Assembly (NCBI GenBank): GCA_001778875.1
Contig: MFIK01000045.1
Coordinates: forward strand, 1 to 36,636
DNA from: Candidatus Giovannonibacteria bacterium RIFCSPLOWO2_02_FULL_43_54
GTDB taxonomy: Bacteria; Patescibacteriota; Minisyncoccia; UBA11713; 2-01-FULL-45-33
Direction of reading: 5' to 3'
DNA: 36,636 bases
Part shown: piece by piece, positions 1 through 36,636 of the stretch
How the letters are laid out: every line of letters starts with the position of its first letter
How positions within the stretch are numbered: the stretch's first letter is position 1
Made by a program: the position numbers and the translations under genes
The notes under the pieces: generated by a model
The model's input: only the letters and a program-made list of their open reading frames with translations
Database searches by the model: none
What the model was told of the DNA's origin: nothing

Positions 1-95
1 GGCTTGGCCTCTATTTTTTGCAAGAACACGGCGGAATTCCCCCCACACCCCCCTTCCGCCGTGTTCTTGCGGGGACGGACGGAAATTTTGGCGGC
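1..95. repeat. Left 95-bp inverted repeat of the RM cassette
   Basis: Bases 1-95 are the exact reverse complement of 3301-3395, and identity stops at 96/3300. The repeat may continue left of the window. Each copy holds a hairpin: GCAAGAACACGGCGGAA (20-36) pairs with TTCCGCCGTGTTCTTGC (54-70) around a C-rich 17-nt loop. The T-run precedes the stem on this strand, so it is not a normal intrinsic terminator. The pair brackets the regulator and RM genes exactly. Confidence 0.95.
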
Positions 96-131
96 GGCAT
101 TCAGGTTTACTATTCCGTTATTTTTTGATAC

Positions 132-193
132 CATAGTAATATATTAAACAATTCAAATCGTTAGTACTTCAATTATAGTATTATATTACTATG
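132..193 (+). promoter_or_regulatory. Candidate C-box/operator region of the RM cassette
   Basis: CATAGTAATATA (132-143) and TATATTACTATG (182-193) are perfect inverted repeats 38 bp apart. A tighter palindrome, ATAGTA-N6-TACTAT (175-192), overlaps the regulator start codon. AGTACT at about 163-168 may be a further half-site. The region is very AT-rich and has no SD before the ATG. Such symmetric boxes are typical of autoregulated RM controller (C) proteins; binding here is inferred. Confidence 0.5.
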
Positions 194-403
194 AGCGCAA
201 ATAGCAACTCTAAAATATCCACAAATATCAAAAAATACCGAAATAAGCTCGGTATTTCGCAAGATAAGCTCTCAAAACTTGCAGACGTTACCTATAATAC
301 GATTATCAAAATCGAATCGGGAGCTAACATAAACCCGACCATTGAAACCTTATCAAAAATCGCCAAAGCATTAGATGTTGGTGTAGATGACTTAATAAAG
401 TAG
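191..403 (+). CDS. XRE-family HTH regulator, likely RM controller (C) protein
   Basis: This is a 70-residue protein made almost entirely of one XRE/Cro-type helix-turn-helix (about residues 12-66, with the pattern LGISQDKLSKLADV then TIIKIESG). That size and architecture match C proteins, which time expression of type II RM genes so that methylation precedes cutting. It ends 4 nt before the methylase/endonuclease start, so the two are probably co-transcribed. The start has no SD, and palindromes overlapping it suggest autoregulation. A generic XRE repressor or an antitoxin is possible, but the coupling to an RM gene favours a controller. It sits inside the inverted-repeat cassette and is AT-rich compared with the flanks. 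Confidence 0.8.
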   Translation: MSANSNSKISTNIKKYRNKLGISQDKLSKLADVTYNTIIKIESGANINPTIETLSKIAKALDVGVDDLIK

Positions 404-407
404 AAAT

Positions 408-3293
408 ATGAAAAATCCAAGCGAGTCATTAGAATTAAAATTTATTTCCGAAATTAAAAAGAAAGCGAACACTATAACAGGTGGTGATCGTGAACGCTCT
501 GTCGAGGATTTCTTCGTTTCTTTTTTTGATGGAATTCCTGGATTTAAAGCATCTCGCGCGGACGCTCCTCGCCTCAAATTCCATAAGACACTTTATACAG
601 ACGGCATAGTTTCGTTTAATGACGAGATATTTACGGTTTTTGAATTTAAAAAAGGTGCTATTAAATTTACTGCCAGTAACGAACTCCTTTTTAATCAAGA
701 GGAAAATGTAGTTTATGCACAAGCGATAAAATACATTCTGTGTTCAAACTCAAATAAATTTGCATCTGAACTTAAATTTAATAAGGTATTACTATTTAAT
801 GGTTCACAAATAATTAAAATATCAATTGACGAGGACAATTTAAAAGAACTTTACCTGAAACTTCACTGGGACGATGCCTTGAGCAGTTTTTTGAATGACC
901 AGAGAAACCTATCTTCATTTTTGCAAAATATAATTTTAACTAAATTTAACACCATAAAACCACTTGTTGAATTTAGTTTCATTTTAGATACTGAAAAAAA
1001 TATCAATGAAAGTGAAATTTTAGAACTTTACAAAGAGCTTACTGCAGTATCTGATGCGAAGATAAGTATTATCAGAATGAACTTGAAGGCAAAGTTTTCT
1101 GAATTTTCCAAAGCATTTAATGAGCAACTAATCCAAACTGAGGCTACTAAATCTACATATTTATCAAATTTAGTTTTAAGAATATTTATTGAAATTTCTG
1201 TTCATATTAACGATGGCATAAATTGTGTTTTAAGCAGAGATAATAAAATTGCTGATTTTAAAGTCCGGGGACAGTCTTTTAGCATTTATTATACAGAGGA
1301 GGATGATCAGGGTGAAATGATTGATCGTCCCGTTACAATTTATGCTAACTATATCAAAGATATTGGCCAATTAAATGATTTTTTCAAGAATCACATTATT
1401 AACAACCTCGATGTTCTTTATGAAGATTATGACAATTTAATATCTGACGAGAGAACTAGAAAGTCAATCGGTTTATATTTCACAAAATCTGATTTATCTC
1501 ATCTTTGCTACGAATTTTTAACCAGAGTAATCCCCGTTGATATCTTAAAAACTTGTCATTTTTATGATCCGGCGGCTGGTTCGGGCAATTTATTAAAAGC
1601 GCAAGAAGATTTTATTAGCGTGATTGGCTCTGACGTTAAAAAAATGAGCCAAGACATTATGAGAAATCGACACATTAATGTACCGAAAAAAGAAATAGAT
1701 TTTTTTCAAACTACACGAGAGGATATGGTCAAAGAATTGAACTCGATTGTTGAAAAAAATGGTAGAAATTTTATTGATAATCCACTTTTGATAATAATGA
1801 ACCCTCCTTACAGAGGGAAAAATACGTGGGTTGAACAAGGTCAAATTGGAAATAAAATTGGAGTATCACGGGACCAAACATATCTTGGTGATGAGTTTAT
1901 TAAGATTTTGCATTCAAATAAAATAAGATCTAACGATTTATCTTCGTTTTTTATCCTTAAAGCTCTGACATTTTATTTGTTTGACAGTTACTATGGTTAC
2001 ATCGCAACATTTTCGCCAACAAACTGGCTAAACCCTGGGCGAGGTGAGCATGATGAATTTAGAAAATTTATTTCTAGCCACACTAAGTTTATCGGTGGAT
2101 TTATTATTAATGGAAAGAAATTTTTTGATAATTTGAATTCTAATTTAACAATAGCATTTTCAGTTTTTCAACTGGATAAAGATATTATTAAGGCGGAGAA
2201 TAAAAAAGATTATGTTTATTATGATTTATACAAAGAGCACAACAAAATTAAAGAACTTTTTGAGCTGAAGCAATACAAAAATTGGGAACCTAGTTATTTA
2301 GACAACGAAGACAAAAAACTGAAAATGAAGGCAGATTATATAAAGTTATCCGACCAAATTTTCAATGTAGCAAAAATCGTCAATTTTTCTAAAGATAGGG
2401 ATGAAAAAGTGTATTTCAAGGATATTTTCAGAGCAATCAATTCTCAAACTGGAGATGATCAGAAAGTTTTACTTCACATTGAAGATAAATTTAAAAATTT
2501 AGATTTAAATAAGGTCATCTCTAATACATTGATTAGTAACGATGAGGTTTATATCGTCGCTACTGATAAAGTAAATGGTTACGACATTGCAATTAAACCC
2601 AAGGAAAAGAAAAAACGGGGGTGCGTCTTCAGTATACCGAGATCAATTGATGGGCCAATTATGGCATGGCATTATCTGTGGGATTATTTAGCAACATATC
2701 CAACGAGATTTTATAATGCAGTACCGATAACCAGAAAATATGCTTTTACCTATATAGATTCAAAACCATTACTTACCATTGAAGATATTAAAAACTCTCG
2801 AACTTGTAAATTATTTAGTTTTATTCAGAAGAACGAGCTGGCGCTACAATATATTAAACAATGGCAAGAAAAAATCGGCGACCTGAGAGGTCTATTCTTT
2901 TTCTTTTTTGCTCTAACACATTCGGGGGTAGCAACAGATATGGCAAGAAATGTTTTGTATAAAAATAGCCCAATATGGTGTCCGGATTTAAAATCACAAA
3001 ATATAGATCACATTAAAACTACTATCCAATTGGGAACTGCGTATGCAATCTATAAATTTAGCGATAAATTTCAGGAATTTACCTTATCAAGAAATGGAGA
3101 AGATGTAATTAATACTGAAAATTATTTTAGCGTTAAATCTGCGTGGTTTAAAAAATCGAAGATATCAGAATTATTGCTCGATATTCAAAAGGAAACTATT
3201 CCCATCGCAAAGAGCATAATCTCTGGGGATATACCAGAAAAACAGATCCAAGAACTACTAGATAAATCTATAAATAAAATTGGTTCTTACTAA
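408..3293 (+). CDS. Type IIG-like restriction-modification enzyme (N6-adenine methylase with N-terminal nuclease)
   Basis: The protein has 961 residues. The N-terminus shows a PD-(D/E)XK-like nuclease signature, D65 then E79-F-K81, in a predicted beta-hairpin setting. The centre has a gamma-class adenine methylase: SAM-binding motif DPAAGSG at 387-393 and catalytic NPPY at 465-468. The C-terminal ~400 residues would hold the target-recognition domain. This single-chain nuclease/methylase/specificity order is that of Eco57I-like type IIG enzymes. It would methylate and cleave DNA at one recognition site, with no separate R or S gene needed and none visible. A BREX PglX-type methylase is the main alternative, but no other BREX genes are here. 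The gene is strongly AT-rich, a sign of transfer, and ends 7 nt before the right inverted repeat. Confidence 0.85.
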   Translation: MKNPSESLELKFISEIKKKANTITGGDRERSVEDFFVSFFDGIPGFKASRADAPRLKFHKTLYTDGIVSFNDEIFTVFEFKKGAIKFTASNELLFNQEENVVYAQAIKYILCSNSNKFASELKFNKVLLFNGSQIIKISIDEDNLKELYLKLHWDDALSSFLNDQRNLSSFLQNIILTKFNTIKPLVEFSFILDTEKNINESEILELYKELTAVSDAKISIIRMNLKAKFSEFSKAFNEQLIQTEATKSTYLSNLVLRIFIEISVHINDGINCVLSRDNKIADFKVRGQSFSIYYTEEDDQGEMIDRPVTIYANYIKDIGQLNDFFKNHIINNLDVLYEDYDNLISDERTRKSIGLYFTKSDLSHLCYEFLTRVIPVDILKTCHFYDPAAGSGNLLKAQEDFISVIGSDVKKMSQDIMRNRHINVPKKEIDFFQTTREDMVKELNSIVEKNGRNFIDNPLLIIMNPPYRGKNTWVEQGQIGNKIGVSRDQTYLGDEFIKILHSNKIRSNDLSSFFILKALTFYLFDSYYGYIATFSPTNWLNPGRGEHDEFRKFISSHTKFIGGFIINGKKFFDNLNSNLTIAFSVFQLDKDIIKAENKKDYVYYDLYKEHNKIKELFELKQYKNWEPSYLDNEDKKLKMKADYIKLSDQIFNVAKIVNFSKDRDEKVYFKDIFRAINSQTGDDQKVLLHIEDKFKNLDLNKVISNTLISNDEVYIVATDKVNGYDIAIKPKEKKKRGCVFSIPRSIDGPIMAWHYLWDYLATYPTRFYNAVPITRKYAFTYIDSKPLLTIEDIKNSRTCKLFSFIQKNELALQYIKQWQEKIGDLRGLFFFFFALTHSGVATDMARNVLYKNSPIWCPDLKSQNIDHIKTTIQLGTAYAIYKFSDKFQEFTLSRNGEDVINTENYFSVKSAWFKKSKISELLLDIQKETIPIAKSIISGDIPEKQIQELLDKSINKIGSY

Positions 3294-3300
3294 ACAAAGT

Positions 3301-3395
3301 GCCGCCAAAATTTCCGTCCGTCCCCGCAAGAACACGGCGGAAGGGGGGTGTGGGGGGAATTCCGCCGTGTTCTTGCAAAAAATAGAGGCCAAGCC
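3301..3395. repeat. Right 95-bp inverted repeat of the RM cassette
   Basis: Exact reverse complement of bases 1-95, including the 17-bp hairpin (3326-3376). It begins 7 bp after the RM stop codon. Perfect identity over 95 bp implies a recent duplication, gene conversion, or continuing recombination between the copies. An assembly artefact at an inverted repeat must also be considered. Confidence 0.95.
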
Positions 3396-3420
3396 CGCCG
3401 CCCTGCTCGTTGAGAGCAGA

Positions 3421-3508
3421 ACCCAGCAAAAAAGTTTTCTTTTCCTTTTAGAAGAAAAAATCCGGCGCGCGCAAATCAGGAAAAGCGAAGAAAACTTTTT
3501 TGTTGGGT
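3421..3508. repeat. Long imperfect hairpin next to the cassette
   Basis: The 21-nt arms 3421-3441 and 3488-3508 are complementary, with one G-T wobble, around a 46-nt spacer. The arms read ACCCAGCAAAAAAGTTTTCTT and its complement. No T-run follows, so it is not a simple terminator. It lies in the 313-bp gene-free stretch between the RM gene and the next gene, together with the right inverted repeat (3301-3395) and the promoter at 3577-3602. Confidence 0.7.
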
Positions 3509-3576
3509 GGCGAGTGGTAGCGAGCGGCGGCGGGTTGGCTTCCTTAGTTTCGTTCAAAGAAAGTTCGCGCAAAGTG

Positions 3577-3602
3577 TATAATTACAGCAAATGTGCTAAA
3601 AT
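3577..3602 (+). promoter_or_regulatory. Promoter candidates for the secreted protein
   Basis: A perfect TATAAT lies at about 3577-3582. A second extended -10 box, TGCTAAAAT (3594-3602), sits 6 nt before the ATG at 3609. The second would give a leaderless mRNA, the pattern seen before ileS, glyS and the M16 gene. No SD is present. Confidence 0.5.
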
Positions 3603-3608
3603 TGGAAT

Positions 3609-5225
3609 ATGAAAAAAGTGCCGATTTTTTGGGCATCTGTTTTGGTGGTATTATATTTTTATTCTCCGCTAATCGTTTCAGCCGCGCCGAGCATCGCGTC
3701 TTTTGATGTTTCGCCCGCGCTTGGCTCTTCGGGATACCCATATTCTTTTACCTGGACTCTAAATGACGCCGGAGGCTCGTCGCTCGTAATTCCCTGCGCG
3801 GACGGGATAAGAGCCAAGAACGCCAATACGGGAGCCGAAATTGTTTGTGATACGAAGTTTTCTTTACCAGCCGCGTCATCAGGCGGACTTTTGCTGAAAC
3901 TTATAAATATTTCGGGTGTCTCTAAAACGATTTCGGTAAAATTGATACCAAAAGATACTTCCGGGGTTTTGCAGGACGCATTGGTCAAAACCGTGTCCGT
4001 GTCTGTTTCTCCATCCGCGCAGGTAGTTGAATTTTTTAAATCATCAACGACAACAACGGAAACCGGCAAAGCGGTAACTCTTTCCTGGAACATTCCCGAT
4101 GCCTGGGGCGCGAATATTTCAATGGAATGCAAAGACGGCGTCCGCGCCACTTCCCCGAATTATTCATCGGGAAATCTTTCTTGCGGCAGGCAAATTTTCA
4201 GCACGGCTTTGGGAAAAACAGCTTCGCTCGCGATAAATTTTACCAATTCATCCATAGACGCCATTCCTGTTTCCTTTACGCTTTACCCGGCGATAGGAAC
4301 GAATATCTATAACGGTATAAACACAGAATCCATTACGGTAGATGTTGCTTCGGACTATGTACCCGATCCTACGGTAAATTATTTTAAAACCTCCTCGCCT
4401 CTCACGGTTTTTTCCGGGGAAAATATAAAATTATCATGGGATACGGAAAACACAAAAGGCGTTAATTTTAAAATATCCTGCGCGGATTCAACCACAGCCA
4501 CTTCATCCGTTGAGCCTAATGTTAATTTGCTTTGCGACAAATACGCGCTAACGACTCTTTTGGGATCCGATGGAAATATTTCGCTCGCGTTTCAAAATAA
4601 AAGCGCTATTTCAAAAAATGTAACGGCAACCCTTTACCCCGCTTTCAAAAATAAAGAAGGTTATGACGCGACGAAAAGCAAAAGCCTTGCTTTTGAAATA
4701 AAGCCTGCTGGTTTTGTCGCCGCGCCTCTTGTCCCTTCACCAACGCCTTTGCCGATTTCCACAACTACAATTAAACCTTCGCCGACACCGGCGCCGACCA
4801 AAACACCAACACCAACTCCATCAGCCGCAAAAACAACGCCGACTCCAACGCCGACAGTGAAAGCAACGCCAACCCCGACCGCAAAAGCGACACCTAAGCC
4901 CGCGGCAACAACCGTAAAAATCGCGCCGACAGCATCGCCACAACCTACGCCCGAGGAGACGGATATTCTGGAAGTTGTCGCAAGTCCCAAGTTAAAAAAT
5001 ACACAGGAAATATCAGATTATCTTATCGGAAAAGGGCAGGTTGATGAGATAAAGAGCGCCACATTGAATTCGGCGGAGAATATTTACGAAATACGGGGGC
5101 TTCGCAACGTGAAATTATTCTATGTCATACCTGTAAAAATAAAAGTAACCCTCAAGGTCGACGCGCTAAACGGCAAAGCCAAAGAAACGCGCTTTGCCTG
5201 GTGGTCATTTTTGGTAAAATGGTAA
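3609..5225 (+). CDS. Secreted Ig-like repeat protein with Pro/Thr-rich linker
   Basis: The 538-residue protein starts with a signal peptide: Lys-Lys near the N-terminus, a hydrophobic core to about residue 22, and likely cleavage after the SAA near 25. Three similar ~110-residue beta-rich repeats follow. Each carries a WxI/WTL-type strand and a pair of cysteines in an xCxDG...CD-like context, suggesting one disulfide per Ig-like domain. Residues about 376-450 are a PTP/APTKTP-type low-complexity linker typical of extracellular stalks. A small charged domain (about 455-538) ends the protein. There is no C-terminal membrane helix or sortase signal, so it is probably released or non-covalently attached. 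I cannot name a family. A role in cell-surface or host contact is inference. Confidence 0.75.
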   Translation: MKKVPIFWASVLVVLYFYSPLIVSAAPSIASFDVSPALGSSGYPYSFTWTLNDAGGSSLVIPCADGIRAKNANTGAEIVCDTKFSLPAASSGGLLLKLINISGVSKTISVKLIPKDTSGVLQDALVKTVSVSVSPSAQVVEFFKSSTTTTETGKAVTLSWNIPDAWGANISMECKDGVRATSPNYSSGNLSCGRQIFSTALGKTASLAINFTNSSIDAIPVSFTLYPAIGTNIYNGINTESITVDVASDYVPDPTVNYFKTSSPLTVFSGENIKLSWDTENTKGVNFKISCADSTTATSSVEPNVNLLCDKYALTTLLGSDGNISLAFQNKSAISKNVTATLYPAFKNKEGYDATKSKSLAFEIKPAGFVAAPLVPSPTPLPISTTTIKPSPTPAPTKTPTPTPSAAKTTPTPTPTVKATPTPTAKATPKPAATTVKIAPTASPQPTPEETDILEVVASPKLKNTQEISDYLIGKGQVDEIKSATLNSAENIYEIRGLRNVKLFYVIPVKIKVTLKVDALNGKAKETRFAWWSFLVKW

Positions 5226-5259
5226 GCGACATTACGCATGCGCCGCGCGTTATACTGAT

Positions 5260-5781
5260 ATGAAAGACTTTCCAAACCTCAAAATAAAGATCAGAGAAGT
5301 GCAAAATTTTCCCACGCCCGGTATTCATTTCAAGGACATTACGCCGCTTCTTGAAGACAAAATCGCTTTTGCTGAAGCGATAGACGGCCTTGCCGGTTTT
5401 TATAAGGACAAAAAGATTGACAAAGTTGTCGGCATTGACGCGCGCGGTTTCCTGCTTGCTTCCGCGGTAGCATATATTTTAAAGGCGGGTATTGTCATCG
5501 TGCGGAAAAATGGGAAGCTCCCGTGGGAGAAAATTTTGCGCGAGCATGACCTTGAATATGGAAAAGGATCGCTTGAGATGCATGTTGATTCGATAAAAAA
5601 AGGGGAGCGCGTGCTTGTCATCGACGATGTTCTGGCAACAGGCGGAACGGCGGAGGCCGCAATAAAGCTTGCGGAAGAACTTGGCGGAAACATTATCGGC
5701 GCCGGATTTTTACTCGAGCTCCCGTTGGGAGGAAGGGAGAAGTTGAAAAATTATAGTATTGAATCTTTGATCAGATATTGA
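5260..5781 (+). CDS. apt: Adenine phosphoribosyltransferase
   Basis: Converts adenine and PRPP to AMP and pyrophosphate in purine salvage, in the cytoplasm. At 173 aa it is the normal size for the family. The type I phosphoribosyltransferase PRPP loop VLVIDDVLATGGTA is at about residues 118-131, with the acidic pair D122-D123. The N-terminal segment with NFPTPGIHFKDITPLL is diagnostic of Apt. A TATACT box at 5251-5256 lies just before the start and there is no SD, so initiation is probably leaderless. Salvage of host or environmental bases fits the reduced metabolism expected for this type of organism. Confidence 0.95.
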   Translation: MKDFPNLKIKIREVQNFPTPGIHFKDITPLLEDKIAFAEAIDGLAGFYKDKKIDKVVGIDARGFLLASAVAYILKAGIVIVRKNGKLPWEKILREHDLEYGKGSLEMHVDSIKKGERVLVIDDVLATGGTAEAAIKLAEELGGNIIGAGFLLELPLGGREKLKNYSIESLIRY

Positions 5782-5792
5782 TCTTAAATTTT

Positions 5793-5866
5793 TGCGCGCT
5801 GAGAGATTCGAACTCCCGACCTACCCGGTGTAAACGGGTCGCTCTAACCAACTGAGCTAAGCGCGC
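5793..5866 (-). tRNA. tRNA-Val (anticodon UAC)
   Basis: On the minus strand a full cloverleaf folds: 7-bp acceptor GCGCGCT/AGCGCGC, D-arm GCTC...GAGC, anticodon stem ACCCG/CGGGT with loop TTTACAC (anticodon TAC), and T-arm with GTTCGAATC. The discriminator is A. CCA is not encoded and must be added after transcription, unlike the neighbouring tRNA-Phe. It is convergent with apt, 11 bp from its stop. Confidence 0.95.
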
Positions 5867-5921
5867 GCTAAAAATATTCTAACAGAATTTGAAAAAAAAT
5901 AAAGAGTAATATATACTTCTT

Positions 5922-7457
5922 CTATCCGCCGTGGTAGCTCAGTGGTAGAGCAGACGCCTGAAGAGCGTCGTGTCGGGTGTTCGATTCACCCCCGCGGCAC
6001 CAGTTGGGAAAAGACAAGTCAGGGGAAGTCGCCTCCCCTCGCTCGGCGACCAAATCATACGGCGTTTTGGGCGAAAATTTGAACTGGCGGTTTTCTAAAA
6101 TATGGTTCGAGCCGATGTTTTTCAGAAATGTTGTCATTTCCGCTTTGTTTTCCGTTTCGATCAATTTTGCGGCTTGATGTAAGGATAAAATGAACTCACG
6201 AGCCGGTTCGAGCCAAGACAAACCCCTTTGCTCAATGTCAGCAATTTTTTCAGAAAGCGCGCCCTTTTGGAAAAGCAGACTTTGCTTTTTGGCGGCATAT
6301 TCTTCTGTGGATAAGGCATCAGCAAGGTAGACATCTAAAAGCTTTTGCAGTTTAGCCTCAATTGTTTCTAACTGCCTTTTTAACGTGCCGATCTCGGCTT
6401 GTGAATCTTGTCGCGCCTTGTCCTGTTCGCTATCCAATACCGCCAAAACTTTCTCTGTATCTTGGCTCGACAAAGAAACTTTTTGAAGAAAACTCTTGAT
6501 TTGATCGGTTAGCATCTCTTCTCTTAAAAAATGTTTTTCTTTGCATAGCCCTTTCTTTTTCGTGCAACGATAGTAAATAAATCCTTTTTGTGTTTCTGCG
6601 GTAATCGAAGCACCACACTTGCACTTCATTAAACCAAGAAAAGAAAAATTATGTTTTCTGATCTCTTTTTGCTTGCCTCGCTTACTCATCACTTCTTGGC
6701 ATGTATCAAAAAGTTTCTTTGAAGTTAACGGCTCGTGAGCTCCCTCAAAAATTTCCCCGCGATATTTCATGAGGCCAGTGTAGAAAATATTTTGTAAAAT
6801 TTTGTAGACCGTGTTAATGGACATCTCTTTATCAAGATTTCCTCTTAGATTATTTTCCTTGCACCAATTTGCGAGAGAATGAAGCGTATATGCTCCGGTG
6901 GCGTACATTTCGAACATTCCCCGAACCTTTAGGGCTTTATCGTGATCAATATCTATTCCACGAGTTTTCAGATTATTCGTGTAGCCAACCGGAGCCCAGC
7001 CGGGCCATACGCCATTCCGTATCTTTTGACGCAATCCTCTTTTCACATTCTCTCGCAAATTATCTACAAAATATTTCGATTGGCCGAACGCGATATTCAA
7101 CATAAACAAGCCTTGCGGTGTTGGTTCAAACCAGAACGTAGGAAATTTTAATGATTTAATCAAGCCGCGATCTACAAAGTAAATTATTTTTCCTCCGTCT
7201 ACCGAATTACGCGCGAGACGATCCGGATGCCATGAGATAATTCCATCTGCTTTCCCTTTCTCTAAAAATGACAACATTTCTGCGAATTTAATTCGCCCAG
7301 GTTCTTTGGCAGTTTTGGTCTCGACAAAAGTCGGACCGACAATTTCAAGTTTTTCTTTGGCGGCAAATTCCCTTAACTCAAAAATTTGGGCTTCAATGCT
7401 CAAAACCTGCCTATCTTCGTCCTCGGTGCTCTTTCGAGCGTATATCACATATCTCAT
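5922..7457 (-). CDS. Large serine recombinase whose C-terminal codons run through tRNA-Phe
   Basis: A 511-residue site-specific recombinase. The N-terminal resolvase domain has the YARKST motif with catalytic S10 and the downstream DRLARN motif. The central recombinase domain is followed by a zinc-ribbon of Cys pairs (MKCKCG...YYRC...C), a coiled coil at about 335-400, and a C-terminal tail. The last ~28 codons are antisense to tRNA-Phe, ending LPLSYHGG, so the frame is shaped by integration at the tRNA. The gene body is bracketed by 99-bp inverted repeats (5997-6095 and 7503-7601), the left one inside the reading frame. Both families of flanking fragments further right derive from this gene. 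It probably catalyses integration and excision at the tRNA 3' end. It could be only recently silent or still active: no disabling mutation is visible. Confidence 0.9.
   Translation of the reverse strand: MRYVIYARKSTEDEDRQVLSIEAQIFELREFAAKEKLEIVGPTFVETKTAKEPGRIKFAEMLSFLEKGKADGIISWHPDRLARNSVDGGKIIYFVDRGLIKSLKFPTFWFEPTPQGLFMLNIAFGQSKYFVDNLRENVKRGLRQKIRNGVWPGWAPVGYTNNLKTRGIDIDHDKALKVRGMFEMYATGAYTLHSLANWCKENNLRGNLDKEMSINTVYKILQNIFYTGLMKYRGEIFEGAHEPLTSKKLFDTCQEVMSKRGKQKEIRKHNFSFLGLMKCKCGASITAETQKGFIYYRCTKKKGLCKEKHFLREEMLTDQIKSFLQKVSLSSQDTEKVLAVLDSEQDKARQDSQAEIGTLKRQLETIEAKLQKLLDVYLADALSTEEYAAKKQSLLFQKGALSEKIADIEQRGLSWLEPAREFILSLHQAAKLIETENKAEMTTFLKNIGSNHILENRQFKFSPKTPYDLVAERGEATSPDLSFPNWCRGGESNTRHDALQASALPLSYHGG
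5928..6002 (+). tRNA. tRNA-Phe (anticodon GAA), integration site
   Basis: The cloverleaf has acceptor GCCGTGG/CCGCGGC (one T-G wobble), D-arm GCTCAGTGGTAGAGC, anticodon stem GACGC/GCGTC with loop CTGAAGA (anticodon GAA), T-arm with GTTCGATTC, discriminator A, and an encoded CCA. The 3' end GCACCA starts a 99-bp sequence repeated inverted at 7503-7601, and a degenerate match (GCACCAG then GGAAAAG) occurs at 10529-10546. This is what is expected of a recombinase attachment core at a tRNA 3' end. The whole gene lies antisense inside the recombinase frame. Confidence 0.95.
5997..6095. repeat. IR1-left, 99-bp inverted repeat flanking the recombinase
   Basis: Matches the reverse complement of 7503-7601 over 99 bp with one mismatch. 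It starts with the tRNA 3' end GCACCA and encodes, on the minus strand, the recombinase tail from about QFKFSPKTPYD to FPNWC. The two copies have equal length, so inverting the segment between them would keep the recombinase frame and exchange only the residues after WC. Confidence 0.95.
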
Positions 7458-7502
7458 GGTCTAAATTAGTTAATTAATAATGAAAAAATTTTCTTTTCCC
7501 CT

Positions 7503-7601
7503 GAAAACCGCCAGTTCAAATTTTCGGCCAAAACGCCGTATGATTTGGTCGCCGAGCGAGGGGAGGCGACTTCCCCTGACTTGTCTTTTCCCAACTGGTG
7601 C
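7503..7601. repeat. IR1-right, inverted copy of the recombinase 3' end
   Basis: Inverted copy of 5997-6095 lying 45 bp upstream of the recombinase start. On the plus strand it would encode the recombinase C-terminal segment again, with one codon change (Pro to Ala), then continue into the adjacent repeat IR2 as an open frame ending AATD. It overlaps IR2-left by 4 bp (GTGC). Confidence 0.95.
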
Positions 7602-7687
7602 GCTATTTTAAAGATAGTTCGAACGCATTTTGCGGCTTCGCCGCGAAATGATGGGGCAAAAAATTCGGCGGCGACAGATTGATTTTT
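7598..7687. repeat. IR2-left, 90-bp inverted repeat
   Basis: Matches the reverse complement of 8522-8611 over 90 bp with two mismatches (at 7673 and 7676). It contains an internal palindrome, GCGGCTTCGCCGC. Its inner edge directly abuts a recombinase-gene scrap at 7688. Confidence 0.95.
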
Positions 7688-7753
7688 AAAACTGCCAAAG
7701 AACCTGGAGAAAAACATCGGCTCGAACCATATTTTGGGGAAAAGAAAAATTTT
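7688..7753 (+). pseudogene. Recombinase gene scraps fused head to tail
   Basis: Bases 7688-7707 (AAAACTGCCAAAGAACCTGG) are identical to the recombinase coding strand where it encodes KTAKEPG near the N-terminus. Bases 7709-7735 are identical to the coding strand about 1.2 kb further on, where it encodes KNIGSNHI near the C-terminus. Nearly the whole gene between them is missing. Bases 7736-7753 (GGGGAAAAGAAAAATTTT) are in turn the near-complement of 7486-7502 upstream of the intact recombinase. This is a deletion remnant, not a coding gene. Confidence 0.85.
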
Positions 7754-8047
7754 ATGAATCAATTTTTTATTAGAAATAAATTTTATATTTTTGCAATTAT
7801 TTTTATTATAATAAGTTTCTTTGTGGCATTTTGGCTTCTGAGTTATATGACTGATCTTCCATCCAAAACTGCTCGAATTGTGCAACAAAAGGCAAACTTG
7901 AATCATTTTGGAAGTACTGTGCTTATCTTGCCTCTTTTTTCTCTTGCTACTGCATATTTTGGGTTTCGGGCAAAAGAATCGAAATTTTTAGCCATTACAA
8001 TTTTGTTATTGGTTGTGCTTTACTATAGTACGTTCATTTTCATTTAA
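7754..8047 (+). CDS. Small membrane protein, cassette 2
   Basis: A 97-residue protein with three hydrophobic segments: about residues 9-32, 52-70 and 77-97. The spacing suggests three membrane helices with a short loop containing LPSKTARIVQQKAN. I recognise no family. I chose the ATG at 7754 because the upstream part of the open frame is recombinase debris and repeat IR2. The stop codon directly abuts the ATG of the next gene at 8048, so the two are probably translated together. Both lie between the 90-bp inverted repeats IR2, as a two-gene cargo. AT content is high, in line with recent acquisition. Confidence 0.6.
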   Translation: MNQFFIRNKFYIFAIIFIIISFFVAFWLLSYMTDLPSKTARIVQQKANLNHFGSTVLILPLFSLATAYFGFRAKESKFLAITILLLVVLYYSTFIFI

Positions 8048-8431
8048 ATGAAAAAGGTGTATAAAATTTTGATTTTATTTGGAATTCTTCTTGTGGTTTT
8101 TGTGATAGGAACAGTTTTTCTGAAATCACTAGATAATGAAAGGTCAAAAAATCATGACATCCGCAGAGAAGAGGCCGTTAAAAATATCAGTTCGGCTCTA
8201 CAGGATTATGCCAATAAACACAACGGAATGTACCCAGCCGATTTATCAGAACTGCAAAAATTTTTCCCAGATCGCTACTTACCGACATATTTTGGAGAAA
8301 TCTATTATAGGTATAAAAGAATTGACAACAATCATTATTGTTTATATTCCAACCTTGAAACCAGGAAAGATGTTTTCTTTGCCAGTGAGAAGGAAAGTGG
8401 CTTTGGATCAACAGATTGTTCACCGAATTGA
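8048..8431 (+). CDS. Membrane-anchored GspG/pilin-like protein
   Basis: A 127-residue protein with an N-terminal membrane helix (about 6-26) and an exported domain. The segment AVKNISSALQDYANKHNGMYPADLSEL (split here: AVKNISSALQDYAN, then KHNGMYPADLSEL) resembles the conserved helix and YP loop of type II secretion pseudopilin GspG and type IV pilin-like proteins. A clear prepilin peptidase site (G/A then F at position +1, E at +5) is lacking, so it may be anchored and not assembled. Two cysteines in the C-terminal part (YCLYS and TDCSPN) could form a disulfide. It starts immediately after the stop of 7754-8047. Its role in the cassette is unknown. Confidence 0.6.
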   Translation: MKKVYKILILFGILLVVFVIGTVFLKSLDNERSKNHDIRREEAVKNISSALQDYANKHNGMYPADLSELQKFFPDRYLPTYFGEIYYRYKRIDNNHYCLYSNLETRKDVFFASEKESGFGSTDCSPN

Positions 8432-8492
8432 TGAAAGCAAATTTTATTGCGTTTTCTTTTTCTCCTCATCCTCAGATCTTATCGAATAAGAC

Positions 8493-8521
8493 TTGCCGCC
8501 AAAGAAAAACTTGAAATTGTC
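8493..8521 (+). pseudogene. Recombinase N-terminal scrap
   Basis: Twenty-nine bases identical to the recombinase coding strand where it encodes FAAKEKLEIV. In the intact gene this lies just 21 nt before the KTAKEPG scrap found at 7688, at the other inner edge of IR2. The scrap directly abuts IR2-right, so both inner edges of the cassette come from the same small part of the recombinase gene. Confidence 0.85.
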
Positions 8522-8611
8522 AAAAATCAATCCGTAGCCGCCGAATTTTTTGCCCCATCATTTCGCGGCGAAGCCGCAAAATGCGTTCGAACTATCTTTA
8601 AAATAGCGCAC
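8522..8611. repeat. IR2-right, 90-bp inverted repeat
   Basis: Inverted partner of 7598-7687 (two mismatches). Its outer edge runs into a string of short palindromes starting at 8610. Confidence 0.95.
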
Positions 8612-8647
8612 AACGCTTAGCGTTGTTCACGGGACGCTAAGCGTCCC
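8610..8647. repeat. Two palindromes with ACGCTnAGCGT core
   Basis: ACAACGCTTAGCGTTGT (8610-8626) and GGGACGCTAAGCGTCCC (8631-8647) are perfect palindromes apart from the central base. They share the core ACGCTnAGCGT but have different outer stems. Further copies lie inside and after the next gene. Confidence 0.9.
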
Positions 8648-8666
8648 ACAGAAAACGTTTAAATAA

Positions 8667-8945
8667 ATGAATACGTATTACGTTTATATCTTGTTAAGTT
8701 CGATGGACGGCAAGTTATATATTGGCTCAACTCCAGATTTAAAGAAACGTCTTGAAAAACATAATCGTGGCTATGTTTTGGCCACAAAGCATCGCCGACC
8801 AGTTAAACTTATATATTACGAGTCATATTTGCATCCTCGCGACGCTAAGCGTCGCGAGGTATTTCTGAAAGGCGGCAAAGGACATGAACAGCTTAAGGTG
8901 CAGTTGCAAGATAGTTTCAGAGTGATAAAATACAGATATAATTAA
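8667..8945 (+). CDS. GIY-YIG nuclease domain protein
   Basis: A 92-residue single-domain protein of the small GIY-YIG (YhbQ/UvrC-N-like) family. The motif appears as YYVYILL then KLYIGST, followed by LKKRLEKHNRGY with the conserved Arg, and the late motif DAKRREVFLKGG. The family hydrolyses DNA phosphodiester bonds, and stand-alone members are linked to repair or mobile DNA. The length is normal. A 25-bp perfect palindrome (8835-8859) lies within the codons for HPRDAKRREV and is tolerated because it encodes the family's usual charged segment. No SD is seen. It sits among palindromes in the tRNA-Phe island and may act on hairpin DNA, which is inference. Confidence 0.85.
   Translation: MNTYYVYILLSSMDGKLYIGSTPDLKKRLEKHNRGYVLATKHRRPVKLIYYESYLHPRDAKRREVFLKGGKGHEQLKVQLQDSFRVIKYRYN
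8835..8859. repeat. 25-bp palindrome inside the GIY-YIG gene
   Basis: CCTCGCGACGCT-A-AGCGTCGCGAGG: two perfect 12-bp arms around one base, with the same ACGCTnAGCGT core as the intergenic palindromes on both sides of the gene. Confidence 0.95.
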
Positions 8946-8954
8946 AGTATCGGC

Positions 8955-8990
8955 TCCACGCTGAGCGTGGACATAATAACGCTAAGTGTT
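8955..8990. repeat. Two further ACGCTnAGCGT-type palindromes
   Basis: TCCACGCTGAGCGTGGA (8955-8971) is a perfect palindrome apart from the central base. AACGCTAAGTGTT (8978-8990) is a decayed copy. Just downstream, GCCTACCGGCAGGC (9009-9022) is another, imperfect palindrome of a GC-rich type also seen inside ileS (17464-17480). Confidence 0.8.
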
Positions 8991-9033
8991 ACTCGCCTAC
9001 CAGCCCCCGCCTACCGGCAGGCAGGTCTGGATG

Positions 9034-9070
9034 GAACCATATTTTAATTTTGGGGGAAGAAATTTTTTTA
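9034..9070 (+). other. Degenerate copy of the 7724-7753 recombinase junction
   Basis: GAACCATATTTT (9034-9045) followed by a GGGGAA-AGAAA-TTTT pattern repeats the order seen at 7724-7753, with small insertions. Together with the scrap at 9608-9635 it brackets the SET gene the way recombinase scraps bracket cassette 2. It favours the SET start codon at 9100 over upstream ATGs. Confidence 0.5.
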
Positions 9071-9099
9071 ATCCTTTCCCTGATGGATTTTCTAAAATT

Positions 9100-9606
9100 A
9101 TGCTCATTAAAGACCATGGTCGCATCTTTGACCTCAAAGTTCCAAAAACTATAAAATTTGTTTATGTTTGTGGTAAAGGCCTTTCGCTCTTTGCGAATAA
9201 AAGATTCAAGGAAGGCGACAAAATAATTTACTTGAAGGGAAAGCTGATAGACATAAACAAAGTAAATCCTTCGCCCGAAACCATACAGATAAGTGACAAC
9301 AAGTTTCTTGATAGCAGAGATTATGTTCCAGAAGATTTTATCAGTCATAGCTGTGTGCCCAATGCCAAATTTGATCTGGTTAAACGGCAGGTTATCGCCA
9401 TTAAAAATATTTCCAAAAACGAAGAAATAACTTTCAACTATCTTACCACAGAGTGGGATATGAAAAAATGGGGTACTGATTTTAAATGTATTTGCGGTTC
9501 GAAAAATTGTTTTGGTCATATTAATGGTTTTAAATATTTATCTCGCGCAGAGAAGCTAAAATTGAAACCGCTTTTATCTCCTTTGCTTTTAAAGAAAATT
9601 TCATAA
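9100..9606 (+). CDS. SET-domain protein-lysine methyltransferase-like protein
   Basis: A 168-residue protein consisting of a SET domain. GKGLSLFANKRFKEGDKI matches the N-terminal SET strands. Then come ISHSCVPNAKF (the NHSCxPN-type motif with S for N), NEEITFNYL (the catalytic-Tyr GEELTxDY motif) and a post-SET zinc cluster FKCICGSKNCFGHINGF. SET proteins transfer methyl groups from SAM to lysine side chains; bacterial ones modify ribosomal, chromatin-like or host proteins. The start is uncertain: upstream in-frame ATGs at 8986 and 9031 fall in repeat DNA. It lies between recombinase scraps, which suggests it arrived as cargo, and it has no obvious partner gene. Confidence 0.8.
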   Translation: MLIKDHGRIFDLKVPKTIKFVYVCGKGLSLFANKRFKEGDKIIYLKGKLIDINKVNPSPETIQISDNKFLDSRDYVPEDFISHSCVPNAKFDLVKRQVIAIKNISKNEEITFNYLTTEWDMKKWGTDFKCICGSKNCFGHINGFKYLSRAEKLKLKPLLSPLLLKKIS

Positions 9607-9607
9607 T

Positions 9608-9635
9608 GAATTTGCCGCCAAAGAAAAACTTGAAA
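9608..9635 (+). pseudogene. Recombinase N-terminal scrap, second copy
   Basis: Twenty-eight bases identical to the recombinase coding strand encoding EFAAKEKLE, overlapping the same region as the scrap at 8493-8521. It starts 2 bp after the SET stop codon. The repeated retention of exactly this segment after each cargo gene points to a recombination boundary. Confidence 0.85.
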
Positions 9636-9715
9636 CCCGCCTGCATCAGCTATGCTGAAAGCATTGCGGGCAGGTTGTTATCAGCGTGGCGGAGCCGCGG
9701 GATATTCACAATGCA

Positions 9716-9744
9716 TTGATTTCTTATCCGACTAGTGCTAATGT
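9716..9744 (+). promoter_or_regulatory. Promoter of the candidate small RNA
   Basis: -35 TTGATT (9716-9721), 17-bp spacer, -10 TAATGT (9739-9744) with a TG extension (TGC at 9736-9738). The predicted start is at about 9751, exactly the first base of the outer stem of the structured element. Confidence 0.55.
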
Positions 9745-9750
9745 AAAAAG

Positions 9751-9840
9751 GTGCTTGTGGGCGCAAGCCCCGTTCAGCTAAGGATTTCCTAAGCTGAAGG
9801 CAAGCACGACAAAGATACTGCATTTATATGCGGTGTTTTT
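9751..9840 (+). ncRNA. Candidate ~90-nt structured small RNA with three-way junction
   Basis: An outer stem GTGCTTG/CAAGCAC (9751-9757 with 9801-9807) encloses two hairpins. One is GGGC-GCAA-GCCC (9759-9770), a GNRA tetraloop. The other is TTCAGCT/AGCTGAA (73-79 with 92-98 of the 9700s) extended by AGG/CCT across an A-A mismatch. Only a few unpaired bases separate the helices, so this is a compact three-way junction. An intrinsic terminator hairpin follows (ACTGCAT/ATGCGGT, 9817-9834) with five Ts. A promoter is positioned so that transcription begins at the outer stem. I match it to no known RNA class. No open frame is present. It is convergent with 9843-10301, whose stop lies 3 bp beyond. 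Confidence 0.6.
9817..9840 (+). terminator. Intrinsic terminator of the candidate small RNA
   Basis: 7-bp stem (one T-G wobble) with loop TTAT, followed by GTTTTTG. There is no T-run on the other strand, so it serves the plus strand. Confidence 0.7.
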
Positions 9841-9842
9841 GT

Positions 9843-10301
9843 TTATCCGTCTTCTATTCCGCTGTCGTAGAGTGTCTGCCCTCCCCTTAGTTTGGAATCC
9901 GGCATCACGCTCCAAAAAGTAACGTTGCCGTCGCCAACTCGTCTCAAGATCGTCCGGATCTTTATTTTGTTTTCACCGACAATAGCAACAAACCCCCAGT
10001 ATTCAGCTTCTTTGGTTCGTGATAAACCATCTTTTCCTTTCTTGCCTACAGCTACGAACTCTTTTCTATGCTCCTGCAAAGTTCCGGAGTTCTTGATAAC
10101 CGTGATTGCCAAAGGCAGGAGACTAAATTTCAGAAGTTGCTCCTGCTTATCTCTTTCCCGCCTTGCCGAAAACTGCAGATGGTGAAAACCATCGGAATTG
10201 AAAACGACTTCGCTTTTCAAATACGGATTATGTATTTTTTGCTGAGCATCGTATATCGCCCTAGCCTTAACTTTTCTTTCATTGAAATAATCTGGATCCA
10301 T
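9843..10301 (-). CDS. Hypothetical small protein, possibly a nuclease-like domain
   Basis: A 152-residue cytoplasmic protein with no signal or membrane segment. Notable pieces are GFHHLQFSARRERD, LPLAITVIKNSGTLQE, YWGFVAIVGENKIKIRTILRR and GDGNVTFWSVMP. The mix of a His-containing strand, conserved Arg residues and a final FWS motif is reminiscent of small RNase-like toxin or PBECR-type domains. I cannot assign it. The start is supported by a -10 box TATGAT (10311-10316, minus strand) with TTGCGC 16 bp upstream and the absence of an SD. Immediately upstream in this frame is a stop codon, so a frameshifted extension into the frame at 10302-10660 cannot be excluded. It is convergent with the candidate small RNA. 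Confidence 0.5.
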   Translation of the reverse strand: MDPDYFNERKVKARAIYDAQQKIHNPYLKSEVVFNSDGFHHLQFSARRERDKQEQLLKFSLLPLAITVIKNSGTLQEHRKEFVAVGKKGKDGLSRTKEAEYWGFVAIVGENKIKIRTILRRVGDGNVTFWSVMPDSKLRGGQTLYDSGIEDG

Positions 10302-10660
10302 ATCGGTTTAATCATATTCTTTTTCGCATTTTGCGCAAATTTTATCCTAAGCTTATTACCAACGGCAAGTAACCCTTTCTTGTGAGGGGTTCTTACTTTG
10401 CTATGATTGCCACACAAGAAATTTACGCAGCTAACCCATCCGTGGTCTCTGCGGGCGGATTTGTTTTGAAATACTTTACGAGCTTTCGAAGCAATCTGTC
10501 CCAAGTTCGAGGTATGTCCTGATGCGGGGCACCAGAAAGGAAAAGTCAAATAGTTTTGGTTCGCCTCGCGGAGTTTATCCGCCATTTCGGCGGACTCGGC
10601 GACTAATTGGTATTCAATTTTCGGGACAAATCTGTTGATAAAGCGTCCGCTAAGAGCATA
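10217..10660 (-). pseudogene. Decayed serine-recombinase tail and att-like remnant
   Basis: An open minus-strand frame upstream of 9843-10301. Its first part reads FVPKIEYQLVAES, then YLTFPFWC. This parallels the intact recombinase tail FSPKTPYDLVAER then DLSFPNWC. At the corresponding DNA position, GCACCAGAAAGGAAAAGTCAA (10529-10549) resembles the tRNA-Phe junction GCACCAGTTGGGAAAAGACAA (5997-6017). The sequence just left of it (10505-10534) has a GTTCGAGG and GGGGCACCA arrangement like a tRNA 3' half, but no cloverleaf forms. The rest of the frame has a Cys/His-containing segment of unknown origin. Best read as the far boundary of an older integration. No start codon with an initiation signal is seen. 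This covers most of the gene-poor stretch 10302-10716. Confidence 0.5.
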
Positions 10661-10716
10661 CTAGACAGTATTTTGGCGCTGTGCTATATATAATTGATTC
10701 CAAAAGGAGGAAAAAT

Positions 10717-11142
10717 GTGAAGAGATTGTATTTCGGCAGTCCGATAAGTATTTATGGTTCGGAGCTCGACTTGAAATTGACCGGAATTATTGAAAGGGAA
10801 TTCCGGGACTGGGAGATAGAAAATCCGAATCAGCAAAAGCATAAGGACGGTTATCAGTTGTGGAAACGGAATACTGGGCGTGGAATGGATTACTATTTCC
10901 GGGAAGTATTGCCAAAATGCGACGGAGGAATTTTCCTTCCATTCAGGGACGGTAAATGGGGGGTGGGAGTTTTTGGAGAATGCGAATTTTTGCGCAAAGA
11001 CGCAAAACCGGTCTGGGAAATCACGCATAACGGAGTCGTTTCCCTCGTTATTTTTTGGGAGACTGTTAAAAAAAGAGCTCTTTCGGTTGAAGAGACGCGC
11101 GCGCGGGTTTACGGTGCGGACGGAAAAGTTTTAGTTTATTAA
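10717..11142 (+). CDS. Nucleoside 2-deoxyribosyltransferase-like protein
   Basis: A 141-residue protein starting at GTG 10717, chosen because AGGAGG (10705-10710) lies 6 nt upstream and the frame before it has no other signal; a TATAAT lies at 10689-10694. The order of motifs fits the NDT-like Rossmann family: KRLYFGSPIS at the N-terminus, a mid segment WEIENPNQ, GMDYYFREVLPKCDG with the acidic active-site region, then GKWGVGVFGECEFL and a PVWEI strand. Relatives transfer deoxyribosyl groups between bases or act as damaged-nucleotide hydrolases. The specific substrate is not evident. It is a single-gene unit closed by a terminator at 11166-11199 and the first intact gene right of the island. 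Confidence 0.6.
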   Translation: MKRLYFGSPISIYGSELDLKLTGIIEREFRDWEIENPNQQKHKDGYQLWKRNTGRGMDYYFREVLPKCDGGIFLPFRDGKWGVGVFGECEFLRKDAKPVWEITHNGVVSLVIFWETVKKRALSVEETRARVYGADGKVLVY

Positions 11143-11165
11143 GCCTTGCGATAATCGCATGGCTT

Positions 11166-11199
11166 GCCCGACTGAAATCATTCTGGCGGGCTTTTTTTT
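11166..11199 (+). terminator. Intrinsic terminator
   Basis: GCCCG (11166-11170) pairs with CGGGC (11187-11191), followed by eight Ts. It ends the 10717-11142 unit just before the argS promoter. Confidence 0.75.
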
Positions 11200-11227
11200 A
11201 TCGCAATTTTAAGCTACATTAAAGCTA

Positions 11228-12742
11228 ATGTTCATGGCGCAGATCAAAGAAGAAATAGGGAAAATAGTGGGCGACGAGATTGTCTTTTCGGTCGAGCGGC
11301 CGGAAGATCCGGAGCATGGCGATTATTCGTCCAACGTCGCCTTGGTGCTCTCTAAGAAAGAAGGTAAAAATCCAAAAGAAGTCGCGGAGCGCATTAAAGA
11401 CCAACTTGGAAGCTCGGCTTCCAAGTTCGGATTTTTAGAGAAAGTTGAGGTTGCAGGACCGGGATTTCTGAATTTTTTTCTTGCAAAAAAAGCTCTAATT
11501 CAGGCACTTGGAAACCCGGTTTCCAAGTTAACAAAAAAGCAGAAAATTAATATCGAATTTGTTTCGGCAAATCCAACGGGGCCTTTGACGATGGCCAACG
11601 GCAGGGGGGGCTTTTACGGGGACGCGCTCGCGAACATTTTTGAGGCCTTGGGCCACAATGTTACGCGCGAATACTATATTAATGATGCGGGGAACCAGAT
11701 AAAGCTTTTGGGCGAGAGCATTTTAGCGGCGGACGGAAAGATTCCCCCGCGCGAAGAATTTTATAAAGGAGAATATATCAAAAAATTAAAAGGAAAAACG
11801 GCAAAGCAAGCGACCGCAATTTTACTGAAAGAAATTAAATCATCTCTTAAAAAAGCAGGCGTTAAATTTGATGTTTGGTTTTCGGAAGATAAAAATTTGC
11901 ACAAAAAAGGCGAACTCAAAAAAGTTCTTGAATTTTTGAACAAAAAACACGCAATCAAAGAGAAAGAAGGCGCGTTGTGGTTGGGAGATGCCGTTGTAAT
12001 TAAATCTGACAAAAACCCGACATATTTTTTGGCTGACCTCGCGTACCATTATGATAAATTCATAAAAAGAAAATTTGATATCGCGGTAGATGTCTGGGGA
12101 GCGGACCACCACGGTTATATAGAAAGGATGAAAAATGGAGTTGAGGCGATTGGAGTTTCGCCTGACCGGCTAAAAATAATAATAATGCAGCTTGTACGTT
12201 TGGTTTCCGGCGGAAAAGAAGTTAAAATGTCTAAGCGCACAGGAGAATTTGTTACGCTTGATGAATTGTTAAAAGATGTCGGGGTTGATGCGGTGCGGTG
12301 GTTTTTTTTGGAACGGAGCCCGAATACACATATGGATTTTGATATGGATTTTGCAAGGGAGCGGTCAAAGAAAAATCCCGTATACTATGTTCAATACGCG
12401 CACGCGAGGGCGTGTAGTATTTTGAGGAATGGTAAGCAGGTCAAATTTAGGACATCCGATGTCCAAATATTAAAAGAGACAGAAGAACTTGCGCTTATCA
12501 AAAAAATTCTCCAGCTTCCGGAAATTATCGAGGATATTGCAAGTGATTATCAAGTACATCGCCTGACACGCTATGCTTATGAGTTTGCACAGACTTTCAC
12601 TAATTTTTATGAGAAGCATTTGGTAATTGATAAAAAAAACAGGGAGCTCACGCAAGCCCGCCTTGCTTTGGTGTTTGCCACAAAAAAAACTTTAAAGCAA
12701 ACGCTCGGTTTAATGGGAATTTCGGCTCCCGAAAAAATGTAA
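11228..12742 (+). CDS. argS: Arginyl-tRNA synthetase with altered HIGH motif
   Basis: Class I synthetase of 504 aa charging tRNA-Arg. The N-terminal tRNA-binding domain is followed by the catalytic core with [16 protein letters not shown]. The usual HxGH signature here reads T121-M-A-N124, lacking both histidines. KMSKR is intact at 333-337, and the C-terminal DALR anticodon-binding domain is present with its usual arrangement. [14 protein letters not shown] and [10 protein letters not shown] are the expected ArgRS signatures, so the identity is secure. Two 23-25-bp palindromes (11403-11427 and 11506-11528) lie in frame in the N-terminal part and encode LGSSASK and LGNPVSK. TACATT at 11215-11220 lies 7 nt before the start and there is no SD, so initiation is probably leaderless. 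rdgB follows 4 nt after the stop. Confidence 0.95.
11403..11427. repeat. In-frame palindrome in argS, family A
   Basis: AACTTGGAAGC-TCG-GCTTCCAAGTT: a perfect 11-bp stem with 3-nt loop, read as QLGSSASKF. It shares outer arms and reading frame with 11506-11528 and with 35355-35377 in leuS. Confidence 0.95.
11506..11528. repeat. In-frame palindrome in argS, family A, second copy
   Basis: ACTTGGAAAC-CCG-GTTTCCAAGT: a perfect 10-bp stem, read as LGNPVSKL, in the same phase as the copy 103 bp upstream. Confidence 0.95.
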
Positions 12743-12746
12743 ACTT

Positions 12747-13283
12747 ATGCCGCTCTATTTTATAACCGGAAATAAAAATAAATTTAACGAGGTAAAATCA
12801 GTTTTACCGGATATTGAGCACTTGGATATGGATTTGCCGGAAATTCAGGATGTCGACGCGCATAAAGTTGTAAAAGCAAAGCTATTGTCCGCGTTTGAAC
12901 ATAAAAAGGGAGAATTTATTGTCGAAGATACGAGCCTGTATCTGGATTGCTTAAATGGTCTGCCTGGGCCATTGGTTAAGTGGTTTCAAAAAACTATTGG
13001 AATAGAGGGAATCGCGGATTTGGCCGAAAAATTCGGCAATGACGGAGCTCTGGCAAAAACAGTGATCGGATACGCAAAAAATCCGGAAGAGATATATTTT
13101 TTTGAAGGAGCGGTTTCCGGAACAATCGTTCCGCCGATAGGAGAGCATAAATTCGGCTGGGACCCGATATTTCAGCCTGATGGGCATACAAAAACTTTCG
13201 CGGAAATGGATGATGAAGAAAGAATGTCCCTCAAAATGCGCCGCATCGCCACGTTGAAATTGAAAGAATTTTTGGATATTTGA
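12747..13283 (+). CDS. rdgB: RdgB/HAM1-type non-canonical purine NTP pyrophosphatase
   Basis: A 178-residue member of the Ham1/ITPase family, which hydrolyses dITP, XTP and similar nucleotides to monophosphates and so keeps damaged bases out of DNA and RNA. It begins with the signature [28 protein letters not shown] matches the conserved active-site segment (VxDxSGLxVxALxGxPGv/i), with the acidic residues kept, and [11 protein letters not shown] matches the late motif. The length is slightly short for the family but complete. It lies 4 nt downstream of argS and probably shares its transcript. The start ATG is preceded by no clear SD. Confidence 0.9.
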
Positions 13284-13336
13284 ATTGATACTCCGGAGGA
13301 AATGTGATAATTTGTTCTTAGAAGAAGCTGGCAAAT

Positions 13337-13507
13337 GTGAAAAGAATTTTGATATTATTTTTTGTCGTGCTGGTTTTGGCAATTTTGGGATTATTCGGAT
13401 TTGCCGGAGTAGCGACCAATGCAACATTGATATTATGCGCTGTATTTTTTATGCTCGCCGTAATGGACCTTTTGAGATGGCTGGCAGACGGAAACCCGCC
13501 CGATTGA
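13337..13507 (+). CDS. Small membrane protein, possibly DUF1328-like
   Basis: A 56-residue frame starting at GTG (an ATG two bases upstream is immediately followed by a stop). Two hydrophobic helices (about residues 3-24 and 29-47) flank LGLFGFAGVATNAT, which resembles the GFGGIAG turn of DUF1328/YtjA proteins. It ends with a charged tail, RWLADGNPPD. TGTGATAAT upstream (about 13305-13313) could be a promoter element, but initiation signals are weak. Called from hydropathy and motif resemblance; the overlapping frame 13285-13614 is Cys/Arg-rich and unlikely to be real. Confidence 0.5.
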   Translation: MKRILILFFVVLVLAILGLFGFAGVATNATLILCAVFFMLAVMDLLRWLADGNPPD

Positions 13508-13604
13508 CACGTCAATGGAGATGTAATACTTTTGAGGCAGGTGAGATTTTTAATATGTGGCCCGCCAGAGCCGGGCTTTGCAGAGCCCGAAAAAAAGTGA
13601 CCCG

Positions 13605-13904
13605 ATGCCGATAAAGGATATTTTGATACTATTAATGTTTCCGGTATGCGGAGTTTTGGCCTGCGGTCTTTTTTTGGGAGACATTTCGGAAGAATTTGAA
13701 AAATATTATAACGCAAACGGGCCGATTACTTTTAAGAACGCCAAGCGCGCTTTTAGAGCATTTCTGACTTCGGCGCTTATTGCCAAGGCGGTCTTGGGCG
13801 TATATGCGTTTCCGGCCGCCGTTGTTTATAAATTATGGATGAAAGAAGATTTTAATTTCAGATTTTCCCTGCCTAAAGATTTCTGGACAAAATATTTTAA
13901 ATAG
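13605..13904 (+). CDS. Small two-helix membrane protein
   Basis: A 99-residue protein from the ATG at 13605. The upstream extension to 13557 passes through a GGGCT/AGCCC hairpin and looks non-coding. Helix 1 spans about 4-24 and contains CGVLACGLFLG. A soluble stretch, DISEEFEKYYNANGPITFKNAKRAF, is followed by helix 2 at about 52-78. The tail is basic and aromatic. I recognise no family. It lies with the two neighbouring membrane-protein genes between rdgB and ileS. The exact start is uncertain. Confidence 0.55.
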   Translation: MPIKDILILLMFPVCGVLACGLFLGDISEEFEKYYNANGPITFKNAKRAFRAFLTSALIAKAVLGVYAFPAAVVYKLWMKEDFNFRFSLPKDFWTKYFK

Positions 13905-13954
13905 GTTGCTTTTTTGTTCGGGAATGCTAGGTTTTGGTAAGATTCGCCGGCTGA

Positions 13955-14338
13955 ATGAAAGGTTTGTCTTTGGATTTTTTGATGCTGCTCATAGGCAACA
14001 TTTTTCTGTACCAGATATTTTTTTGGCTGATCGATGTTCCTGGCACAAAGAAGCTTCTTGGCTTGCAGACGGATTCATTGTGGCTTTATACTGCTTATTT
14101 TTCGTTTATTTCCATGTTTGTCGCATACCCGGCTGTTTATTTGATCCATATGGCAATTGTACGGCAGTCATTGGTAAATATTGATGTAAAAGTAATTGTG
14201 ATGTTGATATGGCTTGCTAATCCGGTTGCTCTCTTTATTTCGGAATATTTCAACCGCGGCCAGTTGAATTTATCTCTACGGGTTGTAATTGGATTTTTAC
14301 TCATGGCCGCGGCGCAAGTTGTGATGCGCTGGAAATGA
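13955..14338 (+). CDS. Hypothetical four-helix membrane protein
   Basis: A 127-residue, very hydrophobic protein. Likely helices are at about 5-26, 41-68, 76-93 and 104-123, with short loops VPGTKKLLGLQTDS and SEYFNRGQLNLS. There are no soluble domains and no recognised motif. A TGCTAGGTT box (about 13925-13933) upstream could be the promoter. No SD is visible. The overlapping frame 13906-14184 is a shadow. The stop is followed within 11 bp by an intrinsic terminator (14349-14371). With 13337-13507 and 13605-13904 it forms a run of three small membrane-protein genes. Confidence 0.6.
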   Translation: MKGLSLDFLMLLIGNIFLYQIFFWLIDVPGTKKLLGLQTDSLWLYTAYFSFISMFVAYPAVYLIHMAIVRQSLVNIDVKVIVMLIWLANPVALFISEYFNRGQLNLSLRVVIGFLLMAAAQVVMRWK

Positions 14339-14348
14339 AAATTTTAAG

Positions 14349-14371
14349 CCTACCATCGGGTAGGTTTTTTT
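14349..14371 (+). terminator. Intrinsic terminator before ileS
   Basis: CCTACC (14349-14354) and GGTAGG (14359-14364) with loop ATCG, followed by seven Ts. It ends the membrane-protein unit and excludes the upstream in-frame ATG at 14335 as the ileS start. Confidence 0.85.
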
Positions 14372-14379
14372 GTTATACT
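14371..14379 (+). promoter_or_regulatory. Extended -10 box giving a leaderless ileS mRNA
   Basis: TGTTATACT, a near-consensus extended -10 element, ends 6 nt before the ATG at 14386. Transcription would start at or within a base or two of the start codon. No SD is possible in so short a leader. Confidence 0.6.
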
Positions 14380-14385
14380 TTCATC

Positions 14386-17300
14386 ATGTTTAACGAAGAA
14401 GAAATACTCAGTTTTTGGAAGAAAAATAAAGTTTTTGAAAAATCCGTGGAGCAAAGGAAGTCCCGACGCGGAGGCCGAGATAAAACCAAAAGTTTTATTT
14501 TTTTTGAGGGGCCTCCGACCGCCAACAATGTTCCTCATATGGGACATTTTGAAACGCGCGTTTTTAAAGACATTGTTTTGCGCTTTAAAACAATGATTGG
14601 TTTTTACGCGCCCCGAAACGCCGGATGGGATACGCACGGATTGCCGGTTGAGGTTGAAGTGGAAAAAACGCTGGGTCTCCGGAATAAAAAAGAAATAGAG
14701 GCCTATGGCGTTGCCGCGTTCAATAGGATGTGCCGCGAATCTGTTTGGAAATACAAGGGTATTTGGGAGAAGATGACTGAAAGGATGGGCTTTTGGATAG
14801 ATATGGCGCATCCATATATTACTTATGAAAATTCGTATATCGAAGCGCTTTGGGGTATTGTCAAAGAATTTGCCAAAAAAGAATTGCTATATGAAGATTT
14901 CAAGGTTTTGCCGTGGTGCGCGAGATGCGGTACGGCGTTGTCTTCGCACGAACTTGCGCAAGGATATGAGAAGGTGCGCGAAAACTCCGTTTTCGTCAAA
15001 TTTCCAATTTCCAATTCTCAATTTCCAAATTCATATTTTCTTGTATGGACCACAACTCCTTGGACGCTTCCCGGCAACGTCGCTTTGGCTGTAAATCCGA
15101 AAATTGATTATGTTTTTGCAAAAAATGAAAACGAAATTTTAATATTGGCCGAGTCCCGCATTTCGGTTTTGGACGAAGGCTACGAAGTTATTAAAAAAAT
15201 AAAAGGAGCGGAACTTGTTGGTAAAAATTATGAAACACTTTATCCTGTCTCCGACATATGGCGTACGGCTTATGGCGTATTCGCGGGGGATTTTGTTTCA
15301 ACCGAAGACGGCTCGGGAATTGTGCATATTGCGCCCGCATTCGGGGACGACGACTTTCAGCTTTCTAAAAAATTTAACCTGCCGGTACTTTCTACGACGG
15401 GTCAGGACGGCCTGATGAAAACACCGGGGTATGATTGGAACGGCGGATGGTTCAAGAAAGCCGACAGGCTTATAATAGAGGACCTCAAATCAAGACATTT
15501 GCTTTTTAAAGAAGAACCATACGAGCACGACTATCCTTTTTGCTGGCGGTGTAAAAATCCGCTTATGTATCTGGCGAGAAAATCCTGGTGGGTGGACGTA
15601 AATAAAGTAAGAGGAGAACTTTTGAAAAATAATCAGACTATCCATTGGTATCCTGAACACATCAAAGACGGCAGATTCGGCGAATGGCTGAAAGAAAAAA
15701 AGAACTGGGCATTTTCCCGCGAACGCTATTGGGGGACGCCGTTGCCTGTTTGGAGATGCGGTAAATGTTCAAAATGGGAAGTCATCGGTTCGCTTAATGA
15801 GCTGCAAGAAAGAGGAATGACAAGCGGAAACAAATATTTTATCATGCGGCATGGAGAGGCGGAAACCAACGTGAAAAATATTACCAATTGTTCTTTAGAA
15901 AAAAATCTTTATCATCTTACCCAGAAAGGTAGAAAACAAGTTGAGGAAACTATAAAGATGATGCAGAAAAAAAAGATCAAGCCGGACTTGATCTTTGCGT
16001 CCCCCTTTTTAAGAACAAAAGAAACCGCTGAAATGGCGGCCGAGCAGCTAGGAGTTTCAGCCGAAAATTTTAAATTTGATCCGCGTCTCGGCGAAGTAGA
16101 TACCGGGATTTTTGCGGAAGGAGACCTCAATAAATATCATGTTTATTTTAAGAATCAGCTTGAAAAATTTATGAAACAGCCTCCGCAAGGAGAAACCTTA
16201 ACTCAATTAAAGATGCGCGTGTTTTCCGCTATCTCCGAAATAGAATCGCGCTATCAAAATAAAACTATACTTATAGTAAGCCATGAATATTCTTTATGGA
16301 TGCTTTGGACGGCGCTCGAAGGCAAGACCAATGTGGAATCGACAGAGGAGCACGTGAAGAGAAAATGGGAGTTTTTAAAAACGGCGGAATTTGAAAAAGC
16401 GGAATGTTTGAATATTCCGCGCGGCGAAGACCTGGTTTTGGACATGCATAAGCCCTACATTGACGCCGTTAAATTGAAATGCGCGTGCGGAGGCGAAATG
16501 AAAAGAGTTCCCGAGGTTTGCGATGTTTGGTTCGACTCCGGTTCAATGCCGTTTGCAAGCAATCCGCCCGGTTTTCCGGCAGACTATATTGTTGAAGCAA
16601 TCGACCAGACAAGAGGATGGTTCTACACGCTTCTCGCGGTTTCAACTCTTCTTGGAAAAGGCGCGCCGTACAAAAACGTAATATCGCTTGGACACGTGCT
16701 GGACGCAAAAGGCAAAAAAATGTCAAAGTCACTTGGTAATGTTGTGGACCCAATGAAACTTATTGAAAAATACGGCGCCGACGCAGTGCGCTGGTATTTC
16801 TTTACGGTAAACCAGCCATGGGATTCAAAATTGTTCAATGAGGCCGACGTAAAAGATGCCTCGCGCAGATTTTTCGTGATACTTTGGAATATTTTACAAT
16901 TCCACAAGCTTTATGCCGTAAGCCGTAAGCCGTATGGCATAAAGCCTAAGGCGAAACTTCTGATCAATCGTTGGATTTTATTGCAGCTCAACGAAGCGGT
17001 TGGCGCAGTTACGCGCAAACTTGATATCTATGACATTATTGGCGCCGCCCGCGATCTCGAAAATTTCGTTGTTGAAGATGTTTCAAGGTGGTATGTGCGC
17101 AGAATCCGCGATGTAATGAAAGAGGACTCAAAGGAGACGAAAGAGACAAGCGTCGTTTTGGAATATTTGCTCGGTGAAATTTCAAAACTTTTGGCGCCAT
17201 TTGCTCCATTCATGGCGGAGAAGATTTGGCTGGAGCTTTGGAATAAGGGAAGTGTTCATTTGGAGGATTGGCCCAAGCTTCGTGGGAAAACACTCGGTGT

Positions 17301-17817
17301 TAAATCCCCAAAAACACCGAGTGTTGAGGGGCGAAGCTTGCTAGGAAATATGACCGAAGTTCGCCGCATTGTCGGCTTGGCGTTGGAAGCCAGACAGAAA
17401 GCTGGTGTAAAAGTAAGGCAGCCGCTCTCTTTGCTGAAAATCCGAAATCCGAAATCCAACCCGCCTGCCGGACGGGCAGGAATCCGAAATAATATGGAAT
17501 TGATAAATTTAATTAAAGAAGAAATCAACGTCAAAAACATAGAATTTGATCTGAAGCTTGAGGACGAAGTCCGGTTGGATACCGTAATTACTCCGGAGCT
17601 TCATGAAGAGGGAATCGTCCGTGACCTTATCCGCGAAATTCAGGCGGCAAGGAAAACCGCAGGCTTAAAACCGAAAGACAAAGTTTCGGCAATGCTTGAA
17701 TTGCCGAAAGAAATATTTGAAACTGCCAAGAAATATGAAAAAGTTCTGGCCAAGGAAACGAATCTGGAGTCCGTCAAAATCTCGGAAGCTGGCGCCGTAA
17801 AAATATCGCTAAAATAA
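14386..17817 (+). CDS. ileS: Isoleucyl-tRNA synthetase with inserted histidine-phosphatase domain
   Basis: A class Ia synthetase charging tRNA-Ile. It has 1143 aa, more than the ~900-1050 usual. HMGH is at 51-54, the editing domain has WTTTPWTLPGN and GTG-like GSGIVHIAPAFGDDD motifs, KMSKS is at 778-782, and the anticodon-binding domain follows. After the catalytic RYWGTPLPVWRCGKC segment a complete histidine-phosphatase (phosphoglycerate-mutase-like) domain is inserted at about 478-660. It has R488-H489-G490-E, R543 in SPFLRT, E570 and the second catalytic His in V631-S-H633-E. The synthetase chain resumes at DLVLDMHKPYID with KCACGGEMKRVPEVCDVWFDSG. All phosphatase active-site residues are kept, so it is probably functional. 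Several in-frame repeats add further insertions (15001-15032, 15257-15284, 16908-16945, 17274-17340, 17438-17490). The 14386 ATG is chosen because of the terminator and -10 box just upstream. Confidence 0.95.
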   Translation: MFNEEEILSFWKKNKVFEKSVEQRKSRRGGRDKTKSFIFFEGPPTANNVPHMGHFETRVFKDIVLRFKTMIGFYAPRNAGWDTHGLPVEVEVEKTLGLRNKKEIEAYGVAAFNRMCRESVWKYKGIWEKMTERMGFWIDMAHPYITYENSYIEALWGIVKEFAKKELLYEDFKVLPWCARCGTALSSHELAQGYEKVRENSVFVKFPISNSQFPNSYFLVWTTTPWTLPGNVALAVNPKIDYVFAKNENEILILAESRISVLDEGYEVIKKIKGAELVGKNYETLYPVSDIWRTAYGVFAGDFVSTEDGSGIVHIAPAFGDDDFQLSKKFNLPVLSTTGQDGLMKTPGYDWNGGWFKKADRLIIEDLKSRHLLFKEEPYEHDYPFCWRCKNPLMYLARKSWWVDVNKVRGELLKNNQTIHWYPEHIKDGRFGEWLKEKKNWAFSRERYWGTPLPVWRCGKCSKWEVIGSLNELQERGMTSGNKYFIMRHGEAETNVKNITNCSLEKNLYHLTQKGRKQVEETIKMMQKKKIKPDLIFASPFLRTKETAEMAAEQLGVSAENFKFDPRLGEVDTGIFAEGDLNKYHVYFKNQLEKFMKQPPQGETLTQLKMRVFSAISEIESRYQNKTILIVSHEYSLWMLWTALEGKTNVESTEEHVKRKWEFLKTAEFEKAECLNIPRGEDLVLDMHKPYIDAVKLKCACGGEMKRVPEVCDVWFDSGSMPFASNPPGFPADYIVEAIDQTRGWFYTLLAVSTLLGKGAPYKNVISLGHVLDAKGKKMSKSLGNVVDPMKLIEKYGADAVRWYFFTVNQPWDSKLFNEADVKDASRRFFVILWNILQFHKLYAVSRKPYGIKPKAKLLINRWILLQLNEAVGAVTRKLDIYDIIGAARDLENFVVEDVSRWYVRRIRDVMKEDSKETKETSVVLEYLLGEISKLLAPFAPFMAEKIWLELWNKGSVHLEDWPKLRGKTLGVKSPKTPSVEGRSLLGNMTEVRRIVGLALEARQKAGVKVRQPLSLLKIRNPKSNPPAGRAGIRNNMELINLIKEEINVKNIEFDLKLEDEVRLDTVITPELHEEGIVRDLIREIQAARKTAGLKPKDKVSAMLELPKEIFETAKKYEKVLAKETNLESVKISEAGAVKISLK
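15001..15028. repeat. Heptamer repeat TTTCCAA x4 in ileS
   Basis: Four tandem 7-nt units (the third reads TTCTCAA), encoding about FPISNSQFPNS in the editing domain just before the conserved WTTTPWT motif. Confidence 0.85.
15257..15284. repeat. Heptamer repeat in ileS, reverse of the GCCRTAA type
   Basis: TATGGCG-TACGGCT-TATGGCG-TATTCGC. Reversed, the units read CGCCATA and AGCCGTA, matching the GCCGTAA and GCCATAA heptamers at 16915 and 35896. It encodes WRTAYGVF before the conserved FVSTEDGSGIVHIAP segment. Confidence 0.6.
16908..16945. repeat. Palindrome enclosing heptamer repeat GCCGTAA x3 in ileS
   Basis: GCTTTATGCC (16908-16917) pairs with GGCATAAAGC (16936-16945). The loop consists of tandem GCCGTAA units (16915-16935). 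It is read in frame as KLYAVSRKPYGIKPKA. Confidence 0.9.
17274..17340. repeat. Nested 67-bp palindrome in ileS
   Basis: Outer arms CAAGCTTCG (17274-17282) and CGAAGCTTG (17332-17340) enclose inner 13-bp arms AACACTCGGTGTT (17289-17301) and AACACCGAGTGTT (17313-17325). It is read in frame as about KLRGKTLGVKSPKTPSVEGR in the anticodon-binding region, between LEDWP and the TEVRRIVGLALEAR helix. Confidence 0.95.
17438..17490. repeat. Heptamer AAATCCG x3 plus CCTGCC/GGCAGG palindrome in ileS
   Basis: Tandem AAATCCG units (17438-17458), then CCTGCC (17464-17469) pairing with GGCAGG (17475-17480), then another AATCCGAAAT. It encodes KIRNPKSNPPAGRAGIRN in frame. The palindrome is of the same GC-rich type as the intergenic one at 9009-9022. 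Confidence 0.9.
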
Positions 17818-17844
17818 AAAAAGGGGGAGCATTTACGCTCCCCC
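17815..17844 (-). terminator. Intrinsic terminator of the 17870-18262 gene
   Basis: GGGGGAGC (17823-17830) and GCTCCCCC (17837-17844). On the minus strand the stem is followed by seven Ts. It also lies 3 bp beyond the ileS stop, so the hairpin may stop both transcripts. Confidence 0.85.
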
Positions 17845-17869
17845 AGGAAACACGATTGGTTCCAAAAGA

Positions 17870-18262
17870 TTAATTTGGCCACAGGGCGAGCAATTTTATT
17901 AGCCCGCCATCAAAGATGAACAGGAATAGCCAGTGTTCGACTGATATTGCCATGACTAACGGCCAAGCAATCTGTATCAGCCTCCATTGCCACATTGCCA
18001 TTTCTACTTCTTCTCCGCCACTGCAAAATAGATATACGCTATCGCCCATTATTGTTTCTGCCAGTCCAGATCCGACCATTCCTCGGCAGGCTCGATCGAT
18101 GTCGCCGGCGATCAAGTATCCTGTATTAAGATAGATCGTCGCGCTAAACAGCAGAAGCAAGATTCCTACCATTAGCTTCGTTTTGCGGTTTTTGAAATTT
18201 ACCGTCACCGCCATTTTTTGTCCGTTAATTCTGCCATAACCCCCGTTAATGCCACTTTCCAT
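17870..18262 (-). CDS. Hypothetical membrane protein with strong SD
   Basis: A 130-residue protein with a basic N-terminal region (about 1-30), helix 1 at about 30-53, a soluble or external loop with two cysteines (RACRGMVGSG and YLFCSGGEE), and a hydrophobic C-terminal half (about 90-122, probably two helices). The family is unknown. Initiation is unlike the core genes around it: GGAGGGG lies just upstream of ATG, and a canonical promoter is placed about 60 bp before that. It is convergent with ileS and divergent from recO. Confidence 0.65.
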   Translation of the reverse strand: MESGINGGYGRINGQKMAVTVNFKNRKTKLMVGILLLLFSATIYLNTGYLIAGDIDRACRGMVGSGLAETIMGDSVYLFCSGGEEVEMAMWQWRLIQIAWPLVMAISVEHWLFLFIFDGGLIKLLALWPN

Positions 18263-18317
18263 AAAATCCCCTCCTTTTGGGTTGTTTTTGAGCCTATTTT
18301 AGGTTCTCCTGTTTGCC

Positions 18318-18346
18318 GTTATACATCTATTAGATTATTTTGTCAA
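18318..18346 (-). promoter_or_regulatory. Sigma70-type promoter of the 17870-18262 gene
   Basis: On the minus strand: TTGACA (18341-18346), 17-bp spacer, TATAAC (18318-18323). This leaves a leader of about 50 nt containing GGAGGGG. Confidence 0.8.
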
Positions 18347-18380
18347 ATCCATTATTTTTTTGTATCATTAATAGCGTCTT

Positions 18381-18956
18381 ATGCCGAGCAATTACTACAA
18401 TACCGAGGGACTTATCATGAAAAAGATGCCGTTTGCGGAGGCGGATTTTTTGGTTAGGATTTTGACAAAAGATTTCGGGAAGATCGATATCCTGGCGAAG
18501 GGTGCGAGAAAATCCGCGTCAAAGCTCAATTTGCATTTGGATATTTTAAATCATGTTCGGATTTCTTTCGTAAAGAATAGCGACATAGCGAGGGATAGGA
18601 TACCAACTTTAACCGACGCCGAGGTAATTTCGCGGTATGACGATTGGTTTCTGAATTCGCAATCTTTGTCCGTTGCGGGAAGAGTGCTTCAGGTTCTCGA
18701 TCTGATAATTCTCCATCACTCGAAAGACGAAGAACTTTTTTTACTGACTGTTGATTTTTTTTCAACCCCCCCGGTCTCACCTAGCGAGTCGACGCGGGTG
18801 GATATTTTGGAAGAGAGCGCCATAAAATTTTTGCGTTCGGTTTTCGCCCACGAGGGGCACGGAGATACCTTGCCCCCCGAACAGTTTCAAAATATTATCA
18901 AACTTTGGCCGGTGCTTAGAAAGTTATGCTACAATATTCAATATGGCAGACCTTGA
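18381..18956 (+). CDS. recO: DNA repair protein RecO
   Basis: RecO mediates loading of RecA onto SSB-coated single-stranded DNA in the RecFOR pathway. The N-terminal OB-fold pattern is clear: YYNTEGLIMKKMPFAEADFLVRILTKDFGKIDILAKGARK (read as YNTEGLI, then EADFLVRIL, then GKIDILAKGARKSASKL), followed by TLTDAEVI. At 191 aa it is shorter than the ~240 aa typical of the family. The C-terminal part has no CxxC zinc motif, as in many reduced genomes. It overlaps the next gene by 14 nt, so they are translationally coupled. TGTATCATT upstream may be the -10 region. Confidence 0.9.
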   Translation: MPSNYYNTEGLIMKKMPFAEADFLVRILTKDFGKIDILAKGARKSASKLNLHLDILNHVRISFVKNSDIARDRIPTLTDAEVISRYDDWFLNSQSLSVAGRVLQVLDLIILHHSKDEELFLLTVDFFSTPPVSPSESTRVDILEESAIKFLRSVFAHEGHGDTLPPEQFQNIIKLWPVLRKLCYNIQYGRP

Positions 18957-20847
18957 AGATTTAAGAAAAAGGCTTTACCGCGAAGGTGAGGATTTTGGCG
19001 AAAGGAAGATACCGCCGGAGCTTTCGCGTCCCAGGGAAGAGCTAAGGGCCGCCTGGGTGCCGGATCCGAAACCAAAGATAGACTTGCGCAAGCGGAAGAT
19101 ATTTTTATGGCTGGGGATATTTGTGGTCATAGCTTCGATCGGCACCTTTTTATTTTTCCAGTTCTACGGTTTTAACGCGTTTTTGAATATTCAGGATATA
19201 AACGTGGATATTGTTGGTGAAAAAAATATTTCGAGCGGGGACAGGGTATCGTGGCAGGTTAAGGTCCAAAACAACAACAAAACGGCGATCGAGGACGCCG
19301 TTTTGGTCTTTAATTATCCGGAAGGGGCGACACCGGTGATTGGCCAAAAATTGGAAGGAGTATTCAGAGAAAAAAAAGACCTGCACACGCTGAATCCGGG
19401 CGAGTCGGCAAGTTTTACTTTCAACGCTTATGTGTTCGGCGCAAGGTCGAGCCAAAAACAGGTTTCGGCGACGCTTGAATACCGGCCGAAGAGTTCCTCG
19501 GCAACATTCGGCAAACAATCCTCGTTTGCTTTCAGTATCGCCAGAGCGCCAGTCACCGTCTCCCTTGTTTTGCCGGAGGATCTGAGGATCGGGCAGGAAA
19601 TAAATCTTGAGATCCGTTATAATTCCCAATCCGAGAAAAAATTGGATAATTTATCCGTGATATTGTCTTTGCCGGATGGGTTTGTGTTCGATTCGGCGCT
19701 GCCCGCTCCGACGATTGATAAAAGCAAGGCACAGGGCTCGGCAAAAAGTTTGACCTGGGATGTAGGAAGCTTGGGTCCATCCGAAGACGGCGTGATCAAG
19801 ATAAAAGGTAAAGTGTTCGGGAACAATTTGGAGCCTAAAAATTTTCAGGCCTCTTTAGGAATTCTTTTGAATGACAACGCAACACTTTCGATATATGACG
19901 CCGCTTTGGTCAGCGCTGTTTTACATTCGCCGTTTTTGGAATTAACAATGCTCGCGAACGGCAAGGCATCTTATATTTCATTCCCCGGGGATACGATCTC
20001 GTTTGAGATAGGCTGGAAAAATAATTTATCGACATCGGTCAAAAACGCGATTCTTGAAGTTAAACTGGACAGCCCGCCCGTGGACTTAAAAAGCTTGAGA
20101 ATAGACAACGGTTCATACCGCGAAAGCACAAAAAGTGTCGTTTGGAATGCTTCAGGCTACTCTGAATTTAAAAGCATTGCCCCGGGGCAATCCGGCAAAG
20201 TGAAATTCATGTTCAAGATAAAAAACAGTTTGCCGCTTGAGCCCACTTCTCCAAGGCCTGAAGTAAAAATTTCGGGCACTCTACGGTCGGTGGATTCCAT
20301 TGCCGGTTTCGAGGGTGTTGATATTGGCGGTGCTACAACATACGACATTAAGGTTTCGTCCAAAGTTCAATTTACTTCAAAAGGATTGTTTTATAATGCT
20401 CCGATATCAAATTTGGGTTCCCTTCCGCCGCATGTCGGGAAAGAAACCACATATAATATTGCTTGGTCGCTCGCAAATATGTCGAACGATGTGGATAATG
20501 TCACTGTAATTTCCTCTTTGCCTCCGTACATTAATTTTAAAAATATTATTCTTCCTGCGAATTCTAATCTGACCTACAACGAAAATTCCGGAGAGCTTGA
20601 ATGGAGGGCGGGGAGGGTGCAAGCTGGCACGGGTTTTTTGCGCCCATCCATGCAGGTTTCGTTCCAAATAGGTCTTGTGGCAACAGAGGATCAGATAGAT
20701 TCGGCGCCTATACTTATTGAAGAATCCAAAGTTTCCGGCAAAGATGGTTTTACCGGCGTTGAATTGTCCGGCACCGCTCCGCGCATCACGACCGATCTCC
20801 CCGATGACCCGCGCATAACCTTTTCCCAGAAAAAAGTAGCGCCGTAG
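18943..20847 (+). CDS. Single-pass surface protein with repeated beta-sandwich domains
   Basis: A 634-residue protein. A charged cytoplasmic N-terminus of ~50 residues (rich in R, K, E and P) precedes one membrane helix (about 52-73, IFLWLGIFVVIASIGTFLFF). A long exported region follows, built from at least four domains of ~120 residues. Each begins with a phrase such as ISSGDRVSWQVKVQNNNKT, LRIGQEINLEIRYNSQS, SFPGDTISFEIGWKNN or HVGKETTYNIAWSLAN. These are the features of CARDB/DUF11-like beta sandwiches that stack into stalks on cell surfaces. There are no catalytic motifs. Overlap with recO suggests shared expression, though a functional link is not obvious. A role in envelope structure or host contact is inferred. 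Confidence 0.75.
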   Translation: MADLEDLRKRLYREGEDFGERKIPPELSRPREELRAAWVPDPKPKIDLRKRKIFLWLGIFVVIASIGTFLFFQFYGFNAFLNIQDINVDIVGEKNISSGDRVSWQVKVQNNNKTAIEDAVLVFNYPEGATPVIGQKLEGVFREKKDLHTLNPGESASFTFNAYVFGARSSQKQVSATLEYRPKSSSATFGKQSSFAFSIARAPVTVSLVLPEDLRIGQEINLEIRYNSQSEKKLDNLSVILSLPDGFVFDSALPAPTIDKSKAQGSAKSLTWDVGSLGPSEDGVIKIKGKVFGNNLEPKNFQASLGILLNDNATLSIYDAALVSAVLHSPFLELTMLANGKASYISFPGDTISFEIGWKNNLSTSVKNAILEVKLDSPPVDLKSLRIDNGSYRESTKSVVWNASGYSEFKSIAPGQSGKVKFMFKIKNSLPLEPTSPRPEVKISGTLRSVDSIAGFEGVDIGGATTYDIKVSSKVQFTSKGLFYNAPISNLGSLPPHVGKETTYNIAWSLANMSNDVDNVTVISSLPPYINFKNIILPANSNLTYNENSGELEWRAGRVQAGTGFLRPSMQVSFQIGLVATEDQIDSAPILIEESKVSGKDGFTGVELSGTAPRITTDLPDDPRITFSQKKVAP

Positions 20848-20857
20848 GTTGTAGCGT

Positions 20858-20866
20858 GCTACATTA
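20858..20866 (+). promoter_or_regulatory. Extended -10 box before glyS
   Basis: TGCTACATT ends about 6 nt before the ATG at 20872, the same arrangement as ileS and the M16 peptidase gene. No SD is present. A leaderless transcript is inferred. Confidence 0.5.
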
Positions 20867-20871
20867 TTTTT

Positions 20872-22212
20872 ATGGCGAAAGAGGAAAATAAGCTTGAGAA
20901 AATTGTGAGCCTTGTGAAGAGGCGGGGGTTTATTTTTCAGGGCTCGGAAATTTATGGTGGGCTTGCCGGCATTTATGATTATGGCCCGCTGGGGACTGAA
21001 CTCCGACACAACATAAAGCAGTATTTTTGGGATAAATTTATTGCGGAGCGCGAGGATGTTTACGGAATGAGTGCCGCAATTTTGATGCCCAAGCGCGTGT
21101 GGGAAGCATCCGGGCACACCGAACTTTTTACCGATCCGTTGGTTGAATGCAAAATTTGCCACGAGCGGGTGCGCGCGGACCAGCCTGAAGCCATAGCCGG
21201 CCACGAGAACACCCACAAAAAAGAAAAAGGAAAAATGGCGTGGTCAGAGTCGAAAGTGTTTAATTTGCTTGTTGAGACAAAGCTCGGCGCGTCGGAGAAG
21301 AGTGCTACAGAAGCGTATTTGAGGGGGGAGATAACCCAGGGCGTGCATGTGAATTTTAAAAATATTCTTGATTCGATGCATCCGAAATTACCGTTCGGCA
21401 TCGGGCAGATAGGAAAGGCTTTCAGGAATGAAATTACCCCGCGTGATTTTCTTTTCCGTCAGCGCGAATTCGAGCAGATGGAGCTTCAATATTATATAAA
21501 GCCCGATGAGAAGACAGGAAAAGAGCAATTTGAGTATTGGAAAAATTTTGCGTTAGATTGGTATTACGGTTTGGGTTTTAAAAAAGAAAATTTGCGCCTC
21601 CGCCAGCACGCGGAGAACGAGCGCGCACACTACGCAAAAGACGCCTGGGATATTGAATACTATACGCCGTTTGCTGGCTGGAAAGAGGCGTGTGGAATAC
21701 ACCACCGCGGAGATTGGGACCTGAAACGGCACAGCGAATATTCCGGCGAGGACCTTTCGTATTATGACGATGAGACAAAAGAAAGATTTATTCCGTGGGA
21801 CATAGAATGTTCCGGAGGAGTTGACCGAGCGGTTCTTTTTGTGCTCTCGGAAGCGTTTACGGAAGATGAAATGAACGGTGAAGCAAGGATATATTTGCGT
21901 CTTTTACCAAAGATTGCTCCCGTAAAAGTCGCGGTTTTTCCGCTTTTAAAAAATAAACCGGACCTAGTTTTTAAAGCCAAAGAAGTTTACGGTGTTTTGA
22001 AGAAAAAAATTCCCCAAATGATGTTTGACGATAACGGAAACATCGGCAAGCGTTATCGCCGGCAGGACGAAATCGGCACCCCGTGGTGTGTTACAATTGA
22101 TTTCCAAACTCTGGAGGACTCGACCATTACCGTCAGAGACCGCGATTCGGGAAAACAGGAGAGGAAGAATATAGACGGACTTGACAAGTATTTTGAGGAG
22201 ATGCTACGGTAG
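20872..22212 (+). CDS. glyS: Glycyl-tRNA synthetase, alpha2 dimer type
   Basis: Charges tRNA-Gly. At 446 aa it is a single-chain class II synthetase of the archaeal/eukaryotic-like alpha2 form, not the bacterial alpha2beta2 form. It starts with RRGFIFQGSEIYGGLAGIYDYGPLGTELRHNI (here read as GFIFQGSEIYGGLAG, then YDYGPLG). Motif 2 is near FRNEITPRDFLFRQREFEQME, followed by the motif 3 region CSGGVDRAVLFVL. The anticodon-binding domain begins at APVKVAVFPLL and ends RDRDSGKQERKNIDGLDKYF. A second, diverged copy of this last segment survives 0.55 kb downstream (22769-22846). No SD; leaderless start likely. Confidence 0.95.
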   Translation: MAKEENKLEKIVSLVKRRGFIFQGSEIYGGLAGIYDYGPLGTELRHNIKQYFWDKFIAEREDVYGMSAAILMPKRVWEASGHTELFTDPLVECKICHERVRADQPEAIAGHENTHKKEKGKMAWSESKVFNLLVETKLGASEKSATEAYLRGEITQGVHVNFKNILDSMHPKLPFGIGQIGKAFRNEITPRDFLFRQREFEQMELQYYIKPDEKTGKEQFEYWKNFALDWYYGLGFKKENLRLRQHAENERAHYAKDAWDIEYYTPFAGWKEACGIHHRGDWDLKRHSEYSGEDLSYYDDETKERFIPWDIECSGGVDRAVLFVLSEAFTEDEMNGEARIYLRLLPKIAPVKVAVFPLLKNKPDLVFKAKEVYGVLKKKIPQMMFDDNGNIGKRYRRQDEIGTPWCVTIDFQTLEDSTITVRDRDSGKQERKNIDGLDKYFEEMLR

Positions 22213-22234
22213 TTGGCAGAAGGGAGGATAATTT

Positions 22235-22315
22235 ATGGTCGGAAGAATTGTAATGTTTGTTGCCGTGGCCACGCTGGTTACACTGTTTTTGTCAGTTTTT
22301 GTGTTCACTAATTAA
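22235..22315 (+). CDS. 26-residue membrane peptide
   Basis: A tiny frame, MVGRIVMFVAVATLVTLFLS followed by VFVFTN, forming one membrane helix. It is preceded by AGGGAGG (22220-22226) 8 nt before the ATG and followed within 4 bp by an intrinsic terminator. These signals on both sides make it credible despite its size. It starts 22 bp after glyS. Function unknown. Confidence 0.6.
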   Translation: MVGRIVMFVAVATLVTLFLSVFVFTN

Positions 22316-22318
22316 TTA

Positions 22319-22340
22319 AAAGGGCAGAAGCCCTTTTTTT
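22319..22340 (+). terminator. Intrinsic terminator after the 26-residue peptide
   Basis: AAAGGGC (22319-22325) and GCCCTTT (22330-22336) with loop AGAA, then four more Ts. Confidence 0.9.
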
Positions 22341-22382
22341 CCGTTCGTTTGATTTTTTGGTTAGGTATGCTAGTTTTAACTT

Positions 22383-22574
22383 ATGCAATGGAATAGTAAC
22401 CAAATCGATATTTTAGCAAAATACTTTGCAGATTTATCGAAAGTTATCGTTATTTCTACGGTTATCGGTTTCTTTTTGCCAATAGGAGCGGCGTTGGTTA
22501 CCGCGCAAACTTTTATAATTGGCGCGGTGTCGGCTTTTGTTTGTCTTTTTATCAGTATAAAGTTACTGAAATGA
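22383..22574 (+). CDS. 63-residue two-helix membrane protein
   Basis: A small protein with a polar N-terminus (MQWNSNQIDILAKYFADLSK) and two helices (about 21-41 and 43-60). TATGCT (about 22364-22369) upstream could be a -10 box. The stop overlaps the next start codon (ATGA at 22571), so translation is coupled with the 29-residue peptide. The first of three tiny membrane genes in a row. No family recognised. Confidence 0.6.
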   Translation: MQWNSNQIDILAKYFADLSKVIVISTVIGFFLPIGAALVTAQTFIIGAVSAFVCLFISIKLLK

Positions 22575-22660
22575 ATCCGAACCCTTTGATACTGTTCTAT
22601 CTTATTGTTGGCGTAGTCGCTACAATTATTTATGTAGTAGTTATTAATAATAAAGACTAA
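22571..22660 (+). CDS. 29-residue membrane peptide
   Basis: MNPNPLILFYLIVGVVATII then YVVVINNKD: one helix with a short charged tail. The start overlaps the preceding stop by ATGA, and the next frame begins 2 bp after its stop. The tight packing supports real coding. Function unknown. Confidence 0.5.
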   Translation: MNPNPLILFYLIVGVVATIIYVVVINNKD

Positions 22661-22661
22661 T

Positions 22662-22760
22662 ATGATAAATTTTTCACCATTCGATATATTTGCGTTAGTA
22701 ATTTTGTTGGTGATGTTCGGTATTGTGCTGTTTTATTCTCCACGCTCAAAAAAACGCTAA
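22662..22760 (+). CDS. 32-residue membrane peptide
   Basis: MINFSPFDIFALVILLVMFG then IVLFYSPRSKKR: one helix with a strongly basic C-terminal tail, consistent with an N-out, C-in orientation. Third gene of the tiny membrane cluster, directly followed by the GlyRS remnant. Confidence 0.5.
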   Translation: MINFSPFDIFALVILLVMFGIVLFYSPRSKKR

Positions 22761-22768
22761 TTTTCATC

Positions 22769-22846
22769 CGTGACAGCGATTCGGGCAAGCAGGAGAGGAA
22801 AAATATCTCCGAACTTGACGGATATTTTGCGGAGATGCTAGGTTAA
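22769..22846 (+). pseudogene. Remnant of a second glyS 3' end
   Basis: Twenty-six codons read RDSDSGKQERKNISELDGYF then AEMLG and a stop. The intact glyS ends RDRDSGKQERKNIDGLDKYF then EEMLR and a stop. The remnant is clearly homologous but diverged at nucleotide level, and has no upstream part. It marks either a partial duplication or the leftover tail of a glyS allele displaced by recombination with a related sequence. The tiny membrane genes lie between the two copies. Confidence 0.85.
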
Positions 22847-22866
22847 GGTCAGAAAAATGGTGATTT

Positions 22867-23025
22867 GTGGTTCGTTGGAAGCGAATTTCATTGTCTGTGG
22901 CGGTTGGAATTTTAATAACTGCGGAACATTTTTATCTGGGGTTTAGCCCGACAGTCTCGATTGCTCTGGGGGCGACAGGCGCAGGAGCTACAGTGATATT
23001 TTTGCGTTTGCAAAAGCAAAATTAA
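22867..23025 (+). CDS. 52-residue two-helix membrane protein
   Basis: A frame from GTG 22867 with a basic start (VVRWKR), helix 1 (about 7-22) and helix 2 (about 31-46), ending RLQKQN. An intrinsic terminator follows at once. Another ATG frame at 22859 is less hydrophobic and hits a stop earlier. The start codon is uncertain, as no SD is visible. Function unknown. Confidence 0.45.
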   Translation: MVRWKRISLSVAVGILITAEHFYLGFSPTVSIALGATGAGATVIFLRLQKQN

Positions 23026-23049
23026 AAGGGTCAAGCCCTTTTTCTTTTT
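23025..23049 (+). terminator. Intrinsic terminator before the ABC gene
   Basis: AAAGGG and CCCTTT around TCAAG, followed by a T-rich tract (TTTTTCTTTTT). Confidence 0.85.
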
Positions 23050-23058
23050 ATATTATCG

Positions 23059-23067
23059 TGTTAAAAT
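23059..23067 (+). promoter_or_regulatory. Extended -10 box before the ABC transporter gene
   Basis: TGTTAAAAT ends 5 nt before the GTG start at 23073, another leaderless arrangement. The preceding terminator isolates this promoter from upstream transcription. Confidence 0.55.
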
Positions 23068-23072
23068 AAATC

Positions 23073-24821
23073 GTGGCGAAGTTAAAGAAGAAAAATTTAA
23101 CGGAGGGTTGGCGGATAATCCTCAAATACTTACAGCCTCACCGAAGGGCTGTTTTTGTCTTGAGCGCGCTTAGCGTTGTTTCTGCGTTTTCAAACGCCGC
23201 TGTGCCTTATTTGGCGGGAAAAATCGTGGACACAATAAAAACTCCCTCCGTTTATTATTTTATTCTCGCATGGTTTATTATCCGCGCGGCAGGAAGCGCG
23301 ATGGATTGGAGATCGGTCTTGATGAGGAATGAAATTGAGGGGCTCTTGGAGAGCGAGTATCTTACTCACGGGCACGGAAAACTTTTAGTGCTTCCGATGT
23401 CTTTTCACAAAACACATAAAATGGGCGAGATTGCGAACCGGATATCCCGTGCATCAAATTGGCTTACTAATATAGTAGGCAATGTTATCATAAATCTTCT
23501 TCCTCAATTTTTAAGCATTGTTTTCGCGCTTTGTTTTGCTTTTTATATTAAGCCGGTTTTAGCTGTTGTTCTTTTATTCGGTGTTGCTGCTTACTCCGTT
23601 GTGATGGTGCGTACTGCGCCCAAAATCGCCGATATGTCGCTTGCGATGCATAAAGCTTACAATATTGCCTACGGCGACGCATACGACGCGGTACTCAATG
23701 TGCAATCGGTAAAGCAGGCCACCGCTGAAAAATACGAACAAAAAAAATTATACAAAAATTTTGTCGCGAAAGCATATAAAGTCTGGTTTAGCATGGAGAA
23801 GCTCTGGGGCAAGCTGGATTTTTCGCAGAAAGCCCTCGTAGTTTTGGTACAGCTGGTTGTTTTTATTTTGTCGGTAACATTTATTCAAAAAGGGGAGATG
23901 ACTATCGGGCAATTGGTTATGTTCAACGGATACGCAGCGATGTTTTTTGGGCCGTTTGTGATTTTAGGAAACAATTGGCGGACAATCCAAAACGGCGCCG
24001 TGGCCCTGGAAAGAGCGGAGCAAATCTTATCTTTACCTGAAGAAAAATATTTTCCTGAGAACGCGGTCGTACTCCGGAGTATAAAAGGAGAGGTTGAATT
24101 TAAAAACGTAAGTTTTTATTATTCTAAAAAACAGGGAAATATTTTAAATAATATTTCTTTTAAAGCGGAACTTGGCCAAAAGATTGCGCTTGTCGGCGAA
24201 TCGGGCGTCGGCAAAAGCACGCTGATTGATCTTATGTCGGGATATTTTTGGGCGCAGGGCGGAAAAATTTTTATTGACGGGCATAATCTGAAAAATTTGG
24301 ACCTCAAATTCTTGCGTTACAATATAGCAGTTGTGCCGCAAGATATCATTTTATTTAATGATACGATTAAAAATAATATAAAATATGGCAGTTTCGGTGC
24401 TTCAGATACAAAGATTTTGGAGGCGGCAAAATTTGCCCATGCGGATGAATTTATCGAGGCGTTCCCGAAAAAATATGAGCAGATGGTCGGTGAGCGCGGC
24501 ATTAAGCTCTCAATGGGCCAAAAACAGCGCGTTGCTTTGGCGCGTGCTTTTTTAAGAAATCCGCGGATTTTGATTTTGGATGAGCCGACATCGGCCCTCG
24601 ACGCAAAGTCGGAAAAATATATTCAGGAATCTTTGCTGGAGCTCATGCGCGGGCGAACTACTTTCATAATCGCACACCGCCTTTCCACCGTCCGCGAAGC
24701 CGATAAAATAATCGTTTTGGAAAAAGGCATCATCGCCGAAACCGGAAGCCACGACGAACTAATGAAAAAACCGGACGGCATCTACCGGAAGCTATACGAA
24801 ATGCAGGTCGGGCTGGTTTAA
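23073..24821 (+). CDS. ABC exporter, fused permease and ATPase (MsbA/MDR type)
   Basis: A 582-residue half-transporter expected to dimerise in the membrane and export a lipid, peptide or drug using ATP. The N-terminal ~320 residues form a type-1 exporter transmembrane domain with about six helices. The ATPase domain has Walker A GESGVGKS (375-382), the Q-loop VVPQDIILF, signature LSMGQ (479-483; the usual LSGGQ has M for the first G), Walker B ILILDEP (D503-E504), D-loop SALD and switch AHRLSTV. The GTG start is supported by the -10 box 5 nt upstream. The substrate cannot be read from sequence. Confidence 0.9.
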   Translation: MAKLKKKNLTEGWRIILKYLQPHRRAVFVLSALSVVSAFSNAAVPYLAGKIVDTIKTPSVYYFILAWFIIRAAGSAMDWRSVLMRNEIEGLLESEYLTHGHGKLLVLPMSFHKTHKMGEIANRISRASNWLTNIVGNVIINLLPQFLSIVFALCFAFYIKPVLAVVLLFGVAAYSVVMVRTAPKIADMSLAMHKAYNIAYGDAYDAVLNVQSVKQATAEKYEQKKLYKNFVAKAYKVWFSMEKLWGKLDFSQKALVVLVQLVVFILSVTFIQKGEMTIGQLVMFNGYAAMFFGPFVILGNNWRTIQNGAVALERAEQILSLPEEKYFPENAVVLRSIKGEVEFKNVSFYYSKKQGNILNNISFKAELGQKIALVGESGVGKSTLIDLMSGYFWAQGGKIFIDGHNLKNLDLKFLRYNIAVVPQDIILFNDTIKNNIKYGSFGASDTKILEAAKFAHADEFIEAFPKKYEQMVGERGIKLSMGQKQRVALARAFLRNPRILILDEPTSALDAKSEKYIQESLLELMRGRTTFIIAHRLSTVREADKIIVLEKGIIAETGSHDELMKKPDGIYRKLYEMQVGLV

Positions 24822-24843
24822 CCCTTTTTTTATTTTTAAAATA

Positions 24844-24852
24844 TGTTAGAAT
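24844..24852 (+). promoter_or_regulatory. Extended -10 box before the M16 peptidase gene
   Basis: TGTTAGAAT ends 7 nt before the ATG at 24860. No SD is present. Leaderless initiation inferred. Confidence 0.5.
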
Positions 24853-24859
24853 TATTTCA

Positions 24860-26125
24860 ATGTATAAGTTGAAAAAACTCTCGGGCGGGCTCAAAATCCT
24901 TTCGGTGCCTATGAAAAACACAGGAGCATTTACGCTCTTAGTTTTGGTCGGTACCGGTTCAAAATACGAAACAAAAAAAATAAACGGAATTTCGCATTTT
25001 TTAGAGCACATGTTTTTTAAGGGGACGGCCGACCGCCCAAACCCAGGGCAGGTGAACCGCGAGTTGGATTCCATCGGAGCACAGCACAATGCTTTTACTT
25101 CAAAAGAAGTTACAGGCTATTGGATAAAAGCGGCGAAGGAAAATTTTGATGTCGGCTTGGATATCGTTTCAGACATTTTGACGAAACCGCTTTTATCGGA
25201 AGTAGAAATAGAAAGGGAAAAGGGTGTCGTGATACAGGAGATAAGAATGCGGAACGACGATCCGATGAGCCGGGTCGGATATATTTTTGAAAAACTGTTA
25301 TGGGGCGACCAGCCGGCGGGATGGGAGATAGCGGGGGATGAAGCTACGGTAATGTTCCTAAAACGAAAAGATTTTTTGGAATATTTTTCTTCGCAATATG
25401 TCGCTAAAAATTCAGTTGTGGTCATTGTGGGGAATTATCCCGCGGGCGCCGAAAAAAAGATCGAGCGCGCGTTCGCGTCGCTGAAAAAAGGCAGTCCGGC
25501 AGGCAAGATGGATGTCAAAGAGACGCGGTCGTCGATCGGGATAGCGGCGGAAAAGAAAAAAAACGAAGCGACAAATCTGATATTAGGCTTTAAGGGCTTT
25601 GATATGTATAGTCCGAAGCGCTACGCGCTTGATATGCTCGGCGTCATTTTGGGAGGCAATAGTTCGTCCCGCCTTTTTTTCGAGGTCCGCGAAAAATTGG
25701 GTCTTGCGTATTATATCGGCGCGGGCTCTATGCTTTATACAGACAGCGGATATTTTGATATAAGCGCGGGAGTTCCGCACGATAAAGTTGAAAGCGTGCT
25801 TGGTGTTGTGCTTGCCGAAATAAAAAAAATAAAAGATGACGGAGTGACGAAAGATGAACTGAAAAAGGCCGGCGATTTTTTGCGCGGTACAGCGAAAATT
25901 TCTTTGGAAAATTCAAGCACGCTCGCGTCGTTTTTCGCGGAGCAGATTATTTTTAAAAAGCCGATTTTAACTCCTGAAGAGAATCTGAAAAAACTTGAGA
26001 AAGTAACGGCCGGAGAAATTAAAAAAATAGCTAATGAAATTTTCACGGCGGGACGCGCTAACTTGGCTTTGGTGGGAGCGGATCACGATAAGGATAGATT
26101 AACAAAATTATTAAATAAGGTTTAA
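24860..26125 (+). CDS. M16 family zinc metallopeptidase
   Basis: A 421-residue peptidase related to mitochondrial processing peptidase and PqqL-type enzymes. The inverted zinc motif HFLEH is at 46-50 (the Glu is the catalytic base), and the distal zinc-binding Glu lies in the helix with EIEREKGVVIQEI about 75 residues later. The C-terminal M16 half-domain (from about 190) has the REKLGLAYYIGAGS signature. The length matches single-chain bacterial M16B proteins that act as dimers. There is no signal peptide, so it is probably cytoplasmic, degrading peptides. Only 10 bp separate it from the permease gene downstream. Confidence 0.9.
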   Translation: MYKLKKLSGGLKILSVPMKNTGAFTLLVLVGTGSKYETKKINGISHFLEHMFFKGTADRPNPGQVNRELDSIGAQHNAFTSKEVTGYWIKAAKENFDVGLDIVSDILTKPLLSEVEIEREKGVVIQEIRMRNDDPMSRVGYIFEKLLWGDQPAGWEIAGDEATVMFLKRKDFLEYFSSQYVAKNSVVVIVGNYPAGAEKKIERAFASLKKGSPAGKMDVKETRSSIGIAAEKKKNEATNLILGFKGFDMYSPKRYALDMLGVILGGNSSSRLFFEVREKLGLAYYIGAGSMLYTDSGYFDISAGVPHDKVESVLGVVLAEIKKIKDDGVTKDELKKAGDFLRGTAKISLENSSTLASFFAEQIIFKKPILTPEENLKKLEKVTAGEIKKIANEIFTAGRANLALVGADHDKDRLTKLLNKV

Positions 26126-26135
26126 GATAAGAGTA

Positions 26136-27182
26136 ATGTCCGATAGGCAGTATCAATACATAGAGGTATCATTTTGGACGATGCTAAAAGCGGCTCTTTT
26201 AGTAATCCTTCTTTGGGCAATTTGGCTGTTGAGGGATGTTGTAGCCGTAATATTGCTTTCGATAGTTATTGCGTCCGCTATCGAGCCTTTAAATCATTGG
26301 TTTAAAAGGTACCGCGTTCCGAGGGTTTTGGGAGTCATAGTTATCTATCTTGGCGGATTTCTATTTTTTATGGCGATTATTTATCTTATGATTCCGCCGC
26401 TATTCGGCGATGTCGCGGCTTTCTTTTCGTCTCTGCCGGCTTTTATTGAGACAATATTGGGACGGAAAAGCGCTATTTATGATATTTTTCCGGATATACC
26501 TTCCGCACCGGGTGCTTTTATCCAGAGCTTTGCGTTTTCGCTTGAAAACTCGGCGACAACTTTTTCCAAAGGGTTGTTTTCAGCAGGATCAAGTATTTTT
26601 GGGGGCGTCTTGTCGTTTATTATGCTGATCGTTATTTCGTTCTATCTTTCCGTTCAGGAACACGGCGTTGAGAATTTTTTAAGAATGATCACTTCTTTGA
26701 AGCACGAAGCATACATATTGGATCTTTGGAAAAGGTCTCAAAGAAAGATTGGGCGGTGGCTACAGGGCCAGTTGCTATTGGGCGCGCTTGTCGGAGTCAT
26801 TGTTTTTCTGGGACTCACAATCTTGGACGTAAAATACGCGATCTTGCTCGCGATTCTCACCGCGGTTTTTGAAATAATTCCCGTGTTCGGTCCGATCATG
26901 GCGGCGATTCCCGCGATTGCCGTGGCTTTTGTTCAGGGACCGTTCGTTGCGCTGATGGTGCTTCTTTTGTACGTGCTCGTACAGCAGTTCGAAAACCATT
27001 TGATCTATCCGCTGGTTGTCCGAAAAACGGTAGGAGTCCCGCCACTTTTGGTGGTTATTTCTTTGATCGTTGGAGCCAAACTCGGAGGTTTTTTTGGGAT
27101 TGTTCTTGCCGTTCCAATCTCCGCGGTTCTTGTGGAATATATGAATGATGTTGCGGCACACAAACAGCCGAAAGCACAATGA
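26136..27182 (+). CDS. AI-2E/PerM family membrane transporter
   Basis: A 348-residue protein of the AI-2 exporter-like (PerM/YdiK, UPF0118) family. Two N-terminal helices (about 16-45), a third helix near 65-88, a soluble stretch about 95-140 with FFSSLPAFIETIL, and a C-terminal helical bundle are present. The family signature LVGVIVFLGLTILDVKYAILLAI (here read as GVIVFLGLTILDVKYA), then EIIPVFGPIMAAIPAI and QFENHLIYPLVV are all clear. Reported roles of relatives include autoinducer or ion export; the substrate here is unknown. Probably co-transcribed with the M16 gene. Confidence 0.88.
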   Translation: MSDRQYQYIEVSFWTMLKAALLVILLWAIWLLRDVVAVILLSIVIASAIEPLNHWFKRYRVPRVLGVIVIYLGGFLFFMAIIYLMIPPLFGDVAAFFSSLPAFIETILGRKSAIYDIFPDIPSAPGAFIQSFAFSLENSATTFSKGLFSAGSSIFGGVLSFIMLIVISFYLSVQEHGVENFLRMITSLKHEAYILDLWKRSQRKIGRWLQGQLLLGALVGVIVFLGLTILDVKYAILLAILTAVFEIIPVFGPIMAAIPAIAVAFVQGPFVALMVLLLYVLVQQFENHLIYPLVVRKTVGVPPLLVVISLIVGAKLGGFFGIVLAVPISAVLVEYMNDVAAHKQPKAQ

Positions 27183-27214
27183 TATTTTTCGGCAACTTTG
27201 ATAATTTAAAAATG

Positions 27215-27248
27215 TGTTAGTTTCGTTGCGATAGTTTATAAACTAACA
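27215..27248. repeat. Palindrome between convergent genes
   Basis: TGTTAGTTT (27215-27223) and AAACTAACA (27240-27248) form a 9-bp stem with a 16-nt loop between the permease and the Cas2-like gene. It may act as a weak bidirectional terminator, though no clean T-run follows. Confidence 0.6.
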
Positions 27249-27266
27249 TATTATTCGCATGGCTGG

Positions 27267-27830
27267 TTACAGGCCGAAATGATGTTTTAGGTGTAATTCG
27301 TTATCTATCTGTTTTGCTAAAATAAATCGAACATAAGGCCTAAGAGAGAAAAATTCTACTACAAAATCGACTTCATTTTGACATTCAAACGGGTGTATAA
27401 AAACGCTTTTTTGAAAACGGTAAAATCCCATGTGTTTGAGTAGTTGGCTAAGAGCATTTCTGCCTTTTTTATGTTTTTCCGGAATATCAAAAAGAACGAT
27501 GTGCCAATTACCATCCCATTTTTTCATAACGGGTATTGATATTTCGTCTAATTTGTAGGTTAATGCTTTCTTCTTGCCGTTTTGAGTCAAAAATATCGTT
27601 ATTGAATCGTCTTTATTGTCTTTTGAATCAATCAGCCCGGCTTTATAAAGCTTGCGGATTGCATTGTGTAGTGCGCGCCGATTTATGCGCCCCCATTCTT
27701 TTTCTGTATTTTTAATTATTCGAAAATATTGGGTAGGGGAACGTGTAAGCCCTAAAGCGGCTCCGGCTAATAATATTAAAAGGACTTTTTGAGATACCGG
27801 CCCAATTTTTAGCTTGCTGTATTTTTTCAT
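27267..27830 (-). CDS. PaaX-like winged-helix protein with Cas2-like domain
   Basis: A 187-residue protein. The N-terminal ~95 residues form a winged helix: INRRALHNAIRKLYKAGLID is the recognition region and ITIFLTQNGKKKAL the wing. The C-terminal part is a ferredoxin-like Cas2-type domain: DGNWHIVLFDIPEKHKKGRN with D115, then LLKHMGFYRFQKSVFIHPFE, then VRFILAKQIDNE. This two-part layout is that of PaaX-family regulators, whose C-terminal domain resembles Cas2, and such proteins are often mislabelled Cas2. There is no Cas1, other cas gene or repeat array in the window, so a CRISPR role is not supported. Probably a transcriptional regulator; possibly a nuclease relic. Confidence 0.75.
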   Translation of the reverse strand: MKKYSKLKIGPVSQKVLLILLAGAALGLTRSPTQYFRIIKNTEKEWGRINRRALHNAIRKLYKAGLIDSKDNKDDSITIFLTQNGKKKALTYKLDEISIPVMKKWDGNWHIVLFDIPEKHKKGRNALSQLLKHMGFYRFQKSVFIHPFECQNEVDFVVEFFSLRPYVRFILAKQIDNELHLKHHFGL

Positions 27831-27921
27831 TAAATTTATCGTAGCAGGTCGTGTTGAATATGCAACTTTTAATACTATCGCACGAAAAGTGACATATTTT
27901 ATTTGTTAACAAATTGCTTTC

Positions 27922-27949
27922 AAAAACAAAAAAGCCGCTTGTGCGGCTC
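27922..27949 (-). terminator. Intrinsic terminator of the 59-residue membrane protein
   Basis: AGCCGC (27933-27938) and GCGGCT (27943-27948). On the minus strand the stem is followed by TTTTTTG then TTTTT. It begins within the stop codon of the gene. Confidence 0.9.
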
Positions 27950-28127
27950 AAAAAACGAAATAGGCCATAAGCGCAACGATTATTGCAGCTACTACACCGA
28001 AAATGGCGCCAACTATTTTATTAGTCGATGATTTATCGACTTGGTTAAAGCGTGTAAAATCTTCGATAGCCACTCCAACCCCTCCACCGATAACCAATGC
28101 GAATATTAAAACTAACGCCAGTTTCAT
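27948..28127 (-). CDS. 59-residue two-helix membrane protein
   Basis: From ATG 28127: MKLALVLIFALVIGGGVGVA then IEDFTRFNQVDKSSTNK and a second helix IVGAIFGVVAAIIVALMAYF. I chose this ATG, not the one 18 nt upstream, because AAGGGGGG lies 7 nt before it while the upstream ATG has no SD. Glycine-rich helix 1 suggests packing in the membrane. Divergent from metG, whose start codon lies 57 bp away. Function unknown. Confidence 0.7.
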   Translation of the reverse strand: MKLALVLIFALVIGGGVGVAIEDFTRFNQVDKSSTNKIVGAIFGVVAAIIVALMAYFVF

Positions 28128-28184
28128 ATCGAAGCCCCCCTTCATTGAAAGATTCTGAAATTAGGCTATCATATAGCTATCCTT

Positions 28185-29792
28185 ATGTCAACCAAAAAAG
28201 AAAAATTTTATATAACGACTTCAATACCGTATTTAAATGCCGCGCCGCATTTGGGGCATGCGCTTGAGTTCGTGCAGGCTGATATTTTGGCGCGTCATGC
28301 GCGGCTCCGCGGAAAAGACGTTTTTTTTCTGACTGGCGCTGATGAGCACGGCGCGAAGATTGCACGCGCGGCAGAGGCGGCAAAAAAAACGCCGAAAGAA
28401 TTCACGGACGGGAAAGTCGGATTATTTTTGGAACTCTTAAAAAAACTGAATATTTCGAACGACGATTTTATACGAACTACCGATCAAAAACGCCACTGGC
28501 CGGGAGCTCAATTATTATGGGAAAAACTTAAAGCAGCCGGGGATCTTTATAAAGGACGCTATAAGGGACTTTATTGCGTTGGCCACGAGGCCTACATTAC
28601 TGAAAAAGACCTAAAGGACGGATTATGTGAAGACCACAAAAAAGCGCCGGAGGCGTTGGACGAAGAAAATTATTTTTTTAAGCTCTCAAGATATAAAGAT
28701 AAATTGAAAAAAATAATAGAAAATGGCGAGATCGAGATCTTGCCTGAATTTAGAAAACGCGAAACGCTGAATATGCTGGAAGAAATAGGGGACGTGAGTT
28801 TCTCACGCCCTTCAAAAGATATTTCGTGGGGGATACCCGTGCCGGATGATGCCACTCAGACAATGTATGTCTGGTGCGATGCACTTTCAAATTATATTAC
28901 CGCGCTGGGATATGGTCAGGAACCACGTGAAAACGCGAAGCGTTTTTCTACGTGGTGGCCCGCTGGTGTCCATGTCGTCGGCAAAGATATATTCAAATTT
29001 CATGCTATTTTTTGGCCGGCAATGCTTATTTCGGCAGGATTGCCGTTGCCCAAAACAATCTTTATCCATGGATTTATTCACGTAAGGGGCGAAAAAATGT
29101 CCAAATCTACCGGCAATGTGGTAGACCCGCAACCCTTGATAGAAAAATACGGTAAAGAAGCGGTAAGATTCTATTTAGCTCACGAGGTATCTACTTTTGC
29201 CGACGGGGACTTTACGGAGAAACGCTTTGATGAAGTTTATGAAGGAGTTTTAGTGAACGGGCTCGGGAATATTTTGTCCAGAACCGTGAAAATGATGTCT
29301 TCTTTTCCTTCAATACCCAAGCCTGACGAACACGACTTGGGCAGATTTCCTATCAGAAAAAATCTTGATTTTATAAAAAATGGAAAGGGGCAGATTTCTG
29401 TTGAGGAAATTTCTCCGGTGTCTTTGGTTGATTCGTTCGTCTGGCAGGAATATAAAAAGGCGATGGAGGAGATGCAGATAGCGAATGCAATAGAAATTAC
29501 ATTTACTTTTCTGCGCAGACTCGACGAATATATTGAAGATTATAAGCCATACAAAATGCTAAAGACGGATCCGGAAAGCGCGAAAATAATTCTTTGGCAT
29601 CTTGCGTATTCTTTAGCTTCGGCCGCTTGGATGTTGAAACCGTTTTTACCGGAAACTTCTGACAAAACGCTGAAGGCGCTGGGGGTTGACCCTGATTCAA
29701 AAGAAGAATGGAGAGAATTTTCCGCTAAAAGCGGATCCGCCTTTGGCGGAAACGCCGGTGAGGCGATACATTTATTCCCAAGAATAAAATGA
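28185..29792 (+). CDS. metG: Methionyl-tRNA synthetase
   Basis: Charges initiator and elongator tRNA-Met. At 535 aa it has the class Ia core with ITTSIPYLNAAPHLGH (HLGH at 22-25), ADEHGAKI, the linker SKDISWGIPVPDD, and KMSKS at 304-308, then a helical anticodon-binding domain. No C-terminal dimerisation (EMAP-like) domain is fused. No zinc-knuckle Cys quartet is evident in the connective domain, apart from CVGHEAY and LCEDH. In-frame palindromes lie at 28923-28955 and 29721-29750. The stop overlaps the tatD start (ATGA), as in many bacteria where metG and tatD are neighbours. Confidence 0.95.
   Translation: MSTKKEKFYITTSIPYLNAAPHLGHALEFVQADILARHARLRGKDVFFLTGADEHGAKIARAAEAAKKTPKEFTDGKVGLFLELLKKLNISNDDFIRTTDQKRHWPGAQLLWEKLKAAGDLYKGRYKGLYCVGHEAYITEKDLKDGLCEDHKKAPEALDEENYFFKLSRYKDKLKKIIENGEIEILPEFRKRETLNMLEEIGDVSFSRPSKDISWGIPVPDDATQTMYVWCDALSNYITALGYGQEPRENAKRFSTWWPAGVHVVGKDIFKFHAIFWPAMLISAGLPLPKTIFIHGFIHVRGEKMSKSTGNVVDPQPLIEKYGKEAVRFYLAHEVSTFADGDFTEKRFDEVYEGVLVNGLGNILSRTVKMMSSFPSIPKPDEHDLGRFPIRKNLDFIKNGKGQISVEEISPVSLVDSFVWQEYKKAMEEMQIANAIEITFTFLRRLDEYIEDYKPYKMLKTDPESAKIILWHLAYSLASAAWMLKPFLPETSDKTLKALGVDPDSKEEWREFSAKSGSAFGGNAGEAIHLFPRIK
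28923..28955. repeat. In-frame palindrome in metG
   Basis: CCACGT...ACGTGG arms enclose AAAACGC-GAA-GCGTTTT, with a small bulge. It is read as PRENAKRFSTW between the ALGYG and WWPAGVHVVGKD segments, where length varies in the family. Confidence 0.85.
29721..29750. repeat. Tandem in-frame palindromes in metG, family B
   Basis: TCCGC-TAAAA-GCGGA (29721-29735) is directly followed by TCCGCC-TTT-GGCGGA (29736-29750), encoding SAKSGSAFGG near the C-terminus. The second resembles TCCGCC-AAA-GGCGGA in leuS (35989-36003). Confidence 0.9.
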
Positions 29793-30631
29793 GCCCAAAA
29801 TTAATCGATGTACACACACATACCCATTTCGCGGCGTACAATGAAGACCGCGATGCGGTAATCAGGCGGGCGCTGGATGCCGGAATGTGGATAATAAATG
29901 TGGGGACACAAAAAGACACCTCGCAGGATGCAATTGATACTGCGCATAAATACGAGGGAGTTTTTGCGACCGTGGGGTTGCACCCCATTCATAGCGAAAA
30001 ATCTTTCCACGATGCCCAAGAACTGGGTATTGAAGGCACTGGAGAAGATAAAGGATTCTTGTCTAGAGGTGAGGATTTTGATCGTAAGTATTATAAAAAA
30101 TTGGCGAAAGACCCGAAGGTTGTGGCGATAGGCGAATGCGGTCTGGATTATTATCGGTTGACCGAAGAAACGAAAGCCAAACAGGCGGAAGCATTCAAAA
30201 ATCACATCGAATTATCAATAGAGATCAATAAGCCGTTGATGATTCACTGCCGCAACGCGTTTGGCGATTTAATTGCAATTCTCCAGGAACACCGCTCACT
30301 ATTAAGCAATAAGCCGGGAGTTTGCCATTTTTTTACAGGTTCTGAGGAAGAGGCAAAACAATTGATGGATTTGGGATTTTCGTTTTCTTTCGGTGGAGCA
30401 ATAACTTTTGCGAGGGAATATGAAAAGTTAATAAAATTTATTCCGCTCGACCGGATACTTTTGGAAACCGACGCGCCGTATGTCGCCCCGCAAGCTTACC
30501 GCGGAAAAAGGAATGAGCCTCTTTATGTCGAAGAAGTAGCAAAAAAAATCGGGAGGATTTTAAACAAAGATTTTGAAGAGATAGCAAAAACAACAACGGA
30601 GAACGCGATAAGGGTTTTTAATTTAAAATAA
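29789..30631 (+). CDS. tatD: TatD family metal-dependent hydrolase
   Basis: A 280-residue TIM-barrel metallohydrolase. Metal ligands appear in order: HTHTHF at the N-terminus, GECGLDYYR (Glu), MIHCRNAF, VCHFFTG and LLETDAPYVAPQAYRGKRNEP (here read as LETDAPYVAP, then GKRNEP). These are the standard TatD signatures. Family members act as 3'-5' DNA exonucleases or D-aminoacyl-tRNA and DNA-repair enzymes; the substrate here is open. The start overlaps the metG stop by ATGA, so the two genes are translationally coupled. Confidence 0.92.
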   Translation: MSPKLIDVHTHTHFAAYNEDRDAVIRRALDAGMWIINVGTQKDTSQDAIDTAHKYEGVFATVGLHPIHSEKSFHDAQELGIEGTGEDKGFLSRGEDFDRKYYKKLAKDPKVVAIGECGLDYYRLTEETKAKQAEAFKNHIELSIEINKPLMIHCRNAFGDLIAILQEHRSLLSNKPGVCHFFTGSEEEAKQLMDLGFSFSFGGAITFAREYEKLIKFIPLDRILLETDAPYVAPQAYRGKRNEPLYVEEVAKKIGRILNKDFEEIAKTTTENAIRVFNLK

Positions 30632-30660
30632 AAAATCCCCGCGAGGCTAGGGGGATTTAA
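30628..30660 (-). terminator. Terminator between tatD and the P5C dehydrogenase gene
   Basis: AAATCCCC (30633-30640) and GGGGATTT (30651-30658). The minus strand has the better T-run (TTTTTTATTTT). Placed between convergent genes it may serve both. Confidence 0.8.
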
Positions 30661-30667
30661 ACGTATT

Positions 30668-32317
30668 CTAAGAAAGATACATCGGCAGAAAAAGTGGTGG
30701 CTTGAACGAAAAGCTCAGCGACTGTATTGAAACCCAATTTAACAGATTCCATGGTCCGCCCACCTTACTATTTGTGCCGGATTTTCTGTCGCCTGAAAAT
30801 GGCTGCTTACCTACATACGCGCCGGTAGTCATGGTGTTATAGAAATTTCCAGCTCTTACGCGCATACACGCCTCTTCAAAAAGATACATGTTGTTTGTAT
30901 GCACGGCACCGGTTAATGCGTACTTAGATGTCTTATCGCAGATGTCAAAGACATTGTTTTTATAATTTTTTTTTGGTAGCACGCAAACGGTCAGAACCGG
31001 TCCGAAGATTTCTTCTTCCATTGTTCTATAAAATGGATCCTTAGTAACTATCAGTGCCGTGTCAACAAAATAACCGACAGCGCTATTTTTTGCGAATCCT
31101 GACGGGAATACAAGTACTTCTTCAAGTTTATCTTGCTCAACATCTAGCAAGGCCTGATCGATATAGGCATTAATATTGTCTTGTGCTTTCGCGTTAATGA
31201 CAGCACCCATAAATTTGCTGAAATCTGCAATGTCACCGGTGCGTAAGGCGCTCATTGATTTAATTAAATGATGGCGAAGCTCGAGCCACTTTTTTTCGTC
31301 AACATACACGCGCGATGTCGCTGAACATTTCTGGCCCTGATAGCCCAACGCTCCCCTCCAAATCATTTCGGCAGATTTGCGCGCGTTGTAATCAGGGAAA
31401 ACAATAACAGGATTTTTTCCGCCAGTTTCACCAACTAGTCGAGGATATCCTTTATATTTTTGCTTGCCAACATTTAGTCCGACATGACTCCAGATATCTT
31501 CAAACACCCCGGTGCTACCGGTAAAATGTACACCCGATAATTCGTTGTGTTCTAACACAACCTCTGAAATCGTTCCTGAATTTCCTTGGACTACAGAGAG
31601 AACATCTTTCGGCAATCCCGCCTCAAGAAGAATTTTTAACAAAACATGAAATGAGTAGACTGTGTCGGAACATGGCTTTATAACGACTACGTTTCCCATT
31701 ATCAATGGCGCGCAAGGCAAATTACAGGCGATTGCCGCGAAATTAAACGGCGGAATTGCGTATACAAAACCCTCGAGAGGTCTAAAATTTACGGTGTTTG
31801 CAGAATCAATACAGTTGTCGGGTTGTTGCGCATAAATTTCATGAGCCCATTTGCAGTTAAACTTTAAAAAATCAATTGCTTCTTGCACATCAATTGATGC
31901 TTCATGAGGGTTTTTTGAAAGGTCTTCCATTACCGCTGCGGTCATTTCAACAAAATATTTTGTTTCCAAAAGCCGCGCAGCATTTTCAAAAATTAAAAGC
32001 CTATTTCTCCATGGGAGCGATTGCCATTTTTTTCTCGCGCGTAGAACGGTTTTAATCGCCCACATAACATGCTCGGGGCTTGCTTTACAATAACGAGCTA
32101 AGAGGCGACTCATGTCATGAGGAGGTATGCAATTGCCTAACTCTTTAGTTCTAACCGGTCCGTTAATCCACAACGGCAGAATTTTTACATTGCTATTATT
32201 ACGGCGTATTTCGTCTAATTTTGCTAATAGCTCTTCTTTCTTTTGGGAACCTTTTTCAAAACCCACATAAGGCGAGTTTCCCGGTTTTCTAACTTGTGGC
32301 AACGCGTTTAATTGCAT
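30668..32317 (-). CDS. 1-pyrroline-5-carboxylate dehydrogenase (long ALDH4A1-like form)
   Basis: A 549-residue aldehyde dehydrogenase oxidising glutamate-semialdehyde/P5C to glutamate with NAD(P), the second step of proline breakdown. Catalytic Cys331 lies in YQGQKCSATSR and the general base Glu297 in LVGETGGKNP. The cofactor-site segments RPLEGFVYAIPPFNF and VVVIKPCSDTVYS are present, as is EEIFGPVLTV. The RPLEGFVYAI and GQKCSATSR phrases and the length match the eukaryote-like stand-alone P5CDH, not the PutA domain. GGAGG lies just before the ATG. No proline dehydrogenase is in the window. Amino-acid catabolism is unusual beside such reduced housekeeping genes, so lateral acquisition is plausible. 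It is the second gene after 32330-32626. Confidence 0.85.
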   Translation of the reverse strand: MQLNALPQVRKPGNSPYVGFEKGSQKKEELLAKLDEIRRNNSNVKILPLWINGPVRTKELGNCIPPHDMSRLLARYCKASPEHVMWAIKTVLRARKKWQSLPWRNRLLIFENAARLLETKYFVEMTAAVMEDLSKNPHEASIDVQEAIDFLKFNCKWAHEIYAQQPDNCIDSANTVNFRPLEGFVYAIPPFNFAAIACNLPCAPLIMGNVVVIKPCSDTVYSFHVLLKILLEAGLPKDVLSVVQGNSGTISEVVLEHNELSGVHFTGSTGVFEDIWSHVGLNVGKQKYKGYPRLVGETGGKNPVIVFPDYNARKSAEMIWRGALGYQGQKCSATSRVYVDEKKWLELRHHLIKSMSALRTGDIADFSKFMGAVINAKAQDNINAYIDQALLDVEQDKLEEVLVFPSGFAKNSAVGYFVDTALIVTKDPFYRTMEEEIFGPVLTVCVLPKKNYKNNVFDICDKTSKYALTGAVHTNNMYLFEEACMRVRAGNFYNTMTTGAYVGKQPFSGDRKSGTNSKVGGPWNLLNWVSIQSLSFSFKPPLFLPMYLS

Positions 32318-32329
32318 TTTTCCTCCTTG

Positions 32330-32626
32330 TTAACAATTGCCGTCCGTTCCGGACTGGCCTTTAAGGTCAAACAAATCAAAGCCTTTCGGTGACACTTTTT
32401 TGTCTTGCTCATCTGAACCGTAATAATCGTCCTCGTGAATAAGGCCGGCCGGAAAACTGTGCGGAGCGATGGCGTGTACTATGAAAGTGTCGCGGATCGA
32501 TTCTACATGCCCTTTTAGAAGATCGGCTTTGGTGGGTTCGTGCAGGAAATCGCAGTGCATTTTCAGCCAATTTTCAAAGTTCTTTCTGGATTCCTCAAGC
32601 ATATTTTCAGTCATAACATTACACAT
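32330..32626 (-). CDS. Hypothetical 98-residue protein upstream of P5C dehydrogenase
   Basis: A soluble acidic protein with no signal peptide or membrane helix. It reads as a helix (ESRKNFENWLKMHCDFLHEP), then GHVESIRDTFIVHAIAPHSF, a loop with DDYYGS, and a Gly/Asp-rich tail ending in GNC. I recognise no family. It has GGAGG (32631-32635) 5 nt before the start and a consensus promoter upstream, and it ends 12 bp before the P5CDH start. The two form an operon. A regulatory or accessory role in the same pathway is a guess from position only. Confidence 0.65.
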   Translation of the reverse strand: MCNVMTENMLEESRKNFENWLKMHCDFLHEPTKADLLKGHVESIRDTFIVHAIAPHSFPAGLIHEDDYYGSDEQDKKVSPKGFDLFDLKGQSGTDGNC

Positions 32627-32655
32627 AAAGCCTCCTTTTTGGCTTATCTGGCTTT

Positions 32656-32683
32656 AATATAGCTCCGCAAAATATGTTGTCAA
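32656..32683 (-). promoter_or_regulatory. Sigma70-type promoter of the P5CDH operon
   Basis: On the minus strand: TTGACA (32678-32683), 16-bp spacer, TATATT (32656-32661), then a leader of about 25 nt with GGAGG. It is divergent from leuS, whose ATG is at 32716. Confidence 0.85.
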
Positions 32684-32715
32684 TGAGCCAGAAAACTGCT
32701 ATTTTTAAATAATAT

Positions 32716-35700
32716 ATGATTCCATATGATCATAAAAAGATAGAAAAGAAGTGGCAGAGGTTTTGGGAGCAAAAAAAACTCTACAAAACTTCCGACAGCG
32801 CGGAAGAAAAGGATAATTTTTACGCTTTGGTTGAGTTCCCGTACCCTTCGGGTAATTTGCATACCGGGCATTGGTATGCTTTTTCTGTACCGGACATTTT
32901 TGTGCGAAAAAAAAGAATGGAAGGAAAAAATATTTTATTTCCCATCGGGTTTGACGCTTTTGGATTGCCGGCGGAGAATGCCGCGATAAAACGCGGGTTC
33001 GACCCGAAAAAATGGACATATGAAAATATTGATTATATGCGACGCCAACTTCGGTCCATGGGCGCGTCTTTTGACTGGAGCCGTGAAGTTATTACCGCGG
33101 ATCAGGAATATTATAAATGGACGCAGTGGATATTTTTGCAGTTTTTTAAAAAAGGATTGGCGTACCGGGCGGAAACCGCGGTCAACTGGTGCCCGAAAGA
33201 CAAAACCGTGCTCGCGAATGAACAGGTTGCAGCAGGTAAATGCGAAAGATGCGGAGCGGAGGTTGAGCAGAGGCAAATGAGACAGTGGATGCTCCGAATC
33301 ACGGATTACGCCGAGAGATTGCTTTCAGGTTTGGATAAACTGAACTGGAAAGACGAAATTAAGCAGGCGCAAAGGAATTGGATAGGAAAAAGCGAGGGCG
33401 CAGAGATTGAGTTTGAAATTAAAAATGGCATAGCATCGTCTTACGTGTTGCTTCATGGATATACCGGTTCTCCAAATGATAACTTTTTTCCGTGGCTTAA
33501 AAAGACACTGGAAAATCGGGGCGCAAAAGTTTATGCGCCAAAATTACCGAATACAGATGACCCGCGCGTCTATGATCAAGCGGCAGAAGTTTTGAAATCT
33601 GTGCCGTTTAATAAAGATACTGTTATTGTCGGCCATAGTTTAGGGAGCGTTGTTGCGTTAAAAATAATTGAACAGCTAAAAGTGCCTGTTAGGAAAACAA
33701 TAATAGTAGCCGGTTTCACTGAAAATAAATTTATAGACGAGCCGTTTGAAGTGCACACATTTGACTGGAAATTTAATGTGAAAAAAATCAGACAAAATGC
33801 CGGCAAAGTCTGTATTTTGAGAGACACAATTGATGATGTGGTGCCGCAATTTCAGGCTGAAAACATAAAAAAATTAATTGGGGGTAAAATATTTGATTTC
33901 ACCGCTTCAGAGCCGCATGCTTCCGGAAAAATAGAGCCAGAAATTTTAAGACACTGTATTGATTCTGTCCGTGTTTTCACTACGCGACCCGATACGCTAT
34001 TCGGGGCAACATATGTGGTTTTGGCTCCGGAGCATGAGCTTGTACAGAGTCTAGACTCTAGAATCGAGAATTTAGAAGAGGTAAAAAAATATATCGGAGA
34101 AGCCAAAAGGAAAACTCCGTTACAACGACAACAAGAAACCAAAGAAAAAACGGGAGTTGAGTTAAAAGGTGTTAAGGCGATAAATCCCACAAGCAAAGAA
34201 GAGATTCCGGTCTGGATTGCGGATTATGTTTTGTCGGGCTACGGGACCGGCGCAATAATGGCAGTTCCCGCGCACGACGAACGCGATTTTGAATTTGCTT
34301 CGAAATTTGGTCTGCCGATAAAACATGTGGTTATTCCTTCGGTGGTTGATCACGTAAATCCTCCCCGGCCCGATAAATCCTCAAAGACAAGAATTAATGT
34401 GCACGCATTGGTCTATGATCCGGTAAATAAAAAATATTTGATAATTAGAAACAAAAAATTCGGCTGGGACACAGTTGTCATCGGTGGGGTGGAAGAAGGC
34501 GAAAAAGCGATCAGCGCGGCACTCCGCGAGCTAATGGAAGAAACCGGCTATGTTGACCTGGAATTTAAACGGATTTTGGGAGGGCCGGCGAAAGCGGTGT
34601 ATTTTGCGAAGCATAAAGATGAAAATAGGATAGCAATTACAACCGCGGTATATTTTGAATTAAAAAGCGATAAGCGCGTCGCAATAGCTGAAGATGGAGA
34701 GAACGAAGGAAATGAAATATTGTGGATAGACGCCAAGGATTTTGTCCCAGGAAAAATGGTCAATTCCGAATTGCCTTATTGGTTGGAAAGATTAAAGGCC
34801 GGGACGAATATGGCGTATGCGGGTAATGGGGCGTTAATTAATTCCGGAAAATTCGAAGGAATGGATTCCGAAGATGCTAAGAAAAAAATAACAGAATTTG
34901 TCGGAGGGGAAATTAAAACTCAATATAAGCTTCGCGACTGGGTGGTTTCGCGCCAGCGCTATTGGGGCGTGCCGATACCGATAATTTATTGTGAAAAATG
35001 CGGAGTATCTGCCGTGTCTGAAAAAGATCTGCCGGTTAAATTACCTGATATAAAAGATTATTTGCCGACAGGAGAAGGCAAGTCGCCATTGGCCAAGGCA
35101 ACTAAGTGGCTAAGCGTTAAGTGTCCGGTATGTGGAGGAAATGCTGAAAGAGAAACAGACACTTTGGACACGTTTGTGGATTCTTCATGGTATTTCCTCC
35201 GATATTGCGATCCGAAAAATAAAAAAAGTTTTGCCGATGCAGAAAAAATGTCGGCATGGATGCCGGTTGACCTTTATTCGGGGGGGGCGGAGCACACAAC
35301 CATACACCTTTTGTATTCGCGTTTTTGGTACAAAGCAATGTATGATTTGGGCTTACTTGGCGGCGAAGCCGCCAAGTTGGGAGACCCGTCTCGCCTAGGC
35401 GAAGCCGAGGCGGATGAGCCGTATAGTGAGAGAAGAAATCGAGGGATAATTTTGGGGCCGGATGGGCAGAAAATGTCCAAATCCAAGGGTAATGTCATAG
35501 ACCCGGATGAATATGTTGCAAAGTTCGGAAGCGACACCGTACGTATGTATTTAGCGTTTATCGGCCCATACAGCGAGGCTGGCTCATACCCATGGGACCC
35601 GCACGGCATTTTGGGAATACGCCGATTTTTGGACAGGGTGTGGGCGATGGCGAGCACAAAAAATTTGCTGAAGGCAGAGGTTTTTCAAGACTTTTCGCAG

Positions 35701-36261
35701 CGTGACGGCGCGAGACTTAGCAATTCGCCAGCAGGCGAATATGCGGGTCTTGAAAAATCTGCTGCTGAGGCAAGTATTGTACGAACCATAAACAAAACAA
35801 TCAAACAAGTTTCGGAAAATATTGAGGATTTTAAATTTAATACTGCGATATCGGCGATGATGATTTTATTGAATGAAGTGGAGAAACAGTCTGATGCCAT
35901 AAGCCATAAGCAATATGTCGAGTTTCTCAAAATCCTTGCTCCGTTTGCACCGCATTTAACCGAAGAAATTTGGCAAAAAATGAACAAGTCCGCCAAAGGC
36001 GGACCAGCCAAGGGCTGGAAATCAATCCATTTGGAAAAATGGCCGGAATATGATCCGAAGATGCTGGAAGAGGAAAATTATGATCTTGTTGTCCAGATAA
36101 ACGGCAAAACGCGCGACAAATTCAGCGTGTCGGTAAATATTTCGCAAAGCGAAGCCGAGCACTTGACTTTAGCGCGTGAAAAAGTTAAACTTGCGCTAGA
36201 CAATAAACAACTGCGAAAAATTATTTTTGTGCCGAAACGGCTCATCAATATCGTGGTTTAG
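32716..36261 (+). CDS. leuS: Leucyl-tRNA synthetase with inserted alpha/beta-hydrolase and Nudix domains
   Basis: Charges tRNA-Leu. It has 1181 aa, against ~800-870 typical of bacterial LeuRS. HTGH is at 49-52, KMSKS at 919-923, and editing-domain landmarks are TRPDTLFG (423-430) and GTGAIMAVPAHDERD (to 524). Between WIGKSEGAEIEFEI and VRVFTTRPDT, about 237-415, is a complete RBBP9/YdeN-like serine hydrolase: HGYTGS (from H247), nucleophile S308 in GHSLGS, Asp in RDTIDD and His in SEPHAS. Between LPIKHVVIP and ALINSGKFEG, about 542-700, is a complete Nudix domain. Its box runs from G590 to Y612 (GGVEEGE, then RELMEETGY). All catalytic residues of both are kept. Palindromes add small insertions at 35355-35412 and 35988-36004. 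The function of the fused enzymes is unknown; clean-up of misacylation or adenylate by-products is inference. No SD before the start. Confidence 0.95.
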   Translation: MIPYDHKKIEKKWQRFWEQKKLYKTSDSAEEKDNFYALVEFPYPSGNLHTGHWYAFSVPDIFVRKKRMEGKNILFPIGFDAFGLPAENAAIKRGFDPKKWTYENIDYMRRQLRSMGASFDWSREVITADQEYYKWTQWIFLQFFKKGLAYRAETAVNWCPKDKTVLANEQVAAGKCERCGAEVEQRQMRQWMLRITDYAERLLSGLDKLNWKDEIKQAQRNWIGKSEGAEIEFEIKNGIASSYVLLHGYTGSPNDNFFPWLKKTLENRGAKVYAPKLPNTDDPRVYDQAAEVLKSVPFNKDTVIVGHSLGSVVALKIIEQLKVPVRKTIIVAGFTENKFIDEPFEVHTFDWKFNVKKIRQNAGKVCILRDTIDDVVPQFQAENIKKLIGGKIFDFTASEPHASGKIEPEILRHCIDSVRVFTTRPDTLFGATYVVLAPEHELVQSLDSRIENLEEVKKYIGEAKRKTPLQRQQETKEKTGVELKGVKAINPTSKEEIPVWIADYVLSGYGTGAIMAVPAHDERDFEFASKFGLPIKHVVIPSVVDHVNPPRPDKSSKTRINVHALVYDPVNKKYLIIRNKKFGWDTVVIGGVEEGEKAISAALRELMEETGYVDLEFKRILGGPAKAVYFAKHKDENRIAITTAVYFELKSDKRVAIAEDGENEGNEILWIDAKDFVPGKMVNSELPYWLERLKAGTNMAYAGNGALINSGKFEGMDSEDAKKKITEFVGGEIKTQYKLRDWVVSRQRYWGVPIPIIYCEKCGVSAVSEKDLPVKLPDIKDYLPTGEGKSPLAKATKWLSVKCPVCGGNAERETDTLDTFVDSSWYFLRYCDPKNKKSFADAEKMSAWMPVDLYSGGAEHTTIHLLYSRFWYKAMYDLGLLGGEAAKLGDPSRLGEAEADEPYSERRNRGIILGPDGQKMSKSKGNVIDPDEYVAKFGSDTVRMYLAFIGPYSEAGSYPWDPHGILGIRRFLDRVWAMASTKNLLKAEVFQDFSQRDGARLSNSPAGEYAGLEKSAAEASIVRTINKTIKQVSENIEDFKFNTAISAMMILLNEVEKQSDAISHKQYVEFLKILAPFAPHLTEEIWQKMNKSAKGGPAKGWKSIHLEKWPEYDPKMLEEENYDLVVQINGKTRDKFSVSVNISQSEAEHLTLAREKVKLALDNKQLRKIIFVPKRLINIVV
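34046..34059. repeat. 14-bp palindrome in leuS
   Basis: AGAGTCTAGACTCT, read as QSLDSR just after the editing-domain APEHEL segment, a point of variable length in LeuRS. Confidence 0.6.
35355..35377. repeat. In-frame palindrome in leuS, family A
   Basis: ACTTGGCGGC-GAA-GCCGCCAAGT: a perfect 10-bp stem, read as LGGEAAKL. It has the same outer arms and the same reading phase as the two argS palindromes (LGSSASK, LGNPVSK). Confidence 0.95.
35392..35412. repeat. Second in-frame palindrome in leuS
   Basis: CGCCTAGGC-GAA-GCCGAGGCG (one mismatch), 14 bp after the family A copy and with the same GAA loop, read as RLGEAEA. Together the two add about 18 residues before the EPYSERRNRG segment leading to KMSKS. 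Confidence 0.85.
35896..35916. repeat. Heptamer repeat GCCATAA in leuS
   Basis: GCCATAA-GCCATAA-GCAATAT, in frame as AISHKQY in the anticodon-binding domain. The unit is one base different from GCCGTAA at 16915 in ileS. Confidence 0.7.
35988..36004. repeat. In-frame palindrome in leuS, family B
   Basis: GTCCGCC-AAA-GGCGGAC, read as SAKGGP. The core TCCGCC-nnn-GGCGGA is shared with metG 29736-29750. Confidence 0.9.
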
Positions 36262-36269
36262 GAGGTTTT

Positions 36270-36518
36270 GTGGGATTTGTCTTTATAGTTGCGGGACTGA
36301 TTGGTCTTGCTGTAGCATTGTATTGGCCACGCCCTTTTGACGTATCAGGAGAAACAAGAAACCGAATGACGCAAAAAGATTTTGATGAATTAGTCGAAAA
36401 ATTATTGCGTTGCCCGATGATGTATAAAGGTTTGGTTTTCACGGAAGTTAAGCACGTCCAGCCGTTCTTAAAGGAAGAAATCGAAGAAGTTTTAAGACAA
36501 TATATAGATATAGTTTAA
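36270..36518 (+). CDS. Small protein with N-terminal membrane helix
   Basis: An 82-residue protein from GTG 36270, chosen because GGAGG (36261-36265) overlaps the leuS stop and lies 4 nt upstream. One helix at about 2-19 (FVFIVAGLIGLAVALYW) is followed by a soluble part. This includes DFDELVEKLLRCPMMYKGLV and an acidic helix KEEIEEVLRQYI. Translation is probably coupled to leuS. No family recognised. An intrinsic terminator follows the stop. Confidence 0.65.
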   Translation: MGFVFIVAGLIGLAVALYWPRPFDVSGETRNRMTQKDFDELVEKLLRCPMMYKGLVFTEVKHVQPFLKEEIEEVLRQYIDIV

Positions 36519-36520
36519 TG

Positions 36521-36549
36521 CCCCGACTTTGTGTCGGGGTTTAATTTTT
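36521..36549 (+). terminator. Intrinsic terminator of the leuS unit
   Basis: CCCCGAC (36521-36527) and GTCGGGG (36533-36539), followed by TTTAATTTTT. Confidence 0.9.
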
Positions 36550-36587
36550 GTTTCGAATATGCTACATTTTTGTGAGATTTTCTTTGA

Positions 36588-36636
36588 ATGATCATGGAAA
36601 ACTTTTGGAGAGATGCGCAAAAATTGCCGAACATCA
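36588..36636 (+). CDS. Start of a gene cut by the window edge
   Basis: An open frame MIMENFWRDAQKLPNI runs off the end of the window. TGCTACATT (about 36560-36568), identical to the box before glyS, lies 20 nt upstream. ATG 36594 is an alternative start. There is too little sequence to identify the product. Confidence 0.4.
   Translation, partial: MIMENFWRDAQKLPNI

Follow-up and report, generated by a model that had tools for sequence, protein, structure and literature searches.

The inverted repeats around the serine recombinase gene described here are best read, with a probability we put at about 0.8, as parts of a self-splitting mobile element. On this reading, which is drawn from sequence comparison, a serine recombinase and a small cargo would have inserted at the 3' end of a tRNA-Phe gene, with the attachment site attP lying inside the recombinase gene and the gene being broken by integration. 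The window, that is the whole stretch of 36,636 nucleotides that was analysed, is a contig in a 740-kb genome, and its close relatives are MAGs of CPR bacteria (Patescibacteria). The family of such elements seems to be widespread, varied in the genes it carries and apparently undescribed; we found no description of the element in the open-access literature.

Layout of the element

Read in the orientation of the recombinase, the plan is left flank, B~, cargo, B, A~, recombinase, A and finally tRNA antisense (3' end), with junctions at flank:B~, B:A~ and A:tRNA. The repeat IR1 is the pair A/A~ and IR2 is the pair B/B~. The preliminary description had placed the recombinase between inverted repeats of equal length, 99 bp, and had them hold recombinase 3' codons together with the tRNA 3' end. 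Both points proved correct. The IR1 arms (5997-6095 and 7503-7601) are 99 nt each with 1 mismatch, 99% complementary and 1407 nt apart, and the tRNA end appears as GCACCA at 5997-6002 on the left and as TGGTGC at 7596-7601 on the right. The IR2 arms (7598-7698 and 8511-8611) are 101 nt long and 93% identical. The features are as follows.

5928-6002, plus strand: tRNA-Phe(GAA) (ARAGORN, Rfam), the putative target and attB half R; T-arm TTCGA at 5980-5984, 3' end GCACCA at 5997-6002, T-arm motif 12 nt from the core
About 5997-8611: the whole integrated element, 2.6 kb, at the tRNA-Phe 3' end
5925-7457, minus strand (ORF 5922-7457): large serine recombinase of 511 aa, with residues 1-487 encoded by the element and the final 24 by tRNA antisense
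5997-6095, minus strand: A arm (IR1 left), recombinase codons ~454-487 and core TGGTGC; the element's right end, with attR as A:tRNA
6097-6123, minus strand: segment a, which covers recombinase codons ~446-454 and recurs inverted at 7709-7735
7297-7316, minus strand: segment b, which covers recombinase codons ~48-54 and recurs inverted at 7688-7707
7338-7366, minus strand: segment c, which covers recombinase codons ~31-40 and recurs inverted at 8493-8521
7487-7501, minus strand: recombinase leader, by sequence an inverted pair with 7736-7751
7503-7601, plus strand: A~ (IR1 right), which repeats A in inverted form and has the core TGGTGC at its end (7596-7601)
7598-7698, plus strand: B arm at the centre (IR2 left); TTCGAAC at 7618-7624, TCGAA 17 nt from the core
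7602-7682, plus strand: native C-terminal codons and stop of the recombinase, present here for a second time (AILKIVRTHFAASPRNDGAKNSAATD, then stop)
7688-7735, plus strand: copies of b and a, between B and the cargo leader
7736-7751, plus strand: cargo leader, ahead of the cargo ATG (7754)
7754-8047, plus strand: cargo ORF 1, 97 aa, without family match
8048-8431, plus strand: cargo ORF 2, 127 aa, without family match
8493-8521, plus strand: copy of c at the outer end
8511-8611, minus strand: outer B~ arm (IR2 right), the element's left end; core GCAC at 8608-8611, flank from 8612
8527-8607, minus strand: severed native recombinase C-terminal codons (8530-8607) and stop (8527-8529), rejoined to A in the predicted circle

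At the centre, B and A~ together make up an intact attP-like site, to judge by its sequence. The Rfam matches were two tRNAs and nothing else.

The recombinase and its divided C-terminus

The 511-aa ORF is a serine recombinase with matches to PF00239, PF07508 and PF13408. It has the plan of the large serine recombinases: a resolvase N-domain with the invariant S10, a recombinase domain, a zinc ribbon and a coiled coil, the last seen as long helices at 331-411 in the AlphaFold model. P0001 has less than 30% identity to the best phage and plasmid proteins among the matches listed. On the minus strand the integrated ORF ends in RGGESNTRHDALQASALPLSYHGG, a tail read from tRNA antisense. A join of A to B~ keeps the frame open through WCAILKIVRTHFAASPRNDGAKNSAATD up to a stop, which would give a full-length enzyme of 513 aa. 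The same join of A to the outer B~ yields a conserved tail, W[CWLR]xIL[EK]x[VA]RTHF..., and most of the distant families have tails like xLxxIRT[HF]F. The stop of the joined frame overlaps the arm boundary in 26 of 34 elements, and in 32 of the 34 it lies no more than 8 nt from the boundary or from segment c~. In the nine-codon core of the native tail pN/pS is 0.29 in frame, whereas the two other frames give 0.72 and 1.16; the codon-position entropy is 0.48/0.18/0.87. These values are to be read knowing that the conservation of the B arm is partly DNA recognition and can inflate the coding-like signal of the tail.

Since the joined frame is open and conserved, the native end of the recombinase would be the one encoded by the element, and the tRNA-antisense end would be a consequence of integration. 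Likewise, because joining the outer end restores the native C-terminus, attP can be placed inside the integrase gene, and integration would swap the last ~26 residues for tRNA antisense. It had been proposed earlier that inverting the segment between the IR1 arms would keep the frame open and replace the tRNA-antisense tail by one read from IR2 and starting AILKIVRTHF. The joined sequence bears this out, and the tails would indeed change on inversion. What has to be revised is the nature of the two tails: the one from IR2 is the native C-terminus and the tRNA-antisense one a by-product of insertion.

No intact, rejoined recombinase gene was found at the readable loci or in the 383 genomes searched with the joined C-terminus, where no match joins a recombinase 3' end to the native tail. 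The matches were of two kinds: recombinase 3' ends in which the match breaks off close to the core, and copies at the centre, which lie on the opposite strand. Four candidates for intact genes (G173, G234, G203 and G300) were rejected, as all are broken copies. Inversion as a routine event is therefore unsupported. Inversion at A/A~, or at the short c repeats (which one locus, L067, fits), may still take place as a rare process.

The AlphaFold model (26 sequences; mean pLDDT 70, pTM 0.38) is folded to residue ~461 and disordered over 464-511, so that the residues exchanged probably form a peptide carried by a linker which A encodes. Given that only ~26 residues are lost, probably a flexible tail, the integrated enzyme, short of its native tail, may still be active.

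Targets, repeat arms and cargo in CPR relatives

Dozens of relatives from CPR bacteria, some with as little as about 40% protein identity, have the plan seen in the window. At 64 close-group loci, the window included, the 3' region of the recombinase recurs in inverted form upstream of the gene, and B/B~ is present in most close-group loci with enough flank. In the families at 40-50% identity the A arms are about 70-148 nt and the B arms up to 273 nt long, mostly 97-100% identical. The elements look common in CPR genomes; a recombinase homologue, as judged by homology only, occurs in 129 of 188 related genomes.

The element sits at the tRNA 3' end and leaves the tRNA gene intact. A tRNA was recognised where the recombinase gene ends (the A end) at 47 of the 61 loci with both junctions readable, with 13 tRNA types represented, and at the centre junction in none of the 61. 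The absence of a tRNA from the centre speaks against routine inversion and rules out two equivalent attP sites used at random. The core TGGNNN is the antisense of the tRNA 3' end and occurs as TGGTGC, TGGTGG, TGGCTC, TGGCGG, TGGCAG and TGGCTG, the centre mostly having the same variable bases, with exceptions such as L068. A TCGAA-like motif lies 12 nt from the core in the tRNA T-arm (44/58) and 17 nt from it in B at the centre (47/58), that is, the zinc-domain motif is shifted outward by 5 bp in attP, a statement that covers the B/tRNA half only. In serine integrases the zinc-domain motif is shifted by 5 bp between attP and attB (PMC3783163). With this shift the junction of A and B would correspond to attP and the 3' end of the tRNA to attB, and the wide range of tRNA targets can be traced to recognition of the T-arm motif.

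We found no clean empty site in relatives, and the tRNA-Phe neighbourhood of the same genus is rearranged. The tRNA-Val and tRNA-Phe genes are divergent in the window (5793-6002); in a same-genus genome (G002:C33:27401-27553) they are convergent and 10 nt apart. At L048 (6822-6990 and 9473-9641) and L052 (6992-7063 and 9530-9601) the right target recurs as a direct repeat adjoining the left end, which looks as though tandem copies of the target enclosed the element. At L051, L066 and L078 the recombinase 3' end is followed by a different B-like sequence (GCTCGAACCTATTTTC) and not by a tRNA; these are perhaps tandem elements.

Dozens of independent assemblies have both repeat pairs at matching positions, far more than chance would give. 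The median identity of the arms is about 99% within an element as compared with 65% (A) and 62% (B) between elements, and the copy in the same element is the best match for 48 of 53 A arms and 34 of 39 B arms. As the arms are alike within an element and divergent between elements, something keeps the copies alike. RNA pairing as the cause was rejected because the mismatches show no strand (G-U) bias (31 vs 29; 26 vs 25), and their types argue for upkeep at the level of DNA.

Between the centre and the outer end lie one to a few cargo genes, different in each element and bounded by the B arms; independent cassette arrays of cargo were not seen. Elements of the P0001 subclade repeat three short pieces of the recombinase gene (a, b and c, 20-29 nt) in inverted form next to the B arms, and the recombinase leader is repeated ahead of the cargo. 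Some variants of these short repeats co-vary in both copies, and the codons of a and c have low synonymous variation, as do other stretches. Two loci are rearranged at c. One, L067 (1100-3320), is compact, has a single arm and lacks the recombinase N-terminus, a form that could have arisen by inversion at c and then a deletion at the core; the other, L100 (5730-9360), also lacks that N-terminus, a second gene seemingly occupying its slot, and seems to carry two cargo genes. At L060, L061, L065, L071, L101 and L103 the contigs start close to recombinase segment c, with a short palindrome at several of the breaks. Inversion at c as an active switch in the population was considered and set aside, the breaks examined being at short palindromes 10-31 nt from c and only suggestive.

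Proposed mechanism, alternatives and known systems

The layout, the core, the 5-bp shift, the conserved native tail, the broken gene in every readable copy and the varied cargo are read directly from sequence; the circle, the integration step, the locking and the role of the centre are inferred. We propose that attP is A-TGGTGC-B, within the recombinase gene and 26 codons ahead of its stop. Circularisation would join the right end A to the left end B~ and so give the full-length 513-aa enzyme with its conserved tail. This enzyme would find tRNA genes by their 3' end and the near-universal T-arm TTCGAA, and recombine attP with the tRNA. Integration would split the recombinase gene, leaving the last 26 codons at the far end and running the gene into tRNA antisense, so that the integrated copy would no longer make the native enzyme. 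Loss of the native enzyme should keep the element locked in place with no need of a separate directionality factor, in the manner of archaeal suicidal integrases. The tail switch is what would be expected from integration or excision at a core within the gene. The second complete attP and C-terminus (B:A~), inverted between the divergent cargo and recombinase genes, is most likely a spare of the severed end, an operator or both, and may also be something else. Only gene-breaking orientations were seen; isomers in which a complete enzyme and a complete attP sit together, with many tRNA targets in the genome around them, may be lost. A more far-reaching proposal, which we hold only tentatively, is that of a self-disabling serine integrase with an inverted spare of its severed end, whose native enzyme inversion can restore, which has no separate directionality factor and which occurs throughout a large, undescribed family of gene-carrying CPR elements.

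Two things are left unexplained by the element model: the upkeep of a second attP, and the near-identity of arms whose length far exceeds a ~50-bp site. One addition to the model, rather than its opposite, is that inversion between A and A~ rejoins the gene to the central spare C-terminus and makes the integrated copy mobile again. Such an inversion would restore the native tail in frame, distant families also have a stop inside the centre arm, the arms are long (about 90-150 nt) at ~99% identity, and L067 has the form that inversion at c and deletion at the core would leave. However, no rejoined gene was seen in the 61 loci or the 383 genomes, and across much of the P0001 subclade no stop stands at the arm boundary of the copy at the centre, which makes this addition possible but doubtful. 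The centre could also be an operator, the recombinase binding the central attP copy and repressing the divergent cargo and recombinase genes. The site does lie between divergent genes with paired leaders and is a complete attP-like site with correct spacing, but about 50 bp would do for this purpose, as against 200-400 bp of near-identical arms, and promoter-like matches are at chance level. We would therefore offer the operator as a conjecture to be kept in mind and somewhat against the odds.

A single-stranded stage, for example in DNA uptake, is unlikely. The geometry would fit, as A~/A and B~/B could fold into a double-stranded attP with the flanks exiting at the core, including the order of the a, b and c copies and the leader, and the lack of G-U bias is as expected of DNA pairing and not RNA pairing. 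However, serine recombinases cut both strands, which makes direct use of the fold problematic, and the element sequences give no sign of such a stage. An ordinary phase-variable inverton, with the 1.4-kb segment regularly flipped by the enzyme, would account for a serine recombinase enclosed by inverted repeats and for some contigs breaking near c. This is very improbable given the single orientation across readable loci, the domains of a large integrase and not a small invertase, and repeats that are att half-sites and coding sequence. We give hardly any credence to the inverted copies being passive scars of nested insertions or assembly artefacts. A decayed second element does adjoin this one, and the arms of L048, L050 and L068 appear to have been exchanged between lineages, but the identical plan and near-identical arms are found in many independent assemblies and families, and this recurrence refutes an assembly artefact.

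The self-splitting element can be compared with several known systems. In the archaeal suicidal (SSV-type) tyrosine integrases (SSV, pTN3, pT26-2) attP lies in the integrase gene, insertion is into tRNA genes and integration breaks the gene; the intact gene is treated as filling the role of a directionality factor, and such self-disruption has been called exclusively archaeal (PMC8371274). The CPR element appears to share with them an attP inside the integrase gene, a tRNA target and a gene split on integration. It differs in that the enzyme is a serine and not a tyrosine recombinase (serine domains only), the host is bacterial, the C-terminal tail alone is lost and an inverted second attP lies inside. 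It is a functional parallel of the archaeal systems and not a member of them, and would place suicidal-integrase logic in bacteria with an unrelated enzyme class.

The yeast 2-micron plasmid, a replicating plasmid with a tyrosine enzyme (FLP), has two inverted recombination sites that split its circle into two segments. The predicted CPR circle would likewise have two inverted sites, but no replication function was seen in the CPR element. Integrons hold exchangeable single-gene cassettes and use a tyrosine integrase with folded attC sites; the CPR element also brings exchangeable genes along with a recombinase, its cargo being bounded by the B arms. In mycobacteriophage BPs, integration reportedly changes how a phage gene overlapping attP ends. 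The integration-dependent immunity of BPs (PMC4557955) is a near system in which the affected gene is the repressor, whereas here it is the recombinase itself. With the large serine phage integrases (A118/LI and others; PMC3783163) the CPR element shares the domain plan and the 5-bp motif shift, and it differs in its many tRNA targets reached via the T-arm, its attP within the integrase gene and its internal second attP. Enzymes that recognise the conserved tRNA T-arm and 3' end could serve as integration tools, and as many different genes are carried, the elements may be a route of gene exchange within CPR.

Other features were seen in the window. A perfect 95-nt inverted repeat (1-95 and 3301-3395), by eye not of the A/B type, encloses a small HTH-XRE-like ORF (191-403) and a 961-aa ORF (408-3293) without a Pfam or NCBIfam match. 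Directly outside the left end is a GIY-YIG ORF (8667-8945) with GACGCTAAGCGTC-like palindromes on its flanks. The decayed second element, which is of the same kind, spans 9031-10640 and consists of a sequence resembling a and the leader (9031-9075), a SET-domain ORF (9082-9606), a copy of c (9608-9635) and a remnant of an A arm (about 10525-10640).

Follow-up and report, generated by a model that had tools for sequence, protein, structure and literature searches.

A structured RNA family convergent with LPD3-like genes in Patescibacteria: a candidate RNA-antitoxin module

Results

The window (the whole 36,636-nt stretch of Candidatus Giovannonibacteria DNA that was analysed) holds the signals of a small RNA on the forward strand at 9716-9840 and, on the reverse strand, a convergent gene for a 152-aa protein at 9843-10301. 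The promoter region (9716-9744) is made up of the -35 element TTGATT (9716-9721), a 17-nt spacer and the extended -10 element TGC-TAATGT (9736-9744, with TAATGT at 9739-9744). Six nucleotides lie between TAATGT and G9751, which is the first paired base of a predicted three-way junction (9751-9807). Its closing helix P1 pairs 9751-9758 with 9800-9807, P2 pairs 9759-9762 with 9767-9770 below a GCAA loop of the GNRA type (GGGC-GCAA-GCCC), and P3 pairs 9773-9779 with 9792-9798 and has an apical extension (9781-9783/9788-9790). An intrinsic terminator with a 13-bp stem (AAAGATA.../...TGTTTTT) and a 4-nt loop is predicted at 9811-9840; the convergent reverse-strand gene probably makes use of it as well. 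The stop codon of that gene (9843-9845) follows the terminator by 2 nt.

Folding of the 90-nt RNA (9751-9840) gives the three-way junction and the terminator hairpin at -44.5 kcal/mol, with z = -6.9 against dinucleotide shuffles, none of which folded equally well (0/200). The forward strand was assigned as sense because the homologue L007 keeps the fold only on that strand. Promoter, start, junction and terminator, all proposed in a first-pass annotation, lie at the positions given there, and the start G and the terminator recur in the homologues; for the promoter, the position and the consensus seen in homologues speak in favour of the proposal, while the window's own -10 element is weak. The window promoter is absent from a list of consensus promoters and alone would be unconvincing. 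Homologues carry TTGACn-16..18-TGnTATAnT at the same distance from the RNA as in the window, with a promoter score of at least 9 of 12 in 55 of 71 homologues compared with 2.6% of random positions, and an average of 9.4 of 12 compared with 6.3 when positions within these loci are picked at random. We infer that an RNA of about 90 nt is transcribed from its own promoter. The stem sequence of the terminator is replaced in homologues while its pairing is kept. The source genome has one copy of the RNA, and Rfam, searched at the gathering threshold and at E up to 5, gave no relevant match, only one chance microRNA match.

A DNA search of ten genomes of the family found two relatives of the RNA, L006 (92%) and L007 (79%), in unrelated gene neighbourhoods. 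They agree with the window RNA in the start G, in where the -10 element lies and in the terminator, and an apical double change from G-C to A-U is already visible among the three. With a first covariance model the RNA was found in 44 of 383 genomes of the class, leaving uncounted three matches that look like chance terminator matches (L053, L054 and L056) and one that runs into a gene (L050). An improved model, R2, found it in 46 of 366, a patchy distribution of about 12% of class genomes. The check named in the first-pass annotation, a covariance search across Patescibacteria for compensatory changes in the three stems, turned out well: compensatory double changes occur in 31 of the 33 pairs among 71 sequences (25 of 33 among 31 sequences), and covariation is present in all helices, P1-P3 included. 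Across the 71 aligned copies, pairing holds in 94.9% of base-pair cells and the covariation score is 0.51, compared with 0.20 for shuffled alignments; when the partners are slid by 1-3 columns, pairing falls from about 95% to 40-49%. Fitting the alignments to the model favours the structure, but the slid and shuffled controls are nonetheless far off. The compensatory changes indicate that the RNA's own fold is selected. This family, designated RNA-I, thus combines a three-way junction with covarying P1-P3, its own promoter and a terminator. It has three subtypes: A with a GGA-type apical extension and a GNAA loop, B with a GUCA loop and a short P3, and C with a GCGUUUGG/GUGUUUGG P1. From the sequence data, the window RNA is almost certainly a genuine structured RNA that was previously uncatalogued.

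At nearly every RNA locus a homologous gene ends on the opposite strand a few nucleotides past the terminator, as the gene at 9843-10301 does in the window. A partner profile built from 27 proteins matched in 42 of 383 class genomes, and among homologues at E of about 1e-25 or better with a 3' end readable on the contig the RNA was immediately downstream on the opposite strand in 42 of 42, the weakest R2 matches beside these genes being 24.9 bits (G229) and 33.1 bits (G128). In the wider phylum the protein was found in 36 of 379 genomes, and there too the RNA mostly accompanies it. Named genomes, scanned independently, yielded 50 loci, 49 of them with the RNA, mostly in Parcubacteria-type hosts (Yanofsky-, Zambryski-, Staskawicz-, Nomura-, Taylor-, Kaiser-, Adlerbacteria and others); among the named hosts that fall outside Patescibacteria there are metagenome bins, whose binning may be wrong. 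The sole locus lacking the RNA in that scan (L180, Mucilaginibacter) is a fragment missing both ends and is therefore not an intact gene without RNA. In every one of the 92 locus entries for which an RNA was aligned, the two elements lie on opposite strands, some genomic sites being entered under two locus ids, and the distance to the stop codon is mostly 0-11 nt. Distances between RNA bodies track protein distances (Mantel r 0.58, 0/5000 permutations) while those of the terminator, which lies between RNA body and gene, barely do so (r 0.12), although inheritance as one cassette gives the same co-divergence signal and the short terminator may be saturated.

The partner protein had no match in Pfam for the window copy. 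Six of nine family members tested match PF18798 (LPD3) with E from 0.01 to 1.7e-5, all below the cut-off, the best at 25.5 bits against a Pfam cut-off of 27. To our knowledge LPD3 is a domain without an assigned function. No DUF3800 domain was found in the partner protein, NCBIfam and PADLOC gave no meaningful match, and a search of the PDB by sequence showed no similarity to any solved structure. Six residues are invariant in the family (G38, H41, R50, L61, G125 and S131). The structure predicted for the window protein is globular over its 152 aa (pLDDT 89), and that of a compact member, L037, reaches pLDDT 90.5. The top five matches in a structure search of viral models are LPD3 proteins. 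Foldseek alone gave no significant match in the PDB; with VIA-align the best match is 6cp9, the CdiA-CT of K. pneumoniae 342, with Z 4.8 for the window protein and 5.5 for L037. The top four chains for L037, all from bacterial toxins, are 6cp9 (a CDI tRNase toxin), 7m5f (CDI), 3u97 (the BrnT RNase toxin) and 7vd7 (a toxin-antitoxin complex). These Z values are low (4-5.5) and prove no function, though the agreement among toxin matches is suggestive. The Kp342 toxin is a BECR tRNase (PMC9086364). Considering the models, the fold matches, the weak PF18798 matches in relatives and the conserved convergent position, we infer a divergent relative of LPD3 whose model best matches BECR-fold RNase toxins, and thus a putative RNase.

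A possible promoter of the partner gene, TTGCGC-16-TATGAT, lies at 10311-10338 on the reverse strand, with a like placement in part of the homologues. TATGAT ends 9 nt before the start codon, so that the mRNA would be near-leaderless and has no Shine-Dalgarno sequence. Among the partner genes of 52 loci a TATAAT-like, -10-like hexamer is often found 4-14 nt before the start codon and a Shine-Dalgarno-like motif in only 3, which together suggest leaderless mRNAs.

Thirteen inspected RNAs have no partner homologue nearby (L006, L014, L018, L023, L030, L032, L035, L038, L041, L042, L045, L046 and L051), and in most of them promoter and terminator are intact; L041, L045 and L051 are the weakest and less certain, with no good terminator. 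In L014 and L018 nothing is left of the gene but its last codons (a GIEDE-type tail), next to an RNA and a promoter that are both intact, and in L007 the gene is frameshifted or broken and the RNA intact. The converse, an intact close homologue of the gene without the RNA, was not found in the class sample, the wider phylum or the named genomes. The gene is thus lost alone and the RNA never while the gene is present, the pattern expected of an antidote.

Other elements were seen beside some of these RNAs. An IS66-like transposase occupies 7-1401 nt past the intact RNA of L030, exactly at the partner-gene site. In L038 the RNA adjoins, by eye, RelE-like and DUF4065-like genes (1594-1923 on the reverse strand and the gene upstream) in place of the usual partner, apparently a type II toxin-antitoxin pair, the RelE-like protein having no Pfam match. 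Past the RNAs of L035, L051 and L046 there are NYN-type genes (by eye), convergent behind apparent additional small RNAs that have TTGAC/TATACT promoters; this may be another case of an RNA paired with an RNase.

Divergent homologues of the gene without an R2 match have other structured RNAs in the convergent position. These were sorted into kinds II (L092, L129 and L131), III (L128 and L134) and IV (L139 and L140), which rest on two or three sequences each, with perhaps another kind in L093. The contig of L129 (L208 1-6480, G612:C36) carries an array in which seven units lie on one strand and a 107-nt repeat recurs about every 730-1030 nt; the genes in it are LPD3-like, DUF3800, NYN and others of no recognised type. 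In this array an Rfam DUF3800-II RNA (1408-1477, forward) meets a DUF3800 gene (1460-2068, reverse) at the stop codon; an LPD3-like gene that has an RNA of its own lies one gene away. Overall the arrangement is reminiscent of a cassette array in which RNase-type genes are accompanied by convergent RNAs.

On the far side of the partner gene, argS (11228-12742) is common to relatives with 69-76% protein identity. None of the window genes upstream of argS was found upstream of argS in the relatives, within the few kilobases compared, and the cassette appears from this comparison to lie in a variable region. The RNA is 92% identical between two genera (the window and L006) while their argS DNA is 73% identical, which fits transfer or strong constraint. 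No relatives were found among phage records (by similar DNA), plasmids and phages (by protein) or IMG/VR viral contigs, and the cassette is therefore not obviously phage- or plasmid-borne.

Elsewhere in the window, nested inverted repeats at 5997-8611 have arms of 99-101 nt that are 93-99% complementary (5997-6095/7503-7601 and 7598-7698/8511-8611) and surround a serine recombinase, whose reading frame runs over tRNA-Phe (5928-6002). A 28-nt repeat, GAATTTGCCGCCAAAGAAAAACTTGAAA, occurs at 7343-7370, 8493-8521 and 9608-9635, the last copy just upstream of the RNA promoter.

Discussion

The near-perfect linkage across the phylum strongly supports the earlier guess of an RNA-protein pair with the gene at 9843-10301, and the genome comparisons make it nearly certain that the pair is obligate. 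No earlier description of an RNA pairing for this LPD3-like protein family was found in the literature. A cis-regulator or riboswitch was rejected, since in no linked locus does the adjacent gene share the strand of the RNA.

Our preferred reading, with a probability of a little under 60%, is a toxin-antitoxin-like module in which an RNase toxin would be held by the folded RNA through direct RNA-protein binding. The gene would encode a small RNase of the LPD3/BECR kind that is harmful when free, and the convergent RNA of about 90 nt, transcribed from its own promoter and ending at the terminator against the gene's stop codon, would fold into a compact three-way junction and neutralise the protein, probably by occupying its RNA-binding or active site. 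The cassette probably moves between genomes of Patescibacteria. The assignment of the protein as toxin and the RNA as its antidote is well motivated by the linkage, the one-sided loss, the covarying fold, the co-divergence of RNA body and protein, the toxin-like structural matches, the other RNAs in the same place and the AbiF precedent. Against it may be counted the low Z values, the layout unlike that of known type III systems, and that orphan RNAs would equally be expected of an RNA with a separate function.

The strict pairing, the co-divergence and the family-specific RNAs would fit any obligate RNA-protein complex, including one in which the RNA is a cofactor or guide and the protein an RNase or RNA-binding effector that needs it, such as a defence ribonucleoprotein. 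This is unlikely considering that the 13 inspected RNAs persist without the partner gene, most with their signals intact, and that a variable guide-like segment is absent and the unpaired stretches are short. The possibility that the neighbouring gene merely regulates or processes a separate regulatory sRNA agrees with the ability of the RNA to stand alone, but is very improbable for an RNA that is so patchily distributed, is missing from close relatives and is always beside the gene wherever a close gene homologue exists.

Control of the gene at the nucleic-acid level, by antisense pairing or convergent-transcription interference in a type I-like manner, is suggested by the layout, because a terminator that abuts the stop codon of a convergent gene means that the 3' ends probably overlap. 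Antisense control of the gene's start is ruled out, with no cognate complementarity in 52 pairs (duplex energy -19.84 for cognate and -19.88 for non-cognate pairs, mean rank 0.51); the RNA thus differs at the start region from a type I antitoxin, which is antisense to the toxin mRNA. The partner is a globular protein of about 150 aa, unlike the small hydrophobic peptide of type I systems, and the compensatory changes show selection on the RNA's own fold. Taken together this makes nucleic-acid control rather improbable.

For the proposed RNA-protein module the closest known mechanism, by analogy, is that of the type III toxin-antitoxin systems (ToxIN, CptIN and TenpIN) and AbiF/RCd22, with which it would share the logic of a folded RNA that neutralises a toxic protein by binding. 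In known type III systems the antitoxin precedes the toxin on the same strand, mostly in the form of tandem repeats, whereas the RNA in the window is single and convergent and forms a three-way junction, and the putative toxin is LPD3/BECR-like. In AbiF/RCd22 the toxic protein is neutralised by a non-coding RNA that binds it directly, both in cis and in trans (PMC12373285). The predicted topology and the top structural matches of the partner protein suggest a resemblance to BECR-fold RNase toxins (CdiA-CT Kp342, BrnT and RelE/HigB), at low Z values and with no sequence similarity to any solved structure. The antidotes of those toxins are proteins, whereas an RNA is proposed here. Weak profile matches below the Pfam cut-off and the viral LPD3 models point towards LPD3, but here the gene stands alone with an RNA partner; in the parts of PMC5512222 drawn on here, LPD3 (PF18798) is described among the domains of phage and plasmid polyvalent proteins, with no mention of an RNA partner.

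As a kind of element, the closest known are the DUF3800 RNAs, considering the DUF3800-II RNA at the DUF3800 stop codon in the array of L208. These RNAs (for example RF02961, DUF3800-II) are likewise small, structured and convergent with a small protein gene, but the window RNA matches no DUF3800 covariance model and its partner belongs to another, LPD3-like protein family. In DUF3800, too, one protein family is combined with several unrelated RNA folds. We know of no assigned function for the DUF3800 RNAs.

The RNA family described here is new and structured, has a defined protein partner and occurs in dozens of tiny uncultured bacteria; a literature search found no RNA antitoxin described for Patescibacteria. 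LPD3 gains a testable activity and an inhibitor, both predicted. It is a tentative idea, somewhat short of an even chance, that the stand-alone LPD3/BECR RNases belong to a large class of convergent RNA-antitoxin modules that has gone unrecognised, a single toxin fold being combined with structured RNAs of several unrelated kinds (four or more in these data) in an architecture shared with the DUF3800 RNAs and perhaps the NYN-RNase loci. If true, a role would also be suggested for the DUF3800 RNAs, with a common function for convergent RNA/protein pairs, and convergent RNA-plus-RNase cassettes, some of them in arrays, would be a widespread conflict system of Patescibacteria.

Follow-up and report, generated by a model that had tools for sequence, protein, structure and literature searches.

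An RBBP9-type serine hydrolase nested in the CP1 editing domain of a patescibacterial leucyl-tRNA synthetase

The window, by which we mean the whole stretch of 36,636 nucleotides analysed here (Candidatus Giovannonibacteria bacterium RIFCSPLOWO2_02_FULL_43_54, contig MFIK01000045.1), carries a leucyl-tRNA synthetase (LeuRS) gene that is laid out as follows.

32716..36261 (+): leuS, composite leucyl-tRNA synthetase of 1181 aa (single open frame; TIGR00396; AlphaFold2 model)
32716..33423 (+): LeuRS catalytic core, part 1, with H49-x-G-H52, and the first CP1 strand (PF00133 at 12-222; core HMM mapping)
33424..33960 (+): inserted RBBP9/YdeN-type alpha/beta serine hydrolase, aa 237-415 (PF06821; 1uxo/RBBP9 profile; model; lower GC)
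33454..33459 (+): His247-Gly248, the HG motif on the oxyanion side (His in 38/39 of the LeuRS-borne clade)
33637..33639 (+): Ser308, predicted nucleophile, in GHSLGS (Ser in 56/56 synthetase-embedded hydrolases; invariant in the main clade)
33832..33834 (+): Asp373, predicted catalytic acid, aligned to RBBP9 Asp138 (Asp or Glu in 52/56 embedded copies)
33916..33918 (+): His401, predicted catalytic base (His in 55/56 embedded copies, the remaining one being a gap; invariant in the main clade)
33961..34338 (+): CP1 editing domain, middle part, with the motifs TTRPDTLFG and VPAHDERD intact (PF13603 at 416-543; motif conservation table)
34339..34803 (+): Nudix hydrolase domain, the second CP1 insert, aa 542-696, with the Nudix box at G590..G611 (PF00293, 50.8 bits; the same site holds Nudix in most relatives)
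34804..36261 (+): end of CP1, second half of the catalytic core (KMSKS 919-923), anticodon-binding and C-terminal domains (TIGR00396 at 697-1181; PF08264)

The product is a bacterial LeuRS by profile TIGR00396 (E 1.5e-291; 969 bits versus a cut-off of 548), has both class I signatures (HTGH 49-52 and KMSKS 919-923), and is predicted to charge tRNA(Leu) and to edit. The clear LeuRS identity and continuous frame claimed in the original prediction, which was made from the sequence alone, are thus borne out. A whole-protein AlphaFold2 model (pLDDT 85.5) retained the LeuRS fold around the insert, with a Z score of 43 to Thermus thermophilus LeuRS.

Residues 237-415 match the Ser_hydrolase family PF06821 (38.9 bits as a domain and 34.6 in the whole protein; cut-off 22), and the nearest solved proteins by sequence are Bacillus subtilis YdeN (PDB 1uxo; E 2e-12; profile E 1e-24) and human RBBP9 (profile E 1e-15). 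When the domain was folded alone with seven relatives using AlphaFold2 (pLDDT 91.1, pTM 0.90), the top structural matches of the model were the same two proteins, YdeN at Z 24.7 and RBBP9 at Z 23.6-23.9 over 172-175 residues, with the next folds at Z 18. Sequence profiles and structure prediction therefore agree with the original prediction that a complete RBBP9/YdeN-like hydrolase occupies this part of LeuRS, and confirm a compact alpha/beta hydrolase fold that matches both family structures. Alignment to 1uxo and RBBP9 places Ser308, Asp373 and His401 at the Ser-Asp-His positions of PF06821. The HG oxyanion motif, the nucleophile, the Asp and the His that had been read from the sequence were upheld by this alignment, the acid being Asp373, and from the alignments and superpositions we infer that the three residues assemble as a triad. 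The full hydrolase fold, with its triad, is conserved in many lineages.

The hydrolase splits CP1 (PF13603) behind its first strand, in the order ..WIGKSEGAEIEFEIKN / hydrolase / CIDSVRVFTTRPDTLFG.. along the chain. The domain had been placed within the LeuRS editing region, which is correct, and just ahead of CP1, which is not, as it lies inside CP1, in the first beta-hairpin after WIGKSEGAEIEFEIKN. The same CP1 is split again by a Nudix insert absent from the original prediction. This domain (aa 542-696) begins 126 residues past the hydrolase and matches the Nudix box GX5EX7REUXEEXGU from G590 to G611, except that the final position is Tyr612 and not an aliphatic residue. Nudix is also found at this LeuRS site (window 34339-34803) in most of the Patescibacteria examined and in LeuRS of Bacilli (L047-L060).

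Despite both insertions, the CP1 editing residues of the window LeuRS (TTRPDTLFG, VPAHDERD) are intact, and the same is true of essentially all hydrolase-bearing LeuRS, where the odd rows resemble alignment shifts. The CP1 motifs by themselves would predict editing without the insert. Compensation by the hydrolase for lost CP1 editing was consequently rejected. An intein or other selfish element was likewise rejected, since the insert is a standard hydrolase and Pfam scans gave no splicing or endonuclease signature.

LeuRS frames of relatives were mapped onto a core model built from compact LeuRS. Patescibacterial LeuRS was found to have four recurrent insertion sites, at which the inserted enzyme family varies with the lineage. 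At site 1 (core column about 240) the RBBP9-type hydrolase is present in many lineages, but genomes G002 and G641 have HAM1 there, and G112 and G165 have Nudix. Site 2 (about 370) is mostly occupied by Nudix, the exceptions being the hydrolase (G057, G217, G488 and G165), HAD (G619) and, in other genomes, a small domain left unnamed. Hydrolases or an unnamed domain of ~132 aa occupy site 3 (about 440), and HAM1 occupies site 4 (about 650) in family f40. Within the window's own genus, site 1 holds the hydrolase (G000), is empty (G001) or holds HAM1 (G002). In family f40, HAM1 lies inside LeuRS in 11/11 HAM1-bearing genomes, with an additional free copy in only one (G217), and HAM1 was detected in 14/14 control genomes; as the HAM1 of this family is almost exclusively found inside LeuRS, the synthetase there simply houses another enzyme.

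Several further arrangements were seen at these sites. The LeuRS of G002 (L118) has its HAM1-like domain at site 1, and free HAM1 was not found in that genome. Two LeuRS of ~1355 aa (L113 in G057 and L134 in G217) bear three inserts, namely the hydrolase, the unnamed ~132-aa domain and, between the catalytic core and the anticodon domain, HAM1, and the LeuRS of G619 (L185) combines a site-2 HAD phosphatase with a site-3 hydrolase. An ASCH identity for the ~132-aa site-3 insert was suggested by an ETRALNPEE motif, but no Pfam or PDB match was found and the domain was left unnamed. A ~120-aa domain with a PGFWNEY-type motif at site 2, also without a Pfam match, is common to Patescibacteria and Chloroflexota (L142, L144, L043, L070-L072). 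The window itself has a free HAM1 gene (12747-13283) directly behind that of ArgRS (11228-12742), and a large serine recombinase with Resolvase and Recombinase domains is encoded at 5922-7457 on the minus strand.

When 90 hydrolase domains were placed in a tree, a single clade (support 100/99) united 39 copies from LeuRS, 35 of them at site 1 and four at site 3, and excluded all 28 free copies; this main clade was not seen free or in another host. The ValRS and IleRS copies and several LeuRS copies fall outside it, and their placement elsewhere in the tree indicates several further captures. On the LeuRS core tree (quick search), the presence of the main clade needs about 20 changes, so the module has moved between LeuRS genes; a single vertical gain was rejected on this count although the hydrolases form one clade. 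The LeuRS core of the window is 83% identical to that of G001, which is without the hydrolase, whereas the window hydrolase is 64% identical to that of G173, a member of another family whose LeuRS core is only about 50% identical. Core columns 241-280, which adjoin the insert, likewise resemble G173 more closely. The two ends of the insert are joined in frame, with a joint like that of G173, and the insert has a GC of 0.385 (GC3 0.335) between flanks of 0.44-0.45. These comparisons show that the window hydrolase came by recombination from a distant LeuRS, through conserved leuS flanks, which explains the mismatch in identity between core and hydrolase, the affinity of columns 241-280 and the lower GC of the insert.

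A GC below that of its flanks, in a draft genome fragmented into 47 contigs, might also be expected if the arrangement were an assembly chimera or an annotation artefact. We consider this extremely improbable and rejected a chimera, since the same in-frame arrangement occurs at the same site in many independent genomes, and since the reading frame and the G173-like joint are preserved at the ends of the window insert.

Within the 39-member clade only 5/178 columns are invariant, including Ser308, Gly310 and His401, and the commonest residue of the median column has a frequency of 0.49. The dN/dS ratio was 0.07-0.13 in the three hydrolase pairs with dS below saturation. The near-invariance of Ser and His, together with these low ratios, shows that the domain is selected as an enzyme, and speaks against a dead passenger. 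The triad thus does not vary freely among relatives, so the predicted hydrolase survives this comparison; the exception is a four-member group at another site, site 3, which accounts for the four Asp losses among the 56 embedded copies. The hydrolases of this group (L176, L177, L178 and L183; family f170) keep Ser and His without the catalytic Asp, and their activity may be changed. The original prediction had also allowed for a passenger tolerated at a surface loop. Tolerance is supported by the unrelated enzymes found in the same synthetases, whereas a dead passenger is contradicted by the retained triad and the purifying selection.

That the four members of this f170 group keep the domain though the catalytic Asp is lost, and that different domains of like size fill the same site, would be expected if the domain were kept for its fold, as a spacer or as a docking surface steering CP1 movement, tRNA binding or partner binding. 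We regard this explanation as unlikely, because a scaffold would not keep a nucleophile elbow, and Ser and His are invariant in 39 copies that have otherwise diverged to the extent given above. Close relatives, moreover, have no domain at site 1.

Profile searches covered 379 genomes drawn from the phylum and 366 drawn from the class, with some genomes in both draws and the weak matches cut from the listing. Among the matches listed, 52 hydrolases lie in frames of at least 700 aa, and 51 of these are inside LeuRS (44), ValRS (5) or IleRS (2). Host identity was confirmed by reading the frames, with the exception of G248, for which a CP1 match next to the hydrolase, in an equally long frame, gave the assignment. 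The remaining long-frame match among those listed (L190 in G545) has an RBBP9-type hydrolase between two glycosyltransferase domains in one frame. RBBP9-type hydrolases are borne by the ValRS of family f40 and of G155, the latter with an added histidine phosphatase, and the IleRS of G281 and G641 bear both the hydrolase and a histidine phosphatase. Free copies of the PF06821 family are common in both genome surveys without any synthetase, and they remain in about 9/35 genomes with the embedded form; strict replacement of the free copy by the embedded one was therefore set aside, as it would be only partial.

The IleRS of the window carries an inserted enzyme as well, which was absent from the original prediction.

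14335..17817 (+): ileS with an inserted enzyme, 1160-aa frame (PF00133, PF08264, PF19302 and PF00300 in one frame)
15838..16329 (+): histidine phosphatase domain in IleRS, aa 502-665 (PF00300, E 2.8e-26)

A histidine phosphatase is also present in 11/12 long IleRS from other genomes of the class (five identified by Pfam and the other six by the RHG motif alone), and the twelfth has Nudix. In the class, 96/118 IleRS frames of at least 900 aa are at least 1095 aa long, which suggests that an insert of about this size is present in most IleRS of the class. MetRS, a class Ia synthetase without an editing CP1, was used as a control; its frames, of ~330 to 583 aa, had no insert-sized extension.

This host range bears on what the hydrolase does. 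It could be a dedicated second proofreader that works alongside CP1 and hydrolyses the aminoacyl esters which LeuRS makes and on which CP1 acts poorly. Its targets would be misacylated tRNA(Leu) with the 3' end swung over to the hydrolase, or else small esters such as escaped aminoacyl-AMP, the amino acid being Leu, Ile, Val, norvaline or Phe. The synthetase hosts among the matches listed are exactly Leu-, Ile- and ValRS, all of which have CP1 editing, the domain was captured by Leu-, Ile- and ValRS on several separate occasions, and none was found in MetRS. Valacyclovir is a valyl nucleoside ester. RBBP9, the nearest characterised relative of the insert, is named as the valacyclovir-activating enzyme in the title of a 2020 paper in the reference list of PMC7730578. 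RBBP9 traps Leu/Ile, Phe, Tyr and Trp on an active-site residue, requires a free alpha-amine and hydrolyses free-amine hydrophobic aminoacyl groups, and the authors of that work consider that it probably acts on hydrophobic amino acids in amide, ester or thioester linkage (PMC8866121). This hydrolysis was seen for RBBP9 only and is putative for the insert, for which the clearing of wrong aminoacyl esters in cis, as raised in the original prediction, would by analogy be chemically plausible.

Several observations weigh against a proofreading role. HAM1, Nudix, histidine phosphatase, HAD and other domains occur in the same hosts and are unconnected with aminoacyl esters, the CP1 motifs are without relaxation, and free copies of the family are common without a synthetase. 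In addition, the hydrolase has no fixed position relative to the synthetic site or the CP1 pocket: it occupies sites 1, 2 and 3 in LeuRS and lies elsewhere in ValRS and IleRS. We thus hold a dedicated second proofreader, the main rival explanation, to be possible but doubtful. The wider proposal that in several independent events Leu-, Ile- and ValRS of Patescibacteria adopted an RBBP9-type serine hydrolase, within or beside CP1, to serve as a second centre for proofreading hydrophobic aminoacyl esters is put forward equally tentatively. That the domain is simply tolerated at a surface loop is no less likely than the clearing of wrong aminoacyl esters in cis.

The explanation that we prefer, while granting it about an even chance of being right, is that a live, self-contained aminoacyl-type hydrolase rides on LeuRS as a chassis. 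Building on the computed presence, fold, family, conservation, recombination and host range of the domain, we make the following proposals for its substrate, its independence from CP1 and its benefit. The hydrolase would fold and work alone on the surface of LeuRS, alongside CP1 and without needing it; this independent action is an assumption of the chassis explanation. As for RBBP9, its substrates would be hydrophobic amino acids with a free amine, bound in small esters or amides. Once nested, it would be expressed like an essential gene, share the copy number of one and be as safely inherited. The repeated use of the Leu-, Ile- and ValRS in this phylum would come from the ability of CP1 and its neighbouring loops to take compact domains whose ends lie close together, and this would also be why Nudix, HAM1, histidine phosphatase and HAD are found in the same hosts. 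The sharing of hosts with these enzymes favours general tolerance. However, the near-confinement of the RBBP9-type long-frame matches listed (51/52) to the three aliphatic editing synthetases, with MetRS lacking an insert-sized extension, is more selective than plain tolerance would predict. The occurrence of the main clade at LeuRS sites 1 and 3, and neither free nor in any other host seen, similarly hints at a tie to LeuRS and counts against the chassis explanation.

Aminoacyl-tRNA synthetases with extra domains are known. Searches of the open-access literature turned up no description of LeuRS with hydrolase or Nudix inserts, or of IleRS with a histidine phosphatase. Within that literature, an apparently active enzyme nested in an editing domain and exchanged between leuS genes by recombination is new, as is, across a phylum, the carriage of other hydrolases by Leu-, Ile- and ValRS. 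These reduced bacteria may have a second hydrolytic checkpoint in their editing synthetases, or essential synthetases may carry house-cleaning enzymes; as an example of the latter, the synthetase is the only place where HAM1 was detected in nearly every genome of one family.

The closest known systems are RBBP9 (PDB 2qs9/7oex/9fcr), YdeN (PDB 1uxo) and PF06821, which have the same fold as the insert (rmsd 1.9-2.3 over 172-175 residues) and share with it the nucleophile elbow, the Asp and His positions, the HG motif and the compact size. They differ in that RBBP9 and YdeN are free proteins of ~190 aa with 21-24% identity to the insert, which is nested in LeuRS. The alignment shows no conservation of RBBP9 Glu108, the residue that holds the substrate amine, and the RBBP9 pocket residues F140-L141 align to V-V in the insert. 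The LeuRS CP1 (PF13603) is also an inserted ester hydrolase, and the host domain here is a normal CP1 with its editing residues; unlike the insert, CP1 has neither an alpha/beta hydrolase fold nor a Ser-Asp-His triad. The LeuRS editing-domain family is described as insertion-exclusive, with no case as host, in a 2026 survey of domain insertions (PMC13114784), whereas the CP1 described here hosts two enzymes.

Extra catalytic domains on synthetases provide a second comparison. The MetRS of Mycoplasma penetrans, likewise from a reduced genome, has an N-terminal aminotransferase domain; a section heading of that paper calls the domains functionally independent, and its abstract leaves neutrality undecided (PMC7694997). 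The MetRS case differs from the window LeuRS in that the domain is added at a terminus and not nested, and in that the added enzyme is a transaminase producing the cognate amino acid. IleRS with an N-acetyltransferase domain, which has its own family model (NCBIfam NF040702), is also a class Ia synthetase with an extra enzyme domain, although both the enzyme and the host are different.

Follow-up and report, generated by a model that had tools for sequence, protein, structure and literature searches.

The leucyl-tRNA synthetase (LeuRS) encoded in the window, the 36,636-nucleotide stretch of Candidatus Giovannonibacteria bacterium RIFCSPLOWO2_02_FULL_43_54 analysed here, carries a Nudix hydrolase domain with intact catalytic residues inside its CP1 editing domain, and the subfamily to which this domain belongs lives almost always in LeuRS and almost never free-standing. 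The gene, leuS (32716-36261, + strand), was assigned from its open reading frame, Pfam and NCBIfam searches, an alignment with the T. thermophilus enzyme and an AF2 model, and encodes a bacterial-type LeuRS of 1181 amino acids with two inserted enzyme domains. The equivalog model leuS_bact (TIGR00396) matched it with 969 bits against a cut-off of 548 (E=1.5e-291), the HIGH-like (HTGH) and KMSKS motifs are present, and so is the CP1 editing domain (PF13603, E 6e-60), whose match is split by the Nudix insert. The full chain was modelled as a LeuRS (pLDDT 86.2, pTM 0.77; 87-96 pLDDT in the Nudix blocks), and the best PDB match of this model was the T. thermophilus LeuRS 2bte (E 9e-79). All core domains, the signature motifs and CP1 are common to the window LeuRS and bacterial LeuRS (TIGR00396; T. 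thermophilus 1h3n/2bte). Compared with the T. thermophilus enzyme (878 amino acids), with which the core aligned in four blocks (1h3n), the window LeuRS is ~300 amino acids longer and has one extra enzyme domain before CP1 and another inside it.

The first of these domains occupies site 1 (33430-33957, + strand), between the catalytic core and CP1, and was identified by Pfam and profile comparison as Ser_hydrolase (PF06821, RBBP9/YdeN type). This insert covers about residues 243-416 (PF06821 at residues 243-350, E=2.4e-8), and in the 1h3n alignment its site maps between T. thermophilus residues 237 and 243. The domain has a GHSLG nucleophile motif; other families have members of this serine hydrolase family at LeuRS site 1, 2 or 3, and an IleRS has one as well. 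It is followed by the N-terminal part of CP1 (33961-34350, + strand; best PF13603 stretch at residues 416-543, aligned with T. thermophilus residues 243-362), which is cut by the second insert.

This second insert, the Nudix domain, lies at site 2 (34351-34803, + strand; Pfam core 34387-34764) and was recognized by Pfam, AF2 and Foldseek. The initial annotation had described a complete Nudix hydrolase with a catalytic box as one of two enzyme insertions in this synthetase, and the Pfam search agreed: NUDIX (PF00293) matched residues 558-683 with E=4.3e-12 and 46.6 bits, more than twice the gathering cut-off of 21.1. Its placement at a second site of the same LeuRS also held, but the extent had to be refined: in the 1h3n alignment, query residues 418-539 correspond to T. 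thermophilus residues 243-362 and query residue 698 onward to residue 374 onward, which puts the insert between T. thermophilus residues 362 and 374, its boundaries against LeuRS at about residues 546-696, and the site inside the CP1 editing domain. That two insertions in one synthetase are remarkable, as the initial annotation held, is true yet understated, since up to five were found in one LeuRS.

The Nudix box GGVEEGEKAISAALRELMEETGY (34483-34551, + strand; residues 590-612, as in the initial annotation) has the form G-x5-E-x7-REL-x-EE-x-GY, in agreement with the superfamily pattern G-x5-E-x7-REU-x-EE-x-GU, and its residues are conserved in the alignments. The alignments also revealed the subfamily motif HKDENR (34612-34629, + strand; residues 633-638) and, downstream of the box, Glu662 (34699-34701, + strand), which is invariant in an 18-row alignment but outside the invariant and the 90% columns of a 30-row alignment. 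By analogy to E98 of MutT, Glu662 is a candidate catalytic glutamate. In the AF2 model of the domain alone (pLDDT 91.7, pTM 0.85), the alpha/beta Nudix fold was predicted. Foldseek searches with this model returned 2azw, a MutT/nudix protein, at the top (E 1.2e-8), followed by MutT1, RppH, MutT, NudI and an Ap4A hydrolase (3i7u), whereas the nearest protein in a profile search was the dihydroneopterin triphosphate diphosphatase 2o1c; a CTP pyrophosphohydrolase was also among the neighbours. Box, fold and metal-binding glutamates are those of the Nudix superfamily (PF00293). The insert differs from known Nudix enzymes in being embedded in a synthetase and in a signature of its own, consisting of a Trp in the strand that precedes the box, the Lys of HKDxNR and the late Glu.

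Searches with NCBIfam subfamily models and PDB profiles gave no match above cut-off that would place the embedded Nudix in a known subfamily, so that its sequence points to no particular substrate. The RNA pyrophosphohydrolase models of NCBIfam gave at most 22 bits with the window Nudix (cut-offs: at least 116), and there was no Ap4A model among the matches. For MutT (8-oxo-dGTP diphosphatase), only a few of 10 members matched weakly (best E 4e-4), and the window copy gave no match. We also considered an intein and an assembly artefact. The insert has no N-terminal Cys/Ser, no C-terminal His-Asn and no splicing domain, and Pfam found only NUDIX in it; the frames are intact in dozens of independent genomes. 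On these grounds, both explanations were rejected.

The box was expected between the HDERDF and INSGxFxG motifs of Patescibacteria LeuRS, where we found it many times, and it is not broken in the relatives: 60 of the 76 distinct embedded copies have a strictly canonical box, and the three catalytic glutamates of REUxEE are conserved to 100, 97 and 99%. The Lys of HKDxNR is present in 96% of the embedded copies vs 8% of 13 free Nudix proteins, and the Trp before the box in 80% vs 0% of 18. The box is modified in three Pfam-supported copies (L053, L057 and L075) and a few more; a variant GQT...AEI box was found in L053, L057, L169 and the first L161 copy, and a box shorter by one residue in L177, L178 and L181. 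Compared with its counterpart in the same-genus genome G001, the window Nudix has 94% amino acid identity and a dN/dS of 0.062, vs 80-85% identity and dN/dS of 0.08-0.20 for the neighbouring parts of LeuRS, showing that the domain is under purifying selection. Synonymous divergence was lower in the Nudix island than in its flanks (38.5/100.5 vs 280.6/522 sites, Fisher p 0.0045 in a post hoc test), which is no more than a hint of recombination of the island.

For a survey of the phylum, we compared a profile of 30 Nudix copies with 380 Patescibacteria genomes. This profile was built from embedded copies and so favours them; the informative part of the result is the near-absence of free members. 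There were 48 matches above 90 bits, of which 46 were in frames of at least 640 amino acids; with two of them in G424, this corresponds to 45 genomes (~12%). The long frames fetched were LeuRS, except for one ValRS. Free Nudix proteins of 140-180 amino acids appeared only below ~74 bits; the exceptions were a 187-aa protein (G410) and a broken short frame (G208). The same Nudix is carried by a ValRS of 883 amino acids in G296, and a weaker match in G411 was an IleRS of 1544 amino acids with Nudix, serine hydrolase and histidine phosphatase. The LeuRS of G424 has Nudix at both sites, and the combination seen in the window LeuRS, serine hydrolase at site 1 and Nudix at site 2, recurs in L075 (G048) and L190 (G170). 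In family f1, to which the window genome belongs, G001 has the same Nudix at site 2, G004 and G005 have another Nudix type there and G006 a third, and the site is empty in G003 and G009.

A scan of named genomes extended the range of the embedded Nudix to Parcubacteria, Magasanikbacteria, Taylorbacteria and Saccharibacteria, as well as to a few LeuRSs of Firmicutes gut MAGs (Clostridia, Bacillales, Erysipelotrichaceae). Three relatives were freestanding: L081 (Saccharibacteria), L083 and L084. The last of them (L084:3671-4525, 285 amino acids, Candidatus Pelethosoma) consists of a fragment of the LeuRS editing domain joined to this Nudix and has no synthetase domains. In Gracilibacteria, a LeuRS-like frame that contains a Nudix of the embedded type (L088:4001-4348) is broken by stop codons when read with table 11, which would be expected with a reassigned TGA.

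On a tree of the LeuRS core with 74 rows, the Nudix label has to change at least 17 times, a number that is not a rate because the sample was enriched for long LeuRSs. In the Nudix tree, the copy of G004 (family f1) is sister to that of G046 (family f8) with support of 100/95, although the LeuRS cores belong to different families; therefore, either the island or the gene has moved. On the question of whether the embedded copies are a single clade, this tree gave a split of 53/66 and the AU test no rejection (p 0.48), and the deep branches were poorly supported. Since the resolution of this tree is too weak, the exclusivity of LeuRS residence rests on the 380-genome survey.

Nudix is not the only enzyme that is found in these loops. 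We fetched the long LeuRS frames from a class set of 142 genomes and compared them with a profile of insert-free LeuRS. Inserts of 120-200 amino acids recur in this class at site 1 (profile position ~246) and site 2 (~377), and in LeuRS of family f40 also near positions 457 and 660-690, so that at least four insertion sites are recurrently occupied. According to Pfam, the occupants are Nudix, serine hydrolase, Ham1, HAD, ASCH, an aminoglycoside-type nucleotidyltransferase and two unknown domains. One family can sit at different sites: L080, L161, L043 and L055 have Nudix at site 1, L040 has serine hydrolase at site 2, and HAD occupies site 1 of L060 and site 2 of L082. Aminoglyc_resit-type nucleotidyltransferase inserts are carried by L056 and L201. 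The longest series, five inserts in the 1795-aa LeuRS of G148 (L201:977-6361), comprises HAD, Ham1-like, Nudix, Ham1-like and nucleotidyltransferase domains. G002, which belongs to the same genus as the window genome, has a Ham1-like domain at LeuRS site 1. An insert of ~155 amino acids with no Pfam match is common to three f31 genomes at site 2, the Nudix site (L016, 1906-2370; L058; L059).

The window also encodes an IleRS of 1160 amino acids (14335-17817, + strand) with a histidine-phosphatase insert at ~15838-16329 (PF00300, residues 502-665, E 2.8e-26), and, judging by split matches and the lengths of the frames, most of the 142 genomes of the class may have a similar IleRS insert of ~170 amino acids. 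Upstream of this IleRS lies a free-standing Ham1/ITPase gene (12747-13283, + strand; match at 12753-13271).

We propose that the Nudix domain acts as a tethered house-cleaning enzyme in an exposed loop of CP1, with class Ia synthetases as carriers of repeatedly inserted hydrolases, a reading for which we see about as much reason to believe as to doubt. The insert would be a catalytically competent Nudix of a synthetase-resident subfamily, and its substrates would probably belong to the nucleoside-diphosphate-X class, such as nucleotides that are damaged or non-canonical, dinucleoside polyphosphates or similar compounds. The LeuRS of Patescibacteria and its class Ia sisters ValRS and IleRS would serve as abundant and essential carriers; Nudix, serine hydrolase, Ham1, HAD and histidine phosphatase have entered a few of their permissive loops time and again. 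The intact and conserved box, the purifying selection, the predicted fold and the near-exclusive residence in LeuRS speak for this proposal. The companion inserts argue for it too, as they are hydrolases of the house-cleaning type, and so does the fate of Ham1: G002 and each of the five f40 genomes have no Ham1 match other than one inside LeuRS, so that any cell-wide role of Ham1 falls to the inserted enzyme in these six genomes. Several observations point in the other direction. The window genome encodes four other Nudix proteins, which would make a general role partly redundant; the Nudix lineage remains in LeuRS and exchanges little with free Nudix proteins, which may indicate a task specific to LeuRS; and some copies have the modified boxes described above. 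Since its distribution is patchy (~12%), the embedded Nudix is not essential.

A LeuRS-specific task could be the clean-up in cis that the initial annotation suggested: LeuRS would make Ap4A and related dinucleotides from leucyl-adenylate, and the Nudix would degrade them beside their site of formation. According to two reviews (PMC10148737, PMC7705103), Ap4A is a product of synthetases and Nudix enzymes are among its hydrolases. A synthetase-linked task is plausible for a subfamily that occurs almost only in LeuRS and in at least one ValRS and one IleRS, and the Ap4A hydrolase among the Foldseek neighbours fits with it. However, MutT, RppH, NudI and CTP pyrophosphohydrolase are equally neighbours and no subfamily was assigned, an Ap4A task would not explain the Ham1, HAD, serine hydrolase and nucleotidyltransferase inserts at the same sites, and a HIT-family protein, another type of enzyme that may degrade Ap4A, is encoded elsewhere in the window genome. 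Moreover, the strongest Ap4A makers are synthetases other than LeuRS, in which no insert of this kind was noticed. We regard clean-up in cis as unlikely and prefer tethered house-cleaning, because the sole Ham1 of six genomes sits inside LeuRS.

The inserts could also be passengers with little or no role, compact domains with nearby termini that land by chance in permissive CP1 loops and are kept because they are harmless. Such chance landing would be consistent with unrelated domains sharing sites, with the same families hopping between sites, and with site 2 in family f1 alone being either empty or occupied by one of three Nudix types. It is at odds with the strong catalytic conservation and the dN/dS of 0.06, with the restricted set of enzyme families among the occupants, and with a Nudix subfamily that resides in synthetases across phyla and is not resampled each time from free Nudix proteins, all of which makes a passenger quite improbable. 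Alternatively, the inserted hydrolases or transferases may protect the synthetases themselves by destroying nucleotide-type inhibitors (agrocin-84/TM84-like compounds and other aminoacyl-AMP mimics). LeuRS, IleRS and ValRS all carry inserts, relatives of drug-modifying enzymes are among them (the Aminoglyc_resit-type nucleotidyltransferases of L056 and L201, with the NCBIfam exception 'ileS_w_GNAT'), and the patchy, fast-changing occupancy resembles that of resistance traits; but the nucleotidyltransferase match is to a broad family, and Nudix, Ham1 and HAD serve mainly to sanitise nucleotides, so that such protection appears decidedly improbable. A regulatory sensor that binds a nucleotide signal and tunes editing or aminoacylation by moving CP1 would suit the location inside the mobile editing domain, the modified boxes (L053, L057, L075, L169), which could bind without cleaving, and the freestanding protein of CP1 remnant and Nudix (L084), but the full catalytic set is kept in most copies, and this explanation is highly improbable.

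In a wider reading, the class Ia synthetases of Patescibacteria would be modular carriers, and a mobile set of nucleotide-sanitising and detoxifying enzymes would move from one fixed loop to another in LeuRS, ValRS and IleRS and, in some genomes, take the place of the free-standing enzyme altogether. We consider this possible, with doubt slightly prevailing. The Nudix-bearing LeuRS is a variation on class Ia synthetases with inserted modules: the CP1 editing domain and the module of the NCBIfam entry ileS_w_GNAT are likewise functional domains inserted in a class Ia synthetase, whereas in the window LeuRS the CP1 editing domain is itself the host. A survey from 2026 on inserted domains (PMC13114784) reported the LeuRS editing-domain family in 213 insertion events and never as a host, and the present finding contradicts the view of this domain as only ever an inserted module. 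No paper that joined LeuRS with Nudix inserts, or relevantly with Patescibacteria, was found in the freely accessible literature searched; the architecture may already appear in domain databases.

To summarize, an essential, slow-evolving enzyme of a very large bacterial group has repeatedly acquired other catalytic domains within its proofreading domain, with as many as five in a single chain. These synthetases are natural examples of functional enzyme insertion, useful for protein engineering, and they raise a clear biochemical question: what the Nudix cuts, and whether LeuRS feeds it. They also provide a lead on how accessory functions are packaged in reduced genomes: if the modular-carrier reading is true, the synthetase would be a multi-enzyme platform for house-cleaning.
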